DNA from: [Phialemoniopsis] sp. UDSM-2020
Lineage: Eukaryota; Ascomycota; Sordariomycetes; Thyridiales; Thyridiaceae
Assembly: GCA_018873225.1 (NCBI GenBank)
Contig: JAEILZ010000005.1
Location: 3,472,001-3,536,000 of the forward strand
DNA length: 64,000 nt
Direction of reading: 5' to 3'
Positions 1 to 64,000 of the stretch are shown here, piece after piece. Position 1 is the first letter of the stretch. Every line of letters starts with the position of its first letter. The notes below the pieces were generated by a model. It saw nothing but the letters and a program-made list of their open reading frames with translations. It searched no databases and was not told the DNA's origin. Position numbers and translations under genes: made by a program.

Positions 1-1977
1 TGCTGCACCAGGTGCCGCACTACCCCTTCTTCCGCAACTTCAATCCCCGCGGTCGGCCATGGCTGCACGCACAGGACAAGGACCACGGCGTCCTCCTGCC
101 CGTGCCCGCGCGTGACCAGTCTGCGTCGATGCAGGGCCGGGTCGAGGATTTTCAGTTTCTTGAGCAAAAGGGGGCGTTCCGATTGCCGCCAAAGGAGATT
201 CTAGACCAGTGCGTCGCCACGTATTTCCAGTCATTTCACCCATTCTTCCCTGTCATCCAGAAGCCATCGTTTCTGGAGCAGTATCACCGAAAAGACTACG
301 AGTCGCTACTTCGAGGAGAGGGGCCGAGTTTGCTGCTGCTTCAAGCCATCATTTTCACCGCTATATCTGTAAGTGTGGTTCGTCTTGGTTGCGATTATCC
401 CACTGTCTAATTCCTTTTGACGGCAGACAATACCAAAAAAGAGCGTGCTCGAAATGGGCTTCGCCTCCCGAAAGGAAGCGAGGAGTGTAGTGCACTCACG
501 AGCAAGGGTGAGCAAGATGGGCGAATGTATCCTTGTCGTCATGCAATCCTGACAAGAACAGTATCTTCATAGCATGGACTACGAACCAGACGATATCGTC
601 ATGATCCAGGCCCTCCTTCTACTCAGTCACTACTACCCGTCCATGGTAGAACAGAGGCACACTTGGTTCTGGGTTCACCAGGCGATCGGCCTCGCCCAGG
701 GCGTTGGCCTTCATCGCCACCCCGGTGATGTGCCGCAGCGAAAACTCTGGGCTAGGATATGGTGGGGATGTCTTGTCCGCGACAGGTTGATTGCTCTCGG
801 TACTGGTCGACCGATGCATATTAACAGCCTTGACTGTAACGTTCCCTTGCTTACCTCTGCGGACCTCGAGGAAGAGGGCGACAGTGAGGAGGACCGGACC
901 GTTAAAGCTGTGTTCATCGACTTCCTCAGGCTGTGTCAGTACATGGAGGGCGTGCTGTCGCTGCCTATTGTCGCTGTAGACTCGCAGCAGGAGCAGGTAG
1001 GCCTCTGTGAGACTGCACTGAGCCATTGGGCTACTCGCCTCAGTCCAGCGGCCCAAAGAAAGGACGACAGCTCGGAGGCGTCAGTGTCGACGCTGTATCG
1101 AACGCTTGTTCATCTGGTCTACAAGTAAGTATTTCAATTGTCTGTTTCGACTGTACTGGTCCTCTGACTGATCAACCTAGTGTTGTTCTCTTGTCCCTTC
1201 GTCACTATGACCGCTCATCCTCTGATGGTCAACCCGAACCATCAAAAGTGCCCTCAGCAGAAGTACAATCCGTAGCAAGGGACTCAGTCGAACTCCTTGC
1301 GAAACTACATGGCTTAGGTCTCGTCCGGTTCTGCCCAACTCAAACGTCAGTAGCCAGGGTTTCTTCTTTCGGGAGGTTTTTTGTTGACTCTTAGCAGTGT
1401 AACAACTATCTTGCCACCACTCATCGTCCAGCTACTACGCATGCGCTGCTCCAACGCATCGGACGACTATGAAGATGCTCAAAGAGGGTTTCACACTTGC
1501 ATGACCTCTCTGAAAGAGTTAGGCGACATCTATTGGCATGCCGGATTCTATCATGACTTCTTCGAGCTCGCGGCGGCGAACCGTCCCAGGCCAACATTAG
1601 GACACAGCTTCGCGGCGTCTCAACGTAAGAGTACAAGTAGGCAAGCATCTATGAACGAAGATTCTTTCGCTTCGACCAAGACTCAGCACGGTCCGGAGGT
1701 CCAGTCCAAGCCAGCGCAAATCGCCTTCGATTGGAGGCAGACTCATGAGATGGATACGGCGCAGACCAACCGGGAACAGTCAAATACCGCGATTTTAGCA
1801 AATCCAACCGTTCTTCGTGTCTTTGGCTCATCATTTCCAGCATCACAGTTGTCAATGCCACAGGAAACCCCACTGGGCACTGGAGACACCTGGTCACTTG
1901 CTCCGGATGAACAGCAGCTCTTTGATAACTGGCTGGACGATGACGCGCTGTTCCAGAGCTTGTTTCCATCAGCCTAG
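1..1977 (+). CDS. Fungal-specific transcription factor, 5'-truncated by window edge
   Basis: Reading frame enters from the left, with the first full codon at base 3. My spliced model is <1-368, 427-507, 562-1124, 1181-1345 and 1398-1977; all four introns are 52-58 nt, GT-AG, and phase-compatible. The visible protein is the middle homology region of a Zn2Cys6-type regulator. It shows FHPFFPVI, then DYEPDD followed by MIQALLLLS, then HRHPGD, LWARIWWGCLVRDRL and a GRP motif, in the order typical of the fungal_trans domain. The DNA-binding Zn cluster should lie left of base 1 and is not seen. The C-terminal ~190 residues are polar and low in conservation, ending in an acidic stretch (NWLDDDALF) that could be an activation domain. 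The arrangement resembles cutinase-transcription-factor-like proteins, but this is inference. Target genes are unknown. Confidence 0.85.
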
Positions 1978-2000
1978 AGAGCGTGTATCTAGTATAAGGA

Positions 2001-2393
2001 ATGTTATGTGACTCTACCGAAAATGGCACCTTCAAGGTTCTCGACATGCTGAACAATATGTCAGAGGCCAATTCTGCGCATTATTCCGCGCTGAACGACA
2101 GAGTGTATAAGCTCGAGCAAGAAAATGCTGACCTGTATGGAAAAGTGCATAAGCTCGAAGCGGAAATCGTCACACTGGAGGAGCGAGTCCCTCTCCTCGA
2201 AGTCGAACTCGATGATAAGTTCAAGGCCATAGAGGCCAGGCTTGTCTCGTCTGAATGTTTGCGTGCAGCTCGAGAGATCAATCTTTGTTCTTTTTATTTT
2301 AGGTATTCCCCATTGTTGTGGTATACAAGTAAATTGCTGTGGTTCTTCTTGTCGGCCGACCTCGAGGGTCTCGTGCGACTGCCGGAGTGTTAA
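2001..2393 (+). CDS. Small coiled-coil ORF (hypothetical)
   Basis: An intronless ORF of 130 codons starting 24 bases after the stop of the upstream regulator. Residues about 30-85 form a clear heptad-type coiled coil with repeated LEQEN, KLEAE and LEERV units spaced every seven residues, rich in E, K and L. The last ~40 residues are hydrophobic and aromatic and look less like real protein. The start could also be the internal ATG at 2046. No family is recognised. It may be a short independent gene, or a relic fused to 3' UTR sequence; the coding-like coiled coil is the only support. Confidence 0.3.
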   Translation: MLCDSTENGTFKVLDMLNNMSEANSAHYSALNDRVYKLEQENADLYGKVHKLEAEIVTLEERVPLLEVELDDKFKAIEARLVSSECLRAAREINLCSFYFRYSPLLWYTSKLLWFFLSADLEGLVRLPEC

Positions 2394-2722
2394 TCGAAGG
2401 CTGTGACAGGCCGTTCTGGGACGGTTAAGCAACGGTTGACAACAGTTTGCTACCGTTAGCAAAACCAAGCTTTGACCTGATCAAAAAGTTATGACTTGCA
2501 GGAAAAACTTCGGCAGAGCCTAGACCAGCCCAAAGCAGGTTAGTAAACAAGCACCCACCTTTGCACTCCCATCCTGAAGGTGTAAGCCAACTCTACTTCA
2601 GATTCATGCTCTGAATCCAGCAACAATCAAAATCAAAATCACCTCACCTTTTCATAACAAGATTCTGCTCAAAAAGAATTTCCCCTTCGAGAACTTCCAT
2701 CACAACAACAAACATCAACAAA
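2394..2722. other. Intergenic, promoter and CA-rich leader of the RRM gene
   Basis: No gene seen. The last 100 bases are an A/C-rich leader with repeated ATCAAA and CAACAA units directly before the ATG at 2723, typical of a fungal 5' UTR. Confidence 0.5.
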
Positions 2723-3328
2723 ATGGACAACCAGCACTTCGGAAAGCGCTTCATCGAAGCCAAGAAGCAAGACCTTGCCGTCCACGTCGGCAACATCAAA
2801 TTCGAGGTGTGCCGCGAGGAAGTCGAGGATGTCCTGGGATATCTTCTGCCCGGTGTTCCGTTCATGGTTCACTGGGCGGACGGAGAGCTCAAGAAGGACA
2901 AATTCCAACAGCCTGGCTGGTGCCTTTGTCAGTTCTATGACAAAGGTGCGGTAAACCAGGCGTTGGCGGCCTGGGACGGCACGGATATCCGGGGACGAGC
3001 CCTGAAAACCAGCCTTGCTGTTGATACCAAGGCTAGGTCGTCCGAGTATGCAGTAGGTACCTGTTCCATCCCTACATATCTGCAAATGTTAACAGGTTCA
3101 TAGCGTACGACAACAGCCACTGAGCAGAACCCACCGGAGGGCAGGTCGGCCAACGACAACATGCCGGGAACCGCTCTTTCTGCCCCTGGTTCTTTGGCTC
3201 ACGCCCATAACTCCTCTCCCGACTCCGCCCAGAAGATTGTCGAGCGTTTCTACGTTCACCCGCAGCACTTCTCTGACAACAGTGATACTCCCCTTGTCCT
3301 CCTGGTCCGGTCGGTCCCACGAGACTAG
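2723..3328 (+). CDS. RRM-domain RNA-binding protein (ends at early in-frame TAG)
   Basis: Predicted exons are 2723-3056 and 3117-3328, with a 60-nt intron (G|GTACCT to CAACAG). Residues ~15-100 form an RNA-recognition motif, with RNP2-like VHVGNIKF and RNP1-like GWCLCQFYDKG, and DIRGRALKTSLA at the end of the fold. The domain binds single-stranded RNA in known family members; the partner here is unknown. After the intron the protein continues with a polar segment and a coding-looking stretch (IVERFYVHPQHF, LVLLVRSVPRD) and then meets TAG at 3326-3328. The same frame stays open for 81 more codons, listed separately. A different splice (GTAGGT at 3053 to CAG at 3095) opens another long frame, but it has Ser/Thr/Arg-rich shadow composition and I rejected it. 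Confidence 0.65.
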
Positions 3329-3574
3329 CTCGAACCACCACGACTCGAGGCGTTCACCGAAGACGGCCTCAAGTGTATTGAGCTCGCCACCTGTCGACCC
3401 TCGGATGTGCCTGCTTGCCAGGCTCAAGGCTGGGACCTGTTCAGGTACGAGGGGGTGTCCTCGGCTGACGCGCAAACGGGCAAAAACGACCGCAACGTGC
3501 CTCGTGGCGAGGACGTTCTCTCCCGTGACCCGGGACAAGACGATGCTTGGGTCAAGAAGAGGCGCTTGGAGTAA
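3326..3574 (+). other. In-frame continuation of the RRM ORF past TAG
   Basis: Directly after the TAG, in the same frame, 81 sense codons run to TAA at 3572-3574. The translation looks like genuine protein: it starts LEPPRLEAFTEDG, has GWDLFRYEGV in the middle and ends KKRRLE. No 3n-sized canonical intron could be found that removes the stop; the only GT...AG piece is 24 nt (3305-3328), far below fungal minimum. So this is stop-codon readthrough, a nonsense mutation in a decaying allele, or a sequence error. Confidence 0.55.
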
Positions 3575-3960
3575 ACTGCCAATCGGTCCTCGTTCTTTGC
3601 GTCCAATGTCGACAATCTGAAAGTCACTTGGCGAGACTGCGGAGGCGTTTCACTTATTTTCTCTACCTGATCCTTCCACTTGTACTTTTCCGGCGACGGT
3701 CACAACTCTTCTCCTTTCCCCGGCTACGGCCATATTAATGCACTGCTTTCCTATGTTATGGTAGTATGGAGGTCTCCGAATAAAAGTTCTACTACTCTAC
3801 CAAAGTCCTACATGTCGTCCGCGACGACAATGTCAACCAAGTCCTTGTATTTCCTAAGCCAAGTGAATCTCACTTCGAGACAGTTATGTGCAGTACAATG
3901 TGCTAAGATACCGTACCGCACCAGACACGGTACAGCTTGTGACCTACCACAGAGTCCGTC
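3575..3960. other. Intergenic between two converging genes
   Basis: Holds the 3' flanks of the RRM gene and the Dal5-type transporter gene. I see no further gene, RNA or repeat. Confidence 0.5.
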
Positions 3961-5703
3961 CTAGTAGACATACACAAAATTCGGGTTCTCTTTGTCCGTC
4001 AAATTCTGGAAAGCCGTCTCGTTCAGGCCTGCAGTGTCGTCCACCACGACGCCGCTCTCACGCATAGTGGCGCGCTGCTTCTCCTTGCGCTTGTTCTCCC
4101 ACTTGAAAGCATACCGGAAGACGAAGAAGAGCAGCAACTCAATGCAGTTGGAGGCCAATAGCGAGGCCATACCGGATCGGTAGGTAGGAGCCTCCTCAGA
4201 CTTGTAGAAGAATGGGCTGGCGATGCTGCCGACGCACGACCCGAACCAGATCATGCCGGAGACGATCATTTTCTTGGACTGGCCACCGGTATTACTGGTC
4301 ACGAGGGACAAGCAGATGACAAAAGAGGCTTGATAGGAGCCCGTCAGATAGCTAGGGAGATGTCAGTATGGTCACCATTGTATATAAAGGAGCCGGTGAC
4401 ATACAAGCAGATCAGCCTTCCGACATAGGCATTCGTCGGGGCCAGCAGGAATCCCAATGCACCAGCGATCGTAGGAAGCATGAAGGCAGCACAGACCAGT
4501 GTTCTACTATTGGGGGGCATGAACCTGTTCGCCAAAGCACCCAGACCAATCCAGACAACCACGAAGACACCCTGCGGTATGCCAAGCAGTGCCGTGTGCA
4601 GCGTGTCGAAGCCCAGGCCTTTGATGACCAGTGTGGAAAAGTTAGAAATGCCGCCGTTCGGCACGGCCGACACGAAGCCAAGGAAGGTGAAGAGCCAGGT
4701 CTTGTAGTCGAGGTAGGCTTCCTTCACCTGGCCCCAGTTGATTCGTTGGGATTCGACACCGGTCTGGTTGCGACGCATACGGGCGATCATGAGGAGACGT
4801 TCGTCATGGCTGAAGCCCCAGAAGGTGGTGGGTGAGTTGGGTAGACAGATGAGCAGGATGATAGCCCAGAAGGAGCAAAGAGCGCCGACAATGAGGAACT
4901 CGTAGCGCCAGGAGGCAAGAGATCCGTTGAGCTGGCCGATACCATATCCTAGAGACGAGGTTGTTAGTATCTTCAAGAGTCAGCACCGGAGAGTCGGAGA
5001 CCTACCGATAAGACCACCGCCAGCAACGCCGATGCCGTTCCAAGCATACCAAGCCGAGATGCGAGATGGCTGTTCCTCACGTGTATAGTACATGGACGTG
5101 ATCAACATGAATGCCGGATCCGCAATTGCTTCAAAGGCACCAGACAGAACCCGCAGGACAGTCAAGGAGGTGAAGTTCTTCACCGGGGTTTGGGCCATGA
5201 GTAAGGCACCCCACATGAAGATGTTGAAGGACAGATACCAGGCCGGAGGACAGCGCTGCATGATGAGGTTGGAGGGGATCGACCACACAAGCCAGCCAAA
5301 GTAGAATACGCTGGAAAGCCAAGAGTATTCGGTGCCCTTGAGTTGGAGGTCCTCCTTAATACCGAAGATGGCTGCGTATGAAAGGGTAGTCTTGTCGACA
5401 TACTGTTCCGAGCCAGGTCGTTAGCAACGGTAACTTCGAGCCGGTAACTAGACTTACGTAGAAGAAGTAGCACACGCCCAACAGGGGTAGAATGCGTCTG
5501 TCTATTTTGCGAAGCAGTTTCTTCTCTGCTGTCTTATCAATAGCCTCGTCGTTTGGGTAGCGCTCGAGGGCCTCCTGGTACATAGCAGCATTGCGCTGGT
5601 GAATCTTGGTCACGAGGCCGGGCTTGATGTCTTTCTCGACATGCTCGTAGTTTGAGTTGTCGACGACCTCGACAGTGTCATCCTTGGCAGTGTTGTTCTC
5701 CAT
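3961..5703 (-). CDS. MFS transporter, anion:cation symporter (Dal5/allantoate permease) family
   Basis: Minus-strand exons 5703-5458, 5402-5006, 4948-4405 and 4351-3961 join in phase to a 525-residue protein, the usual length for this family. The N-terminus is hydrophilic. IDRRILPLLG, YYVDKTTLSYA and SWLSSVFYFGW mark transmembrane helices 1-2, and WYAWNGIGVAGGGLIG and AVPNGGISNFSTLVIKGLGF are hallmarks of the Dal5/TNA1-like ACS group. SNTGGQSKKM and the C-terminal NFVYVY are also typical. It should sit in the plasma membrane and import a small anionic metabolite with protons. It is transcribed divergently from the L-fuconate dehydratase gene across a 795-bp spacer, so a sugar acid is a plausible substrate, by inference only. 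All introns are 53-57 nt and canonical. Confidence 0.9.
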
Positions 5704-6498
5704 GGTCGGTTGCTTCAATAATCTCTCGATGATGATGGTGATCGTTACCGGTGGACAAGACAATATCCAAGTCCAGAATCAAAGATCGTCAGAGAAAATT
5801 CTCCTTCTTATACCAGTGACTGCAGAATTTGGCTCGAATCCCGGGCCAGGGGTCTCTACATACCAGTGGCATGCTAACCCCGTACCCCGGAACTGCGTGC
5901 GAGTCAGGTGCTGCCCCTGGCCAATGCGGGGATTCGAGGTTCAGGTTCAGCGGGGAGACGAGGCGAAAGCTAGCTCCTTCTTCTGAGCTAAAGGCAGTCC
6001 GCGAATAACAAACAATAGCTCGTCTCTGTTCTATGGGGAGAAAGTTTGCTTCGCGGCTTCATGGTGGTGAACTAGATCGATGGTGGAGGTGGGGATAACA
6101 CCGAAGGTCCGGAACCAGCCCGCTGATTGGTTTGGTCTGGTCTCCATTGCCTTCTTGAAAAGCCGAAGAGCCGCTATCAGCTTGCTGATTGGTTCCTTGC
6201 TTCTCACGCAATGGGGTGACAGTCCGCCACTGGGGTAGTTACCCCATATCAAGCCGGCCTAATACCTGTGATGTATGTTATTGTTTATGTAGAAGACCCG
6301 AAGAGCCGTCTACTAGATTCTGAGTGGTCTCAAAGTTGTTGTTCTTGAATCTTCACGGAGTAATGAAGAGCCGCATTAGTCGCATGAACTCGGATCTTGA
6401 AGTATTTATAACACCGAAACCACATTCAAAGTGCAAGTACCATTGGCCTGAGCTAATAGACTTGAACCACCAATAAACTATCTACGACTGTCACCACT
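5704..6498. promoter_or_regulatory. Divergent promoter region, transporter / L-fuconate dehydratase
   Basis: 795 bp between two divergent start codons. It contains three direct copies of the 9-mer GAAGAGCCG (6165, 6300, 6365) and two copies of GCTGATTGGTT (near 6122 and 6182), each carrying an inverted CCAAT box. No gene is seen inside. Shared regulation of both flanking genes is inferred from the layout. Confidence 0.5.
6163..6373 (+). promoter_or_regulatory. Three copies of GAAGAGCCG, two as CCG-N5-CCG
   Basis: Copies lie at 6165-6173, 6300-6308 and 6365-6373, all in the same orientation. The first two are preceded by CC, giving CCGAAGAGCCG, a direct CCG repeat with a five-base spacer. Direct or inverted CGG/CCG half-sites are the usual targets of Zn2Cys6 dimers. 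The binding protein is unknown. Confidence 0.4.
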
Positions 6499-8085
6499 AT
6501 GGCCCCTTCACGCATAGACGACGATAGCGGGGATCGCACTCCTCCGTCTAGCTTCACCGGTGCCCAGCTACCTGCCTCGGAAATCAAGATCATCGGCTAT
6601 GAGACCTTCGGTATGTCCTTGAACAATTCGACAGTGGGATAAACCAATTTACTAACACCCCCGTCACCGTTTCAGATCTCCGCTTCCCGACAAGCCTCGA
6701 CGCCTCGGGCTCCGATGCCATGAACCCGGCCGGCGATTACAGCGCCGCGCACGTCCAGCTCAGGACCAACACGGACCTCGTGGGCCACGGCATCGCCTTC
6801 ACTATTGGCCGCGGCAACGACCTCTGCACGGCCGCGGCGCGCATGATCGCCGACCGTCTTGTCGGCAAGACGCTCGGCGAGCTCACGGCCAGCATGGGCA
6901 AGACGTGGCGGTACCTCGTGGCGGACTCGCAGCTGCGCTGGGTCGGGCCGGAGAAGGGTGTCATACACCTGGGCCTCAGCGCTTGTGTCAATGCTTTGTG
7001 GGACCTCTGGGCGCGGCACGCCAATAAGCCGCTCTGGAGGCTCGTGACGGACATGTCGCCCGAGGAGTACGTCGACTGCATCGATTTCCGGTACATCACC
7101 GACGCCATCACGCCCGAGGAAGCAATAAATCTCCTGCGAGAGCAGGAGGGCAGCAAGGCGGCGCGGATCAAGGAGGCGGTGGGAAACAGGGCGGTGCCGG
7201 CGTACACGACGCAGGCGGGTTGGCTGGGCTTTTCGGATGAGCGAATGGTCGAGCTCATCCACCAGAACCTCGCCGAGGGGATGGACAAATTCAAGCTCAA
7301 GGTCGGCGGCGATATCGAGGAGGACAGGAGGCGCCTGAAGCTGGCGCGCGACACGATCGGGTACGACCGCATGCTCATGGTTGATGCGAACCAGGTGTGG
7401 AGTGTGCCCGAAGCCATTGAGAACATGCTCAAGCTCGTCGAGTTCAAGCCAGTGTGAGTTTCGTTCATGGCATCTGAGCGAAAGAGGAACGCTGACTTCG
7501 TGTTTAGGTTCATTGAGGAGCCTACTTCACCCGATGACATCCTGGGTCACGCAGAGATCCGGAAAGCCCTGAAGCCGCATGGCGTCGATGTTGCCACGGG
7601 CGAGCACTGCCAGAACCGCGTCATTTTCAAGCAGCTGCTGCAGGCTGGTTCGATCGGCTACTGTCAGATCGATGCTTGCCGGCTGGGAGGAGTCAACGAG
7701 GTCATGGCTGTTCTGTTGATGGCTAAGAAGTAAGTACACTGCACAGTCTATGCTGGAGAGCCTATCACTAACACATCTCCTTAGGTTTAACGTCCCAATC
7801 GTCCCGCACAGTGGTGGCATTGGCCTCAACGAGTACACACAACACCTTGCCCTTCTCAACTACATCAGCGTCTCCGGCGAGAAGAGCTTGCTCGAGCACA
7901 TCAACTCTTTTAGCCAAGTATTGAAATATCCGGTACAAACCAGGGATGGCTACTTCGTTACGCCATGGGAGGCAGGGTACAGCGTCGAGTACAAGTCCGA
8001 AGCAATCGAGACTTACCATTACCCGGCGGGGACATTCTGGACCAGCGAGCAGGGGATGACAATCCGGAATGGTCCGAAAGCGTAG
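6499..8085 (+). CDS. L-fuconate dehydratase (enolase superfamily, ENOSF1-like)
   Basis: Exons 6499-6610, 6676-7453, 7508-7729 and 7785-8085 give 470 residues. Enzymes of this group dehydrate L-fuconate to 2-keto-3-deoxy-L-fuconate, using Mg2+. The sequence follows human ENOSF1 and bacterial FucD closely: [16 protein letters not shown] near the start, [23 protein letters not shown], then the catalytic lysine motif KFKLKVGGD. Metal ligands are the D of VDANQVW, the E of [14 protein letters not shown] and the E of ATGEHC. A catalytic His lies in [11 protein letters not shown]. An ~40-residue N-terminal extension on exon 1 is fungal-specific. L-galactonate dehydratase is a related fungal enzyme, but the motif match favours fuconate. 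The divergent neighbour is a transporter and the convergent neighbour a Dabb protein. Confidence 0.92.
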
Positions 8086-8579
8086 TCAAATAAGTAGATG
8101 CCAGAAAGGTTGACGGTGTTGGATTCATGTGCACCCGAATCACTAACATAATGAAGATCCATACGCGCCCTTAGGTAGTGGGATAATCCTTGGTGATCAG
8201 TGATGTTTTGAGATATAGCGAGAGGGCGAACCATTAACTAATCTGTCACCCACATGTCAATATTTGTATGGGAATGACATGTCGATATAATACGCGAAAT
8301 GAAACTCAGAACCCTAAGGTTTTTCAGTTCACAATAATTTTCATGACGTAAAGGACATTGATTGAGAGGAATATTAGAATCAATTTGGTCTTGGCGGATA
8401 GACAGTCTTCTAAAGGAGATGTATCATCTTACTACCCAAAGATCGTCGGTGTCCGAGGGCAATGCCTTGGTGGTAAGGTCAAATCTTCTGGGGTGACCTC
8501 TACTTCAACTGTTGCCGATACCAGGACTCTAGGGTGTACAGCGCAGTAACTCGCTCTGGTCACAGTCTACGAACACTGT
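8086..8579. other. Intergenic, converging 3' ends
   Basis: AT-richer 3' flanks of the L-fuconate dehydratase and Dabb genes. No ORF with coding character and no structured repeat seen. Confidence 0.5.
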
Positions 8580-8995
8580 TCATTCCAGTACATTCTCGAA
8601 AAAGACCATCAGAGGGACACCATCAAGAGCTGACTTTGCGAACGCCTTCAACTCCGCGTGTGCCGCACACTCAGTGTCGTAGTAGTCAAAGTCGGCCTTC
8701 GAGGCGAACTTAGTGATGACCGAGAGGGTGTACCCTTGAGAACGCTTATCCTCGTACGGAAGGCCGGCTTGCACCGAAAGAATGTACGGTTTGCCATCCT
8801 ATATAGTGAAGATGTCAGTCAGTCGCATGTTGCCTGTAAAAGCTGGTTGCGGACGTGTTTGCAGCGCTGTTCCCTCCGCTTACTCACCTTGACGGCTTTG
8901 GTCTGCATGTTCCGGTAGAACTCAAGCATCTTCAGCCGGTCTGCCTCTTTCGGCACCTTGAAGAGCGTCATACGGGTGATGGCCTTGGTCGCCAT
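8580..8995 (-). CDS. Stress-responsive A/B-barrel (Dabb) domain protein
   Basis: Two exons, 8995-8888 and 8798-8580, split by an 89-nt intron (GTGAGT to TATAG), giving 108 residues. The ferredoxin-like dimeric A/B-barrel signature is visible: ITRMTLFKVP as the first beta strand, a helix with MLEFYRNM, then ILSVQAGLPYEDKRSQGYTL, and a helix with YYDTECAAHAELKAF containing the conserved His. Family members are small dimers that are either cyclases or isomerase-like enzymes, or stress proteins. It lies tail-to-tail with the L-fuconate dehydratase gene, so a role in the same sugar-acid route is possible but unproved. Confidence 0.85.
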
Positions 8996-10407
8996 GTTTG
9001 GATTTGCAAGATGGGAGAAGTTGACACACGAAAAGCAGTTGACAAAGCCGTAGAGCAAGTATCAAGGATTTGGGTCAACACTGATGTCGTTCGGAATTGA
9101 CTTTACCCCTCTTGCAGCAAATCCACTTAGCTCCACTTGCTATGTCTAGTCGGATCGATGATCGGTAATCACGCTGGCGCGAACTGGTGCGGGTGAAGCC
9201 GGCCCTCAAGATCTTTGAACTCGCTAGCTCCACATGTGGAGAAGGTCTCATTAGGTTGACCATGTCGAAGCAACTCGATAGTTAGATGAGGGAAGAAGAG
9301 AAGAAAGTATAGAACAAAGCAAACAAGAAAAAGAAAAGTTAGCAGGAAAAGGCAGTTACAGAGCCTCACCAAGTGTCAGCCTGTAGACTCTAGACATCTC
9401 CTGTTCTTCAGGACTATCGTGCCGATTTGATTGTAGATCTGCTGGTTGAAGGCATGAGTAAGTCTGGAGAAGGCAAGGTCTAAGCACTTGGCAGCATCGA
9501 GTTTTGTAGAGCCCCTGATAAACTTTTGATAACTCCTCAGGGGATATGCCTTATAAGTGATAATAAGGTCAGGTTAATTAAACCGAGGGGGGATATGGTG
9601 CAGCGGTCCTGGTGGCGCAAGTCATTTCAGTAGACAGGTGACGACCTGAACCTACACCCCTCCCAATGACGTGGTGAAAAACTTCCTGACGGGGAGGGTT
9701 TTTCTCCTCAGGGGTTCGAGTGTTCCTCTGAGTGAATTTTTTGTTTTTCTTTTGCCCCTTTTCATCCTCCCCCTTATCCCCTCGAACACTAAATCTGTAG
9801 ACTTCACCTTTTGCCTTGATTATTATGATGGCACTACTCCTAGAACCACGCACAGGTCCATATCCAGGTTGAATCAAATCTAGCCACACTTCAACCTCAC
9901 TTCTCTCTCACTTTTTGCTGATTCTTGCTCACGTTCTTCCGCCATAGCAAGATTTACGATCATTAATTCATTTAAATTCCCTCAACACCATTCAATCTTC
10001 TTCTTTCTCCTCAATATTGAACACCACAGACTCGCACCAATGTAAGGAACATCACCATCCCTCCCATTTCTATCCATCTTTCTATTGACACGTATCTCTA
10101 GATTCCTTGCTCAGACAAAAGGCTCAAGACACGCGGTTCACTACAAACATCTTCTTCAGTAAGTCCATCCCTGCCCTCTCATCACATTCCTGTCAGTCAC
10201 CCATTACTACAAGATTACGTTGCTCACACCTGAGGTCGTTCTAGGAATCGACTGCGAGAAAACCTCCCCTGCAGAGCAGGTTCAACCTTCATCTTCTTGT
10301 TTCTCCTCGTAACGTTCATCAAGTAAGTTAGGTCTACATCGTCCTCGAACTACAGCCACCACATTCAAGTTGCTAATATATGCTAGACGAGAAGAAAAGA
10401 AGACGAG
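8996..10407. other. 1.4-kb intergenic region with predicted leader introns
   Basis: 8996-9570 shows no gene; it includes an A/G-rich purine tract around 9288-9345. 9700-10035 is C/T-rich leader-like DNA. From 10042 three spliceosomal-type introns are predictable upstream of the ATG at 10408: 10042-10101, 10159-10244 and 10323-10386, each starting GTAAG and ending CTAG. They would be 5' UTR introns of the next gene. Confidence 0.45.
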
Positions 10408-11079
10408 ATGAGCGGTTCCGGCTCAAGAACTGCCCGTGGCCGCTCGCGGTCGGGTCTCTCGTTCTTTTGGCAGCAGTTGAGCTCGCCATTTTCGTCGTCG
10501 GTCAACCGTCAGCCGACGCGTGCTGCGAAACGCAAGAGCCTCACCGACGCAGAGTTCTCTACGCTCGTTGACATGTGGATCACGATGTTGCCCCCGGGCA
10601 TGCCGCCTGGCCACCGGCAGTTCTGCATAAACGGCTTTAACAACGAGGAGATGCGGAAGACGGTCTCACGGATGGGGTTCTACACCAGCCGCATGGGCCC
10701 GACTATCTCTGAGGGCAACCGTAAGCACCCGGGCGAGGTTCTCGAACCGTTCAATGTTCTCGACGTCATCATGTATCGATGCGTCACTTTCGGCCTCATT
10801 CACGGGTCTGTTCAGGCGCATGCCAGAAGGTCTGGCTGCTCTTGGATGTTCGGCCGCCTCGACTATCGAGACGGCGTTCTTTACGACCCTCACGGGCGCA
10901 TTGTTCCCGTGTACCAACCTCCGCGCCCTGGACGCTTCGGCGAAGTTCGCCGCGGCCCTCATCCAGTCCCTACGGATCCCTGGTTCTCTGTGTTCTTTTG
11001 GATCGGTGCTATATCCCTGGGTGTTGTTCTTCTGGCGCTGGGTCGAGCGGGCATCATTGCTGTGGCTCGCTCGCTATGA
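10408..11079 (+). CDS. Orphan protein with C-terminal membrane segment (hypothetical)
   Basis: A 223-residue ORF with a basic, Ser/Arg-rich N-terminus (residues 1-45), a central region (LTDAEFSTLVDMWITMLPPG, INGFNNEEMRKTVSRMGFY) and a Pro-rich stretch (VYQPPRPGRFGEV) before a hydrophobic C-terminal helix (FWIGAISLGVVLLALG) that could anchor it in a membrane. There is no N-terminal signal. I do not recognise the family. Three predicted introns precede the start codon. Other frames overlapping it are also open for 110-177 codons, which is expected from the GC-rich third positions; this frame has the better start context and composition. Confidence 0.55.
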   Translation: MSGSGSRTARGRSRSGLSFFWQQLSSPFSSSVNRQPTRAAKRKSLTDAEFSTLVDMWITMLPPGMPPGHRQFCINGFNNEEMRKTVSRMGFYTSRMGPTISEGNRKHPGEVLEPFNVLDVIMYRCVTFGLIHGSVQAHARRSGCSWMFGRLDYRDGVLYDPHGRIVPVYQPPRPGRFGEVRRGPHPVPTDPWFSVFFWIGAISLGVVLLALGRAGIIAVARSL

Positions 11080-11458
11080 TTTTGTGTCTAGTTCGCAGGC
11101 AAAGTTAGGATTGCACTCGTTTGGGAGCTGCGCACGCTTGTTCGAAGCCCTGCCCACTCTTTCGGTGCTCGGGAAGCTTCTTCACCTCGTGTCGTTGGGC
11201 ACTTTGGTAGACGATGGTAAGGCCCAGAACATTTCGGTTTCTTTGGTCGCTTTGGTTCGAGGAGCAATTTTCTTTGGGGGAATGTAGCTAAATGATACAA
11301 AAAGTTCTATTCGCTGGGTCATGATATCGTTGAGCCAGTCTACATATTTACGCATAGATCGAGTTGATGCCATGTACTACCCCCCAGCAAGTACTCGTAT
11401 AGTTCACAGCAAGCAGACCTTCTGATAAAACTTAGTGAAGATGACCCTTCGAGAATAC
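11080..11458. other. Intergenic, converging 3' ends
   Basis: 3' flanks of the orphan gene and of the DAL81-like regulator gene; no further feature seen. Confidence 0.45.
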
Positions 11459-13511
11459 CTAATCCGTGAGTCTTGGCTGGGGTCGTTGATCCGCTAACGC
11501 ATCTAGACTCGCTATTGCATACTTGGTGATTGGAAACCTTGATGCGTGCATTCCCAGCAACTTGCGATAGGACGAGAATCGCTCCGCCCATTCTTGAGAG
11601 GTATCATTGCCGACGGACGCTAGAAATCTGCTCAATATGAAGCTCCCAACGATAGAGAATGCAGCATGCGAGACTATGGCATGATCAGAACATTGTTACC
11701 CAGGACCAGGCCACACAAGAGCTGGAGTAAAACTTACATGGCCACCACAGGACTGAAGCCTGTTTGCCCGAGAGGTTTTCTAACAAGCAGACAACCTCGC
11801 CCGTGATATCTGAAGCACCTTCATTCAGCTCAAACGTGTCAACCTTCTGCCTTTCGAGCTTGATTAAAACTGCTCGGTAGAGAAGTATTTTCAAGGTACA
11901 AAATGCAAGGACAGCGGATCCTAAACCGGAGGTCAGTGACAGAACTCAGTTGGCGGCAGATGCAAGCAGCAGACATACCAATTGATTCGGCGCCAAGACA
12001 CGACTGGATCAACATGTCCAGACTTTCCCTGCGCCACTTGGTTAGAATGCGATCTAGGCGTAGAAAGGCCTCTAGTAAATCTGCGCTAGATTTTGCTAGC
12101 CACTGCTGCTTTGCCTTAACGGCGTAAAATGTGTCCAGGATCTCTGACAGAATCATCGTGAGTGACACGATAGCGATGAATAAGCGGCTAGGTCTCTCCA
12201 GATCTGCGGCCGGCGCCTGCGCACTCTCGGGACTGAAGTCCTCGAGCGTCAACATCTCCACGTCACTTTGATCGTCGTGCAGCAACGAGGGGCGGCCTGA
12301 GGCTAAAGCGGACCTGGGCAGCCTCATTTTCAGTGAACCTTCCGCTAGGAGAGACATGTTAACTCTTACCACTTGTCGTGTACGTAGACCGCCCACCAAA
12401 GTCGTTTTCTCCGTCTTTTTGCCGTTTCTGATATACTCCACTGAGACGGATCTATATGTAAGCCCAGATCAAAAGCCATGGTGGTGATCTGTGACAAGTT
12501 TAGCCTTCCCGTGATGCTCGTGTCCAAGTTTATCCCGGTGTGGCTTTACCATTCCATCCTCGGTGTGATTGCCTGGAGATCCCGGAAATCTAGAACAGGT
12601 TATTTAGCAACCTTGACATACTGATTGTCTTCATCTATCCGAGAAAACATACCGTGTAGCATAGCCATGCCTCTGCGCGAAAAGCAAGGCTGCCTCCATT
12701 GCAGTAAGGGAAGGGTGTTGGGCCTCTAGCCTCAGGGTTTCCGAAACGATTCGCTCGAGAGCACGAGCGTCAAAGTCCTGCACGTCTGGGCAAAAGTGCC
12801 TGGCGAGCAGATAAATCGCACACTGGAGAGCAATAGGACTGGTGATAACATCTACCTGCGTGCAGGCGAGGAGAGGGTACGATGGGTGTACGTGATCATG
12901 ATATGCTTTGAAGAGCATACCCTGACAACCCTCGAGCATATTCTCGACCTCGGCCCAAGATTCGAGCGAAACATTTGGAACATCATCGAGAACAGTCTAC
13001 GACATTATCTATTGGTTAATATCCGTCTTTGATATGATCTGGAAGTATGCGAGGTAGTTACCGTAAAATACGCCGGGGATATGGGATCTCTTCCCACTCG
13101 CTGACACTTCCAAGGAATTGTGATCTCGTCGCCCATTTCGCCCAGCGGCCAGTTGCGATGGCGTAGTATGAAGGGATCCAGATCACTGCTAAGCCCGACA
13201 TAACGCTCCACTAGTTGCTGGCCGTCCTGAGCAGAGATAGGCCCAAACACGCCAAGCACCTGACCATCGACTGCAGAGGGACCCGGGGTGCCTAGCACGG
13301 GTGGTGACATGGGCGAAGGTTCATCTTGAGAAGGCTGATTGACGGCGATCAGCTCTCCTGTTCCCTCAATTACGCAAGGGATGCCTCTCGTCTGACACAG
13401 TAGGCATGGTCCATCGCTCCGGACGCAGCAGATCTTGCGCTTGCGACAGGCATTGCAAGGCTTCTGCTTGCGCGATCGATATGGCCGTCGATGCGTATCT
13501 GCTTCGGACAT
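11459..13511 (-). CDS. Zn2Cys6 transcription factor, DAL81/TamA-like
   Basis: Seven exons join in phase: 13511-13062, 12996-12653, 12589-12550, 12488-12370, 12313-11979, 11920-11738 and 11673-11459, giving 561 residues. Residues ~14-42 hold the binuclear cluster (CNACRKRKICC, then CLLC, then C). The regulatory half carries the run HTEDGM...MAFDLGLHIDPSQWSIS, RRRKRLWWAVYVHDKWSAL and GRPSLLHDD, which is the pattern of the DAL81/TamA group of nitrogen and amino-acid co-activators. KLLGMHASRFPITKYA near the end is also typical. The assignment rests on motif memory, not on a search. Acceptors at 12314 and 12489 were chosen because only they restore this conserved run. It acts in the nucleus; its targets are unknown. 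Confidence 0.85.
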
Positions 13512-14026
13512 TGTAGCAACCAACCATGCAGCTAGGAAGAAGACGTTAGGAAAGACAAGTTTGTTCAGGTGGGCGCATGTCGTGGTGATACTAAAGACGG
13601 CTTCGTGTGGACCAGATTTGTCATAGATAACCAACCATCACGTGGACCATCGTCCCGCATCGCGCTAGAAATGCCGTCCAATTTTGAGATCCGGGGACTT
13701 CGTTCGGAAATTGGTGTCGTCTCCATTAACACTCGAGGCACGATGCTAGACACACTTTTTAAGGCCTGGGATTCAACGCTGTTCGCAAACATACGACCAA
13801 CAGGAGCCTCTCAGCTGCCATTTAAGCTGTATTCAAAACAGTCACTCTAGAAGACTTATCTAGCCAAGGTATTGAGATTCCCGAACTTTGGTGTAAGGCT
13901 AACTATATGTATGAATGCTGCATTTCTCCATCTTCCAGAAGATTTTATGACGGGTTTGGACTACACACAGTGTTCTTCAAGTGCCTACACTGAACCATAA
14001 AGGCTCGTCACATACTACGGCAGTGC
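13512..14026. other. Intergenic between regulator and sugar permease
   Basis: Upstream region of the minus-strand regulator and 3' flank of the minus-strand permease. One plus-strand frame (13569-13850) is open but has no coding character. Confidence 0.4.
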
Positions 14027-15719
14027 TTAGAAGAGTTCGGCCCTGGTTTCCTTGAACTTCCTAGCCGGCACGCGAGCCTCGAAGAGAGCATCAGTCTCCG
14101 CAAAAGTCCTGTCCTTGATCTCCGGCAGCCTGAAGAAGCAGTAGACAAAAAGGATGATGTTGGCGCCGCCCCAGAAGAAGCCTGTCTTGCCCCTCCAGTT
14201 CCAGGCCGTCGTGTTGAGCTGGTAGCTCGTGAGGACGTTGACGACAATAGTGGCGATCTGGTAAGCGTTGCGCGCTAGGACCGTCGTCTTGTTGCGCAGG
14301 CGGCTGTTGCCGATCTCGGTCACGATGATGTAGCAGGCTGGGCCGATTGTCATGCTGTAGATGAGCATGTAGACCAGCATCATCGAGCCAGTGGCCCATG
14401 CGACACCACCAACGGGTGCGGGCACGCCCAGGCCGCCAATGATGATCTGGATGACGGCGCTGCCAAAGATGCCCCAAAGGTAGAGGGTCCGGCGGCCAAC
14501 GTGCGGCATCAGGAACCAGGCGATGATGCCGGCCACAAAGGCGATAGCCTGCGTGCCAAGACTCAGGCTGAACGCGTCGCTGGCGTTGAAGCCTGCCTCT
14601 TGGAAGAAGTAAGTGGCGTAACCGACAATCCCGAAACCGCACAGCGGCTGCACGATCCACGTCACCATGGCGATCTCCGTGCGACGAAGGTTGGTGCCCC
14701 GGAAGCAGTCCAGGTATGATGTGCCCTGTTGTAATTCCTTCTCGTGCTCGTTGACAAGGACCATATCAGCGATAGTGCGCTCGATGGCCTCGGCCGCGTC
14801 GGCAGTCTTGATCCGGAGGCGGGCGAGAGACTTGCGCGCGTCGTCCATACGGCCCTGACGAACATACCACCACGGCGATTCGGGGGCGAAGAAAACGCCG
14901 ATGAGGATGATGGGAGGCCAGATCCACTGGGTCGCGAAGGGGATCTTGTAGGCCCATTTGGTCGAGGTGTTGACGAATCCGCGAAGGACGCCGGCCGCGA
15001 TGAACTTGCCTGTTGTTAAGAGCCCAGTCAGTGTGTTGTCTCCTTTTCTCGCACAGGATTAGAGCGGCATCCAAGTGATACTTACCGACTGTCCAGCACA
15101 GATTAATCCAACTGACAAGGAATGGTCGTAGAACCATGGGGCAGATCTCGGCAGCGTAGACACCCATCATTGTCATGAAGGCACCAAGGGGGAAACCGAA
15201 GAGTAGCTCAGCTGCCAGGAGGACTTCGATACTGCTAGCAAAGAACTGCATAAAGATGAGAGCGGCTGTGATGACGCAAGTCACCATGGTGGTGTAGCGG
15301 AAACCGAAACGATCCACAGACCAGCCAGCAATGAAGAGACCAAAAAACTGACCGACCTTGACCGCGTTGGGAACTGCGCTTTGCCACGCGGCGCTGATGT
15401 TGTAGCCCTTGCCGTTGGCGAGCTTCTCTCCGAAACCGGCCTTGAAGGCAGGTTGCCCGAAGAGGGAGGACAGCAGCAGCGCGTCGTAACCCTCCATGAT
15501 GACGGCGATGGACAGGAATGCCGACCAGAGGACCGCTTTCCAGTAGACACGGAGACCCTCGCGGATCGTCATGGCATGCTCGTGCTCCTCGGCAGCGCGC
15601 GCCTTGTCGATTGCCTTGCCAGGGCCGACGCTCGCGTGACTGGGCGAGGTACCGAGCTGGGCACCGACCCCCATCGCCTCTTCGAGCTTGTCGGCCGATT
15701 TTCCAGGTTGAGTCGCCAT
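14027..15719 (-). CDS. MFS sugar transporter, maltose/alpha-glucoside permease type
   Basis: Two exons, 15719-15086 and 15009-14027 (76-nt intron), give 538 residues. The hydrophilic N-terminus (~50 residues) is followed by a helix with VIMEGYDALLLSSLFGQPAF, a PES-type motif (FAPESPWWYVRQGR) and the signature helices FVAGIIAWFLMPHVGRR and YSMTIGPACYIIVTEIGNSRLR of MAL-type permeases in the SP family. GKTGFFWGG and LPEIKDRTFAETD before the C-terminus are characteristic of this group. It imports maltose or related alpha-glucosides with protons across the plasma membrane. It is divergent from a GH13 maltase 855 bp away, a standard MAL pair, so co-regulation is expected. Confidence 0.93.
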
Positions 15720-16574
15720 GTCTTGGTTTGCAGTGGAGAAAGAGCTTGAACCTGGGGCCAGGTCAGGATGCGGAGATTGAGGCCTTTCTCCAGATCGACA
15801 GGACCTGCATCTCCTTTTTATGCACTGCGACTCTTGGGGTCGCTACCCCGTCCCATGGCCTCGGTATCAGCCTGGGGATGAAAGGGCGAAGGCGGTTCCG
15901 GCCAGGAGGGTTGGCTAAAAGAATTTGGCGCGAGGCTTTCGTTCCCCGTGGGTTAACTGTTCTCCACAAATCCCTTCGCCGTGGGTTTAGCGAGTCAGTC
16001 CATTCAGTCCCCGCGGGTCAACTCTTTACAGGGTCGTCAGGCCTAAGCCGATCCACTGTATCATAACGCTAGTCCCTTTAGTTCATCAGTGAAGTGCTTG
16101 GCGGAGACAGCAATTGTTGCATTCACACTGTGCCAGGGTGTGTTCATTGGCAACGCCGAGGTCCCATCGCCTGGCGATGTTGGAGAAGACGTGCGAACTG
16201 CTAACATGTCTACTTCCGCAGTCCAGTCTATGTCGCCACACACACTCAAAACCTTAGGCAGTGGGATCATCTACCAAAATATTTGTATCTCTGATAGCGT
16301 CCTACCTTCTTAGATTCAGATGGGCTGGGCTCTTCAGAGCTGGCTGGACCCTTCATATCGTATGACACTGTGCGCGCGTGTCAACTGGCAAGGGGTACAT
16401 CGTGAGGCCAATGTTGTTGAGCAGGGGTGAACATTTCAGTACCCAGAAAGTTTTCCTATCTTTCTTCTTTCCTCAAACTTCCGATTCACCAAATTGCAAG
16501 TTAACCCTTGCTGAACGGAAGTCTAGGCGTGTCTTCAAGCAGCCAATAGTTTGCCAGTCGTACGTTATCTGGTC
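15720..16574. promoter_or_regulatory. Divergent promoter of maltose permease / maltase
   Basis: Shared upstream region of the MAL-type pair. It contains a CGG-N8-AGG element (listed separately) and a CCAAT box at 16543-16547, about 30 bp before the maltase ATG. No ORF with coding character was found inside. Confidence 0.5.
15893..15906 (+). promoter_or_regulatory. Candidate AmyR-type site, CGG-N8-AGG
   Basis: CGG, eight bases, then AGG matches the published AmyR consensus CGGN8(C/A)GG. It lies 174 bp upstream of the permease ATG and in the promoter shared with the maltase. A match of this length can arise by chance. Confidence 0.35.
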
Positions 16575-18305
16575 ATGATGGCAAGGCCTTGGTGGAAAGA
16601 TGCTACGGTCTATCAGGTTTGGCCTCTGAGCTACAAAGACTCCAACAACGATGGAGTGGGAGACTTGCGCGGGATCATCCAGTCCCTGGACCACATCAAG
16701 AGTCTCGGTGTCGATGCGGTATGGGTATCTCCCTTCTACCAGAGCCCCCAGGTCGACTTCGGCTACGATATCTCCGACTATCAAGACGTCTATGCTCCGT
16801 TCGGTAATCTTCAGGATGCTGAAGATCTGATCAAGGGCTGTCATGACCGAGGCCTCCGTTTCTTGATGGACCTAGTCGTGAATCACACGTCTGACCAACA
16901 CGCGTGGTTCCGCGAGGCGCGACAGTCTCGAGACAACCCCAAGCGGAACTGGTACATCTGGCGAGCCGCCAAGTTTGACGAGAACGGCCAGCGCCGGCCA
17001 CCCAACAATTGGCGCGCGAACTTTGGGGGCAGCGCTTGGACTTGGGACGAGGCCACGGAGGAGTACTACCTCCACCTGTTCACCCCCGAGCAACCGGACG
17101 TCAACTGGGACTGCCGCGAGCTAAGAGAAGCGATATACGAAAGTGCAATGCGATTTTGGCTTCGCAAGGGAATCGATGGATTCAGGATCGACACCATGGC
17201 CATCTACAGTAAGAACCCAGACTTTCCGGACGCGTCCATCACGGACCCCGAGTCGAGATGGCAGACGGGCCGACAGTTCTACGCCAATCAGCCAGAGGTT
17301 TTCAAGATTCACTCCGAAATGAACGCCGTCCTGAGTGAATTTGGGCCCGACAAGATGACCGTGGGCGAATTCGGCAACCTCGCCGATACCAGCCTCGCGC
17401 TCGAGTACGTGAGCGCAGCGAAGAAGCGTGTCGGCATGGGTTTTCAGTTCGAGACGGCGTGCCTCGGGTATGACTTAAACCACTGGCACATCAAGCCTTT
17501 CACTCTTCTGGACTTCAAAGACTCTCTGGAGAAGTGGCAGCGCTTCATCGACGGCAACGACGGCTGGACCTGCGTCTTTCTCGAGAACCACGATATCGCC
17601 AGGTCTGTGTCGCGCTTTGCGAATGACAGCCCCGAGAACCGAGCCACGTCGGCCAAGATGCTCTCCCTACTCCTGGCTACTTCCACGGGCACAATGTTCA
17701 TGTTCCAGGGAGAAGAGATCGGCATGACCAACATCCCAGCCTCCTGGCCCATCGAAGAGTACAAAGACGTCAGCGCTCAGAACTACTGGAAGATTGTCAA
17801 CGCGGAGACGGATGGCGACAAAGACGCCCTCGAGAAAGCCATGGTCAATATTCGCAAAGTGGCTCGGGATCACGCACGCACCCCGATGCAGTGGGATGAC
17901 GGCCGTCACGCTGGTTTCACCACGAGCGAAAAGGGGCCCTGGATGCGAGTCAACGACAACTATACCGAGATCAATGTTCAGCAACAGGCCGGTGATCCCA
18001 ACAGTGTGCTGTCGTTCTGGAAACAGGTTCTCTCGATGAGAAAGCAGCACATCGACCTCTTTGCAGCCGGCTCATGGGAGACTTTGAACCGCTTGGACGA
18101 GTCGGTGATGTCATACACCAAGACTTTTGGGGAGGAGAAGGCCTTGATCATGCTCAACTTCACAGCGCAGCCTCAGCTAGCGGCATCGGTTGCGAAGGCT
18201 GCGGGCTTTGAGGGTACAACGCCCGCCCTTGCAAATGTATCTTGTCCATCAGACGACAATTTACAAGCGTACGAGGGTCGCGTCTACATTCGTAGCAAGG
18301 AGTAG
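16575..18305 (+). CDS. GH13 alpha-glucosidase (maltase), intracellular
   Basis: An intronless gene of 576 codons. The first in-frame ATG is at 16575; the frame upstream has only a TTG. There is no signal peptide, so the enzyme is cytosolic and would cleave imported maltose. GH13 motifs are all visible: WWKDATVYQVWPLSYKDSN at the start, DLVVNHTSDQH, DGFRIDTMAIYSK with the nucleophile Asp, MTVGEFGN with the acid/base Glu, and FLENHDIARSVSRF with the transition-state Asp. The residue after the nucleophile is Thr, as in yeast maltases, where isomaltases have Val; this suggests preference for alpha-1,4 bonds. RTPMQWDDGRHAGFT is the usual C-terminal family mark. It forms a divergent pair with the permease. 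Confidence 0.95.
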   Translation: MMARPWWKDATVYQVWPLSYKDSNNDGVGDLRGIIQSLDHIKSLGVDAVWVSPFYQSPQVDFGYDISDYQDVYAPFGNLQDAEDLIKGCHDRGLRFLMDLVVNHTSDQHAWFREARQSRDNPKRNWYIWRAAKFDENGQRRPPNNWRANFGGSAWTWDEATEEYYLHLFTPEQPDVNWDCRELREAIYESAMRFWLRKGIDGFRIDTMAIYSKNPDFPDASITDPESRWQTGRQFYANQPEVFKIHSEMNAVLSEFGPDKMTVGEFGNLADTSLALEYVSAAKKRVGMGFQFETACLGYDLNHWHIKPFTLLDFKDSLEKWQRFIDGNDGWTCVFLENHDIARSVSRFANDSPENRATSAKMLSLLLATSTGTMFMFQGEEIGMTNIPASWPIEEYKDVSAQNYWKIVNAETDGDKDALEKAMVNIRKVARDHARTPMQWDDGRHAGFTTSEKGPWMRVNDNYTEINVQQQAGDPNSVLSFWKQVLSMRKQHIDLFAAGSWETLNRLDESVMSYTKTFGEEKALIMLNFTAQPQLAASVAKAAGFEGTTPALANVSCPSDDNLQAYEGRVYIRSKE

Positions 18306-19402
18306 CAATGCGACTCATTCAAAGGATAGTCATGGACACCCTTGTCTGCATGGATGATGTCTTCCCTCTCGTCTGGTGTTTCGAAAAGCTATAAATCTGG
18401 AATGTGCGCTTCTCATGGAGCGTCAAGCGGAGAGCAGCGCGTGAAAAAAATGGTCTCTTGGTAGAGGACAAAGTCAAGTTCAAAATTGAATCTCTGGATG
18501 TTAGTCCGGACCGCCTCTGCGGGTCGATAAGGGGCTCAATTATGTACGCTGGGTGGTCAACATGGCTTCGAACCCAGTTGTCAAAATTACACACCACTTC
18601 AATTAACGGGGCTGGTCTTATCAACATTTACAGCTTCATGGCTGTGCCCTGCATAATTGCTTGCCAGAATTTGGGCAATGTATCGCGCCTTTTTGTAGGA
18701 AGTATGGTTTATGTGCCTTCGAGAATAAAAGGACTCTGTAGAGCAGATCGCAGGATGACAATGCTAGCATATAAGAAACTGAGAGTCCGAGGTGCTGCAT
18801 GAGCAAAAGCGAAAGCCGTTGGGCTCCATGCATCCTCCGCCTGTTACTTGGTAGGGAATAGCCTAGCCGACACCCGCCGGTCCATTCCCGGTGGAATGGT
18901 GCGCTTTCGTACAATCCTTTCGAGTAATGTGTCTCGGTGAGATGACACATCAGCTCCCTGCGTACGTGAGGTGAGCTGGCTCTCGCTTAGTGGATCAGTG
19001 CTGTTGGCCGTGGCTGCGACACCTGGCACTTTTGGCTGAATAGTGCTTACCGTTCTGTCTTAGTGAGCTCACCAACAACCCGGGCTGGCCAATAGCCCCC
19101 CTGCTCGGATATCAAGTTGGAATCCGCTAAACGCACTTTCAGGGAATGGTATCATATGTCATTGGGCGCTCATCACGCTGATTGTAGCCTATAGAGGTAT
19201 GTCATCGCGCAGCTTGCTAGAGTCACGCAGCGGCCGCATCCAGTAGCTCGGTAGCCGGGCGAAACACCAGCTGAACCAACGGCATCCACCCCCTTGCGAC
19301 CTGCCAGCACTCTTAACTACGCGCGCAGGCCCCCCTAGCCTGGCGAGAGAAAAATGATGTTGTTTGCCATGTCTCTCCGCCCCAGCACTGTCGCTCGTCG
19401 CG
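18306..19402. other. 1.1-kb intergenic region
   Basis: 3' flank of the maltase and upstream region of the flavin monooxygenase. No credible gene on either strand; an open plus-strand frame (18404-18802) lacks coding character. Confidence 0.45.
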
Positions 19403-21250
19403 ATGAACGACATCATCATCATCGGCGCGGGGCCAAGCGGTCTCTGCGCCGCGAACACGTTCCTGAAATATGATCCGGACGCGGACATCACGCTGCTCGA
19501 CGCGCATGCCACCCTGGGCGGGGTGTGGTCCCGCGAGCAGCTCTATCCGTACCTCAAGACCAACAATCTGACGCCGACAATGGACTTTCTCGACCTTGGG
19601 ATGAAAGAGGCTGTCGGCGTAGAGGACGGGCACCATGTGACGGGCGAGATGATGCACCGCTACCTCTGCGCTTATGCCGAGCGCTTCAACATCGTCGACA
19701 AGATTCGGCTGCGCACAAAGGTTCTGTGCGTGCGGCGGGAGGGATCTGATGGTGCCTGGATGATCGATGTGGAGGAAGACGGCAAGAAGAGCGTCCTCAA
19801 ATGCAGAAAGCTCGTGGTAGCGACTGGCATCCTTAGCGTACCGCAGATGCCGGACCTGAAGGATGCCGACAAATTCGACGCGCCGCTACTTCACTCATCG
19901 GAGCTTGGGCAGAGCTCTTATGCGTTGCTAGAAAACCCATCAGTAAAGACGATCGCGGTCCTGGGCGGGTGCAAATCGGCGTACGATGCTGTCTTCGCGG
20001 GCGCTTCCACGGGCCATAAGGTCGAGTGGATCATCCGAAAGTCGGGGAGGGGGCCGACGTGGGTGTTCCCGACGCACACGTTTCTCGGCCCGTTCAAGGC
20101 GTGGCGCGAGCGATTGGTGACGAGACGGTTCGTGTCATTCATGTCGCCGTGCATGTTTCCCGACTTTTCCGGATTCGCGTGGTTGCGTAATCTGTTGCAC
20201 AGCGGCCTCGGGAAGCTGATCCCTAGGGCTTTCTGGAACGCCATGCATCATGATACAATCCGTGACTGTGGGTATAAGACCCATGATAGTCTCAAGATCC
20301 TGCAACCTGAGCAGGCCCCGTTCTGGTAGGTGCTGGCTCGGCATCGTTGATTTGAACTCGAGGTCTGACGAAGGATCTTTGACAGGTATGGAACCGCGTC
20401 CGGGACGTTGAGCTATGATTCCGACTTCTTCTCGTTCGTGCGCAACGGGCAGGTCCGGATCCATAGAGAAGACGTCTCGCATCTATCGGCACAGACCATT
20501 CATCTCACCGGCGGGAGCGAGCTTGCAGTCGATGGTCTGGTCGCATCGACGGGCTTCTCGGCCAAGCCGACCATCTCTTTTGAACCAGCAAGCCTTCACT
20601 CGGATCTAGGTCTGCCCACGACGGTGCTGGAGAAGGAGCAGTCGCGGTTCTGGGATGCTGAAAACACAAGGGCCGATCTCGCTATTGCCGACAGATTTCC
20701 TCGCCTCATTCACGGGCCGTATATGTCGCCCGGATCATCGACTCTCAGACCTTTCAATCTCGGTGCTGCAGGAGAGGTCAAGTACACGCCATGGCGACTG
20801 TACCGCGGCATCGCTCCTCCGGGACTAACCGCGAGCGGCGACCGATCCCTCGTCTTTATCGGCATTTTTAGCAATCTAGCCAACATCATCCGGCTTGAGG
20901 TCCAGTGTCTGTGGGCGCTGGCTTACATGAATGGTAAGCTGCCAGGACTCGACCGCGATGTTGCGAGCGGAAGAGTGTTCGAAGAGACAGCTTTATTTCA
21001 GAGGTTCACGCAACACCGGGCACCATATGGCCACGGCCGATTCTACCCCGACTTGGTGTTTGACCAGCTGCCGTACTGGGACATGCTGTTAAATGACATG
21101 GGATTGTCTACGCAGAGAAAGGTCAGCAGCTTTAGAGAGTTGTTTGAACCATACACGCAGGATGATTACAAAAGGTTGTTCGAAGAGTGGATGGCAACAA
21201 CTGACGTGGAGTGCGGCATCTGCGAATTGGGTGGTTGCACACATGGCTAA
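19403..21250 (+). CDS. Flavin-dependent monooxygenase (FMO-like)
   Basis: Exons 19403-20325 and 20386-21250 give 595 residues. The ATG at 19403 is the first in frame and places the FAD-binding fold at residue 4 (IIIIGAGPSGLCAA). An acidic end of strand 2 follows (LLDAHATLGGVW), then the FMO-like LLHSSEL segment and a second nucleotide-binding loop (IAVLGGCKSAYDAV) for NADPH. The second Gly of the usual GxGxxG is replaced by Cys-Lys, as in other fungal members of this subgroup. The C-terminal part (GLVASTGFSAKP, VFIGIFSN) closes the FAD site. Members oxygenate small hydrophobic or sulfur/nitrogen substrates; the substrate here is unknown. No biosynthetic core gene lies nearby. Confidence 0.88.
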
Positions 21251-21764
21251 TGAAGTACGGCCGGGCCTTGAGGCTGGGTTTCACAAAGCGATGAATGTCC
21301 TGGCGGGCGTGTTGCACTTCACACAACTTCCACAACCATTGTACTAAATCTCATTGGAGACTTGGTTGACCAATGGCCATCAATCATCGCCAACAGCCGC
21401 ATAAAGAGTCATACAAGAGTCTAATGAGAGCAAAAAAAAAGAGAAAAGAACTGAAGGATTTATTCGTAGACCACCATGTGGAAGCCTGAGAGCTACTGTA
21501 CAAGATACCTAGCATGACAAACATAATGCCGGGCTAGCCTGCTGTGAGGCAATGCGAAAGAAGAGAAATACGTTTGCGTGAGCAGAAAGGACTGACAAGC
21601 AAGCTACCAAAGTACAGGAAGAAATTTGCGCGAGCAATAAGGCCTGTCAGGTAAGCTGACGAAGGACAGAGACCGGAATGTATCCGGCTCGAGCCAGTAA
21701 AGAACTTAGATGTCAGCACCATCGATCAACTCCGCCCTCTCAGCGAGCTCCATTCGCTCTCTGT
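21251..21764. other. Intergenic, converging 3' ends
   Basis: 3' flanks of the monooxygenase and helicase genes. Contains a short A-rich tract at about 21432-21450; no gene seen. Confidence 0.45.
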
Positions 21765-23822
21765 TCAAGGAGTGACCATGGTAAAGTACGGCTTTCCGGT
21801 ACAGTAATGCCTTCCGTAAACAACCCACTCGTGGTTGGCTGACGCAACGACACTGTCGGCCTCGATGAGACCAGGCTCGTTACCGGGGAATGTCCGGTAC
21901 TCGTCCTCCTGCTTCCTTATGGCCACCTGCGTGAACAGGCCTCGTGCCAGGGACTTCCGGACGATAGCGGTGTCGCCCATCGGAGCTGCCCATTTTTTGA
22001 TCGAGGTCTGCTGAAGGAAAGCATAGAGATCCGTACGGATACTGTACACTTCGTCCAACACACGGCGATTGAGGAAGTTCTGCCAACACCACTTGTCAAT
22101 GTCGACCTTGTCACTCTGCTCGTAGATGCAGAGATAGGCCCTGAACGCGTTGAGGTGTGTCAGGTGGTCCGAGTGAGGGACAAAGCTGGGAGTGAACTAA
22201 TTTGGCGGCCTGCCAGTGCGAACGCGGACGAATAAAGAACGAGTGCTGGGTGCTGCATATGGCAGCAATGTCCACCATGTCGGCGGAACATTTGTTGGTA
22301 TTGGCGATCTCGAGACACCGATACCAAATCGGATCGAGGGGACAGCGAATCGCAAACCTGCCCGAGGTTGTCAAGTTGCCATCGTTGTCGAGATAGCCCC
22401 GAGCATTGTTTAGTATGAAACCAAATGCAACGTGACTGGAGTAGGGGGAGAAACTACTTGCTATTTGGTGAGATCACCGACGGACCGAGTCAGTGAATCT
22501 GGACTTGGTGGGTCGATCCAGTCGAAGTCGATCATTTTGGAGAACCCTGCCATCTTCAGGGAAAGGACGAGAGAATGGAGCTTATCTGTGAGGATGCCGG
22601 GCATGTTTGAGGGCAGCATGCACGTATTGAACGCCTCCTTGGTGTATATATGATAACATTTGCCAGGCCGAAGACGGCCAGCCCGGCCCGCCCGCTGCAC
22701 AGCAGCCGCTTGGGAAATTGGGGCGATATAGAGGCCGTCGATACATGTACGTGGTTGCCAGACGCTTTGCTTGAAGAGTCCGATGTCGATGACGTAAACG
22801 ATGCCCTCGATCGTGATGTTCGTCTCTGCGATGTTGGTGGCGACGATGCAGCGTCGTCGGTCCGACTCCTTGATTTTGATCCGTTCCTGCTTTTCCTTAG
22901 GCATCCGGCTGTAGAGTGCGAGAACGTCGAGTCCAGGCACATGCGCGCGCAAGGCGGCACACATGCGCTCGATCTCGTCCTCGCCGCTCATGAACACGAG
23001 GATATCTCCAGGCGCCTGGTCTTCGTGAATATCGGCGATTTTCCTGCAGGTCTGTAGAAAGTAATTCACGGTCGCCCGTGTCAAATAAAGAACCTCCACG
23101 TGGTGTAGTCCACCCTCGATGTGGATGCACGGTGCCCCGTCAAAGTACGTGCTGAACCGCTGAGCGTGTGACTCTGCCGACATGACCACGACCTAGAGTG
23201 TGACGGTCAGTAAAAACTCATCAGTAGTCGTACTTGATTCGTTACTGACCTTGAAGTCGGCTCGCTGCTGGACGATGCCCTTAAGGAGAGCCAAGATAGC
23301 ATCGGCGTTAGTGGTGCGCTCATGAGCGTCGTCAATGATGACGCAAGCGTATTTGGAAAGTGCAGGAAATTTCAGTATCTGCTTGAGCAAAGAACCTTCG
23401 GTCATATAAGTAAGGCGGGTATTTGCAGACTTCGTCTGGTCGAATCGGACATGGTATCCGACTTCTTCGCCTAGGATGACGTCCAGGTTTTTGGCGACGC
23501 GAGCTGCGAGGCCTTTGGCGGCAGCAACACGCGGCTGGGTGCAAACAACGTCAAGGCCACTAGAGTATTCGTCGAACAGAACAAGAGGCGGGATCTCGGT
23601 TGACTTTCCCGAGCAAGCATCGCTCGACACGATCACCACCTGGGAGGACTGGTAGAGACGGAGAAACTCCGCCTCACGCGCGACCACAGGAAGCTCACGC
23701 CTCTTCAGGAGAGCGTCTTTGTACTCGTCAGAGTACGGCTGATTGGTGAGCGGGTTGTTCTCGGCCTCTTGGAGGCGGCAGAGCGCTTCGATGTCCAGGG
23801 TATTGCGCGCAATGCTGTTCAT
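21765..23822 (-). pseudogene. Divergent DEAH-box (PRP43-like) RNA helicase with apparent frameshift
   Basis: Predicted exons are 23822-23250, 23192-22486 and 22435-21765, about 650 residues if repaired. Core motifs are present but altered: Walker A is DACSGKST (the first Gly of the usual GETGSGKT is lost), motif II is DDAH instead of DEAH, and motif III reads SAE instead of SAT. Motif V (ATNIAETNITIEG) and motif VI (QRAGRAGR) are intact. The winged-helix/ratchet part follows (DPPSPDSLTR, GYLDNDGNLTTSGR, SFFIRPRS). Near 22190-22210 the frame must shift by one base to continue into SDHLTHLNAF and the OB-fold end (EWVVYGRHYCTGKPYF). I found no GT-AG intron with correct phase there. The donor at 22485 is weak (GTCCGT). 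Most likely a paralog in decay, or a sequence error. Confidence 0.7.
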
Positions 23823-24304
23823 CTTGGTTCCGTGCGACGATGATGATGGTTTGAAAACGATGGGAAGGTGGGAGAGAAGGGATGTGATTGTGAAGTGATT
23901 TGAATTCCAAGAGACGATGAAATTCATTGGTTGGCTGCCTTGTGAATTTGAATCAAATTGGAAGAAGTAAGTGAAAGCAGCCAAGGTGATCCAGACAAGG
24001 AAGGGGCTGAAGGAATTCAAATACTACAGAAAAAGGACCAAACAATCAGAAATTATTTCGTTTCGGCTTCTGTGGAGGGCACACCCGACCAATTGTGACC
24101 TAGTACTTTGAACACCTTACACTCAACACACTTAATGCTACCCATATAGCACGATATTCGTCGTCCATAGACACAACGACAGTTTCCTAGCTTGGGAACG
24201 CAAGTATGGTGTCTTCACCCCACACACCGTTGCCACAAAGGCTCGAAGACTATGCTCACTGCTCAAGCATGGGCATTGGATACCGTCAACGTATGACCTT
24301 GCAT
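23823..24304. other. Intergenic upstream of the helicase
   Basis: Promoter side of the minus-strand helicase and 3' flank of the next minus-strand transporter. An in-frame upstream ATG at 23927 could extend the helicase by 35 residues, but that stretch looks like leader. Confidence 0.4.
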
Positions 24305-25978
24305 CTACGAGAGATAGCGGAAATGAGGGTTCTACAAAGAGTGTCAGCATAACCCTTCGGTAGAAAATGGTCACTTAGACTCACCTTGAAGTCCGTCGTA
24401 TCCGTCCCGTCCGCGGCCTCGAGCGCCGACATCTCGGCCGTCTCGTAGCCGGCCTGGTCGCGCTTCCTGTTGCGCCAGTGCAGGAGCCACCTGAGGAACA
24501 GCGCCGTGACGAACTGGCCCGTCGTGCACGTCAGGATCACGATGCAGCCCGTCGGGTACAGCGGTGCCTCGCGAGCGAGGAACGCGTGCGGGCCGATGAT
24601 GTTGCCGACGCAGTAGGCCGTGAACACAATGGCCGACGAGACCATGCGCTTGGTGTAGCCGCCGACGTTGGACGAGGGCATCTGCAGCGCGACGACGAGT
24701 GAGGCCACGCACGAGCCCTGGATGTAGTACCCGAAGAGCACGCCGATCTTGTAGTACTGCCGATTGAGCTTCCAAATGAGGATGACGCCAAGCATCGTCG
24801 GGATCTGGTAGGCCGACATGACGATCGTGCGCCAGTTGCGCAGCTTGGAGGCTAGGAAGGTGCCGGACAGGATCCAGAACACCTGGAAGGCGCCGAGGGG
24901 CAGACCGAGAAGCGTGGTCTGCAGCGGGTCGCTGACGAGGCCTTTGACGATGAGCTTGCCAAAGTTGGCGATGCCGCCGTTGATGACTTCGTTGAAGAAG
25001 ACGAAGAGCGTGAGGAGCCAGACCTGGTTTATGTGTTAATTGCATGAATGCCACCTATCGCAGCAGCAGAGGCCATACCTGTCCATCCATCAAAGCCTCG
25101 CGAACGTGGTCCCACTTGATAGTCTTATTGATGACGCCAGTCCGGCCGAGACGGGCACGGCCGATCAACAGCGCCTTCTCCTCGACGCTAAAGTACTTGG
25201 CCGAGATGATACTGTCTGGGAGGAGGTACAGCAGCACAAAGCCCCAGAGGATCGTGATGCCTCCGCACAGCAGGAAGATGGCCCTCCAGACAGCAAAGTA
25301 GGGGATGTGGCCCATACCGTAGCTGAAGAGACCGCCAAGCATAGAGCCGAAGCCGTTACAGCAGTAGAACACGCCAGCGCGGAAGGGCTGTTCTCTGCGG
25401 ATATACCATTGAGACACAATCATCATGAAGCAAGTGGTGATTGGGGCTTCGAACCAGCCTAAGAAGAAGCGGCAGGCGACAATCCCGGGGTAACTGGAGG
25501 CTGAAGCCGTGAGCATCAGGACCGCGCCCCAGCAGATGACGCAGATAGTCACGACTTTTGCCATGCGCCACTTTTGCGCGAGGAACACCCAGGGGTACTC
25601 GGCGCCGAGGTACGCAAAGTAAAAGACGCTGGGCAGCCAGGCGTACTGGTCGCCGTTCATCTTGGTGTCGGTGAAGAGGTCAAAGACGGCGGCGTACGAC
25701 AGCGCCTGCTTGTCGATGTACTGCAGGATATAAGTCCCCGCGAGCAGCGGCAGCAGGATCATGTCGATCTTGCGGACGAGCTTCTTGTTCTTGTCCTTGT
25801 CGTCGACGAGCATCTTGAGGTAGTCGGCCGAGAAGTTGTGCTCTATCAGGAAAGCCTCGTCGGCGTCGAGGTGCGTCTCGCCAACGGCCACCGAGCCATG
25901 CTTGAGATCGGTGGTGTCGTGCTTCTCGAGCTTCTCCGGGTCATTCTGAGGCTCGGTGTGGGTGGCTACTCTCTCCAT
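24305..25978 (-). CDS. MFS transporter, anion:cation symporter family (nicotinate/pantothenate-like)
   Basis: Exons 25978-25079, 25023-24385 and 24331-24305 give 521 residues; the last exon codes only eight residues (NPHFRYLS), a common pattern in this family. IDMILLPLLAGTYILQYIDKQALSYA, which spans helix 1, AWLPSVFYFAYLGAEYP and SQWYIRREQPFRAGVFYCCNG mark the ACS group (TNA1, LIZ1, Dal5 relatives). YTKRMVSSAIVFTAYCVGNIIGP is the typical helix 10-11 segment. Predicted plasma-membrane proton symporter for an organic anion or vitamin. The gene lies next to a D-amino-acid oxidase, in the same orientation and separated by 818 bp. The substrate cannot be read from the sequence. Confidence 0.9.
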
Positions 25979-26796
25979 CTTGGAGGTTGAAGGGGAAAGA
26001 GTGGGACGAGAAAAGAGGATCTTGAATGTATGAGCAAGTTGTGGTTGATCACTGGTCCGTGTGTTGCATTCAACTCATGAGAGCCTCGTGTCGGGGCCAA
26101 GTGGTTGCCATTTAAACAACTTTCTTGGAGCAGCTTCTTTCAACACGGCCACACAAGGTCTCATTTCCCCGCTCGCTGCTCCTCCATTTCTCGGTGCTCA
26201 ACTTTGCATCCGACGTGGTAAATAGCTATCTCTTGATCATGTCCTGCAGATCAATCCCAGCAAGGGTGCCACTAGTCATGGCCCCATGGGGAAACGAGGT
26301 TAGCGAGCGATAGCAGTGCTGTCAACCCGCCAATAGAGGGCCTTACTTGAAGTCACGTCCCTCCACTGTCTCCACTCCCCTATCAGATAGGCATCTTGCC
26401 AAATGTCGCTGGGCTAAAGCTGCTGTGTCGGATCTCATCCGAGTCTTATCTACGGGTAAGGCTACACGGGCTGATCAAGGGCCATGGCGGGAGTCAACCC
26501 CAATAGGAACAGCTCTGCCGATCAGCCGACAGCAGACAATGCCAATTATCCGAGCTCTTGGTCAAGCAAGTCCTTCCCTTGGAGAGTCTAGTTGCGAATT
26601 CAAGAGCTACGAAATGTGGACTAACGACGTCTTGGACGAGACGAATTATTGCGACATGATTTAGTCAACGAAGTTATCAATCACTTAGGAGAACGGCACT
26701 AACAAGACGTTCAGCTCAGTCAAAGTCGAGGGCCAGAACCGGAGTATACTGTCATACCCCAATGATACATGTCTTGTACGTCCGGAGCCTCGCTAC
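25979..26796. other. Intergenic, transporter promoter side
   Basis: About 0.8 kb without a credible gene. One plus-strand frame (26347-26664) is open but has no family resemblance. Confidence 0.4.
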
Positions 26797-28070
26797 TCAG
26801 ATCTTGGCCCGACTCCCTTGGTTACGCTTTCGGATATCCTCCACCAGTTCCACAACCCTCTCGGCACACCCATACGACCCCTGATACCCCCAGCTGGCAT
26901 GCCCATAGTTGTGCACAATCCAAGTCTCGCTATCTAGTCTCTCCTGCTCGATCCGCACGCCGCCCTCTCTGCACGGCCGAAGCCCGACGCCGTGGCGGAC
27001 AATGTCCAGCCCCGCCACCCCTTTGCCGTCCGCGATCTCTGGGTGCACCTTGACAATCCGCGACATGATCCGCGCCGCGATGTTCGGGTCGGGCTGCGAC
27101 TCCCAGTTGCCGACGTCAAAGGTCCCACCTATGATCGTGCCGCCGCCGCCAGCCCTCTCCATGCAGTATGTAGCCTCGGAAGGGTCGTCGTCCGTGCCAG
27201 AGAGCACCAGCATCGGGAGTGTCTTGTTGCGCACCAGTATCGTCTGTCCCCTTGCTGGGAACATGGTCGTGTCTTTGACGCCGCCCAGCTTCATGGCGCC
27301 TAGCCCAGTCGAGTTGATGATCACGGTAGCTTTTCTCCCTGTGTGACTGAGGTTCTTGGCTTCAGAGATGTTCTTTAGAACTCCTCGCTTCAAGACGGCG
27401 CCGTTCTTGAGACATTGCCCTACTAGCCATTGTAGGTAGATGGCGGTGTTTATGCAGACGCTCGTGAACTTGGAACCGTTATCGAATCCAGGTTTCACCT
27501 CGCTTGGGGGCAGCTCTCGCCAGTCATCAAACATGTCCTTGAACCAGGGATCGGGGCTGAAAGTCGTAAGAGGTAGGATGGACTCCTTCAGGTCTTTGTT
27601 TCTTCGGTGTATTTGCAGCTCTATTGGGTCAGCGAGCAATTCTAGCTCTCGGGACATGATGGCAACGCACCACGCCAGTGAATGCCAGCCTCTGGGACAT
27701 TTTGGCACAAGTGCTTTAGCACGGGCCATGTCCTCGTCTCCCAGCGACTCTGCTCCTTTGACAGCATACTGTGACAGCCACTATATGTCAGTGACATCAA
27801 GGCTTGAAGTTGTTGGTGGCGGGTAGCAACTTACGGGCAGAAGTTTGCACCCGCAAACGGGGACGTGTACTCGATATCGTAGTCGCCGGGGACATGTTTA
27901 GCTACAATCGTCACACTGTTGGACTTGTCTCTCGACAATAGGAGGGCGGCTGTCAGTCCAGACACTCCGGCCCTTTGCGCAGTGATGTTAGCACAGAACA
28001 CGCTCGCCGCTCAGACAATTCATGATAAGAGTATTGGGACATACCCGACAATAACGATGGTTTCGCCCAT
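26797..28070 (-). CDS. D-amino-acid oxidase (FAD), possible peroxisomal AKI end
   Basis: Exons 28070-28045, 27972-27835, 27780-27671 and 27620-26797 give 365 residues, the usual DAO length. Exon 1 codes only MGETIVIVG; the FAD loop GAGVSGLTAALLLSR is completed by exon 2. EYTSPFAGANFCP and NVPEAGIHW are DAO family marks that fix the frame of exon 3. INSTGLGAMKLGG, PARGQTILVRN and GVGLRPCREGGVRIE (with the substrate-binding Arg) follow, and HNYGHASWGYQGSYGCA closes the FAD site. The enzyme oxidatively deaminates D-amino acids to keto acids, giving NH3 and H2O2. The last three residues are AKI, a variant peroxisomal targeting tripeptide known from Candida peroxisomal enzymes. The donor at 27670 (GTGCGT) could also be 27674 (GTGGTG). 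Confidence 0.92.
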
Positions 28071-28869
28071 GCTGTGGGAGTCAAGAGTGCGGGGATGGAA
28101 GTTGGGGCTAGTTTGCTTGATTGATGCGGGTGAATGGGGTCCGTCTCCCGCTTGATTTGACGTTTGATGAGTGGAGGGTAGCTTGGAGATCCTCAGCACC
28201 GTGGACGAGAACTTGTGGTCACTTTGAAGGCAGGTCTTGACCGCCAGTAAACGTCGGGTATGGTCCAGTCTCCATGTCTGCGTCCGGCAGGTCGAGTGTC
28301 AACGGGAGAGATCCGGCCGTCTCCTGTGATTGGAATCCATATCGAATTGACACCTATCTGGTGAAGAGATATAAAAAAATATCACGGCCTGTCATGTTTG
28401 TCATTACATGCGGGGAAACGAAGATCAGGGCCCCCTTTGGAGCCTGGGGAGCAACTAACACCTGCCTTAGCGCTGCTATGTGGCATTAGCTTGGCGATGA
28501 ATTTAGCGACGAAGTAGCCGACGGAATGGATGATTGGCTAGCTCCGGATCCGACAACGGGCAGCCAACGGACCGGCCTGTCGACCATTTTAGCTTGCTTT
28601 GGCATGCAGTAGCAGCAGCAGCATATGTCACATCCCTTGTCAGGTAAAGCTTCTTGTGCATGAGGCATGACAAGCTTTGGAGATGCTTTTCCAGATTTAC
28701 GTCCGTCGAGATAAAGACGTGCATTGGACTTATCTACGCAAAAGGAGGAAAAGACACATCGAATGCACCAAAGCCGTCTAACAGGCCCACCCTGCATTGA
28801 CACAGACCTAATGAAGGCCCTCTAGCCACCAGCAGTGTAAGTAAGGACAAAAATAATTGAAAAAGTGTA
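28071..28869. other. Intergenic, DAO promoter side
   Basis: About 0.8 kb between the DAO start and the tRNA terminator. Minus-strand frames at 28486-28803 are open but not convincing. A short run of AGC triplets occurs at about 28611-28622. Confidence 0.4.
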
Positions 28870-28880
28870 AAAAAAAAAAA
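28870..28880 (-). terminator. Pol III oligo-T terminator of tRNA-Lys
   Basis: Eleven consecutive T on the minus strand, 42 nt past the tRNA 3' end; a run of four or more T is a sufficient RNA polymerase III stop. Confidence 0.7.
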
Positions 28881-28958
28881 TAGTGGTTGAATTCCAGAGT
28901 CAATCTGGAGTACCGGGAATTGAGCCCGATACGGGGGTCGAACCCGTAACCTTAAGAT

Positions 28959-29016
28959 GGATCTCTAGTGCTTTCTAGTCTCAAGAATTTTGAGATTTCT
29001 TGATCCTAAGCGCTTG
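28959..29016 (-). other. Canonical tRNA intron at position 37/38
   Basis: 58-nt intron one base after the CTT anticodon, the place cut by the eukaryotic tRNA splicing endonuclease. Confidence 0.85.
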
Positions 29017-29035
29017 TAAGAGTCTTACGCTCTAC

Positions 29036-29094
29036 CTGCATCTGGTCGTTAGCATGATGGGTATCATGGTGATGGATGCAAGGGGAATACGGAC
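29036..29094 (-). other. 59-nt ectopic insert in the tRNA-Lys D-loop, resembling a spliceosomal intron
   Basis: The insert starts GTCCGT, carries TGCTAAC, a good fungal branch-site match, 11 nt before its end, and ends GATGCAG. Excision at GT and AG restores AATCG-GTAGAGC exactly. It also holds two nested inverted repeats, TGCATC/GATGCA and CATGAT/ATCATG. A one-base slide of both borders is possible because a G flanks each side. How it would be removed from a Pol III transcript is unknown. Confidence 0.75.
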
Positions 29095-29329
29095 CGATTG
29101 AGCTAACCGGGCTGTGCTGGTTGACGCCGAGCTTCTTATTTGTGTCTATCCAGCAAGTAGCTGTGGGCAGGGGCTCCGCTTGAGCCCTAGCCCTGTGTGG
29201 ATGAGTGGACGTGGACAGATGTGGATTCGTGGATGTGGATGGTCACACAGCGAGCAAGCGTCACAGGTCACACCATATGCATTGGAAGTGGTGGTTTGTC
29301 AAGATGATTAAGTCTATGCTCGTTGTTCA

Positions 29330-31028
29330 TCATTGCTGAGACAGCTCTACCTTGCTCCACCAGAACTCGCACTCCTTGCGACCCCAAGAGTCGTCCGTGA
29401 ACGTGGCCGGCGGACCCGTCTTGCCGCCAATCTTCTCCTCGTTGCCGAGCCCAAAGATCATGGCCTTGGGCGCCTCGACCTCGTGTGCCTCCCACCGTGG
29501 CTGCGTCTTGGGGCCGGCGTCCGGCGCGTTCGGGTCGCCGGACACAATAAAGTTTGTGAGGTAGCGGTTGAAGGAGAGGGCGAGCTCCCTCTGGGACGAC
29601 GAGATGGCCATGATCTTGGGGTCGCACATCTCGTACCACATGTTCTCGCCGTGCTGTGCGCGGTTCTCGACGGTCGAGACGAGCGCCCAGTGGTAGAGGT
29701 AGACGGGCGTGTCCGGCGCGGCGTACAGCGCGGTCTGCCGGGACGGCGCGACGTAAGCGTAGTGTGCGTAGGCGGCCTCGAGGCGCTTGTACTGTGACCC
29801 AACCGTAGTCCTATCTTCCTTGTACTCTGGTGAGATTTCTGGGTCCGGATACAGGTTGCAGAGGGTGTCTAGCTCCTCTTGCGAGAGGAGCGGCAGAAGC
29901 TTGGCGAAGAAAGCCCTGAAGCCGGCGGAGGTGTCCATCGACTTGTCGACGTAGAGAGAGCCCTCGTTTGTCGTGAAGCCTGTGATGAGCGGCACCTTGT
30001 GCCACTTGCCCAGCTTCCACGTCTCGAGCGGCGGGCGCATGATGATGTCGCCGTCGATAACGGGCTGGAATGCCCACCTCAACGACGGGTTGTACTTGTC
30101 AAAGACGGTCGTCTGAGCGGCGGTCATCACGTCGTAAGGTACTTTCCTCAGGAAGGGGAAGATCTCGTCCTCGGGAAGATCCTCCGGCGCCTTCACTTCG
30201 CGCAAGAAGTCGCGGAACTGCTGCTCGTGAATGGGCGCGTTGTAAGGCCGGACTGCTCGCGATGTCGGTGCTCCGGACTCGATGATGACTCTGTGGAACA
30301 GGGGTGCCACTCCCTCTTTGTAGTTCATCAACAGGTGGCCAATCTGTTTGATGGCGTCAGCATATCATGAGGCAGGTGGTAATGGATCTTAGCTTGGGAC
30401 ATACAGAATGGGCTCCGGCAGACAGGCCAAGAAGAGTGACTCTGCTAGCATCACCACCAAACGCCGCGATATTGTCCTGGACCCATTGCAGCAAGTGCAG
30501 CTGGTCGTGCAGGCCAAGGTTCACGGCGCCTTCCTTTGCACTGACGGACGACGGCAAGAAGCCAAGAGCTCCTAGCCGGTAGTTGAATGAAACGATAATA
30601 AAGTCGTTGGACGAATGCGCGATCATGGAGGCCGAGTCGTGCATCGACGACGTCCCCCGGTTGAACGCGCCGCCATGGATGTAGACTGTCACGGGCAGGT
30701 TCTGCGGCGCCGCGCCGCCGTTGCTCGATGGCCGGAAGATGTTCGCCGTCAGGCAGTCCTCGCGGTAGGTGAGCGGCGAAGCACTCTTGAACAAGGGCTT
30801 ACCCGGAGCTGCGGGCCCGAAGGCAGAGGCATCGACAATGCTGTCGGGCGCCGAGGGTAGCTTGGCCGGCGCGCGGAATCGGCGGTCGCCGGTCGGCGAC
30901 TGAGCGTATGGGACGCCGAGGAAGGCGTCGATCGGTCTGGGCAGCGGATCCTCTTTCCGGATGCCCAGTATCTGGCCTTGTGGTAACCTGACTGACGGCC
31001 TGTCACTGTCGTCCTGCAGACTTCCCAT
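29330..31028 (-). CDS. Type B carboxylesterase
   Basis: Exons 31028-30405 and 30343-29330 (61-nt intron) give 545 residues. There is no signal peptide, so it is probably cytosolic. The alpha/beta-hydrolase type B features are in order: FLGVPYAQSPTGDRRF near the start, EDCLTANIFRP, the oxyanion hole VYIHGGAFNRG, the nucleophile elbow GLSAGAHS (split from the rest by the intron just after it), the acidic catalytic residue in TTNEGSLYVDK and the catalytic His in QHGENMWYEM. Members hydrolyse carboxylic esters, including lipids, xenobiotics and feruloyl- or carbamate-type esters; the exact substrate is not readable. The start ATG is preceded in frame by a non-ATG leader. Confidence 0.93.
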
Positions 31029-31786
31029 GGTGTTGGCGAGTGCGCGGTTGTGCGGGGTCTCTGTACTGCGTGAAGTTTGGGGTAAGTCTGGGGTTGCGGG
31101 CAACCTGTGTAGGATGATGTAGTACGGCTGTCCACAGGTAATTGGAATAGGACCAGGGTCTCGCAATTATAAAGCAGTGAGCGCTCGAATCATCGGGAAG
31201 CCGTTTGGCGAATTGTCAGGCAGGCGGCGGCAAATCCGAAGATCGGGGATGAGCAGGGCGGAGGCGGCGGAGAAGGCATTGGGGACTAACACCATGATAG
31301 CAGGCCTAAATTTCAATCCCCTGTCGGTTTTGGATCCTTACAATGGGCATCATTATGCTCCGGAGATTCGACAAGTCGACAGTTCACAGGGATGCGTTAT
31401 TTCCGCCTCCGGCCAGAAGGCCGGCGGGCCTATCACACGCGTGACGGGGCTCAAATCTGAACCCGACACTCAAACAGCTCTGAACTAGGCGAGCGGCTGT
31501 TTGGGTTGGCGTGTGCTAAATTGCAGCGCGCTACGGGCGACGGCCGCATATCACATGTGGAGAGCCGATGCGACGGCGGCCCAGAATCTCGGGATAATGG
31601 TAATTGCGGGGAATTAGCACGGTCAACTTGACAGGTACATGACCACCGCAATCATGGTTTACTACTGAAGTGACTACTTGGAAGAACAGGAAGGCTGGCT
31701 GGCACCACACCAGCCAGGGTGCCAGGCCGGCCAAAGTAATCAACGATTACCCTTTACGTATTTTCAAGCGTTTCCCAATCTATCCC
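31029..31786. other. Intergenic, esterase promoter side
   Basis: About 0.75 kb between the esterase start and the stop of the next minus-strand gene. No credible ORF or RNA seen. Confidence 0.4.
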
Positions 31787-32667
31787 TCATCGCGAGAGCC
31801 AATAATGAACGTGACCACGTCCTGGGTCCTCGCGCACAGCCCGATACCCTAGCGTACCAACAATGGGCAGCGGATGATGCTGCCGTGGAACAAAAATATT
31901 CATTTCTAGAAACGAATTGTTGGCGGAGCGGATATGGGTGGGGTGAGCTGGATCGACCTGCCGTGGGCCTCGGACCCGGACGGCCCTGTTCGAAAACGAA
32001 TTGGCGGCGGAGCGGATACGGTTGAGGCGAGTCGAATTGGTTTGGTGCGGATGGTACCGGTATCGGCCGGTGGTATGGATCTTGGAAGCCATGGAGACGA
32101 CCGTGGACGAATCTTCGCTCGATGGGGCGAGTTCGACGGTCTGAGACGTGTTAGTGATCGTTTCCGACCCTGTGGCTGTTCGTAGAATCATAAGAGGTGG
32201 CCAACCCCTGAAGCAGCATCGCAAGATACGGACTTACGGCGGCGCTCAAGAGTACCATCAGAGGGGTACTCGCTAGAATCCTCGTCGGAGGAAAGACTAA
32301 GATATGCACCAGTGTCCTCAACACGTTGTTGGCCAAGGTCGATGTGAATGACCTCGCTTATGTGGACCTCTGTATCTCCATCGCTGTCATGACTACTGTC
32401 GACCAGGCTAAGTGCGTCGTCGTCATCCTGGCTGCCGAGCAAGGGACCATCCTGGGCTAAGAACAGCTCGATATGCCAAAGCTCATTATTGTCATCGTCG
32501 AAAAATCCACCGACGATGAGCCAGGCCCAAAAGGGAGGATCACAGGAGACAAGAAGATACTGGCCGATGTAACACCTTGTTGCTGGATATGGGAAGGACT
32601 GAGCGGAGCTCGTGTTTTGTCGCTCAGAGTTCGGAGAAGTCTCTGATGGCGGTCCTCGGAATGCCAT
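31787..32667 (-). CDS. Acidic orphan protein with internal 28-residue repeat (hypothetical)
   Basis: Two exons, 32667-32238 and 32175-31787 (62-nt intron, GTAAGT to AACAG), give 272 residues in one frame. The first third has an aromatic segment (CDPPFWAWLIVGGFFDDDN, HIELFLAQDG), followed by an Asp/Ser-rich acidic stretch (SQDDDDALSLVDSSHDSDGD, SLSSDEDSSEY). The C-terminal half is basic and contains two copies of IRSA(A/N)NSF 28 residues apart, encoded by an 84-nt imperfect tandem duplication. No family recognised. The acidic middle would suit a nuclear protein, but nothing proves it. Support comes from the good splice sites and the preserved frame. Confidence 0.5.
31911..32021 (+). repeat. 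84-nt imperfect tandem duplication inside a coding exon
   Basis: AACGAATTG...GGCGGAGCGGATA occurs at 31911 and again at 31995 with a few mismatches and a period of 84 nt, which keeps the reading frame of the host gene. Confidence 0.6.
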
Positions 32668-32960
32668 GATGATTGCCGATACGACGCTTTGTGTCTGGAT
32701 TTCAATGCGGGAAACGCTTGACTGAACTGGAATGCGCTCTATATAGATCTACGTCATCATATAGATCTCTTCTATAACGTGGTTGTTACTCACTATGTGA
32801 GATGCGTTACTTATACTAATAAGTGATTGCTTGTGTCTATGCCTAGCAGCCTGAGCTGCGTGGGTCTGCTGCCTGAACCATTTCGAAATGAGTGCAGCAA
32901 GTCACATGAGTGAAAGGTAATCAGTGGCACGAGACATGATCAAGCTGTCCAAATTGCGAT

Positions 32961-33813
32961 CTAATCTTGCGTAGCCCAGATCATCACCCTCTTCCACGCC
33001 GCCTCGCCCGAATGAGGCTGATTGATTTCCGCCATCTTCTTACTCACACCCTCCTCGCTAGGATCAGACAGCTGGGCCTTGAACCCAGACTCGAGAATGG
33101 CCTGATGAATAGGTCCAGTCATCTCAGGGTGGCCCTGGAGCGTGACGGTTTTGTTGGACTCGGACTTGAGAATCTCAAAGTCGCGTGCCAGCGAGATGAA
33201 GCCAGGAGGTGCCTTGTCGACGATTCTCTTGTGAAGCTTGTGTAGTGTCTAGATCGGGCCTTAGTCGCGTTGCCTCAACTTTTGATGACGGGTAAAAACG
33301 TACCAGATTGCTAGAGCCTTTGAAGAAGGCCTGTCCTTCTGGTGTCAGGGAGATCTCCTCGAGCCCAATCTAGAAGGGGATTTTATCAATACACTGGTGC
33401 TAATCCCCAAGTCAGAGTTGACTGGTACGCACAAAGTAACCGCTAGGCCGGGTTTCAACATGCCCACCCAGGGCTCGTGAGATGACCTGATGGCCCCAGC
33501 ACAGACCCAACAGCTTGGGTGCATTAGGCAAAGCCACAGTAACCTGGATCCAGTCCAGAGTGGCCGTAACCCAAGGCTCACATTCGACAATGGTTAGATC
33601 GTAGACGCCGCCGGTCAGGATGACAAGGTCAAACTCCTCTGCGGCCGGAAGCGAGCCGCCATCAATGACGGCGAAGTCCTGGATCCGCGCGCTAGGTTCG
33701 GAGTCCAACACGAGTCTGTGAATGTTGGCGACCATGTCCTTGCCCCATTGCTCCGTCGTCACATAGTTGCGGATGACGGCAACACGCAGAGAAGGTTTCG
33801 GGTCGACAGTCAT
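32961..33813 (-). CDS. Class I glutamine amidotransferase-like protein
   Basis: Exons 33813-33433, 33369-33304 and 33248-32961 give 244 residues. The ATG at 33813 is the first in frame. Triad elements of class I GATases are present: the nucleophile Cys in LLGLCWGHQVISRALGG and the catalytic His in LQGHPEMTGP followed two residues later by the Glu-type position (HPE). LVILTGGVYD is the oxyanion-side loop. Such stand-alone proteins resemble the glutaminase half of GMP synthase, or the gamma-glutamyl peptidases of glutathione-conjugate breakdown; which one applies cannot be decided from sequence. The short middle exon of 22 codons is supported by phase and by homology position (GLEEISLTPEG). Confidence 0.9.
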
Positions 33814-34364
33814 GGTGACGACGATTACAATTGACTGAGTGAGAGACAACAACACGGAATGCTTTGCCGGTTACAGACAACTTGATGTGCAATGAGAGAC
33901 AGCTTACGAAGGGCGCTGTAGTCAAATATGTTGTTGTCTAGGGTTGACCTGGCACGCATCATAATGGCGCACTTTGTCCGACACAACCCCGGGATGGGAC
34001 CGACGCGAGAGGGATCAGTCATCGATTGTCGGCTACAGTCCGAGATCGGCTGATAAGCCAGAGTCCGGCCGGCACCGACAAAGCCGACCCCTTTTGCTAT
34101 CGCGGCTTCTGTCGTTGAGAACACCGAAGGCTTGTGGCATGAAGTTGGACGCTAGTGGGATACAGCACTTGCCACCATGTTGACGTATCTGCACATGCGA
34201 GAACATGATTAGCTCCCTGACCTGGTGCTAAGAATCGTTTCGCTGGCTCTGTCTGGAGCTTGGATCTTAACGAATCTGTGGTCTAATCAAACTATCGCGG
34301 CCGTCTACCTAACCTCCTGGTTAATCACTGGTTCAAGATATCTCCAGCTAGCTTACATCAAGAG
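33814..34364. other. Intergenic upstream of the amidotransferase
   Basis: 0.55 kb; no gene, repeat or RNA seen on either strand. Confidence 0.4.
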
Positions 34365-36012
34365 CTAACTAGACTTCCATGGACCCGTGTCCCGTGAACT
34401 TATGACATCAAAGTAGGCATCAGACAGATGTCCGCCACTCCAGTCGAGGCTCTCGATGCCATCAATACCCTTTTCCAGCGCCTCCTTTTGAATATGCTCC
34501 ACGTACGAGCCAATGCCGCCCTTGCGAAACACCTCAGCGAACGTCTGGATCTGCAGATTGATGCCCTGGATAGCAAAGATTGGTTGCACTTGCCACACGA
34601 TGTTGAAATCGCGGGCCAGGTCTGCACTCAGTGTGGTCAGGCTCCCTTCTTTGAAGCCAGCGGCCTCGCTGAAAGCGTAGTGACCGCCCCAGCCGAAGCC
34701 AAAGAGCCGGTCGGGATGCACCTTCAGCACAGATGTGTGAAACTCTCGGATGTCGGCCATGACGGGGAAGTCCATGCGCGCCCAGGTCACGTCCGTCAGG
34801 GGCACTGCCGCTAGCGCCCTCTCGACGATGGCCTGGACGGTGGGCCGGATGCGGTATTGGCCCAGCGCGGTACGGGGGAGCTCCCAGTCGAAGGTGACAT
34901 CGACGCCGGCCACTTCACGGGAGAGCTGGCGGCGGCGGGTCAACGAGACTGCGGCAGGCTCTACCTTTTTGAGAGAAGCCATGTAGGCGGCGTAGGACTT
35001 TTCATCCGCCTGAGCTTGGACAGCCTCGTCAAAGGTCATCAGGCCTGCCGAACCTATCCAGTCCGCCTTGGCTTGCTTCAGGTCCTGACCCGTCTGAATG
35101 GCCTCAGTAATCGTCTCCTGAAACGGCGGCACCGGGCGGGTCGCACCGAGCACGTACTTGTGGTCTCGCGGGTCGACGACAGAAGTGATGTACTCGGCAT
35201 GGTCCAGATCACAGCGTGCCAGCAGCAGCGTGTCGGCGCCGAGGACGTCCAGTTGCAGCCTGGCTGCCTTGAGACGGTCGAGGTATTCGCAAGTCGGGAC
35301 AACTGTTCTGCCCTCGCCCGTGGTCCACTTCTTGAGGCTGAGCGCCAGGTCGTCGAGGTGGAACATGGCGACGCCGGCTTCGACAAAGGCCGAGGTCAGC
35401 TTGACGATAGTCGGGATACCTCCAAAGCCCATGTCGCCGTCCGCGACGATGGGGGCCAGGTAGTCGGTGTGCTTGAGCTGAGCGCGTTGGTCCAGGCTGT
35501 GTTTCATCCGGAACTGGTACTGGCGCTGGTCTTGCCAGAGTTGAGCGTTGAGGACCTTGGAGACGCTCTTGGGAACGGTGTCCCAGGGCTAAAAACCAAG
35601 TTTCTCGTGTCAGAGTTGCATTCGTATGTAGTCATTCAGATTCTGGGGGGACACTTACATAGTCTGCATGATCAATGCCAGGATACTGCGCTTGGTTCAT
35701 GCCCGCGATGCCTCCCGACACGTAGACAGTCGACAGGGACCTAGCCATCGCGACTGCTTGCAATGGGTCGGTAGTACCAAATGTCAGATCGACTGTCTTG
35801 TCTGCGCGGTGTTTGTTGAGGAGCGACCAGAGCTTCCTGGCTTGCTGAGAAGAAATAAAGTCATGCTGAATGGTAGGGCGCATGGCTGCCACCTTTGCAG
35901 CCGTGTAGGGGCGAGTGAGGTGAGCTTGGCGGGGTGATCGCCACCATTCTTTTATCTTTGATACTGTCTCGTCGAAATGATCCTGCTCCTTCTGAAGCTC
36001 GGCGGAATCCAT
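34365..36012 (-). CDS. Isocitrate lyase-family protein lacking the KKCGH catalytic motif
   Basis: Exons 36012-35659 and 35588-34365 give 525 residues, close to isocitrate and methylisocitrate lyases (~540). The N-terminus (WWRSPRQAHLTRPYTA), TVYVSGGIAGMNQ, PIVADGDMGFGG and RDHKYVLGATRPVPPF align well with that family. At the active-site loop, where the family has KKCGHMAGK, this protein reads KKWTTGEGR, so the proton-donating Cys and the His are missing. The following LVP-like segment (TVVPTCEYLDRL) and LLLARCDLDHAEYITSVVD are conserved. C-terminal LFGFGWGGHYAFSEAAGF and VWQVQPIFAIQGINLQIQ keep the ICL fold. It probably retains a TIM barrel but either acts on another substrate or is catalytically dead. 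No PTS1 is visible (ends KSS). Confidence 0.9.
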
Positions 36013-36355
36013 GATGGCTGTGGGGGTCTTGAAAAATGAGTTTGACTGGGTGTTTGCGCTTGGTGACGATAAGGCGAGGCAGAGAGAATATAATTCTGCG
36101 ATGTGAGGATGCGACGAATGACACTGAATGAGGATCAAGCATACGATCTACTGGCCTCTCAGCACAGGTCGGAGGATCTTGCAGCATGAGTGGAGGCAGT
36201 CGGGGTGGAACCGTTCGGAGCGGCGAATGTCCGCCGTCGTGATGCCGCTCATGTCGGAGACCGAACGCCATCCCGCAAGTCCACGTTTTCAATCGGCACT
36301 GATCAGGTTTATCTTCTAAGCCTATTAATCTTTACCTGTCTCACAAGTACAAATC
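36013..36355. other. Intergenic upstream of the ICL-like gene
   Basis: 343 bp between the start of the lyase-like gene and the stop of the next minus-strand gene. Nothing further seen. Confidence 0.4.
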
Positions 36356-38591
36356 CTACATCTCGAAGGAAAAGAGATCCCCTCCGTACGCAGCATGGCC
36401 CAATTCAAAGATGCCCATCGAGTCAAGCCCAATAGCAGTCATGAACGCGTCGCTGTTCTCCGGTTCAGCAGCTGAAGGCCAGCCGATAATGGCCTCGATC
36501 ACAGCCAGAACGCTTTTGTGGGTTCTCAATCCTCTCAGCGACTCGAGAAGACTCTCCATCTTGGGGACTTCTTCCTGCGGAAACCTCCAAACCTCCAAGC
36601 CCACTTCACCGCGCGGGGTGTGTGCGGCGAGAGTGGTGAAAGCCTCATGAAACACGGCGGCAACAGGCCAACGATTCGCAAAAGTCAAGAGCGTCTCGGC
36701 ACAGTCCGCGACTGCACTCTCAACGGAAGTGTATGCCGGTGTCCGCAGACTAGACGGTGTCGCCCAGAAGCAATACAGCAGCAGGATGCCAACCCTGAAC
36801 TGGTAGACCAGCTGATGAACATACGTCAGCACCCGACCTGTCTCAAACACTGTTCCCAGACTAAGCAATCCACTTACAGCATTCCAATTCCGAAGAATGA
36901 TGCCCTTGTTCGAGACCTGCGTCATCCGGAACTTGCGACAAGCATCGCTGGACGCTGCCAGCAGAGCATAGAGGTCTTCGACGACCATCGACGACGGATC
37001 GGATCCGTGAAGCAAGCAGATTGTGTAATCATATACTTTTTGCGTGTAGTTCTTGCCCAAGGGTGCATATGCACCTTCTTCATCTTCAACCTGGAGTGAT
37101 TCCCTCCAGTCCTCTACGTCTTGGACAATCTCCGCTTTCCACTTATCCTTGGCCTCTCGATCGAGCCCCCACTGCTCGGCTGCACTATGAAACAGTCTTA
37201 CCTTGTGCTGAATTCTCCGTATCTGATGGAATGGACGTAGCTGAGTCGAACCGTGGGTGGCGGAGACAGACAGTCGGTCGCTGCAAGTCAGTAGCTAGAG
37301 CCGCCATGGTAAGCACTCCTCTTAGCACGAAGACGGATCTGAGCACTCACCTTATCCTCCAACAACGCTGAAGGGTCCTCCATCCGCTGATCCCAGCCGC
37401 ATGCCACTATCTCGTTGACTTGGTGACAGGCCAGGGCTATCTGCCTGATTTGCTCGTCGGAATCGTTTGTATCTTCAGCTGTCCGAAGCTGCATCGTAGA
37501 AGTATCATTCGAGGGATGTGATTGTGTCCCAGTTCTCTGGTCTAGGAGCAGTGTGCATTCGGTCAATGCCGGTGCAACAGCCTCATGAATCAATTCCGGT
37601 CGTGGTCCGTATATCGCGTGGAGGAGTTTGAGGAGGCAGACCTGGGAGCGGATCACTGATGTCTGCTGCATAGCACCCGCGTAGAATCTGCTCTGAGCGT
37701 CCGTAGTAAGGGAGCTTGCTTCTCTCAGATGGGGGCAGTCTTGGGCAAAGGAACTACACATGAAAGCCCCGATGGCACAGAGCATGCGCAGAACGAAGCC
37801 TTTGTGGTATCCCTCGAGCGACTGACCCCGAGAACACGTTCTCATCCACATCCGGATGGTGGGTTCATAGAGAAAAGGGTACATCTTGTGGACATGAGCG
37901 AGATAGATGTTGGCATACATCTCTATTCCCCATGTTATGCCCAGTGTGGCATCAACTGGCTGCCGAAATCTTGACACGGTTTCCGGCAGGGGGTCCATCG
38001 ACTCTGATACCTCTGTAGTTGTTGACTCGATAGTACTAAAATGGTTGTGAGCAGGAGTCGTCAAGAGCAGGCAGGATAGTGCATAACCTACTGTGACGTC
38101 GACCACGTTCGATTTGTCTCTTCTGAAGGGCCCGACACCAGCCGGACCTCGCCACACGCGCTGTCTGGTTGTTCAAGCGATACAGTGTCCGAGTACTGAC
38201 CATCCCAGGTCATGGTCAACTCTGGCAGCTGTGAAACACCACCATTTTCAACGCTTGGGGGTGTTGGCGGAATACCAGCGCTGGCAAGCCATGATGGTCC
38301 ATCCTGCTGAGAGCGGTCCGTAGCTGGCGTTGCACTCGGGCCCGGCTCACCGATGCGAACCTTGGCCTTGGCCTCCAGGTTCTGGTAATCTGAGAGAGGA
38401 ACGGTGATGTACTCGCCAGTTGGCCCGTGCGATCGAAGTTGGCGGCACTCGACGCCGGCCCGGCTGCACTGTCCACATGTAGGCACTGCGTGGTCGCACT
38501 TCTTCTTTGTGCGACGACAGCGGATGCATGCTATGCGCCTTGGTGGTTTAAACGCGGCGTCGGACATTGCTTGCTGACGGTTGGCAAGCAT
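36356..38591 (-). CDS. Zn2Cys6 transcription factor
   Basis: Exons 38591-38092, 38035-37351 and 37294-36356 give 707 residues; ATG 38591 is the first in frame. The zinc cluster is near residue 20 (ACIRCRRTKKKC, CGQCSRAGVEC; CX2CX6CX6CX2CX6C), followed by a linker with DYQNLEAK. A Pro/Ser-rich segment leads to the regulatory region (MYANIYLAHVHKMYPFLY, LRMLCAIGAFM, IALACHQVNEIVA, LRPFHQIRRIQHKV). The last intron acceptor (37295) was chosen because it alone joins to this conserved helix frame. It is nuclear; DNA target likely a CGG pair. The divergent neighbour 690 bp away is a Dal5-type transporter, a possible target. Confidence 0.88.
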
Positions 38592-39281
38592 GGTTTCCGG
38601 AGAGCCACAGGGAGTCAAACCAGACTGACTGGATATTCTGAGGAACAAGAGGAGGCAATTGCATGTCTCCGGGTCTCGTGGTCTGGATCTCGAAAGTTGA
38701 GCCGATCCGGAGTTGGCACCACGATTGTCACGAGGGGTGGAGAGTGATGGGGGCTGGATGCGGGGAAACTAGCAACCAGGCGATAAGGCTAGGCTGACTG
38801 TGTAAACGAGTCTGGATTTCACAGCAGGACGAGGACTCCACCGGAGCGTCCGGTACTCAAGCGTTCAGTACCCGAAGAATGCTTATCAGACCTTGACTCC
38901 ATTAGGACAATACTCATATTGCCACCGCAGAGGATGAAATCGTTCACACTCTGGCTCTTGGGTCCTTATCGTGGTACCTTGTGCAATCCTGGGCAAGCCC
39001 CCAGATGGATTTCGAGCTAACCCTAGTGAACCCCGCATGCTAGCGCAGAGTTATGAGATGGTGCCGGACTTTGTCCGACAACCTGGATGAGTGTGTGGTT
39101 CGGACGAGGTGCGCTCGCGTCTTCGCACGTCGAGACTCGGTCAAGGATGTCCTGCAATTCGACCAAGGTGTTGATAACCTGGCTTGTAAATCGTACAAAA
39201 GATGGGTCTAAGACGCTTCCAAGTCGAAGCGACACATCCACCGACGAGCTGATAAGTTGAGTTAACAAAGACGTTTCTACA
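38592..39281. promoter_or_regulatory. Divergent promoter, Zn2Cys6 regulator / Dal5-type transporter
   Basis: 690 bp between divergent starts. A regulator facing a transporter is a common fungal local-control layout. I see no strong repeated motif in it. Confidence 0.35.
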
Positions 39282-40933
39282 ATGGCTGAATCCAAAGACC
39301 ACGGCGCTGTCGCCTCTCCCGACCATGAACTAGGTCAGATCATCGACACCGAAGACAGGAACCTCGATGTTGCCGCCGGTTTTGCCAGTTATCTTGGTGA
39401 AGAGGGTTACTCCGCAAAAGAAGAGCGAAGTCTGCGCTGGAAGATCGATTTCCGCCTCATCCCCATCCTGTGGCTAAACATATGTTTTGGTGCGATGGAT
39501 AAGGTGTCTTCATCGACGGCTGCTCTCTACGGTCTGAGGGAGGATACACAACTCACTGGTGACAGATACTCTTGGGTTGGGTCCGTATTCTATGTGAGGC
39601 TGAACCATTTCTGCCACTGTCTTCACGGCATGAGCTAACCATCAGCGACGTCAGTTTGGATATTTGTTCTGGTGCCTACCGGCAGCCCAGATGCTCCAGC
39701 GTCTACCGATAGCCAAGACCATGTGTGGTGCTCAGATCGTATGGGGCCTTATCCTGATTGGAACCGGATTTGCCAACAACTTCCCAACGATGATCGCACT
39801 CCGCATTCTGCTGGGAGCCCTGGAAGCACCGATTGTGCCTGGAAATTTTCTCATCTTGGGCATGTGGTACACCCGCCGAGAACAGCCCCCAAGGACAGCC
39901 CTGATGTACAATGGTAAGGAACAACCTCATGAGTCTCAACCGTGCGCTTGTCAATACTGACCGCAGTATAACAGGCATGTCTGTGATATTCAGTGGCCCC
40001 ATTGGCTACGGCATAGGCTTCATGTCCGACAAACACCTTGCCTGGAGGACGATGTTCTTTGTCACAGGTGCTATCACGGTGGTTTGGGCAGTCGTCGTGG
40101 GACTCTTTCTCCCAGACAGCCTGGTCAGGGCCAAATTTGTTTCGGAGCGTGAGAAAGCTATTGTTGTCGACCGGCTTCGAGCTGATCAAACCGGGATTGA
40201 AAACAAGACTTTCAAGAGGGACCAGGTGGTGGAAACACTGAAGGATCCAAAAACTTGGCTCATGATCCTATTCAACCTCTGGGTTTCGATCCCCAACGGT
40301 GGTCTCACAAACTTCATGCCCCTCATCATCAATGGGCTTGGGTTCTCAGCGCGCGAGTCCTGTCTATTGACGATCCCAGCCGGCGTCATGCAGACAGTGA
40401 GCAGTTTTGCGTGCAACTACGGCATCTGGTACCTCGGCAAGAAGTTCCCCAAGAAGAATTTTCGCGGGATTATTACCATCGTCGGCCTGCTTGTCGGGAT
40501 GATTAGCTCAATCTTTCTTTACACCCTGCCACCAAACGCCTACTATCGCCGTCTAGTCTCCGTGTGGTTCGGCTTCTTCTATTTAGGCCCGTATGTTGTC
40601 TCCCTGGGACTCAACACCGCCAACACGGCCGGTCACACGAAAAAGGTGACAACCAACTCCCTCATCTTCATTGCGTATTGTGCAAGCAACATCATTGGAC
40701 CGCAATTCTTCAAGGCAAACCAAGCGCCTCTCTACCCTCTCGGCATAGCGTCCATCCTTGGCTCTTACGTGTTGGCTATCGGCACCATGGCTCTCTACAT
40801 GACCTACTGCGCTTATGAGAACAAACGCAGAGAGCGGGTTGACGCGGCTGCCAGTGGCGCGGCGCACCATGCTGATACCGATTTCCGCGACCTTACCGAC
40901 AGACAGAATGTGCACTTCAGATATGTATGGTAG
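39282..40933 (+). CDS. MFS transporter, anion:cation symporter (Dal5) family
   Basis: Exons 39282-39593, 39655-39913 and 39975-40933 give 509 residues. FGAMDKVSSSTAALYGLRED (helix 1 and the loop to helix 2), SWVGSVFYFGYLFWCLPAA, GMWYTRREQPPRTALMYNG and SIPNGGLTNFMPLIINGLGF are the diagnostic stretches of the Dal5/allantoate group. NTANTAGHTKKVTTNSLIFIAYC and the end NVHFRYVW match too. The third exon acceptor (39974) was preferred over 39966 because only it keeps the phase. It should import an ureide, peptide-like or organic-anion substrate. It lies opposite a Zn2Cys6 regulator gene and converges on a SnoaL-like gene. Confidence 0.92.
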
Positions 40934-41506
40934 ACGTGGTCGAGTAGCTAGGCCGACCTGACGCTGAGGTAGTTCAGCTATGTGCGCTGATTCAGGACTT
41001 GTAAGCAACCGAGTTTGTCTAAATATGTTCTATATGAGAAATGTAACAACCCTTGCTTTCAAAACCTGCCTCGGTAACAGTAACGAGAGTCTTAATCCTG
41101 ACACACAAGTCTCTCCTATATGTATCTCTCCTAATATAATGTAGTCTATGAATACAGTAAATGCCTAACTCCCTTGCCGACTGAGAAAATTTAGTCTTTG
41201 CATTTTAACGATGTCATGATATCGCTCTTTTTCTTTCAAATTGAATGCATATACAAAGAGAAGGTCCAGGTTACTAACTGGGCATGAATCTCAAAGCATT
41301 GATGGCTGATGAACATGCAGAATTCTGCGAAATCAGTGAGACACAACAGCGATCGTTAGTATTTTGCAGTGGCGTATAGGTCAGGTAGTGTCATTAACTT
41401 ATTCGTTCTGATGCTATCTATACTAGAACTTGTAATAAAAGCGCAGAGAGAACATACTTTGCGTAATTGTATTTCTTCCTCGAGCCAACCGAGACCCTAC
41501 TTTCGA
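40934..41506. other. Intergenic, converging 3' ends
   Basis: AT-rich 3' flanks of a transporter and the SnoaL-like gene. No gene or RNA seen. Confidence 0.45.
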
Positions 41507-42068
41507 TCAAAGTGAATCTAGGTTCTTAGGTGAGATGACATTCCCCTGTTTGATGAGAAGTGGAAACTTACAAAGTGCACAACATACTCCTTGACTTTCA
41601 ACGCGCCGTCCTCCCTCACGTACTTGAGGCGGGAAGCCCATTTGCCACCGCCCTTGGTACCATTTTTGAACGAGTAGTAGCTGGTACCGTCAATCATCAC
41701 CTCCAGAGCGTTCTCACCCATCCCAAAAGGAAACACCTTGTGAACTTCATGAACCCTACTCTCAACACCTTCCCAAGACTTTTCGTAGAAAGCCTTCAAG
41801 GCTAATCATGTACGATCCTTAGTATACTAGTGGCGCATTGAGAAACATGATCTCACTGGCAGAAGCAGTGCAGAGGATACTCACCTTCCTTTCCGGTGAT
41901 GAACCCCGTGGTTTTCCAAAGGACGGGCTCTCGTGCAAACAATGCAACCCACTTGTCGGCGGCTTCGGCAGTGTTAATGTCTGCCAGCTCATACATGTCC
42001 CCTAAGTTCTGCTGAATCTCAGGCAGAAGGAGGTCCTTGTCGAAGCTGAAGTTACGCTGAACACCCAT
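41507..42068 (-). CDS. SnoaL/NTF2-like protein
   Basis: Exons 42068-41885, 41801-41572 and 41524-41507 give 143 residues; the last exon codes only NLDSL plus stop. The alpha+beta-barrel NTF2-like pattern shows as an N-terminal helix pair (MYELADINTAEAADKWVALF), then TTGFITGKEALKAFYEKSWEGVESRVHEVHKVFPFG, LEVMIDGTSYYSFKNG and LKVKEYVVHF. Members are small cyclases, dehydratases, isomerases or plain ligand-binding proteins. Catalytic residues are not recognisable enough to choose. It lies between two Dal5-type transporter genes, suggesting a shared uptake-and-conversion function, by inference. Confidence 0.85.
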
Positions 42069-42703
42069 TGTGGCAAATAGACTAGTCGATTGGGGAGGGG
42101 AGCGCGGATATGGCTTATCGTACGTAGCTCAAACTTTCACGACCTAGGCAAGGATGCAAGCTAGGAACCTTCATATACCTATCCCACAGCTATCGGAGCA
42201 TGGCTCGGTCGGACAGCAATGGACAGTGGAGAGAACGATAAGGACTCGAGTGTTCGGAGTTGGTCCGGCACTTAGTCCCGGTAGCTGGGACGGCGATAGC
42301 GTATCATTATCATTGCGGGTTTTGCGGGGGCTCACATTTAAATCTGGACCGTCGGAATTTCGAGTCAGAACACCCCATTAGCGTTGCGTATCTCTCAAAA
42401 TCTTACCTAAACGGGAAATCTGGGGAAATCTGGTGGTGTGCGGGGAACACCGGACATTGTCCGTCCAGACGCAACTTGATAGCCGCACAAAGACCGCACA
42501 TCAACGACGCTCAATTTGGTCCATCCAGAATGATCTGTAGATGATACCTCAGAACGACCAGCTAAGGCATCCCTGGGAGTCTGAACATGTATAAGATTCG
42601 GGAGGAGGATGCCCAGTAGCATGCCATTGATCCATGTGACATTCTCGAGAAGCTATCAATTTTATCATTATTCATATCTGGTCCTTGGCAGATTGCATAC
42701 ATC
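42069..42703. promoter_or_regulatory. Divergent promoter, SnoaL-like gene / Dal5-type transporter
   Basis: 635 bp between two divergent starts. No gene is visible inside; no repeated element stands out. Confidence 0.35.
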
Positions 42704-44601
42704 ATGACCAAACCTGGAAGAATCGAGACTACAGCATCGGATGCTAACGATGGGGCTGGCATGTCAACCAAGGAGATACCAGCCGAGCACTATGACAACC
42801 CTGCCGAAGACTTTCTGAGGACACATCAGGGAGCATGGGGCGACTTTAGTTCCAAGGAAGCCAGACGCGTCCTTTGGAAGATTGATCTTCGCCTCGTCCC
42901 TCTCATGATGATCACGACGATTCTTGCTGCTGTCGATGTAGGTTGCTCCCAGTGATGCTTGTGCAGACTTATGATAGCCTTGTGTGATATTGACCTGAAA
43001 CAGAAAATCATCATTTCCAACGCTGCGCTGTATGGCATGACCACGGACACCAATATGGTAGGGCAGGAATACAGCTGGGGTATGGAGATTGCCTTGTCAC
43101 CATCTCGTGAGCAACTTCATGGGTTCAGACTGACAGCGCACCAGTGGGGTCTATCTTCTACTTCGGCTACCTGATTGCAACTTACCCGGCCAGTCTTTTG
43201 TTCCAGAAGCTCCCGGTCGGGAAGACTCTTGCCGTCGCCTGCTTTGGATGGGGCGCACTCGTCATGCTCATCGCTCCAGCAAAGAATGCCGCAACAATCA
43301 TGGCTCTGAGGTTCTTCATGGGCGTATTTGAGGCGTTCCTGTTTCCAGGCGTTACCATTCTGAATACCATGTGGTACACTAGGGACGAACAGCCAGTCCG
43401 CGCAGCGCTCACCTTCTCGGCTCTCTCTTCTGTACGCTACCCGATGAAGACAAATGGATGGAAAAGTTTACAGAACTAACATCTTCAAGCTGATTGCCGG
43501 CATCATATCGTATGGTATAGGGCACAGTACCACAGCGATAGCACCCTGGCGACTACTCTTTCTCGTCATGGGTTCTGTCACTGTTGTCTGGGGCTTGATA
43601 CTCTTCCTTTTCCTGCCTGACTCTCCCCTGAACGAGAGGTTCCTGAAGGGCAAGGATAGGTACATTGCTTTGAGTCGCATCAAGGGAAACATGACTGGTG
43701 TTGAAAATAGGGTGGGTCTTTACCCCGACCAACTCACCTAAGCAATTCCTCGAATGAACCCGTGCTGACCGAGAGTGCAGGAATTCAAATGGTACCAGGT
43801 GAAAGAGGCCCTGACTGACTACAAAACATATGCTCTGTTCTTCTTCTTCCTCAGCATGAACGTCCCTACCGGAGGCTTAGTCACGTTTGCTGCGCAGATT
43901 GTAAATGGTCTGGGCTATTCCCGCTTGCAGACGACGCTCCTCGGCATGCCAACCGGCGTTCTTCAGACATTTGCCGGGCTCCTTGTTGCCACTCCGCAGA
44001 GATGGCTCAATAACATGCGATGCTTGAGCGCAGCCTTGTGTTGCTTGGTGCCGCTGACCTGCTCGCTCCTCATGCGATGTATGTCCACCTCCAGTCCTCA
44101 TTGCTAGCGTGTTGGCACTGGCTAATAAACTAGACCTCAATGACGAGAACAAATCAGGACGGCTCACGGCGTATTACTTCTTCTACTTCTTCTGGGGTCC
44201 ATATGGAACTGGTATGCTTGCCCACAATTTATCCTTACTCAATACATCAAGCTGCTAAAGATCCACGTTTGCCAGTTCTCTCGCTGCCCATGGCAAATGT
44301 AGCAGGCCACACCAAGAAGCTGACGGTCAACGCCATCATCTTCATGGCATATTGCACGGCAAGCATCGTTGGCCCTCAGGTCTTTCTTGCGAGCGAGGCT
44401 CCACACTATCCGACTGGATACAACAGCATCATGGGCTTCGAGCTGGCTGCTATTGCATGTCTGGCGGTCTATGGATTTGGATGCTGGACAGAGAACAAGC
44501 GGAGAGATCGCTTAGAGGGAGCCATGGTCCATCCTAGTCTCGAAGACCAGCTTGACGATCGGACTGACAAGGAGAAACCTGGCTTCAGATACGTCTTCTA
44601 A
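42704..44601 (+). CDS. MFS transporter, anion:cation symporter (Dal5) family, 7 exons
   Basis: Exons 42704-42937, 43004-43079, 43145-43431, 43490-43711, 43781-44078, 44134-44211 and 44276-44601 give 506 residues; all phases fit. Family marks are IDLRLVPLMMITTILAAVDK, SWVGSIFYFGYLIATYPAS, TMWYTRDEQPVRAAL, NVPTGGLVTFAAQIVNGLGY and MANVAGHTKKLTVNAIIFMAYC, ending GFRYVF. It is a paralog of the 39.3-kb transporter, but has six introns against two, so the two are not a recent tandem duplicate. The SnoaL-like gene lies upstream on the other strand. Confidence 0.92.
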
Positions 44602-44902
44602 TTGCTGAGTGTGGAAGGGCCAACGGGTCTGAATTCGGTACATCAAGGGTGAAAACAGCCAACAGCATGCCCTATGGCGTTGTGAGGACTGAATCAATCC
44701 GTTGGGGTATTTCTCAAAGCTGTATAACGGGTTTGTATCGAGAAAAGAAGATAGCTAGGGTAGTCGGTTCACGGATAGAAATCCTGCCTCCTAAGTACAG
44801 CATACGTCCTCTCATTGCGTATGCAACTAAAGCTGTGACAGATGGTACGACTGCAGACTAGATAACTGGCCAGCGCTCGGAGAAAGGGACCTATGCAGCT
44901 CG
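44602..44902. other. Intergenic, converging 3' ends
   Basis: 301 bp between a transporter stop and the stop of the GH55 fusion gene; nothing seen. Confidence 0.4.
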
Positions 44903-47900
44903 CTAATTGTCGCAAATAGGTACATTGTCAAACTTCATCGTCCCTCCAGCATATCCAAAAGCGACCCCCCCTTCATGACAATCCGCTTCGCAAGGGTCAT
45001 TGTCGATGTCGGTAACATACCCGGAATAATTGACGCCGTCAATCTGTAGTTGCAAAGCGCAATCCTTGCCCTCGAGTTTGAAGACAGGGCCCTCATTGAC
45101 AAACTTTGCCCTCTTTCCGCAGAGACGGAATTCCACACCCTTCTGGCCAAGCGAGCAAGCGCTTTTGTAGATGTAAGACTCAAATAATAGCGAGTCTCCG
45201 CAGGCGTCGCCCGGCCTGAAAACACCGTAGGGAAAATCATTCTGTCCTCCAATGAAAGCGTTTCTCCACAACGAGAGACACAAGCTCCCCGACGGTTTGG
45301 GCGGCGGTGGAGGTGGAGGGGTTGAAGTAGTCGAGGGAGGAGGTGGAGGAGGAGTCGAGGTCGCAACGCAGATGGTGTGAGTTTCGCAGACTCTTCTCCC
45401 GCCGCTGCCGTTGCACACCTCTGTCGCGCTCCAAGAGGCACAGTTGGTCGGCTGTGGCGCGGTTGTCGTCGGTGGCAGCGGAGGCGGAGTTGATGTCGCC
45501 ACGCAGATGGTGCGAGTCTCGCAGACTCTTCTCCCGCCACTGCCATTGCACACCTCTGTCGCGCTCCACGAGGCGCAATCGGTGGCTGGTCCAGACGACT
45601 GCGGTGGTGGAGGCAGAGGTGGTCCGGTGGTCGAGGGCTCGCTCCCAACCCCCTTTCCGCATGGGTAGAGAACACCGTGCTCGTCGAGGCAGCCTACACC
45701 ACCGCCGTTGACGCCACCCTGGCCGACATTGCCTCCGGCACCACTACTAGAGCCCGTCTGACCCGAGACGGTGTTGCCGTCCTCGTCAGGGGTATCAATG
45801 ATGGGCGAGTCATCACTCCAGCCTGCCACACAGGCCCCCTCGTCCTCCTCCTCCTCCTCCTCATCGTCGTCATCGTCGTCATCATCTTTGTTCTCGCAGT
45901 CTTCGCCTTCACATTTCGGTTTATCGCAATCCGGTCCCGTACAACCTGGGGAATCGCAATTGGGCCCTTTACAGGGACCGCAGTCGTTGCCTTTGCAGCC
46001 ACCTCCACCTCCACCTCCGCCGCCGCCGCCGCATGGACCCTTGCAGCCGCCATCTTTACATCTGTAGAAAGAAGTTAGCACGTCGACCACCATCCCAGGC
46101 GGGAAAAGAGGGACGAGAGGGACAGACTTTGGACCTTCACAGCCACCTCCACGCGAGCACAGGATACCCTCACAGTCACCGCCCTTTGTGCAAAAGAGGC
46201 CGGTGCAGCCTCCTCCGTGATCGCAGCTGTCGCCTTTGCAGCCGCCACCGTGGTCGCATTTCTCTCCCTGGCACCCTCCCCCGTTCTTGCACTTGGGGCC
46301 TTCGCAATCGCCGCCCCGGACGCAGTTGGCTCCGACGCAGTCTCCTCCCTGAACACAGTCTGGGCCTTTACAATCCTGACCTTGTGTACATTCGGAACCA
46401 AGACAAGAATCGGGGCAGGTCTCTTTGGTACACCCTGGAAGTGGATACGGAGAGGGACCCACGGTGCCATCATGACCGTCATCATCCACACTCCCTGGAG
46501 GCGGTGGGCCTGGGGGTGGTCCTGGGCCTATGACAACCGGAGGACTTTTAGGACGTCTTGTCAGTATTTCATTTCGCCACCACGACATCTCGTATGGTGC
46601 TATCAACTCACTGTGAGGGTTCGGCAGGCTCGCAATAGAGCCAGCAGGGAACATCGCCGGGAGTCGGGATGGGCAGAGGGATGGGCGGGAACGTGGCCGT
46701 ATGGTCGTTGCATAAACTGCCACAAGGCCAGGGCGGGACAGCAATACCACTTGCATTTCTAGTCGGCGTAACGGTCACCACGCCGGTAGCATTGTATGTG
46801 ACAGAGCTCCAGGGGACCGTCGCGTTGTAGACAGCCGGCGGCGTGACGGTATATGGCCGACCATCCCAGGTCGTCGTGATGGGCGGCGGCTGCAATGGCG
46901 GGTATGACGCGGGTGGAAAGTCGAAGACGCACGGCGGCGTGCACGCGATCGTCATGGTACCCCTCAGATCCGGTTGCGTCGCTGGCCAGAGCCAGATGGT
47001 AGACGAAAGTGTGATCGTGGCGCCAGGCTCGTTGCCCTCATCCTCGCCTCCATCGGCATCCCCCAGCCATCCGTTGATGGAGGACACGTTGCTGCGCGGG
47101 CTCTGATGCACAAGGCCGTTGAGTTGCGCCCCGGGCGACGTAATCATGTTGATGGTGCCGACCGTGGCCAGGTTGTAAATGTAGATGTTCTTATCGTTAG
47201 ACAGGTGCACCATGTCCGTCTGGCACTCAAACCCTTGGAGACACTGCTGGTTGTACTTCTGGAACCAGCTGTACAGACCGGCGCCGTAGATCAGCACGTT
47301 GGAAGACTTCTCAATCATCAAGCCCCAAGCCATGCAAGAGTTTGGGCGCGAGGGATCGCATTTTGCAAAGTTCGTGTCCCCAGCAAAAGTGCCGACCGAT
47401 GAGTCGAATGGCTTGGGAGCTGGAGGCAATGATTGGAAGTAAGGCGATTCCGTTTGTATCAGACCCATGAAGAGGTTGTTAGCCCCCCGTACCATGTATT
47501 GGTACATCACTGCGTGCTCGAAACCAGTGGCATACAGCCACGTCGGGTTCATGGACTCGATCAGGATGCCTCGACCAGTGTAGATGTCGATTTGTGTTCC
47601 AGCTAGCTCCTCTAGATCATGGTCGGCCGTCCATCTAGCCGCGCGGATTCGTGTCAGCAACAATGTGATCAGCGTGTGATCAGGAGAGGTCACTTACCCC
47701 CACATGTTCTCGAAGTACCCACTAGCAAAGGGCGTGATGTGCATCATGAGGCTGACCGCAATGCAGTCCGGGTTGATAGTGCCGGATAGGCGTGGACAGT
47801 TCGCGGTCTGGAGATTCGAGCCGGCGTTGCCACCGACTCTGAAGTGCGAATCCCACATGCCGGCCGCTCCAGGACTGCTAGATGCCAGGTTCCATTCGAG

Positions 47901-50900
47901 GAGGACTGCACCAGCCATCGGTCCCTCGACTTGGAAAAGAAGGTCGGAGATCTCCACGTCGCCCCTTTCTCCCTTCTCGCCGACTTGTATCATCACGTGC
48001 GGCTTGTTCATGTCCTTGAACTTGTCCCCGCTCGCAGTGATGGCGCTCCATGCCTCGCCGACAATCTTGAGCCCCGAACTGACCTTGACCGTGTCAGTGA
48101 CGCGGTAGACGCCAGCAGGCAAAAAGACGTGACCCGGCGTGCTGAAGAGCCTTTGAAGACAGCTGGTGTCATCCGCCTTGCCATCACCTGCATGTTGATG
48201 ATTCTGCGTCAGTTGCAAGCCAATAGCAGTGAGTGAATAACGACAAATTGGGGCTTTACCTTTACATCCATTACTGAGGGCGTTCCGAAAATCACTCTCC
48301 GGAACGTCTTCATACTGCGGCTTCGGTCTGTCGAAATACCCACCGTTGGGTCCTCCGAGCAAGCCAGAAGGCTTACTACGCACAGGCTTTGCCGCCTCGC
48401 CCCTAACCTGACGTCCGGTAGGGCTTTCCTGAGAGGCCACAATCCCCCACATCCACGAATCAACCTTGGGAGATCCCGCGAGGATAACCGAGCCAGTCGT
48501 CTCCTTGATAGCGGTATCGCAGCCGCCAAAGTCGACATTATCCAATGTGATTTGCGCATAGCCGTCCGTATTCATGAACGGGTTCGACCTGATTCCAGTC
48601 TTGGCACTGATGGTCGAGTCCAGGAGCAAGTAAGCAAAGGTCTGCTGTGCTTTGGCTTGGTTCTTGAGTTCCTGATTGATCAGATCTATGCCGATGTCCG
48701 CACCAGTGATCTTGATGTTGCTCCACAGGAAAGTCCAATCCCAGATCGCCTGGATGGCGTAACGGCAGTTTTGGAAGACCAAGTTCTTGATAGTAAATTG
48801 CTGGTTTCCTGCACGCAGTCCCACAAGACCGCCGTGGAATGTGACTCCGGTGATGAGGCCACCACTTCCATTCTCCATGAAGATACCGACGTGGCCTCGG
48901 GAGCCTTCACGCATGTAGATATCTACGTTCTGTAGAGAGGTCGCTTGAGCAACTTGCCAGTGCAAGCCGGCGGGCCCCGGCGCTGGAGTGTTGGGAGGGT
49001 TGTCCGGACAGTTGCGGATGTCGATGATGATGTTGCGGACCTGCCGGAAGAAGTTGCTCTGGTTGATGTACCAAGTTTTGCCACCGGCGCCCGGGATGTA
49101 AAAATCAGAGCTCAACACTCCTAGCCCCTGAAATGACTTTGCTGCGATGAATCGTGGGCGGTCCAGTGGATCACCGATAATGCTAGTCTGAAAGTACATC
49201 TCGATATTCGAGCTGATCAAGTAGTTGCCAGGAGGAAAGAAGAGCACTAATGGCATGACCGACGTCGATGCGCAGGTGACCGAATCGCCGCCGCATCTGT
49301 TCTGAGCCGCGATACACGCCTGGATGGCCTTTGTGTCGTCCTGCAGGCCGTCTCCTTTGGCGCCACAGTCGGTGAGAGCGTTCTTGTACACAACATAGGA
49401 TGACGCATCCGGGTGGAAAGGACTCTTCCCTTTGGGTGTAATGTTGGCGTACCAGAAGGAAGAACCACTCCCGTCACGCTTCCGCATCTTTGCCGTTCTT
49501 CTTGACAAGATACCAGGGAGCGTTTCGTTACTCTTCAACGGCCACGTGTACTCCATGAGGCCATTGCGTGCCTCATACTCGGCTACAAGAGCGGCAGCTT
49601 CGCGAATTGTCTCGTTGACTGGCTTGTAGTCATCCTTGGACGGTTCCGCGACGGCTTCATCGATAGCGACCGGCTCCAACGGCCCCTTGTTGTCATTGTT
49701 CTCGTTAACGCGTGGGTGTGCCAGTATCCGGGCATTGGAAGCCTGATTCTCGCTGGTCGCCACCTTGATCAGATCCTGCGCGTTTCGGAGGTCCGTAGTA
49801 GACACGTTACGCCCTTGTAAGCGGTAGATCCGTTTAGCAGCTGGTGGCGACCGAGTTGACACGACAGGAGTCTTGCGTTGCCACAGAGGCTTCACCGCCG
49901 TCGCTGTAGGCACAGGCGTTTGTTCTGTAGTTGCGCCTCTTGGCACCGGCTCAAAGGTGTCACCTGATGCATTTCTAATGACCAACTTGGGATCTGCGAG
50001 CCATGTGGGGATGGTGTTCGACTCTTGCCCCTTTCCAGCGGGCGAAGTCGGCGACGGCAATACATCTCTCTTGGTGGCAACCTTGGTAACCCCCAAATGG
50101 TCAATCACCCAGGCCCGGGACGTGGTTGGAGATGCCAGTCTGGTAGTCGACAGGAAAAACGCTGCAACAAACAAATCCTCTTTGTGGCCCTGATTGGACC
50201 CCTTTGGAGCAATATTGATAAGGTGGGCCTTCTCCACCGCTCTCTGAAGATGGCGTTGTCAGTATCAGGACAAGCCAGGAGGAACAGTGGACAAACCCGA
50301 AGAGAACTCAAGACGACAGACTGCCAATTCTGTTCGCTTCGGTTGCCTTTGAGATTCTTGAGGACTGCAGCACCCATAACGGCCTGAATCTCCGTCCTCG
50401 CATCATCACCCAAGCCGCATGTTGTATCCATGGGGGCGCAGACGACATTGACGTCAGTCCCCAGGTTGCCTTCGCCGCGGCCCCCTTCGATCCAGCTTGC
50501 GGCACATCAGCGTCCAACATTTCTAGAAAGAAGCGACAATGGGATACTAGCGTGACATATGCAAGGGGGTGGCTTACCTTGCCGATGGAAACTCGTCACA
50601 CGTCCACCTGAGTTCGCTAAAAAGGTGTTTCGTAGGGTGAGCTGGATCTGGAGGGCCCAGAATGATTTCGGGGATATTACCGTTAACGCTCTCTGCGTCC
50701 AGCCTGGGGTAGGTATTGCTGAAGAGTTCATTGATCCCCAGGTCTCGCTTGACGTTGGCACAGTTTGCCGGGAATCCCTGTTGCTTCCACGGGCTGCTAG
50801 CTTTTGTGCACGTTTCAGCTCGACGATAGTCCGGTTTACTGCTTTCCTTCGCCTTCTTGTCTTTGTCGGTCAAATCGACGTGAAATTTCATCAGCCCGTT

Positions 50901-51281
50901 GGCGTCCCACCTATACGCCTGTATATTGTTGATGTGGTCCTGAATTGATCTGCATATGAAAGGCATGAACTCGCAGTTGTAGACCAGAGTTGGGATAGAC
51001 CGTCCAGCCACGACGGTGGTTCGCGTGCCAGTGGAATGTGACGAGCTGGACACGACGTGGTTCGCATCAGTCCATGTCACTGTGCTATAACTCGTGACAG
51101 TCACAACTCCATTAGGAGGATCCGAGCGAACTGGGAATGCCGTGGGTTGCCCTGCCACTGGGTACCATGAAGTGCTGCCTGGTCCTATGGAAGTGGTGGT
51201 TTGGGCGTATTGCCCATCAGCGTTGGTCGCATACAGGGTTGCGGCCAGGACGACGCAAAGCATCCTGCGCATGTCTGCCAT
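44903..51281 (-). CDS. Secreted multidomain protein: NucA/NucB-like nuclease + GH55 beta-helix + Cys-repeat tail
   Basis: Exons 51281-50578, 50495-50297, 50243-48260, 48187-47698, 47634-46612, 46556-46128 and 46061-44903 join in phase to 1,995 residues. Domains: a signal peptide (MRRMLCVVLAATLYATNADG; ATG 51293 also possible); a NucA/NucB-type deoxyribonuclease motif around residues 230-250 (CDEFPSASWIEGG); a linker of ~240 residues; then a GH55/pectate-lyase-3 double beta-helix (GAKGDGLQDDTKAIQACI, ..., GDGKADDTSCLQRLF, ENMWGWTADHD), typical of exo-beta-1,3-glucanases; a Thr/Pro-rich linker; at least ten CxGxxC units with poly-Gly and a poly-Asp/Glu tract; two 45-residue repeats; and a Cys-rich C-terminal domain. 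It should be exported to wall or medium. GH55 proteins are normally ~750-900 residues. Confidence 0.85.
45360..45575 (-). repeat. 135-nt tandem duplication (45 codons) in the GH55 fusion gene
   Basis: Two nearly identical ~80-nt cores at 45360-45440 and 45495-45575, period 135 nt, code for ASWSATEVCNGSGGRRVCET twice, each followed by a Pro/Thr-rich spacer. The codons are also conserved, so the duplication looks recent. Confidence 0.8.
45840..46035 (-). repeat. Trinucleotide-rich low-complexity coding tract
   Basis: Runs of GAC/GAA/GAG (poly-Asp, poly-Glu, near 45845-45893) and of GGC/GGT (poly-Gly, near 46001-46032) inside exon 7 of the GH55 fusion gene. Such tracts vary in length easily. 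Confidence 0.7.
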
Positions 51282-52428
51282 GGCAAACATCATTTCGATG
51301 ATTGCTCTGATAAAAAGAGTGTACCTTATAATTACACTCAACTTGACGACATGGGGGAGCGAACTCTTTCTTTATACATTCTGCAGATACATGTGTACTT
51401 GTTGTATATACCGACATGAAGTATAAAACGTACGTATGGTGGCCGAAGTCATAAAAAGTCTCAGAGAATATCAGTAGAGCTGGGGATCCCGGTATACATC
51501 CGGGTCTTGTCAATGCGTTCCTCTGTCGTGTCGACAGAGGCAGCCGGTATGCCCTTAACCCCGTCAGAATCGCCTTCTTGGTGAAGCCATCCCATCTGCT
51601 CCTAAGAGCTGCTCTTCCCAGATCTCGAACGCTCTATTCATCTAAAATTAGGCATGTTCATATTGATCGTATGTTGCTGCTGACCTAGCTAGACCGATAT
51701 GCTAGATTGTAGACCAAGAGAGATTAGGCAGCGGCATGGCCTTCCGTCCCACAAGCTTCTTCTCTTTGTAGAGAGGGGATTAGATTAGGGGTGCAACGGC
51801 GTATAGACGGCTTCATTCCCGATGTTCCTTCAGCGTGAACCAAACACGGCTGCTCGGATTGCGCAAGACATCTGGAACGCGTGGTCTAGGATGAGCGCAT
51901 GTCACACACGTTGCGGTTGGTTATCTCCAGGATCCTGGATGCCTAGTTGCACATAGGCTCTCTCTCTCGGTTCCCAGACTGGATTCCCGTGGTTGCATAA
52001 GAATGTTGCATGACTTTGCTTTTGCCCAAATCATTGTATGTCGTTGGCAGCTCGAGTAATGTGTGATTGGCTGATTCGTAATGCTTGCTGCAGGTACGCC
52101 ATGCAGCAATTAGCCGTGTCTTGCTTATCTATCCGGGCCCTGCGTGCAGGACGGCATCCGCTGTGCCGTAGGATCGGGTCTTTTCCGTGGTCATTCCGTC
52201 GCACGTTAATCTATGATTGCTTGATTTTTTGGAGCCGAGCCAATCAACTAACGCAAAAGCGTCCTCTACCAGGTATGGCCATTGTACGAGAGCCGACAAG
52301 GCTGATAGCCAGGCATGCTCTGGTAAACTCAAATACGCTGTCATCGCTCCAAATGAACGAAGTCTCTGAGCCAACTTGCCATAACAGCCTCTTTGACATT
52401 CACACTTATCATTTCCACGTCAAGCAAG
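51282..52428. other. 1.1-kb intergenic, two divergent secreted-protein genes
   Basis: Upstream regions of the GH55 fusion gene (minus) and a small secreted protein gene (plus). No credible gene inside; no clear repeat. Confidence 0.4.
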
Positions 52429-53045
52429 ATGCTTCTAATCACCTATATCGCGTTGTCCTGGGTTAGCCTAGGCCTAGCGATCCCAGCTAGCCCAATTGCC
52501 GACGTGAATGAGGCCGCTCTCGCATGTGGCGAGAAAGCGGCGCGTGTCTGTTTCGGCGTCGATGGCGGGACAGCTCAGGATATCGAGATCGAGGATGTCC
52601 TTTACGCTGCTTCTTCCCTGCGCGCCATCGGTCAGTCGACCACAGAGAACGGTACGGCCCCTTTCTGGACTAGTAAGTCTACATTCCTTGTCTTTGATAT
52701 CGCCGAGACAAAATGCTCACAAGACAAAAAGTGCCCTCGGGAACGGACTGCGAGGAGTGGCAGCTCCCAGTTGAGTTTGGGGGGACTGTCATGTCGCTCG
52801 CCAAACATATCAACCCGCGATTCATATCCTCTGTACTGTACACCGACATGGCCAATGCCATTGACGGAGGCGAGAATGCTACCGAGGCTCAGCAGGCGGC
52901 GTCGCTTTTGGGATGTGGCAGAAACGGGGGCATGATGGGTGTTGTTGCCGATACGGCGAATCCTGCGTACAACACTCAAGAGTACAAAGACAGCAAGGCC
53001 CGACCGGAGGCGATTTTGATCAAACTTGTCAAAGCTCCAAGCTGA
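52429..53045 (+). CDS. Small secreted protein (candidate effector-like)
   Basis: Exons 52429-52672 and 52732-53045 (59-nt intron) give 185 residues. ATG 52429 is the first in frame and begins a clear signal peptide (MLLITYIALSWVSLGLAIPA). The mature part has four Cys (ALACGEKAARVC, DCEEW, LLGCGRN), enough for two disulfide bonds, a conserved-looking TDMANAIDGGE and MGVVADTANPAYNTQEYKDS, and no transmembrane helix. I recognise no Pfam-type domain. Small size, export signal and even Cys number fit the profile of fungal secreted effectors, but no function follows from that. Confidence 0.75.
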
Positions 53046-53509
53046 GGCACTTTAAAGCGGCTCAGATGCCATGCATACCGAGGTGGAGCAGGGTGGCCCG
53101 ACAAGCAACGGCATTACATTTGTTTTCATGATAGTGAAGGATGTCAGATATTGAATTATTTGCTCTTTCTGAAACAGTCACTCTTGACGCCTTCTGATCC
53201 GCGATACACTGGAATATAAAAGATGTTTAGACCTACATTCGACACACTATGATTCATTTGCTGAGCGAATCAATCAACTAACTCTATCACGTGCATCTGT
53301 CGTAAATGTTGGTTCGCGGGTCGTTGGTCTGTTGCCTTGCATTCAGGCTATACAACAGCATGGGCTCAGGCAGGGGTAAGCAGGCAGGAGTAAGCAGTCC
53401 GTAACAAATAAATACCGGACCTGTCGCGTCTGTCAAATCAAGACCATCTCACTAGCCTTCAATTTGAGCTACCATAAACCCCGGTCCGTCAACGCGAACA
53501 CTAGAAAAT
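53046..53509. other. Intergenic
   Basis: 3' flank of the small secreted protein gene and promoter side of the LRR/F-box-like gene. A short direct repeat, GGCAGG(G/A)GTAAGCAG, occurs twice at about 53371-53398. No gene seen. Confidence 0.45.
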
Positions 53510-55212
53510 ATGACTATGGCTAGCGAAACGTTCTGGAGAGTGCCCGAACTAATCGGCGTCCTAGCCCAACAGGTACGGCCATCAATGCTATGAGGCTTTG
53601 GCATCGCTGACAGCTGCGCTAGACACGAAGTCGAAGACAGCTGGCCAAGCTCCGCCGTCTAAGCAAGATGTCGGATGTGGCCGTGACACCAGCACTCTTC
53701 AGCGAGGTCCGCATCGGTGAACGTGTTGGGATAGGTTGCATATACGCTGTTGCCTGCAGCGAGCACCTGAAGCACATCAAAGCAATCTCGCTGCACCGGA
53801 ATAGTCAAATTAGCGTGGAATACTACGGGGAGCTCCTCCACAATATGCTGCCCAAGATGCCACTCCTAGAGAGCTTCAGGTAAGTGTAGTCGTACATGTC
53901 CTTGCCATGCCAGATGAACTAAAAGCTCCTGTTAAGATGGGATGACATGCCCATCACTGCAGAGATTCTGGAACACTTGCAGTCATCTTGCCCCGCACTC
54001 AAGGGATTACATCTAGTCTTCCCTGGAGACCTGGGCGGAGATCTCGGCTACGAGGGCGAGGATGTGGACGACCCGAACCCCGATCAACTGAATGCCCGGC
54101 AACTATATGGCAAGCCCAGTATCGCGCTATTTCGGGACCTCGAGGAGCTGACAGTCGAGTGGCTCTATGAAGAGTTGCCTTGGTGGTCATCTCAAATCGT
54201 ACAGGTGCTTCAGAACTCGCCTAGTCTTCGAAGTCTACGGCTTTCTCTCTCGCGCGAAACCATGAATCGCTATGAATGCCTCGACGACAGATACAAGTTT
54301 GACGAGTTCTTCGACGGGCTTTGCTGTGAGTACGGGCAGGTATCAGCCGCGGCCCTACCTATCCAACATTTGCATCTAGGTCAAGCTGTCTATCCGTTTG
54401 ATGTGCATCAGTTTGACAAGCTGGTCGACAGACGCCATCTGGAGAGGCTCCACATCGAGAATCAGGGTATCTACGTGTTCAGTGATCTGATCATACTCTA
54501 TGATGGCGGGTTCAATGAAAAGAGCAGAATCATCTTTGACGCGTTTAGCCCGGCTCATTGCCCCAACTTGCGCCGCCTCACAGTCGCCAGCTATGAAGAC
54601 GAGGTCCACGAGCTTCTAGCTGATATCAGCAACCGAGCCTTCGCTCGACGTCTAGCTGTCTTCTGCGGTCGATATCGTGGTCATCATGAACTAGCTGACC
54701 TTTTGCGAGCCTCTCCGGTATATCCGTTCTTGCCTTTGCACCTGCGGATGCTCGAAATTGACCTGATTCGCGAGGATGTCTACCTTCTTGATGAGGAGGG
54801 GGAACCTTTGTCTTCTGAGGACTATCCATCGGCTCAGCAGATCCTAGAGGATTTAGTCTCGGACGACGATGGAACACTGGAGGGACTCACAGTTCTGTTC
54901 CCTGAAAACGTGGCAGATGGGGAAGTCCCTGAGGATCTGTGCCATCTGGTCGAAGCGCTCCCAAGGCTGACCAATCTGTCACAACTAAGCATTCGAAACT
55001 GCGAATCATTCCAGGAGAAGCCCTCTTATGAGGCAGCAGTTGCAACAGAGCTCCGAACGATAGTGGGCGCCCCAGGCAATGTGCGATATCTCCAGGTTGA
55101 CGATCGCGCTTGGGCCATCTTGCATGGCAAGAATGGTGGCTTTGAGCTACAACAGCTTGAAGGTAGGGAAATTGAGGACGTCGAACTGTTCAACGGTTCT
55201 GTACGGGACTAG
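53510..55212 (+). CDS. F-box/LRR-like hypothetical protein
   Basis: Exons 53510-53572, 53623-53879 and 53937-55212 give 531 residues. The N-terminus (ETFWRVPELIGVLAQQTRSR, then LAKLRRLSKM) has the hydrophobic spacing of a fungal F-box-like motif, followed by ALFSEVRI. From residue ~75 irregular leucine-rich repeats run to the end (LKHIKAISLHRN, LKGLHLVF, LEELTVEW, LRSLRLSLS, LERLHIENQG, LRRLTVAS, LRMLEIDL, LSQLSIRNC, VRYLQVDD). Such proteins are often substrate receptors of SCF ubiquitin ligases, but the F-box is too weak to be sure. An acidic loop (DLGYEGEDVDDPNPDQ) interrupts the repeats. Confidence 0.75.
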
Positions 55213-55983
55213 GATATCATCAAGTAAAAAGACTCGCTTGATTATGAATTCATTCGGCATGAACAAGACATTGACTGCGCACTTTCCAAATCTACTGAGC
55301 TCGTAAGTTCATCCTACTTTCGAGAATTTGGCGAATGGCTAGATAGGCGAGGAAGAGCCTAGCAAAGATATCTCTCTCAGGGCCTCGTACCGGAGCTTGA
55401 CCAGACCTGAAGTAGGATCAAGCTGATGACAAGTGAATGTCGACGCTCAAGTACATAATTGTTGTGAAGTAAGCTGGCATCACTAGGGTGATTTGTCATC
55501 GCCTGCCATGGTCCAAGTAATAGTTGGCAGAAGAGTCTCCCCATTGCCCGTCGCGATACCCACTTTCGTGCCGGGATGCGTTTGGTAGTCAATTGAGGAC
55601 GGTGGGACGAAGTTGATTGCAATGTATGCATAGCTTGCAACAGATGATGGGAGATGAAAGTCTCTTTTTTGATCACAGGGGTATTCCGGCGGGATTCATT
55701 GCCGGATTGGGAACTCCGCTTCTCCTCATCAAGTAAGCATCCCCACTATCCCGTTGTACCGAACGCCAGTCTAACTGCTAGCTTCATATCGTGGCCACGA
55801 CTCAGGCGTACAGAAAGAACAACAGCTAGCTGGTGCTTTTTTTCTGGCATATTTGAGTCGAGCGTGTCTCCCTTCGAGTATATTTGTCACTAGCATTATT
55901 CTATCTTCGGAGTACATTTCACTTGAACATTTTAATCTTATCCAATATTTCTTCGTCTCCAACTTATACCCAGATACCTGACA
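55213..55983. other. Intergenic upstream of the glutathione transferase
   Basis: 0.77 kb; C/T-rich leader right before the ATG. No gene seen on either strand. Confidence 0.4.
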
Positions 55984-56806
55984 ATGGCGATCAAACTTTA
56001 CGGCTCACGCCTGTCGAGCTGCACCCAGCGCGTGCTCCTCATTCTCTCCGAGCTTGGCCTCAACTACGAGCTGTCAGACATCAACCTACAAGTCGGCGAG
56101 CAAAAGGTACTTTCCACATTCCTCGCCTCCTCGCACTTGTCCTTCGGTTAACAGATGACCTGCAGCGCCCCGAGTACATGCATGATCACCACCCATTCGG
56201 TCTCATCCCCGCGCTCGATGACGATGGAGTTCAGCTGTTCGAATCGAGAGCGATCTGCAAATATCTACTCGCCAAGTATGGCCCGGATCACGAGCTCAAC
56301 AACGATAGCCAGGGATCTGCCGCCGAAATCGGCACTTATCAACAGGCTCTGAGCATCGAGTTTTCGTACTTTCAGCCTACAATCTTTGGCTTGGCATTTG
56401 AGATGATGTTCAAAAAGTTGGTTATGACCTTCGTGGCTGCTCTTCGAAAGAAAAGGCCAAGACTGATTTCTCTTGCTCTTCACAGATTCGCAGGACAGGG
56501 CGAAGCCGATCCCGCCGCCGTGGCACGACTCCGTTCGACGTTGACAACTACCCTGGACTACTACGAGAAGGTGCTAGCTACCAGACAATATCTCGCCAGC
56601 GATGTGAGTTGAATCCTTGTTGTTAGACCTTGCATGACCTGCTGATCTCTCGATAGGAATTCACTTTGGTCGACCTATATCATCTGCCTTGGGTTCCGTA
56701 CCTGACGAATCTAGGCTTAGAGACCGAAATCTCATCTAGGCCTAATTTCGAGGCTTGGACCAAGAGGTCTTTTGCTCGTCCGTCATGGCAAGCACTGAAC
56801 AAATAG
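55984..56806 (+). CDS. Glutathione S-transferase (phi/theta-like)
   Basis: Exons 55984-56106, 56166-56416, 56486-56603 and 56657-56806 give 213 residues, normal for the family. The thioredoxin-like N-terminal domain shows MAIKLYGSRLSSCTQRVLL, with the Ser/Cys region at the GSH-activating position, then PFGLIPALDDDG with the cis-Pro and LFESRAICKYLL, where Glu-Ser binds the gamma-glutamyl group. The helical C-terminal domain has FTLVDLYHLPWVPYL, the usual N-capping LVDL motif, and RPNFEAWTKRSFARPSWQ. The third intron donor (GTTGGT at 56417) is unusual but gives the correct family continuation KKFAGQGEADP. It conjugates glutathione to electrophiles in the cytosol. Confidence 0.92.
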
Positions 56807-57551
56807 AAGACATGCGCACTACCAACATTCACACATGTATCGCTGGACCACACTCTCGTTCACCCTGGCCCAGCTATTGCATGAGGCTTCGCACAGCTTC
56901 TTAAGACTAGCCACGTCATTGGATTGTATGGTTGATTCCCTTGTCATAGCAAGCAAACTTGCGTGTCTTCAGCTAGCAACAGTAATTCTTCAATGAAAAC
57001 ACAATTCTCCCCCTTTGACAAGGAAGCTATAGGATGACTGATGGGGCGTGACGAGGCAGATGAGTCACTGTCTGCGATCATGTGCAACCATAGAGTGGTC
57101 GAGTTTACCGGCGAAGTCATCAAATATCGGTGGTGTGCCTTAACCTTTATTCGAAGTACGGAGAGCGCAGAGGTGGATGTTGAATCGTTACCGTTGCCCA
57201 ATTTTAGAGTCAGAATGACCCAGGTAAGTCAGGCCGCCGACATCACAACCACTGCCGCACATGCCGTTTGTAGGCAAAGCCACACACATATATATATCTC
57301 AGTGTCACAGTTTGCATCTGTTTTCGTTCTTAGAGTGTATTTTCTAATTCTTTTCCCTTCAGTCTGGCGATCCGAACGAATACGGTAGTTTGCGAGCGAC
57401 TCCATCAGAAAGAGAGTGTCCCCATTCATAGAAGGTTGTCTGATCCCAGAAACGCGATGGCCATACCAACACCCAAAATTTCACGATTCCCCGGATCGGC
57501 GACCAGGTTTTCCTTGCTCACACAAGTTCCCGGAACGCTAATCATGATCCC
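56807..57551. other. Intergenic, converging 3' ends
   Basis: 0.75 kb; plus-strand frame 57041-57388 is open without coding character. A short TA run occurs near 57287-57296. Confidence 0.4.
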
Positions 57552-58196
57552 TCACATGTTGCGAACCACCCGGAAGTGCAGGTTGGGCAGATCGACCGAG
57601 GTGCAGCCCAGGACGCCCTGGGTACCACAGACGCTGTTGTCAAACTCGTTGTAGTAGTTGGCGGCGGTGTCGCGAACGATGTTGGCGACATCAACATTGC
57701 CGACGCTAGTTGTTTTGTTAGCTAAGATTACACACTCGGGTACTCCAAAGGCAACTCACAAAGCCGCCTTGTCGCTGGCGATACGCTCGACCGAGAAGGC
57801 GCAGGTGTCGAGGAAAGCCATGATGTGAGGCTTGCCGTCCCAGCCGTCGATGATCCAGTAGCCAAAGGTCTTGGCGACGGACTCTGCCATGCGGGTGCAG
57901 TCGTTGGTGCTGGGCAGAGGGAGGTCGTGCATGGCCTGGATGGAGGCGTGGTTGCAGAGCTCCTGGGTGAACTGGGTAGGGTGCCAGCCCGCGTCGAACT
58001 TGGCAGCCGGGTCGATCTTGGAGTCGGGCTTGTCGGCAGCGAAGTTGAACATGGAGGTTCGGAGGTGGAGGTTGGCCTTGGAGCCATCGTCGAGGGTGAC
58101 GACGTGCTCGGTGAAGTCCGGGTGAGTGGCCTGGCCGCCCTGGGCGGGAGCACCCAGCACACAGGCGGCAAAGGAGAGGACTGTTGTGAACTTCAT
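57552..58196 (-). CDS. Small secreted protein, Cys-containing (candidate effector-like)
   Basis: Exons 58196-57760 and 57705-57552 (54-nt intron) give 196 residues. A signal peptide is clear (MKFTTVLSFAACVLGAPA). The mature chain has five Cys (LCNH, DCTRM, DTCAFSV, VCGTQ, LGCTS), and the segments FDAGWHPTQFTQELCNHAS and FGYWIIDGWDGKPHIMAFLD are coding-like and well structured. No family recognised. The odd Cys number leaves one unpaired or processed. The codon choice is strongly C-ending, which usually marks high expression in filamentous fungi. Function unknown; export is the only firm inference. Confidence 0.85.
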
Positions 58197-58563
58197 TTTG
58201 CTTGGTAGATGATGAAGAAGATAAGAAGGGACTGGGTAGTTCTACGGATTTGCGGAGTGATGGATTGAGGTTGTGGTTGTTTGGGGGTGATCAAAGAGAA
58301 GGAATTGGAAAGATTGCAGGTGGAAGGGAAGCCTTTTATGTTCGTCAAAGATCAGTGATTCATCTGAACTTGGCAGATTCACGAAGTTCGACGCGCTTCC
58401 AAGTTCACCTCGCGACAATGGGTGTGCGTCACTGCCTTTTTCATCCCAAATTTCTATGAGGTGACTAAACTCAACCCTTGATGTCACCTTGAGACTCTCG
58501 TCACCATCTTTTTATCTCACCTCGAATCCCTCCTGGGACCTTCCACAATATTGTGATGTTTCA
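58197..58563. other. Intergenic, secreted-protein promoter side
   Basis: 367 bp upstream of the minus-strand secreted protein; no gene or repeat seen. Confidence 0.4.
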
Positions 58564-60595
58564 TTAAGCAAATGATATCCCATCTCCGATAGTCGAGTTG
58601 AATTCATCCAAGAATCCAAGTCCGAGTTCGTTCTCCCCGAAATGGGCGTACGTGTCTCGTTCCAGCGGATAGTCTAGCCAGGATCCTGTCAAGGGATCCA
58701 TGTGGAAATTGAGCATGCGGTTTAGATCCTGGCGTGCATCGTACCTGGTACGCAATACATTTCGCTGCGTCTGGATTGTCCCTCGTTCCTCCTCTGAATC
58801 TGCGCTGTGTGACCACTGCAAAGCCTTCGGGATAGCAGCCTCGAAGCTATCCAGGTCTGACTCCAGCGCGATTAGACAAGCAAGTTGCTGCGAGTTTTCC
58901 GACTCATGAAACCCTTCGCCGTTCGTCTTCCCCTCGGTCTCTCTCCACGGGTCGTATATCTGGACCAGGATCCTCTCGAGGATGTTGTGCAGCTTGGCTG
59001 CCTGTGTGAAGAATGTGGCATTGGCGAAGTGGTCTGCATCAACTTGAGCAGTCAACGGTCCGCGGGAAGAGATTTCTTCTTCCAGCGGACTTGGGATCTT
59101 GACGTTGAATTTCCGGGAGCTGAGAGTCGGGCGGCCCAATGTCATTGCGAGTGTTCTAGGACCAAGGGTGAGTAATCAGCTTCAAGTATGCTCCTGGAAA
59201 TGTCGACTTACACATCTAGCCATGCACAGCCATACCAGACACGCCTTCTCATCTCACGTACTAGTGGCGGCAGATCTCTCTCCACCTCCAGATGGAAACC
59301 GAGACCTTGCGCCATTCGCAAGGCGACTCCAGCTACATGCCAGCAACGTGTCCGGAGGTCCGCACTCTGGAGGTAATGCGCCATCACCAGCAGTGCCTGC
59401 ACCAGAGCGGCATGGCCGTAGTCAAGATTGTCGAGTCGCATGAGGTGTCGCGCACGGTGGGCAAAGGGACGGCCTCTCTCCCTCCGTTCATGCTCGGGCC
59501 AGTCGGAGACCTGGATTGCCAGGGCAAACATGATGTTCAACGCCCAGTAGAAGACAGGCCGAGGACATTGTGGTCCGCCGAGGCCGAATCTGTTCTCGGT
59601 GGGTGTGCAGGCCTTAGCATCCGCCTCCGACATCCACAGACGTTTGTAGCCTTCGGTAAAGGTTGGCCAGTGTAGATAGGGGTACAAGGAGTGCGCTCTG
59701 TTCCAGTAGATGTCGAGAAGGTGATCGGCCATCTGACGTGAAGGAAGAGTCAGGTCGTCCACATTCGCAAACTGTTGATCAAGTTGGCCAGAGGGTTGGG
59801 TCCGTGTCGTGTCTGGTTGGTGCTGTCTAGACACAGAAGGACTGCGAGGTGACGAGCCTCGAGCATGCAACTGGCCTTGGATATGACTTAGGAGAGATGC
59901 TGCTGAGGACCTTCCATAAAACTCGCCAGCGATAAATGGGGCATCGTCGCGTGGAATACTCGCGATGCCCGCCGCATCAATGGAGCCAGTCTCGTCTGCG
60001 GAGAGCGACGTCGTCTGAAAAGGAGAGGCATCGTCAACTTGGACACTCGTACCTTGACGCCCAAGCTGACCCCTGTCCGGCGTTCCTGAGTCAAGTGACA
60101 GAGAAAGGGTTGTGTGCAGGTGCGATGAATGAGCGGCAGGGCTTTGAACAGCCAAAGTTTTATCAACATTTGTAGAGAGGTCATATGGATGGTCTTGGTC
60201 CATCTCATCTCGAGCTTGAGCTGCTAAAGAAACACCTCTACCAGCACGCTCTTGATTTAGCAAACCCTCAACTTGTTCCAGGCGGCTCTGTAACGATTGT
60301 ATTATCCTGCTTCATTGCATCAGTTACGACCTCCAACGCCCAACACAGTTGTATCAGTCACTCACGTCCTGCTGTTGGAGCTTCTCGCCTTTTCCAGCGG
60401 ATAACGGCATGAGTGCTGCTTCCGGAGGCAAGCGGTACACTCCGGCCGCCGTCCATCGCAGCGGACTTTCTTGACGCGACATTCTTCGCAAGCCAGTGCA
60501 ATCTTTTGGCGCCTGCGTCCGCGAGTCGTCAAGTCTGTGCCGCGTACAACGTTCCGGGGCTGTTCAGGTGTTCCGAGCGAGCTTTGTGAGGACAT
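58564..60595 (-). CDS. Zn2Cys6 transcription factor with short C-terminal half
   Basis: Exons 60595-60366, 60306-59212 and 59155-58564 give 638 residues; ATG 60595 is the first in frame. The cluster is at residues ~36-62 (ACEECRVKKVRC, CTACLRKQHSC), followed after the first intron by a coiled-coil dimerisation helix (IIQSLQSRLEQVEGLLNQE). The fungal_trans core is typical: LLDIYWNRAHSLYPYLHWPTF, HAALVQALLVMAHYLQS, RMAQGLGFHLE and VREMRRRVWYGCAWLDV, then TLAMTLGRP. After QRNVLRTR the family usually continues with a ~100-residue helical stretch; here YDARQDLNRML follows at once and the protein ends 60 residues later, so that piece seems deleted or poorly predicted. Confidence 0.85.
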
Positions 60596-61101
60596 TGCTA
60601 AAGCGGCCCACAGCTTCTTAAGCGTCACGGAACGGCAGTCCGGGGTACGTCAATGCAGCGAGGCTATGGAAAACTGAGCAGGTGATTGAATCATGCTGCA
60701 GGGCCAAATGTGCGTCTGACGAATTAGATTGTTAATTTGGTGGAAGAAGAATACGCAGTTCCGAGCACGAGGGGGGAGGATAACGGCGGGGGCGCCATTC
60801 AACTTTTCCGGGGCATTCGGAACCGGGTCTGACAGTTCCGGCACCTACAGACACCCTCACAGACACCAGACTGCACTGGGCTGCACACCCACTCAAGTAG
60901 GGCTGTTCCAGGTGACTAACATTGCGCTACCACTACTGTAAGCTATGAGGGTGCGGGGTCAAGTTACCTATGTAGGTAGACTTTCGTACCAATGCAGCAG
61001 AAGGTTCGACGGGTCTTGATTGCGCTTCCTTTGGCATTCTAGTGTGCCGGGACAGCCTGTCTAAGTACTCTACAGAGATCTGTGCCAGCCATATCGTGAA
61101 C
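60596..61101. other. Intergenic, regulator promoter side
   Basis: 0.5 kb between the regulator start and the ankyrin gene stop. No gene seen. Confidence 0.4.
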
Positions 61102-62139
61102 CTATGAAGCCTCTTGGATTCCAAGAACAGACTTCATCTCCTCCGTCCCAAGCTTTGTAGCGTAGGTGACCGCACTGCCCCATGCGCCCTTCAAGTTGGG
61201 ATCAGCGCCCCGGCTCAGCAACCACCTAACCCGCTCAACAGCGCCAGCCATCACGGCGTTCACGATGGGATACTGTGCCGTCATGTGCCGTGACTGAAGC
61301 TTCGCATTCACATCCGCACCGTGCTCCACCAGCAGCTCCATGATCGGGATCCTCCCCTCGTCGAAGTCCCGGCTCGGCGCCACCTGTCCAGCGTGCGGAT
61401 TCGCCCCTGGTGGGCATGCTCCCGCGGCGTAGTAGAGCGGTGCGCCGTTAGAGATGAGCGCACCAGCCTCGAGCAGCATCCGCACGGACTGGGCACCCCC
61501 GCGCACAGCGGCGGCCTCGAGAGCGGCACACGAGTTCGTCTCAGGGTCGCCCATCCGGTCGCGGTAATTGGGCTGTTCGCCAGCATTCGGATCCGCGTCG
61601 TGCGCGAGGAACCAGGCAAGAAGAGCCGGTGAGGTAACGACTCGCGGCAGAAGCGTCGCGCCGTAGAAACCTGGGGTATTGGGTGTCCAGCCATGCTGCG
61701 CGAGTAGGTCGAAAAGGGCGATCTTGGAATCCTCAGAGGCGGAGAGGACGTGTCCCGGAGTTTGACGGGTGATAGGTGCGCCGCTTTCGAGCAGGTAGCG
61801 GGCGGTTTCGACGTTGCCGGCGGCGAGGGCCTGGACTAGGCCCTGGTGCAAGAAAGCCGGCGTTCGAGATTTGGACCCCACGACTGACTCGACAGCAGAC
61901 AAAGGGCCGCTCCGGCAGGCCGCTTGAAAAGCGGCAAAGTCTGGGTGCGAAGTGGTGTGCCAGCCGTTGAAGAGGTTCAGGTCATCCGGCTCCGTGATGG
62001 GGATATCGTCGTGAGCCATGCCCATTTGGTGCGACGGGTGTCCTTGAAGCTGCTGCTGCCTGGCAGCCATGGCCTGCGCTTGGCGTTGCTGAGCCTGTCG
62101 CATCAACATCGCTCGTGCCTGTTGCTCTCTTAAGTCCAT
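61102..62139 (-). CDS. Ankyrin-repeat protein
   Basis: Single exon of 345 codons. Residues 1-45 are Gln/Arg/Met-rich (MLMRQAQQRQAQAMAARQQQ) and probably disordered. From about residue 65 ankyrin repeats follow, with the typical helix-loop pattern: HQGLVQALAAGNVETARYLLESGAP, ALEAAAVRGGAQSVRMLLEAGA, IMELLVEHGADVN and VNAVMAGAVERVRWLLSRGADPN. About five or six repeats are discernible, some degenerate. There is no enzymatic or membrane domain. Function is likely protein binding, partner unknown. Confidence 0.85.
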   Translation of the reverse strand: MDLREQQARAMLMRQAQQRQAQAMAARQQQLQGHPSHQMGMAHDDIPITEPDDLNLFNGWHTTSHPDFAAFQAACRSGPLSAVESVVGSKSRTPAFLHQGLVQALAAGNVETARYLLESGAPITRQTPGHVLSASEDSKIALFDLLAQHGWTPNTPGFYGATLLPRVVTSPALLAWFLAHDADPNAGEQPNYRDRMGDPETNSCAALEAAAVRGGAQSVRMLLEAGALISNGAPLYYAAGACPPGANPHAGQVAPSRDFDEGRIPIMELLVEHGADVNAKLQSRHMTAQYPIVNAVMAGAVERVRWLLSRGADPNLKGAWGSAVTYATKLGTEEMKSVLGIQEAS

Positions 62140-63466
62140 TTTCGCTGATGTTGATGACTCTGTCTTGGGTCTCTCGCGAGCTCACACGAGACTTCAATCA
62201 GCACAGGTCTCTCGACTTCTGGTCTCGTAGGCCGTGGATGCTGAGATGCGCCTAGCAATCAATTCGGTAAGACAGCATCAGGCCACTATGTTCCACAGAC
62301 TTCAAGTAATGCCCCCGCCCAATCTCATCGTCAGATGACACAAGTGCTCGACTGTCTGATGGGAGAAGCAGCAGCATACGTCGTGCCACCCGTGTTCTCG
62401 TCCAGGTTGCTTTGTTCTGCCGTGATGATGTGTTCAGTCGAATCCCCGAGACGCGCAGCGTAAGTGCTGAGAAGACTCCAGGACTTCTAAGGTTAGCTCA
62501 TCGATTTGCACTAAACACTCAGCCCTCATGCCCCATAAAATCGTCGCCTCTCTAAGCCCTGGAGCTTTTAGGCGTCATGACCAGCGACTGCACAGGCTAG
62601 CACGATTGACGCCACTCCTTTTCCCAACGCTTTGTCTACAACATACATTTCAGTACCAAGCAGATATGTCAGCTCATAAGGTTAGCTAGATACCCCTTCA
62701 AACATGTCTTACTTTGACCAAATGAAACTGAGCAATCATATGTGCTTCTACGAATATCATACATTTGGTCTTATACCGCGAAACGAAAGTAGGGTGTGAT
62801 CACGTCGATACATACTTACTCCTATATGATACTATATTGTCACGAGCAGCCTCCTTGCGCGCATTCATTCCTGATTGCAATCTGAGAAATACACGAAGCG
62901 CATGACTTCATTTTCTACTCACGGTCTCGCTCACGTTTCAGAGCCGGAACTTTTTTCTTCCTCCCACATTCTTTCACCTCTCATCTTTTTCCACCCTGGA
63001 AATTTTCACAACCACCACTCAATCTGCACATCTACTGACCGTATCACGCGGTAACAGCAGTGCATGAAGGAACACCTAGCAGAGGAAGGTTTCTACGTGG
63101 ACAAACACTAAATCCTTGAAGTCTCAGATTGGTTAGGTGTTCTGCATCAGGAACCAATCTGAGAGTCAATCTTGAGATGAGTCTGATTTGAAGAGACTAC
63201 AGGTGAGCTCACGGCACGGCGAAAAAGTCTTCTCTTGTTGTGATACTAACTATACTTATATAAGCGTCAACATCCAGAGCATTTCTCCCAGCTTCCAGCG
63301 TATTTTCCCTCCCCGGCTACAATCAGCAACCTTGAGAATACCCTCTTGCTATAGCCCTGGACCAGCATCTATCTAGTAATCATTGCTCTTGCCACTCTAC
63401 CGTTACGAGATCTCTCACTGACGTCAGTAGCGCTCGGTCAGAACACCTCAAAGGTGGTCCAAAACC
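62140..63466. other. 1.3-kb intergenic with a perfect hairpin
   Basis: No coding signal on either strand. C/T-rich leader-like stretches lie at 62935-63010 and a perfect 13-bp inverted repeat at 63122-63164. It probably includes the promoter and 5' UTR of the gene that runs off the right edge. Confidence 0.45.
63122..63164. repeat. Perfect 13-bp inverted repeat, 17-nt loop
   Basis: Arms TCTCAGATTGGTT (63122-63134) and AACCAATCTGAGA (63152-63164) pair without mismatch. The arms contain an ATTGG/CCAAT pair, so two opposed CCAAT boxes are an alternative reading. Confidence 0.75.
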
Positions 63467-64000
63467 ATGGCATCGGGAGCCATCAAGACCGAGCCAGAGT
63501 GCGCCTCTGATGTTCCATCGCTGTCTACCAGTGTGACTGCTGGTGAGGAACCGTCTTCGACCCCTTCGAAGAGCTGGGGCATACCCATTCGTGCTGTACG
63601 AGCACGCCGTCAGGCGCCACGGAGGAAGGTTACAAAGCCTTACCGGGAGGATCCAGTCGTTAAGGAGGCTGAGCTACGACGCATAGCTGCTTTCAGCGCT
63701 TCTGAGAAGGACAAGGTTCAAGTTGACGGCGTCTCGTTGGAGAGCCAGAAGTATGCAGTGCCAGCACTTAGCGGCGCCATCACCAGGGGTAGGATTGAAA
63801 AGAAGACACAAGATCTGTTTTCGGAGCGACATGGCAATACCACCCGTGATCTCATGTACCGCTGGCACCAAGCGCTAGAGCGGCCGCGAGCTCCAAGGAC
63901 CCAGGTTCAGGAGAAGTTGTGGTTCAAAGCCAAACATCTCTTCACCAACATGCTCACTGTTGCGGCACATGATGGCACCGGCTTGGAGGACACCGTCGAG
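63467..64000 (+). CDS. Orphan protein, 3'-truncated by window edge (hypothetical)
   Basis: An ATG in good context (CCATGG) opens a frame of 178 codons that is still open at the right edge. The first ~60 residues are Ser/Thr/Pro/Arg-rich (EPSSTPSKSWG, RAVRARRQAPRRKV), followed by a charged helical part (KEAELRRIAAFSASEKDKVQ, then GRIEKKTQDLFSER) and DLMYRWHQALERP, LWFKAKHLFTNMLTV. No signal peptide and no recognised family. The basic N-terminus would suit a nuclear or nucleic-acid-associated protein, but this is a guess. Confidence 0.6.
   Translation, partial: MASGAIKTEPECASDVPSLSTSVTAGEEPSSTPSKSWGIPIRAVRARRQAPRRKVTKPYREDPVVKEAELRRIAAFSASEKDKVQVDGVSLESQKYAVPALSGAITRGRIEKKTQDLFSERHGNTTRDLMYRWHQALERPRAPRTQVQEKLWFKAKHLFTNMLTVAAHDGTGLEDTVE

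Follow-up and report, generated by a model that had tools for sequence, protein, structure and literature searches.

Candidate spliceosomal introns in tRNA-Lys(CUU) and other Pol III genes of an ascomycete fungus

Introduction

Introns of the mRNA type are known from the U6 snRNA genes of fission yeast, Rhodosporidium and other fungi, and U6 is a Pol III transcript. For tRNA genes, a different picture has been drawn. According to the accessible sections of PMC3978253, PMC4090602 and PMC6614914, the introns of nuclear tRNA genes are the task of the tRNA endonuclease and are located, with rare exceptions, at position 37/38, and the accessible text of PMC6614914 sets tRNA splicing apart from the spliceosome. 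Noncanonical introns are treated for archaea in the available part of the tRNAscan-SE 2.0 paper (PMC8450103). Among the papers listed from the open-access literature without preprints, none describes tRNA genes with spliceosomal introns, as judged from titles and the openings of abstracts.

Here, we describe a tRNA-Lys(CUU) gene that is interrupted in its D-loop by an insert which is very probably a U2-type spliceosomal intron, residing in a Pol III-transcribed gene and removed by the spliceosome; this view is based on its sequence and on comparison with other genes of the same genome. The gene is located in the window, i.e. the whole stretch of 64,000 nucleotides that was analysed, and was followed through a genome of 44.18 Mb on 11 contigs. 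The pattern reaches beyond the preliminary description of this DNA, because it includes five further tRNA isotypes and U6.

Anatomy and detection of the tRNA-Lys(CUU) gene

The gene occupies positions 28923-29112 on the minus strand, is 190 nt long in its unspliced form and consists of three exons and two inserts, one of 59 nt between G18 and G19 and one of 58 nt at 37/38, after A37 (Table 1). The joined exons form a perfect 73-nt tRNA-Lys(CTT) and display the complete set of features by which a functional tRNA-Lys(CUU) gene is recognized: a complete cloverleaf with all stems, the anticodon CUU, A and B boxes, and a T-run downstream. The D-loop insert is located between both internal promoter boxes, right where the A box ends on its 3' side. 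The insert's own first G substitutes for G19, and the A box is therefore whole in the DNA.

Table 1. Features of the window gene and inserts at ectopic sites of other tRNA genes
Feature	Position or site	Strand	Length	Basis
tRNA-Lys(CUU) exon 1, nucleotides 1-18	29095..29112	-		sequence; covariance model match
D-loop insert of spliceosomal type, GTCCGT...TGCTAACGACCAGATGCAG, with CTAAC, ends CAG	29036..29094 (18/19)	-	59 nt	sequence; site filled in 5/5 genes found
5' splice site GTCCGT, weaker than GTAAGC/GTATGT in three paralogues	29089..29094	-		sequence
Branch-point motif CTAAC, 13 nt between its A and the intron end	29048..29052	-		sequence
3' splice site CAG	29036..29038	-		sequence
Exon 2, nucleotides 19-37, with anticodon CUU	29017..29035	-		sequence
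Canonical 37/38 tRNA intron without GT-AG signature	28959..29016	-	58 nt	sequence
Exon 3, nucleotides 38-73	28923..28958	-		sequence
A box TAGCTCAATCGG, intact in the DNA	29094..29105	-		sequence; box positions 8-19 per accessible sections of PMC3978253
B box GGTTCGACCCC, T arm	28934..28944	-		sequence; box positions 52-62 per accessible sections of PMC3978253
Trailer hairpin; trailer pairs with nucleotides 64-71 and competes with the acceptor stem	28910..28932	-		folding prediction, comparison
Second trailer hairpin TCCAGATTGACTCTGGA	28893..28909	-		sequence, comparison
Pol III terminator, 12 T	28869..28880	-		sequence
iMet insert	33/34		51 nt	
Gln(CUG) insert	34/35		59 nt	
Ser(GCU) insert	34/35		48 nt	
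Leu(CAG) insert	19/20		56 nt	
Two Pro(AGG) inserts	45/46		54 and 56 nt	

ARAGORN did not match the unspliced window gene and identified the spliced form as tRNA-Lys(ctt), and the Rfam tRNA model gave no match to the unspliced gene. A covariance model of seven tRNAs from the same genome, which include one other tRNA-Lys(CTT) copy, matched exactly 28923-29112 with 54.6 bits and assigned the surplus letters to the D-loop and anticodon loop. With a second covariance model that contained no lysine tRNAs, only the T arm was matched (E 0.3). The combined results of ARAGORN, Rfam and the covariance models therefore reveal that the preliminary description, which had claimed a 59-nt D-loop insert, a 58-nt insert at 37/38, a flawless 73-nt tRNA-Lys, A and B boxes and a T-run, was exact to the base. 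Rfam matches to mir-1549, SNORD42 and CRISPR-DR17 near the gene were below the gathering score and were taken as chance. Of the five Lys(CUU) genes of the genome in their unspliced form, ARAGORN with introns allowed still failed to see three and named the other two Ile and Tyr; the unspliced iMet, Gln, Ser and Leu genes and one tested Pro gene were also misnamed.

The tRNA-Lys(CUU) gene family

The genome contains five copies of the gene's initial 20 nt, which are followed in each case by an insert and never by the remainder of the tRNA. In all five tRNA-Lys(CUU) genes that were found, the same D-loop site is occupied by an insert of 54-59 nt. Searching for the second exon with a gap-free pattern produced nine matches, which correspond to the same five genes and to four places without tRNA context, as judged by eye. 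A pattern spanning the anticodon and the B box, with at most 33 nt in between, identified the two Lys(CUU) copies without a 37/38 intron. In eight of 13 matches to the loose pattern CTRAC..YAGGTARRGC, the B box was absent downstream. A DNA query with the spliced gene returned no uninterrupted Lys(CUU) copy among four candidates. A misassembly is ruled out by the presence of five loci on three contigs, with inserts that differ from each other. Additional lysine tRNA sequence is present in a palindromic fragment (L005, G000:C5:1106450-1106492 and flanks), in which a tRNA-Lys T arm is accompanied by the trailer hairpin on both sides and by a T-run; this fragment looks like a rearranged remnant.

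The exons of the Lys(CUU) copies are 90-100% identical, and the inserts 28-80%. All five inserts maintain the GT start, the CTAAC motif, a distance of 11-15 nt after its A, and a CAG or TAG end. When the 21 pairs of the cloverleaf were compared across the five genes, 105 of 105 cells were paired, and both sides had changed in six cells, which belong to three pairs of the anticodon and T stems. Because pairing is complete and includes these both-side changes, the Lys(CUU) exons are considered to be tRNAs under selection. The codon read by tRNA-Lys(CUU) is AAG. In 12 stretches of the window with Pfam matches, 92 of 122 lysine codons are AAG, and this tRNA is therefore presumably needed. AAG may also be within reach of Lys(UUU) (L076) through wobble, and AAG decoding would therefore not necessarily depend on splicing.

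Ectopic inserts in other tRNA genes

Inserts of like make are present in 11 of 65 nuclear tRNA genes read and cover six isotypes (Table 1); the 65 genes are a sample from an incomplete census. They were read from ARAGORN output or by eye and comprise 47 Rfam-model matches and 18 genes from further searches. The Rfam-model search produced 62 matches, including 15 on the 28.9-kb mitochondrial contig, with 63 of 930 candidates scored, and the further tRNA search behind the census had 40 of 53 candidates scored. Queries with further tRNA sequences retrieved Glu and Pro genes in one round and nothing in another, and this incomplete census contains no Gly, Trp, Phe, Tyr or elongator Met genes. A search for the exon-intron junction in viral and genome contig collections yielded two matches each, and no insert-bearing tRNA gene was recognized among them by eye.

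Both kinds of intron occur together in at least one gene each of Lys, Leu, Pro and Ser, four of the six isotypes. In a Ser(GCU) gene (L083, G000:C10:2992201-2992353), the spliceosomal-type intron at 34/35 and the canonical intron at 37/38 are only three nucleotides apart, and two machines would therefore probably have to act in order. The Pro(AGG) genes are arranged as inverted pairs (L098, G000:C4:3138550-3139990; L097, C8:2737300-2738050), and one of the inserts on C4 has the unusual 3' end AAG. Two iMet genes are located 155 bp apart (L105, G000:C8:1427900-1428400), one of them intact and the other with a spliceosomal-type intron at 33/34.

Interrupted genes of this kind could also be pseudogenes or decaying duplicates in which short insertions have gathered. 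iMet, Gln(CUG), Leu(CAG) and Ser(GCU) are also represented by intact-looking copies that lack an ectopic insert, and the interrupted copies of these isotypes could therefore be decaying. In addition, short insertions in the D or T arm of eukaryotic tRNA genes supposedly mark pseudogenes, as stated in the accessible sections of PMC4090602. Of the Pro(AGG) genes, however, the two copies without insert on C8 have a T loop that is short by one and two letters, whereas the T loop is whole in the two interrupted copies on C4. Likewise, the interrupted iMet gene maintains its acceptor stem through G7-C66 in place of the A7-U66 of its neighbour, which represents a compensated change. The preliminary description had used the perfect stems as an argument against a pseudogene, and this argument extends to the Lys(CUU) family, where the insert is present in all five genes found, the stems co-vary, and the prevalence of AAG makes the tRNA presumably necessary. 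For this family, the explanation was rejected, since all 21 pairs are formed in each of the five genes and no uninterrupted replacement was found in searches that were not exhaustive. For the interrupted genes in general, decay appears very improbable to us.

Spliceosomal signature of the ectopic inserts

All 11 ectopic tRNA inserts start with GT and end with AG, as U2-type introns do, and they contain a U2-type branch motif, CTAAC in ten cases and CTAAT in one (iMet), the A of which is followed by 10-15 nt. For an estimate of chance, the letters of each insert were shuffled, any placement yielding the same tRNA was allowed, and GT-AG and the branch-point motif were required. The signature appeared in 0.03-0.24% of the shuffles per gene, and in 0.09% for the window insert. 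The GT start, the CAG end and the branch motif near the 3' end, which had been noticed in the window insert alone, are thus confirmed and recur in 11 genes. The extended 5' splice site GTRNGT is fully matched in five of the 11 inserts (GTAAGT, GTATGT, GTGAGT and twice GTACGT) and nearly matched in four (three times GTAAGC, and GTAGGC), while two, GTCCGT in the window copy and GTTCGT in the C1 copy, deviate from the purine at +3, and the site of the window copy is among the weakest in this set.

With 48-59 nt, the ectopic inserts are similar in length to mRNA introns of this genome. Three introns of protein genes were placed by spliced alignment within the window; they are 53, 55 and 70 nt long and contain the motifs CTGAC, TTAAC and CTGAC, with 12, 12 and 21 nt after the A. 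A fourth intron of 142 nt, suggested by the aligner where the ICL gene ends, was regarded as spurious and left out. Among named relatives, the best-scoring one for the isocitrate lyase of the window, from Mytilinidion resinicola, is 54% identical; the four top matches show 76-83% identity, and the MFS transporter shows 67% identity to Fusarium decemcellulare. For cytochrome b of the mitochondrial contig, the closest named records among the 120 listed are from Colletotrichum (88%) and other Sordariomycetes, and a further protein is 94% identical. We regard the fungus as a filamentous ascomycete that is poorly sampled, and probably as a sordariomycete. The 37/38 introns of the same genome are 11-58 nt long (the Pro ones measured one nucleotide short). 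GT..AG boundaries were observed in none of 20 of them as first placed and in none of 21 in any equivalent placement, and the YTRAY motif by itself occurs in four of 21.

In the preliminary description, the D-loop insert was read either as a spliceosomal-like intron residing in a gene of Pol III or as an additional site of the tRNA endonuclease. In the latter case, the tRNA splicing endonuclease would cut the insert as a tRNA-type intron at an ectopic position, and the GT-AG appearance of the insert would be coincidental. Endonuclease-type introns at ectopic sites do exist in archaea, Cyanidioschyzon merolae and nucleomorphs (accessible sections of PMC4090602 and PMC3978253), and the window gene itself also carries an ordinary 37/38 intron. 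The 11 ectopic junctions, however, are located at 18/19, 19/20, 33/34, 34/35 and 45/46 and not at 37/38, and a strict bulge-helix-bulge motif was detected at none of them in any equivalent placement. Even at the best junctions, the central helix reached at most three of four pairs, and where it did so, the outer helix reached at most two of three. Some ectopic introns of Guillardia theta have no defined bulge-helix-bulge either, according to the accessible part of PMC3978253, and the absence of the motif therefore does not exclude the endonuclease. GT-AG boundaries with a branch motif are present in 11 of 11 ectopic inserts as opposed to 0 of 21 canonical introns. An endonuclease origin is accordingly disfavoured and would be a great surprise, and the spliceosomal reading is strongly favoured.

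Several features nonetheless count against a spliceosomal reading, namely the deviations at +3 in the window and C1 copies, the AAG end of one Pro insert, the CTAAT of iMet, the YTRAY motif in four canonical introns and the third intron of U6, which has no YTRAY branch motif in range. Structure inside the inserts does not appear to be conserved. Nine of the 11 inserts were folded, and the nested stems that had been reported for the window insert are borne out for this copy, which alone was clearly better than its own shuffles (z -2.7), but not for the eight others (z -1.3 to +1.1).

Trailer hairpins of the tRNA-Lys(CUU) genes

In the Lys(CUU) transcripts, a trailer of 22-42 nt precedes the T-run. 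The trailer is complementary to nucleotides 65-71 in all five genes and to nucleotides 64-71 in four, and this pairing is kept through variation from C65-G to U-A and from U67-A to U-G. A second trailer hairpin, TCCAGA..TCTGGA, is present in four of the five genes (window 28893-28932 and the four paralogues compared). Taken together, 63 of 63 cells of the trailer hairpins are paired, with two cells changed on both sides; as 44 of 500 shuffles do equally well, this covariation is weak. According to folding predictions, the trailer hairpin is favoured over the acceptor stem in four copies, both before and after splicing, while the cloverleaf wins in the fifth, the C7 copy. Through the hairpin, the precursor might be kept open until the spliceosome can act, but the predicted advantage of the hairpin even after splicing speaks against a simple switch.

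These trailers also bear on a further explanation, in which the spliceosome excises the inserts only rarely and the unspliced transcripts serve as regulatory RNAs, with the trailer hairpins as part of them. The predicted success of the trailer over the acceptor stem, before as well as after splicing, would fit such a role. Yet conservation rests on the exons as a complete tRNA and not on the inserts, and no uninterrupted Lys(CUU) gene was found that could act as a substitute. We regard regulatory RNAs of this kind as extremely unlikely.

A U6 gene with GT-AG introns

The U6 gene L108 (G000:C9:709155-709246 region), which we take to match the fission yeast U6 core, contains three GT-AG introns of 55, 58 and 57 nt, and the exons between them are only 13 and 9 nt long. 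In the third intron, no YTRAY branch motif was found in range. This intron contains the B-box-like sequence GTTCGATTCC. Two further U6-like copies, L106 and L107, have no interruption, but their sequences have diverged. Because U6 is made by Pol III and carries GT-AG introns here, Pol III transcripts of this fungus seem to reach the spliceosome.

A proposed route of tRNA-Lys(CUU) maturation

The 11 ectopic inserts are best read as spliceosomal introns of the U2 type that reside in tRNA genes transcribed by Pol III and are removed by the spliceosome, with the tRNA endonuclease handling the introns at 37/38, and this suggests that some tRNAs of this fungus need the spliceosome besides the tRNA-splicing enzyme. 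For the window gene, we infer transcription by Pol III, excision by the spliceosome, the order of the steps, and a need for splicing in the supply of tRNA-Lys(CUU). Pol III would transcribe the gene from its internal A and B boxes as far as the T-run. In the nucleus, the spliceosome would then take out the 59 nt by using the 5' GU, the branch A in CUAAC and the 3' AG, and this removal would restore a normal D arm. The tRNA endonuclease and the ligase would next excise the other intron, that at 37/38, in their usual manner. This step is placed second because a subunit of the tRNA endonuclease probably contacts the D arm, as stated in the accessible sections of PMC3978253, and a normal D arm would exist only after the spliceosome has acted.

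A more far-reaching possibility, to which we give less than even weight, is that the spliceosome has become an obligatory machine of tRNA maturation in this lineage, for every Lys(CUU), perhaps for Pro(AGG) and partly for several other isotypes. The Lys(CUU) trailers, by taking the acceptor strand, would keep the transcript unfolded until the spliceosome acts, and translation would be wired to the spliceosome via tRNA.

If the spliceosomal reading is true, the spliceosome is able to process tRNA precursors, and introns can be gained in structured Pol III genes of 73 nt while the internal promoter is kept. Interrupted genes of this kind are missed or misnamed by a standard tRNA finder. Moreover, they could provide a handle on how spliceosome activity feeds into the decoding of the commoner lysine codon.

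Comparison with known systems

The U6 introns of fungi resemble the case described here, in that the spliceosome presumably removes a short GT-AG intron from a transcript of Pol III. U6, however, is itself a spliceosomal RNA, whereas the host is a tRNA here. In the Lys(CUU) gene, in addition, the intron is located between both internal promoter boxes, and several tRNA transcripts of this fungus would also involve a second splicing machine.

The canonical 37/38 introns, which are processed by the Sen endonuclease and the Trl1 ligase, share with the D-loop insert their location in a nuclear tRNA gene, and one of them is present in the same gene. In contrast to these, the D-loop insert is located at 18/19 and has GT-AG boundaries and a branch motif. 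Ectopic introns in the D arm, the anticodon loop and the variable region, with several per gene, are described for Crenarchaeota, Cyanidioschyzon merolae and the Guillardia theta nucleomorph in the accessible sections of PMC4090602 and PMC3978253. Those introns are associated, in the same sections, with a bulge-helix-bulge or an undefined motif and measure 3-24 nt in the nucleomorph, whereas the inserts described here are 48-59 nt long and carry spliceosomal signals.
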